DNA of 7,146 nt from Candidatus Binatia bacterium (lineage in GTDB: Bacteria > Desulfobacterota_B > Binatia > UBA9968), in assembly GCA_025922795.1 (NCBI GenBank), contig JAICHC010000136.1, positions 1 to 7,146 of the forward strand, written 5' to 3'. The translations under genes and the position numbers were made by a program. A model generated the notes under the pieces. It was not told where the DNA came from. It did no database searches and worked only from the letters and a program-made list of their open reading frames with translations. Within the stretch, counting starts at the first letter, position 1. Each line of letters begins with the position of its first letter. Shown here one piece after another: positions 1 through 7,146 of this stretch.

Positions 1-1954
1 AACGTTGGTCGCCGGGCCGCCACTCGCTCAGCTCGCATCGCGGCGCTTCGCCGTTCAACGTCGCAACGATTTTTAAAAGCTCGAGTAGGCTTAGGGTATT
101 GGCCGGCCCGCCGCCGATATTAAAGGCTCGGCCGGATAGTGAGCGCATGTGCGAGCGCGCCAGAAGGAAGGCGCGCACTAAGTCATCGATGTAAAGCACA
201 TCCCGCACTTGCATGCCGTCGCCGTACAAGGTGATCGGACGGCCATCGAGCGCGCAAATGAGAAAATGCGCGACCCATCCCTGATCCTCGTTGCCCATCT
301 GATGCGGGCCGTAGATGCAGCTCATGCGAAAGACGACGGCGGGCAAACCAAACGTGCGCGCGTAATCGATAATGTATTCATCGGCGGCCCCCTTGGAACA
401 TCCATAGGGACTGTGGAGATCGAGCGGCCGCGTTTCGTTGATGCCAAGCCGTCGGACTTCGGGATCACGGGGTCGGTAGGCGCCGTCCTCGCACTCGAGC
501 GCCACATCGTCCAGACCGCCGTAGACTTTGTTCGTCGAGGTATAGATGAGCGGCGCGGGATCGTCAGAGCCGCGCAAAGCTTCGAGCAGGTTGAGCGTGC
601 CGAGGGCATTCACGTCAAAATCATGGCGTGGATTGGCCAGGCTGGTGGTCACGGCCACCTGCGCGGCAAAATGAAAGACCTGTTTGGCGTAACGCACCGC
701 GCGGCGCAGCGCGTAGGGGTTGCGAATATCGGCGAACTCGACTTGAACGCGGCTGCCGTAGTTGTCCAGGAGCCAGCGCAGATTTCTTTCCGCGCCCGGC
801 CGCGAGAGATTGTCGTAGATCAACACCCGCTCGCCGTCGCTCGCCAGCCGATGCGCCAAATTGGTGCCGATGAATCCTGCGCCGCCGGTGATCAACACCG
901 GGGGGCAAGGCTTGGGACGCCGGCGCAACTCGCCGGCGCGAGGTTCCAAAGCGCGCCAGATCGCCTCGAGCCCGCCGCCGGCCCACAGGCGCGCGAGTAA
1001 CTTGGGCGTGCCGTCGTTGTCACGCAAACCGAAATGATATTCGCGGTCATCGGCATGAAAGCCGTCGCGCGCCGAACAATCGGGATTTAAATCGCGCGCC
1101 GAATACCAGTAGACGCGCTCAACCGGCGCCTCCAAAGCGGCGGTGAATGCGCGCATCTGCTCGTACTCGTCGTGACGCCAGGTGGAATAGCCCGTAGCGC
1201 TGATCCAGATTTCCGCGCCGGAGCGGTGCTGCGTGAGAATTTGCTGTACGCTTTGCACGACCGCGTTCCAGTTTTCCCAGCTGGTTTCGTAGGTGCCCGG
1301 GAACCCATGAATCCCAACGGCATCGATGTACTGCATAACGCCGCGCCGAAACATCAATTCGAGCCAGTTGGGATCGTAGACGTGCATGCCGGCGAGCACG
1401 GTGCGCTTGCCGCGGCGCTGTGCCCAATAGGCCGCGCCGCCCACCATGGCGGAAAAAGTTTGCCAGTGCGGATCCAACGTGCGATCCCATTCGGTCAGCT
1501 GGTCCGGCTCGTTCCACAATTCGATCCATTCAAAACAGTGCCCGAGGCGGGTGATCAACACGTCGATAAAATCGCCGTAAGCCTTGGGATCCCAGGGCGG
1601 CGCGGCGACTCGCGGCGCCACCGCTTGGCTGAGCGGCGTATAGAGCACGCAAGGCAAAACGTTCAGTTGATTCGCCAAATGCGGCAGCAGCCAGTTGTAC
1701 CACGCTGCTCCTTCCGGAGTGTCCCAGTCGGCCCAGGATACCATCGTGCGCAGATCGGTGACGCCCAAGGCGCGCAGTCCGGCGAGAGCGTCTTCGACGC
1801 CGTCACGATCGCCAGGACGAAAACATTCGACCACACCGACCCGCACGCCCGAACGCGCTGACTCCCCGTTCTGCGCCCGCAGGCTGGGGTGGCGCGTGAG
1901 CCCGAGCGCCGTCGCTTTGGCGATGGAGCGCGGGGGGCGCGGCATTTTCTTCAT
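1..1954 (-). CDS. Fusion protein: clan-A glycoside-hydrolase-like TIM barrel + CDP-paratose 2-epimerase (TyvE)-like domain, 3' end off the window
   Basis: Open from ATG at 1954 to the left edge: 651 codons (1954 to 2), no in-frame stop. Residues about 35-325 read as an eight-stranded barrel: VVECF near strand 1, LYTP at strand 3, IELWNEP (144-150, E149 the expected acid/base) at strand 4, VGIHGFPG at strand 6, IWISATGYST (249-258) at strand 7, and VYWYSARD then HFGL at the end. The usual second Glu is A253. A proline/arginine-rich linker (about 326-352) leads to an extended SDR domain: TGGAGFIG (356-363), YDNLSR (380-385), STNKVYGG (473-480), HSPYGCSKGAADEY with Y517 and K521, QVRDVLY (582-588), FNIGGG, and a final DQR at 649-651. 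These match the CDP-tyvelose epimerase family, so about 50 residues are probably missing. No signal peptide is seen, so it is presumably cytoplasmic. The substrate of either half is unknown. Its start overlaps the upstream epimerase stop. Confidence 0.9.
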   Translation of the reverse strand, partial: MKKMPRPPRSIAKATALGLTRHPSLRAQNGESARSGVRVGVVECFRPGDRDGVEDALAGLRALGVTDLRTMVSWADWDTPEGAAWYNWLLPHLANQLNVLPCVLYTPLSQAVAPRVAAPPWDPKAYGDFIDVLITRLGHCFEWIELWNEPDQLTEWDRTLDPHWQTFSAMVGGAAYWAQRRGKRTVLAGMHVYDPNWLELMFRRGVMQYIDAVGIHGFPGTYETSWENWNAVVQSVQQILTQHRSGAEIWISATGYSTWRHDEYEQMRAFTAALEAPVERVYWYSARDLNPDCSARDGFHADDREYHFGLRDNDGTPKLLARLWAGGGLEAIWRALEPRAGELRRRPKPCPPVLITGGAGFIGTNLAHRLASDGERVLIYDNLSRPGAERNLRWLLDNYGSRVQVEFADIRNPYALRRAVRYAKQVFHFAAQVAVTTSLANPRHDFDVNALGTLNLLEALRGSDDPAPLIYTSTNKVYGGLDDVALECEDGAYRPRDPEVRRLGINETRPLDLHSPYGCSKGAADEYIIDYARTFGLPAVVFRMSCIYGPHQMGNEDQGWVAHFLICALDGRPITLYGDGMQVRDVLYIDDLVRAFLLARSHMRSLSGRAFNIGGGPANTLSLLELLKIVATLNGEAPRCELSEWRPGDQR

Positions 1955-3063
1955 AATGTGAGTCCTCGCTGCGCCAGTTCCGCGCTGGCGGTCTCGACGC
2001 GATCCATGGCAGTTCGCCCGTCGAGCCACGCGCTCAATTCCAAAATGCCTTCTTTCAAGCCTATTCTCGGCGCGTAGCCGAGACACGAGCGTGCCAAGCT
2101 GATATCGGCAAAGCAATGACGGATGTCGCCGACACGATACTTGCGAGTTATATGCGGCTCGATATCCTCTTTGCCCAGGGCTTGGGCCATACGCACGGCG
2201 AGCTCGCGAATGTTATAGCTCTCGCCGCTGCCGATATTGAAGATCCGCTCGGCCGTCGGCGGCGCATCGAGGCACAACAAGCAGGCGTGTACGACGTCGT
2301 GCACGCTGACGAAATCGCGCTTCTGTTCGCCGTCTTCGAAGATCAACGGCGGCTTTTTGTTTAAATAGCGCGACGCGAAGATCGCCAGCACGCCGGTGTA
2401 AGGATTGGACAGCGACTGGCGCGGCCCGTAGACATTAAAAAAACGCAGAGCGATGGTCGGAATATGATAGGAGCGTCCAACCATCAAGCACATGCATTCC
2501 TGCACGTACTTGGTGAGTGCGTAAACCGAGCTTAGGCACGGTGATTTGGTCTCCGGAGTGGCCACCGGTTCCAGTGCTTCGCCGCGCTCGTCGGTGAAAT
2601 CCCAAGCGGCTCTTTTCAGTTGCTCCAGGGGACGTTCGGCGACCACGTGCAAAGATCCATCCGAGCCGCAATACAAACCTTCGCCGTAAACGCTCATGCT
2701 CGAGGCGACGATCAATCTCTCGACCGGCTGCGCCGCCAACGCTTCGAGTAGCACCGCCGTGCCCAGGGCATTCGTGCTCGTGTAACTTTGAATTTCATAC
2801 ATGCTCTGGCCGACGCCGACGGCCGCGGCGAAATGATAGACTGTATCGATGCCGCGCAATGCGCGACGCACGAGGGATTCATCGCGCAGATCGCCGCGCA
2901 CCAGCTCGACGTCTGAATGAAGATAGTCGGGGTCATTGTCATCATGGACCTGGGAGACCAATGAATCGAGCACACGCACTTCATAGCCTCGGCTGAGCAG
3001 TTGGTCGGCGAGATGGGAGCCGATGAAACCTGCGCCGCCGGTGATGAGAATTCGCCGGCTCAT
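1951..3063 (-). CDS. NAD-dependent sugar-nucleotide epimerase, dTDP-L-rhamnose 4-epimerase-like (extended SDR)
   Basis: Complete, 370 residues. The N-terminus carries the NAD-binding TGGAGFIG glycine motif (residues 8-15). The active site shows ASSMSVYG (120-127) and YALTK (Y181, K185), the SDR Tyr/Lys pair. RFFNVYGPRQSLSNPYTGV (207-225) and GEQKRDFVSVHDV (245-257) follow. The length, the insert between the Ser and Tyr motifs, and the SLSNPYTGV stretch resemble dTDP-L-rhamnose 4-epimerases (WbiB type) more than short GalE proteins; such enzymes interconvert dTDP-L-rhamnose and dTDP-6-deoxy-L-talose. As I recall the family, the insert carries two Cys pairs; here only C132 remains (see findings). 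The substrate is therefore inferred; a UDP-hexose 4-epimerase is the alternative. It is the first gene of a minus-strand operon, overlapping the fusion gene by 4 bases. Confidence 0.9.
   Translation of the reverse strand: MSRRILITGGAGFIGSHLADQLLSRGYEVRVLDSLVSQVHDDNDPDYLHSDVELVRGDLRDESLVRRALRGIDTVYHFAAAVGVGQSMYEIQSYTSTNALGTAVLLEALAAQPVERLIVASSMSVYGEGLYCGSDGSLHVVAERPLEQLKRAAWDFTDERGEALEPVATPETKSPCLSSVYALTKYVQECMCLMVGRSYHIPTIALRFFNVYGPRQSLSNPYTGVLAIFASRYLNKKPPLIFEDGEQKRDFVSVHDVVHACLLCLDAPPTAERIFNIGSGESYNIRELAVRMAQALGKEDIEPHITRKYRVGDIRHCFADISLARSCLGYAPRIGLKEGILELSAWLDGRTAMDRVETASAELAQRGLTL
1963..1967 (-). promoter_or_regulatory. Ribosome binding site of the fusion gene
   Basis: GAGGA on the minus strand lies 8 bases before the ATG at 1954, inside the last codons of the upstream epimerase gene. 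It supports the start at 1954 rather than the in-frame ATG three codons later, and with the ATGA overlap it suggests coupled translation. Confidence 0.6.
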
Positions 3064-3068
3064 CCGTA

Positions 3069-3074
3069 CCGCCT
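3069..3074 (-). promoter_or_regulatory. Probable ribosome binding site of the 370-residue epimerase
   Basis: AGGCGG on the minus strand sits 5 bases before the ATG at 3063. It is a moderate Shine-Dalgarno match and supports that start, which also begins the typical SDR strand 1 right after the first residues. Confidence 0.45.
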
Positions 3075-3245
3075 GCCGATCCCGGCCGTTCGCGCCATTT
3101 TGTCATGACGGACGCTAAAATCGCGCTGAATCTGCCTTAGCGCATGGAGCTGTGGTGCCAATAAGCGGTGCGACGCGGAGTTCACACTGATGTGCCGGGG
3201 GATTGTCGGACTGGTTTGCTGCATTCTGTTTCGCTTTTGTGCAAC

Positions 3246-3274
3246 ATGCATGCCACGACAATTCAATGCATGCC
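3246..3274. repeat. 9-bp direct repeat ATGCATGCC, two copies 20 bp apart
   Basis: ATGCATGCC occurs at 3246-3254 and again at 3266-3274, start to start exactly 20 bp, about two turns of the DNA helix. Each copy holds the palindromic cores ATGCAT and GCATGC. Same-face spacing in an intergenic region is what a dimeric or cooperative regulator site would look like, but no known regulator is recognised. Confidence 0.5.
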
Positions 3275-3345
3275 TGAGCGCAACGGACAGACAAAAAGAC
3301 GAATGCCGTAGGTATGTACGTTGTGCTAAAAGCGCGCTCGCGCAA

Positions 3346-3372
3346 GCTCCAGCTAGGAGCGGTTCTCCGCTC
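3346..3372. other. Two mutually exclusive short hairpins
   Basis: GGAGC at 3356-3360 can pair with GCTCC at 3346-3350 (5-base loop), while GAGCGG at 3357-3362 can pair with CCGCTC at 3367-3372 (TTCT loop). The two stems compete for the same bases. No T-run follows on either strand. This may be chance in GC-rich DNA. Confidence 0.25.
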
Positions 3373-3444
3373 AGAGTTGTCCCAGCCGAGCAACAGCAAA
3401 GCTGGTGAGTTGTCGCAGCGCAGAGAAAAGAAAAGAAGATATGT

Positions 3445-3478
3445 GGCGCCGGTCGGCGAGTGACGAGTTCGCCGCGCC
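3445..3478 (-). terminator. Weak terminator-like hairpin
   Basis: GGCG (3445-3448) pairs with CGCC (3475-3478) and CGGCGA (3454-3459) with TCGCCG (3469-3474), leaving a 5-base bulge and a 9-base loop. On the minus strand it is followed by a pyrimidine-rich, T-rich stretch (complement of the purine tract at about 3420-3440), as in an imperfect Rho-independent terminator. No gene ending here was identified, so the role is doubtful. Confidence 0.2.
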
Positions 3479-3499
3479 AAGGGTGGGAGCCCAACAGCA

Positions 3500-3552
3500 C
3501 GTCAATGAATTCTCGCGTCGCTCAGGATAGAGCGGTGTCAAGGTCATTGACG
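3500..3552. repeat. TGAC-type inverted repeats, operator-like
   Basis: CGTCAATGA at 3500-3508 is the exact reverse complement of TCATTGACG at 3544-3552 (9 bp arms). A further GTCAA at 3537-3541 pairs with TTGAC at 3547-3551 across 5 bases. Three related half-sites within 53 bp of intergenic DNA suggest a regulator binding region. No regulator is identified. Confidence 0.35.
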
Positions 3553-3865
3553 GCCGATTTGTACTCGCGGTTTCGCGCGTGATCAAAAGATGACGTGTAA
3601 GCGCGTAAGCGGAGCGCCTCGAACGCGGTGCCGATTTACCAGCGCGTGAATGACTCGACGGGCTCCTGCTCGTCCGGGCTGCGCGTGGCGAAAATGGACT
3701 GGCCCGACGATGAGCCGCTCGATGTTGCCGCGTTTCGCCGTCGGCGGATCGGACAAACACTTCTGAAGCCGGCTATCCCGGCACTAGTGCACGACGACGG
3801 CGACGATCCAGTCGAGCAAACCGGCGCGCGGTAAGGGGCGAGCAGATCCTGCCACTCGGGTCCGC

Positions 3866-3889
3866 TATAATCGCACGATAGCTATAGCT
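3866..3889 (+). promoter_or_regulatory. Candidate -10 element with adjacent palindrome
   Basis: A perfect TATAAT lies at 3866-3871, but no good -35 hexamer is seen 16-18 bases upstream. The 10-bp perfect palindrome AGCTATAGCT follows at 3880-3889, about where transcription would start. If used, the transcript of the 717-residue gene would have a leader of roughly 250 bases. Confidence 0.25.
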
Positions 3890-4048
3890 CGGCTCGAATA
3901 ATTTGTTATGCTGGGTTGCTATGAGCGAGAACCGGACCGCAATCTCCGCGCGACAGGACTCCTGGAGCACGAAATTCGGCTACGCTGCATCCGAAAATTC
4001 TAGCAATCCGCGCTAGGAAATCTGGCGCTTTGGTTTAATCTCGGATTG

Positions 4049-4082
4049 CGATTCTTGCTACTCTGTGTAGTGAAATGAATCG
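4049..4082 (+). other. 34-nt hairpin in the presumed leader of the debranching-type gene
   Basis: CGATTC (4049-4054) pairs with GAATCG (4077-4082). Inside it, TTGCTAC (4055-4061) pairs with GTAGTGA (4067-4073) allowing two G-U pairs, with a 5-base loop and a 3-base bulge. A T-rich stretch TTTGTCTT follows directly. The hairpin ends 55 bases before the ATG at 4138. It may be an attenuator-like or leader structure, or a protein-binding inverted repeat; the stem is not GC-rich. Confidence 0.35.
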
Positions 4083-4137
4083 TTTGTCTTGTGAACATGT
4101 TTCAACTTAGCTGGCCTGAACCATCTGCACACTACCT

Positions 4138-6291
4138 ATGGAAGATATCATCCGCCTGACGGACGACTACTATATCATCACTCCGGCTTCGACGACGGGC
4201 GAAGTGCGGGTGCTCAAACAAGGTGAAAGTTTCGGCGTGTTTGCCCGCTGCGGCGACATTGAACATGCCGGTCTGGGCGAGCAAGGGATTTATCATGCGG
4301 GCACGCGCTTTCTGTCGCTGCTCGCCTTACGGATCGGCAACCTGCGTCCTTTTCTGCTCAACTCGACAGTCAAAAAGGATAATCTGTTATTCACGATCAA
4401 TTTGACCAATCCTGATATTTACGTGAACGGCAGAGTCATTTTGCGGCGTGGCGATCTGCATGTGTTTCGCAGCAAGTTTATTTGGCAGGCGGCCTGCTTT
4501 GAGACCATCGAGCTGGCCAACTACAGTCTGTTGCCGGTGGAATTGTCATTCACGTTGCAATACGACGCGGACTTCGCCGACATTTTCGAAGTACGCGGCC
4601 TTAACCGGAAAAAACGCGGCCAGCGTTTGCCGGATCAGATTACCGCAAATCGCGTTGTCTTGGCCTATCAGGGATTGGACGGTGTTCTGCGGCAGAGCGA
4701 AATCGATTTTACGCCGGCGCCGGAAAATCTCTCGGCGTCGCGCGCTTACTTTCGACGTGTTTTGATGCCCGGCAAAGCCGAACAGGTTGAAATTACCTAC
4801 GGGTTCAATATCGATCACCAATCGCCGGGCCGCCGCCCGCGGCGGGCGGCGCTCGAGGCGGCCGAAAAGTCGATTGGAATTTGTAAGAGCGACGAATGTC
4901 ATCTGCACACGTCGAATCAAGAATTCAATCGCTGGCTCGACCGTTCGTCCGCTGACTTGCATATGATGATCACGAAAACCGAGCATGGTCTTTATCCCTA
5001 TGCGGGCGTACCTTGGTACAGCACGCCCTTCGGCCGCGATGGCATCATCACGGCGCTGTTTGTCTTGTGGATCAACCCGCGCTTTGCGCAAGGTGTGTTG
5101 CATTACCTGGCCGCCCATCAAGCGACCGAGACTATTCCTGAAAGAGACGCCACGCCGGGAAAAATACTGCACGAAGTCCGGCGCGGCGAAATGGCAGCGC
5201 TCAATGAGATTCCGTTCGGCTGCTACTACGGCAGCACCGACTCCACGCCTCTGTTCGTCATGCTTGCGGGAGCGTATTACGAGCGCACCGGCGATCGGCA
5301 ATTCATCGAGTCGATCTGGCCGGAGATCCTGTTGGCGCTGGAATGGATCGACAAATACGGCGATGTCGACGGCGACGGTTTCGTCGAAACCACGCGCCAA
5401 TCGTCACGTGGTTTGGCGCAGCAGGGTTGGAAAGACTCTTGGGACGCGATTTCACACGCCGACGGCTCGCTGCCGGAAGGGCCGATCGCCCTCTGCGAAG
5501 TGCAAGGCTATGCGTACGCGGCAAAACAGGCGGGCGTCCGCCTGGCCACCAGTCTCGGCCACATCGAGCAGGCGCGCACCTTGCTCGAGCAGGCGCGCCG
5601 GCTGCGGGAAAAATTCAACGAGGTATTCTGGTGCGATGACCTCTCCAGTTATGCCCTGGCGTTGGACGGCGAAAAGCGACCCTGCCGTGTGGTTGCGTCC
5701 AACGCCGGTCACGCGCTGTTCACGGGCATTGCTTCCGATAAGTGTGCCCGCCGGGTCGCTGACCGGTTCATGAACGAAGATATGTTTTCAGGATGGGGCG
5801 TGCGCACGTTGTCCTCCAAAGAGGTGCGCTACAATCCGATGTCTTATCACAACGGCTCGGTTTGGCCCCATGATAACGCGATCATTGGCGCGGGCTTTGC
5901 CAACTACGGCCTGAAAGAAGAGGTTAACCGAATCTTCACCGGCCTGTTCGAAGCCAGCATGTTCTTCGATATGGAGCGCCTGCCGGAACTATTCTGCGGT
6001 TTCCGCCGCCGTGAGGGAGAAGGGCCGATTCACTATCCGACAGCTTGCGCGCCGCAGGCGTGGGCGGCCGCGTCGGTCTTCTTGATGCTGCAAGCTTCGT
6101 TGGGGCTGTCGATCGACGCTCCGGCGTTGGAGGTGCGCTTTTCCACGCCCATGCTGCCGCCGTTCCTCGAAAAGGTGTATGCTAAAAATCTCCGGATCGG
6201 AAATGCTTCGGTCGACCTGGTGCGCGACCGTTCGCTGCGCTCGGTTTCGGTGGAAAGGAGCGAGGGCGACGCCGCCATCGTCATCCGTTAG
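4138..6291 (+). CDS. Amylo-alpha-1,6-glucosidase-like protein (glycogen debranching type, bis N-terminal domain)
   Basis: Complete, 717 residues. The N-terminal domain (about 20-215) has the pattern of the bis-type glycogen-debranching N-terminal domain: VLKQGESFGVF, then GEQGIYHAGTRFLS. The second half (about 255-700) is an alpha/alpha-barrel glucosidase of the GH133-like debranching family: PWYSTPFGRDGI (292-303), WKDSWDAI (431-438, D433 a likely catalytic acid), EVQGYAYAAKQAG, and YHNGSVWPHDNAI (570-582). Known relatives cleave alpha-1,6-linked glucose at branch points, but many bacterial members of this two-domain type are untested. No signal peptide is seen, so it is probably cytoplasmic. 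ATG 4138 is the only ATG start after the in-frame stop at 4117, yet no Shine-Dalgarno sequence precedes it. No glycogen synthesis or phosphorylase gene lies nearby; the neighbours are epimerases and a GT4, so a role in another glucan or glycoside is possible. Confidence 0.92.
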   Translation: MEDIIRLTDDYYIITPASTTGEVRVLKQGESFGVFARCGDIEHAGLGEQGIYHAGTRFLSLLALRIGNLRPFLLNSTVKKDNLLFTINLTNPDIYVNGRVILRRGDLHVFRSKFIWQAACFETIELANYSLLPVELSFTLQYDADFADIFEVRGLNRKKRGQRLPDQITANRVVLAYQGLDGVLRQSEIDFTPAPENLSASRAYFRRVLMPGKAEQVEITYGFNIDHQSPGRRPRRAALEAAEKSIGICKSDECHLHTSNQEFNRWLDRSSADLHMMITKTEHGLYPYAGVPWYSTPFGRDGIITALFVLWINPRFAQGVLHYLAAHQATETIPERDATPGKILHEVRRGEMAALNEIPFGCYYGSTDSTPLFVMLAGAYYERTGDRQFIESIWPEILLALEWIDKYGDVDGDGFVETTRQSSRGLAQQGWKDSWDAISHADGSLPEGPIALCEVQGYAYAAKQAGVRLATSLGHIEQARTLLEQARRLREKFNEVFWCDDLSSYALALDGEKRPCRVVASNAGHALFTGIASDKCARRVADRFMNEDMFSGWGVRTLSSKEVRYNPMSYHNGSVWPHDNAIIGAGFANYGLKEEVNRIFTGLFEASMFFDMERLPELFCGFRRREGEGPIHYPTACAPQAWAAASVFLMLQASLGLSIDAPALEVRFSTPMLPPFLEKVYAKNLRIGNASVDLVRDRSLRSVSVERSEGDAAIVIR

Positions 6292-6377
6292 GCTGCAGGA
6301 AGAAAGAAGTCCAACACGAAATCAGAAACTCTAAAACGATATTCCCGTTCCCAAGTCAAGCAAACCCGCCCCGCGGC

Positions 6378-7146
6378 CTAATCCTTCAGCAATCGTTCGT
6401 AAATCCTCAGATAATCCTCCGCCATGCGGGCGGCGCTAAAGCGCTCTTCGAAGCGGCTCCGACAAAGAGCTCGATCAAGACGGCGAGCATCGTCAACGGC
6501 TTGCACGGCATCGCCGACATTATCGACGATGAAGCCGGTCACACCGTGTTCAACGATCTCGGGCACCGAAGCGCAGCGATAGGCGATCACCGGTGTTCCG
6601 CAAGCCATGGCTTCGATCATCACCAAACCGAACGGTTCGGGCCAGTCGATCGGAAACAGCAGGGCATGGGCATTGGCGAGTAGATCTTGCTTCCCGGCAT
6701 CGCCGACCTCGCCGATGCATTCCACCTGCGGATCGTCCAGCAAATGTTCGATCGTTTTGAAATACTTGCGGTCCACCGCATCGACCTTGGCGGCGACCTT
6801 TAGCCGCATGCCCGAGCGCTTGGCGATCTCGACGGCGCGATCCAGACGCTTTTCAATTGAAATTCGCCCGAGAAAAACCAGGTAGTCCTCGCGCTCGCCG
6901 CCTTCATGATAGAGTTCGGTCGGCAGGCCGTGGTAGACGGTTCCCTGCCAATTGAGCCAAGGCAGGACCTGGCGCTGCGCGCGCGAGATCGAGACTACCG
7001 GCACATCGCCGAATTTTCTGTAGAGCGGAATCAGATCAGTCATATCGAGGCGCCCGTGCAGCGTGCTCAGATGGCGCGTGGTGTGCCGCCGCGAAAACGG
7101 ATAGTGCAGATAATCGATGTGAAAGTGCAGGATATCGAAATCGTCG
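6378..7146 (-). CDS. Glycosyltransferase family 4 protein (GT-B fold), 5' end off the window
   Basis: The frame is open from the right edge to TAG at 6378; 255 residues are visible (7145 to 6381). The ATG at 7043 is not the real start: in-frame residues upstream of it read HFHIDYLHYPF and TLHGRLD, typical of the N-terminal Rossmann domain of GT4 enzymes, so roughly 100 or more residues lie outside. The visible part has VSISRAQR, the domain junction TVYHGLP, YLVFLGRISIEKRLDRAVEIA (start of the nucleotide-sugar-binding domain), and EPFGLVMIEAMACGTPVIA with the EX7E pair at 6636-6638 and 6612-6614, followed by PEIVEHGVTGFIV. It would transfer a sugar from an activated donor with retention of configuration; donor and acceptor are unknown. 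It converges on the debranching-type gene, 86 bases apart, and no clear terminator is visible between them. Confidence 0.93.
   Translation of the reverse strand, partial: DDFDILHFHIDYLHYPFSRRHTTRHLSTLHGRLDMTDLIPLYRKFGDVPVVSISRAQRQVLPWLNWQGTVYHGLPTELYHEGGEREDYLVFLGRISIEKRLDRAVEIAKRSGMRLKVAAKVDAVDRKYFKTIEHLLDDPQVECIGEVGDAGKQDLLANAHALLFPIDWPEPFGLVMIEAMACGTPVIAYRCASVPEIVEHGVTGFIVDNVGDAVQAVDDARRLDRALCRSRFEERFSAARMAEDYLRIYERLLKD

What the first reader, a model, noticed from the sequence alone, without database searches (positions are those of the whole stretch)
1..1954. Glycoside-hydrolase-like barrel fused to a sugar-nucleotide epimerase
A single uninterrupted frame of at least 651 codons joins a clan-A TIM barrel (WNEP motif, strand 6 and 8 hallmarks) to a TyvE-like CDP-paratose 2-epimerase domain. 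Hydrolases normally act on glycans and are often exported, whereas epimerases act on cytosolic nucleotide sugars; one polypeptide carrying both, without a signal peptide, suggests an unusual cytosolic role such as sensing, salvaging or proofreading a glycan intermediate. The coding strand is easily missed because the gene runs off the window and long antisense frames cover it.
Basis: partly seen in the sequence, partly recalled or inferred. Interest (0 to 1): 0.75.

Follow-up and report, generated by a model that had tools for sequence, protein, structure and literature searches.

The report
Epimerase fused to disarmed sugar-cutting barrel
A bacterial gene joins a sugar-converting enzyme to a sugar-cutting barrel that has lost a key catalytic acid, and related gene clusters also make a second, circularly rearranged barrel that still has its catalytic acids.

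Summary
One open frame (window 1954 to 2, minus strand, 651 codons, running off the left edge) joins a TIM barrel (residues 38-335) to a TyvE-type sugar-nucleotide 2-epimerase domain (351 to end). The fusion is widespread, not a frameshift; databases name it only as an epimerase, and Pfam has no model for the barrel.

(1) The barrel's closest solved relative is PslG, the glycosidase of the Psl polysaccharide operon. (2) In this protein's clade the residue at the nucleophile position is Ala or Ser in 46 of 46, yet the pocket is conserved and under purifying selection. (3) Related clusters also encode a second, circularly permuted barrel (strands 4-8, then 1-3) with both glutamates intact. In 9 of 9 whole genomes where I found both, the fused barrel lacks the nucleophile; one plasmid (Rhizobium sp. 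CB3090) has both intact.

Best reading: a glycan-binding pseudoglycosidase tethered to an epimerase in an oligosaccharide cassette, with cutting left to the permuted paralogue. The residue loss is shown; binding and handover are inferred.

The parts
2..1954 (-). Barrel-epimerase fusion gene, incomplete at its 3' end (651 codons in the window)
950..1843 (-). N-terminal PslG-like TIM barrel, residues 38-335
   Evidence: AlphaFold2; PslG first by profile, Foldseek and VIA-align 2
1508..1510 (-). Glu149 in WNEP, end of strand 4: retained acid/base position (aligned with PslG Glu165)
1196..1198 (-). Ala253, end of strand 7: nucleophile position (aligned with PslG Glu276), Glu absent
905..949 (-). 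Interdomain linker, residues 336-350 (residues 339-344 under pLDDT 50 in the whole-protein model of P0002)
2..904 (-). TyvE-type NDP-sugar 2-epimerase domain (residues 351-651, cut by the window edge); Thr474, Tyr517, Lys521 kept; the position of TyvE Trp210 is His563
   Evidence: TyvE residues from PMC7851689 section 6
1951..3063 (-). Upstream SDR epimerase/dehydratase, ATGA overlap with the fusion; directly upstream of the fusion in 6 of 6 fusion loci of genome contigs

Best explanation
In relatives the gene belongs to a conserved sugar-assembly cassette (that of NCBI families TIGR04290 methyltransferase and TIGR04295 'B12_rSAM_oligo'). Its C-terminal half is a TyvE-type epimerase that should invert C2 of an NDP-sugar for the cluster's glycosyltransferases. 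Its N-terminal half descends from a PslG-like retaining glycosidase that acted inside the cell on the cluster's glycan. In the window's lineage the barrel has lost the catalytic nucleophile and should not hydrolyse, but it keeps the sugar pocket, and most likely binds the nascent glycan or the assembly complex and holds the epimerase there. Cutting is provided in trans by a permuted paralogue encoded a few genes away. Shown: fold (predicted), fusion, loss of the nucleophile residue, pocket conservation, purifying selection, conserved cluster and permuted paralogue with intact catalytic pair in relatives. Inferred: glycan binding, handover, epimerase activity, and presence of the permuted gene in the window's own genome.
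Against: No binding or activity data. Rhizobium sp. CB3090 has an intact fusion and an intact permuted barrel, so the two are not mutually exclusive; G024 has an intact fusion and an intact unpermuted barrel. With relatedness controlled there are only 2 independent pairs and the sign test gives p = 1. Absence of the permuted gene was tested on plasmid records only, not on chromosomes. The permuted gene lies outside the window; of 4 related genomes with the fusion, 3 show it, and in G001 it was not found (its fusion contig is 6,870 bases). 8 of the 10 barrel dS values exceed 1. Other lineages lost only the acid/base (K/E, Q/E) and their context is unknown.
Confidence: 0.5

Rival explanations
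1. The barrel is a structural relic: it helps folding or dimerisation of the epimerase and no longer binds sugar.
For: Catalytic positions change repeatedly: at least 3 nucleophile and 4 acid/base changes on the 116-protein tree, 5 and 5 on a 55-protein tree. Sinorhizobium and some other bacteria carry an epimerase match without the barrel.
Against: Pocket residues Arg69, Glu149, His216 and Trp283 stay in 45-46 of 46 clade members.
Confidence: 0.22
2. Working bifunctional hydrolase-epimerase, as the reader suggests (proofreading or salvage); Ala253 is compensated by another residue or by the substrate.
For: Glu149 is kept in 45 of 46; many relatives keep both glutamates (152 of 235).
Against: PslG E165Q,E276Q does not complement (PMC9075953 passages; a double mutant); a permuted paralogue with both glutamates accompanies the fusion in 3 of 4 related genomes.
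Confidence: 0.13
3. Natural glycosynthase: with Ala/Ser in place of the nucleophile and the acid/base kept, the barrel uses an alpha-NDP-sugar delivered by the fused epimerase to build a beta-glycosidic bond.
For: Ala and Ser are the classic engineered glycosynthase changes (recalled, no call); Glu149 retained in 45 of 46 of this clade; donor-modifying domain in the same chain.
Against: The cluster already has several glycosyltransferases; the fusions of the Acidobacteria order examined lost both glutamates (L005, L006, L069, L070, L071); a nucleotide site in the barrel was not looked for.
Confidence: 0.06
4. Frameshift or assembly artefact joining two genes.
For: The frame runs off the window edge.
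Against: 116 of 235 listed proteins are 600 aa or longer; the same fusion is in completed plasmids.
Confidence: 0.01

Closest known systems
CDP-tyvelose/paratose 2-epimerase (TyvE; PDB 1orr, 9rl0; TaCPa2E of Rapp et al. 2021)
   Different: Fused behind a barrel; Trp210 of the CDP site is His563 (90% or more of alignment A1), so the nucleotide is not assigned
PslG (P. aeruginosa; PDB 4zn2, 5bx9, 9g17)
   Same: Closest solved barrel by sequence and by fold; a glycosidase of a polysaccharide operon
   Different: Here no hydrophobic leader, fusion to an epimerase, nucleophile Glu replaced by Ala
Permuted paralogue: JGI 'beta-xylosidase', weak PF11790 (Asl1-like core) match, beside the TIGR04290 methyltransferase
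   Same: Same barrel family and same gene clusters
   Different: Strand order 4-8 then 1-3, usually stand-alone, both catalytic glutamates kept
Other natural permutations of glycosidases: GH70 versus GH13 (recalled); MalS of GH13_19 (abstract start in the listing)
   Same: Natural permutation in a barrel glycosidase
   Different: Another clan; here a PslG-like barrel, with an unpermuted barrel at the syntenic place in genome G024

Membership tests
TyvE (CDP-tyvelose/paratose 2-epimerase) | Extended-SDR fold with glycine-rich NAD motif | tested here: met
TyvE (CDP-tyvelose/paratose 2-epimerase) | Catalytic Thr124, Tyr164, Lys168 (as listed in PMC7851689 section 6) | tested here: met
   Thr474, Tyr517, Lys521; (my count on the 1orr chain is one higher than the paper's numbers)
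TyvE (CDP-tyvelose/paratose 2-epimerase) | CDP-binding Trp207, Trp210, Phe211 (same source) | tested here: not met
   Trp560, His563, Phe564: Trp210 replaced. Hence filed only as TyvE-like, nucleotide open
TyvE (CDP-tyvelose/paratose 2-epimerase) | C2-epimerase activity | not testable with these tools
   needs an assay
PslG-like retaining glycosidase (clan GH-A type) | (beta/alpha)8 barrel | tested here: met
   predicted structure
PslG-like retaining glycosidase (clan GH-A type) | Acid/base Glu at the end of strand 4 | tested here: met
   Glu149
PslG-like retaining glycosidase (clan GH-A type) | Nucleophile Glu at the end of strand 7 | tested here: not met
   Ala253; 46 of 46 of the clade Ala or Ser. 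Hence not filed as a hydrolase
PslG-like retaining glycosidase (clan GH-A type) | Inner-membrane/periplasmic location as in PslG | tested here: inconclusive
   no hydrophobic N-terminus by hydropathy; no signal-peptide predictor was run
TIGR04290/TIGR04295 oligosaccharide cassette | Fusion and upstream SDR next to cassette genes in relatives | tested here: met
TIGR04290/TIGR04295 oligosaccharide cassette | Cassette genes beside the window's own copy | not testable with these tools
   only the upstream SDR lies in the window, which ends inside the fusion; no genome is held

The most novel reading that the evidence does not exclude
A natural glycosynthase: a PslG-like barrel that lost its nucleophile but kept its acid/base, fed with an alpha-NDP-sugar by the epimerase on the same chain, so that an old hydrolase now makes the bond it once cut, while a circularly permuted paralogue keeps the cutting role.
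Probability: 0.05. Interest if true: 0.92.

Novelty: new variant of a known kind. Interest (0 to 1): 0.6.

Why it matters
A hydrolase-type domain rides on a biosynthetic epimerase inside the cell, loses its catalytic residues in several lineages while its sugar pocket stays conserved, and a circularly permuted paralogue with an intact catalytic pair occurs in related clusters. That makes the question why polysaccharide clusters carry their own glycosidase testable in harmless model bacteria: Sinorhizobium meliloti pSymB has the stand-alone epimerase plus permuted barrel, Rhizobium leguminosarum WSM1325 has the intact fusion. Current names (CDP-paratose 2-epimerase, GDP-mannose 4,6-dehydratase) hide the barrel.

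Tried and rejected
Frameshift or two genes: rejected on relatives. Pfam on the barrel alone: no hit at E up to 10. Whole-protein fold searches listed epimerases only, because that domain filled the list; the barrel was then folded alone. A strict rule 'exactly one active barrel per cluster' was considered and rejected: CB3090 and G024 have two intact barrels. A statistical link between fused-barrel decay and the permuted gene cannot be claimed: 2 independent pairs, p = 1. That the unpermuted barrel of G024 is the direct counterpart of the permuted clade is unproven: it lies outside both clades on a long branch and scores higher with the fusion-barrel profile (296.8 bits) than with the permuted profile (183.1 bits). 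Rotating the permuted protein raised its PF11790 score only from 23.4 to 25.5 bits. The two halves of the permuted profile hit PslG weakly when taken alone (i-Evalues 0.23 and 0.48). Viral contigs: nothing. Rfam on the window: nothing at gathering scores. Paper searches for this fusion, this permutation, the two TIGR families and the S. meliloti cluster gave no description; of their hits I opened only PMC8787198 (passages), the rest were seen as listings, and the library lacks most subscription papers. (glycosynthase, pseudoenzyme) were seen as listings only.

Full report
WHAT IS THERE. The window holds a minus-strand frame of 651 codons from ATG 1954-1952 to the left edge. It starts inside the stop codon of an SDR gene (1951-3063, minus) through an ATGA overlap, so the two are probably translated together (inference). 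Long plus-strand frames lie over it (209-1000 and 1172-1861); I did not test them further. The right part of the window carries a glycogen-debranching-like gene (4138-6291, plus) and a GT4 glycosyltransferase (6378-7145, minus, cut).

HOW FAR THE LOSS GOES. Of 235 listed proteins aligned (window piece and fragments included), the pair 149/253 is E/E in 152, E/A 34, E/S 14, K/E 9, E/D 5, Q/E 4, E/K 3, R/Q 3, Q/Q 2, E/G 2, E/gap 2 and one each of D/S, S/Q, A/G, A/E, E/Q. These are the best hits of two searches, not a random sample. On a FastTree tree of the 116 of them with at least 600 aa, trait columns left out, the window's clade (46 rows with the window, support 100) has no Glu at 253; the fewest changes are 3 for the nucleophile and 4 for the acid/base; on a second tree of 55 chosen proteins both are 5. 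In the clade (46 sequences) the pocket stays: Glu149 45, Arg69 45 (1 gap), His216 45, Trp283 46, Asn148 41. Barrel dN/dS is 0.046-0.149 for the ten pairs among the window and L001-L004, epimerase half 0.055-0.126; 8 of the 10 barrel dS values exceed 1, but L001-L003 has dS 0.12 and a ratio of 0.111. So the barrel is kept by selection without the nucleophile.

THE CLUSTER. In the six genome-contig loci with the fusion (of seven returned) the SDR lies directly upstream. Around them, in varying sets, sit Zn-alcohol dehydrogenase, inositol-3-phosphate synthase, a MocA oxidoreductase, a histidine phosphatase, a GT4, CgeB-like glycosyltransferases, a nucleotidyltransferase, the TIGR04290 methyltransferase (380.5 bits, cut-off 300) and the TIGR04295 'B12_rSAM_oligo' radical SAM protein (700.1 bits, cut-off 400) ('CgeB-like' is my label for the PF13524 proteins). 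Neighbours are sometimes fused: barrel-epimerase plus Zn-ADH domains in P0105 (1041 aa), methyltransferase plus permuted barrel in P0288, and SDR-barrel-epimerase in one 1260-codon open frame in genome G024 (not shown to be translated as one).

THE PERMUTED PARALOGUE. A whole-genome profile search showed in five of six genomes (G002-G006) a second match in swapped order: profile 132-314 first, 22-135 directly after; in four it is on the fusion's contig, in G003 on another. The protein (294 aa in L006; JGI name beta-xylosidase) starts just before WNEP, right behind the methyltransferase gene in L002 and L006. Evidence for permutation: against the fusion-barrel profile the native chain scores as two pieces (122.8 and 59.4 bits, order swapped), the rotated chain as one (197.2 bits); 120 of 120 listed proteins show the swapped order; its own profile hits PslG in swapped halves (200-293 on 25-128 and 3-192 on 132-330; whole-sequence E 4.9e-6, halves alone 0.23 and 0.48); 14 permuted proteins form one group with support 100 apart from 38 canonical-order barrels. 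In G024 the place behind the methyltransferase holds an unpermuted barrel (one continuous profile match) that falls outside both groups. Both glutamates are present in 120 of 120 listed permuted proteins, which are the nearest of 8000 matches.

WHO HAS WHICH. Fusion without the nucleophile Glu plus intact permuted barrel: G002, G003, G004 (E/A), G005 and G006 (Q/Q), G544 (H/Q), G505 (R/A), G539 (T/Q, fusion on a contig edge, with a second fusion fragment that has Arg at the acid/base), G273 (N/G): 9 of 9 whole genomes in which both were found. Fusion with Glu/Glu and no permuted gene seen: plasmid stretches L051, L052, L053, L058, L059, L061, L062, L063, L067, 9 of 9 fetched; the barrel of L053 (X. 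sacchari) lies in two frames and may be broken. Glu/Glu fusion plus intact permuted barrel: Rhizobium sp. CB3090 (L054). Stand-alone TyvE-like epimerase plus permuted barrel: S. meliloti Rm41 pSymB (L050). Permuted barrel and SDR but no fused barrel: G351, G437. In the plasmid collection 97 of 146 records hit by the permuted query are covered at 80% or more, 50 of 154 records hit by the fusion query are covered at 80% or more, and the permuted query has 147 places in 146 records, the one record with two places being CB3090 (most records are near copies from Sinorhizobium and Rhizobium, and chromosomes are not in that collection). The phylogeny-aware test has two independent pairs and cannot decide (p = 1). 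Whole-genome tallies with the barrel profile (fused or permuted): 2 of 99 genomes and 9 of 149 (8 of the 9 are weak, distant matches) at E 1e-8, 1 of 13 at 1e-15, and at 1e-20 6 of 297, 18 of 150, 4 of 35 (the same genomes) and 14 of 48. Several genomes recur between calls.

HOW IT MOST LIKELY WORKS. PslG sits at the inner membrane and periplasm, and its activity matters for Psl production (PMC9075953 passages). By analogy the ancestral fused barrel trimmed or released the cluster's glycan while the same chain made a sugar donor. In the window's lineage the barrel should not form the covalent intermediate. The conserved pocket suggests glycan binding, so the simplest role is to hold the epimerase at the assembly site, with the permuted paralogue doing the cutting. 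That last part is inference, and the permuted gene has not been seen in the window's own genome. The boldest reading not excluded is a natural glycosynthase, because the replacing residues are Ala and Ser and the acid/base is kept.

NOVELTY. The fusion is known to databases as an epimerase or dehydratase only. The PslG-like barrel within it, the clade-wide loss of its nucleophile, and the permuted paralogue with an unpermuted barrel at the same place in one genome were not found described in the searches named under Tried and rejected.

Noticed in passing
L006:18679-19563 (+), L002 about 8890-9830 (+), and relatives: Circularly permuted PslG-like barrel behind the TIGR04290 methyltransferase, named beta-xylosidase by JGI; both glutamates intact.
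   Followed up: yes
L032:7158-10937 (+): In genome G024 one 1260-codon open frame carries SDR, barrel and TyvE-like epimerase together.
   Followed up: partly
L032:18663-19643 (+): Unpermuted barrel at the place where other clusters have the permuted one.
   Followed up: partly
P0288; P0105: Further fusions of cluster neighbours: methyltransferase with permuted barrel, and barrel-epimerase with Zn-alcohol dehydrogenase domains.
   Followed up: no
window 4138-6291 (+) and 6378-7145 (-): Glycogen-debranching-like enzyme (GDE_N_bis plus MGH1-like GH domain) and a GT4 glycosyltransferase beside the SDR-fusion pair; no debranching homologue appeared in the 13 loci compared.
   Followed up: partly
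L050 (S. meliloti Rm41 pSymB): The same cassette in a model symbiont, with a barrel-free epimerase; no function found in the papers searched.
   Followed up: partly
L084:1189-1974 and 1802-2821 (-): Permuted barrel of genome G603 lies in two overlapping frames, perhaps an assembly frameshift or a broken gene.
   Followed up: no
L053:10625-12190 and 11377-13881 (+): The fused barrel on the Xanthomonas sacchari plasmid lies in two frames; the annotated gene starts inside the barrel.
   Followed up: no
L071 and L111 (genome G539): Two fusion fragments on different contigs differ at the acid/base position (Thr and Arg): two copies or mixed strains.
   Followed up: no
L044:15267-17300 (-): Fused barrel of G273 lost both catalytic residues (WANP; Gly at the nucleophile position) and sits on a long branch.
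   Followed up: no
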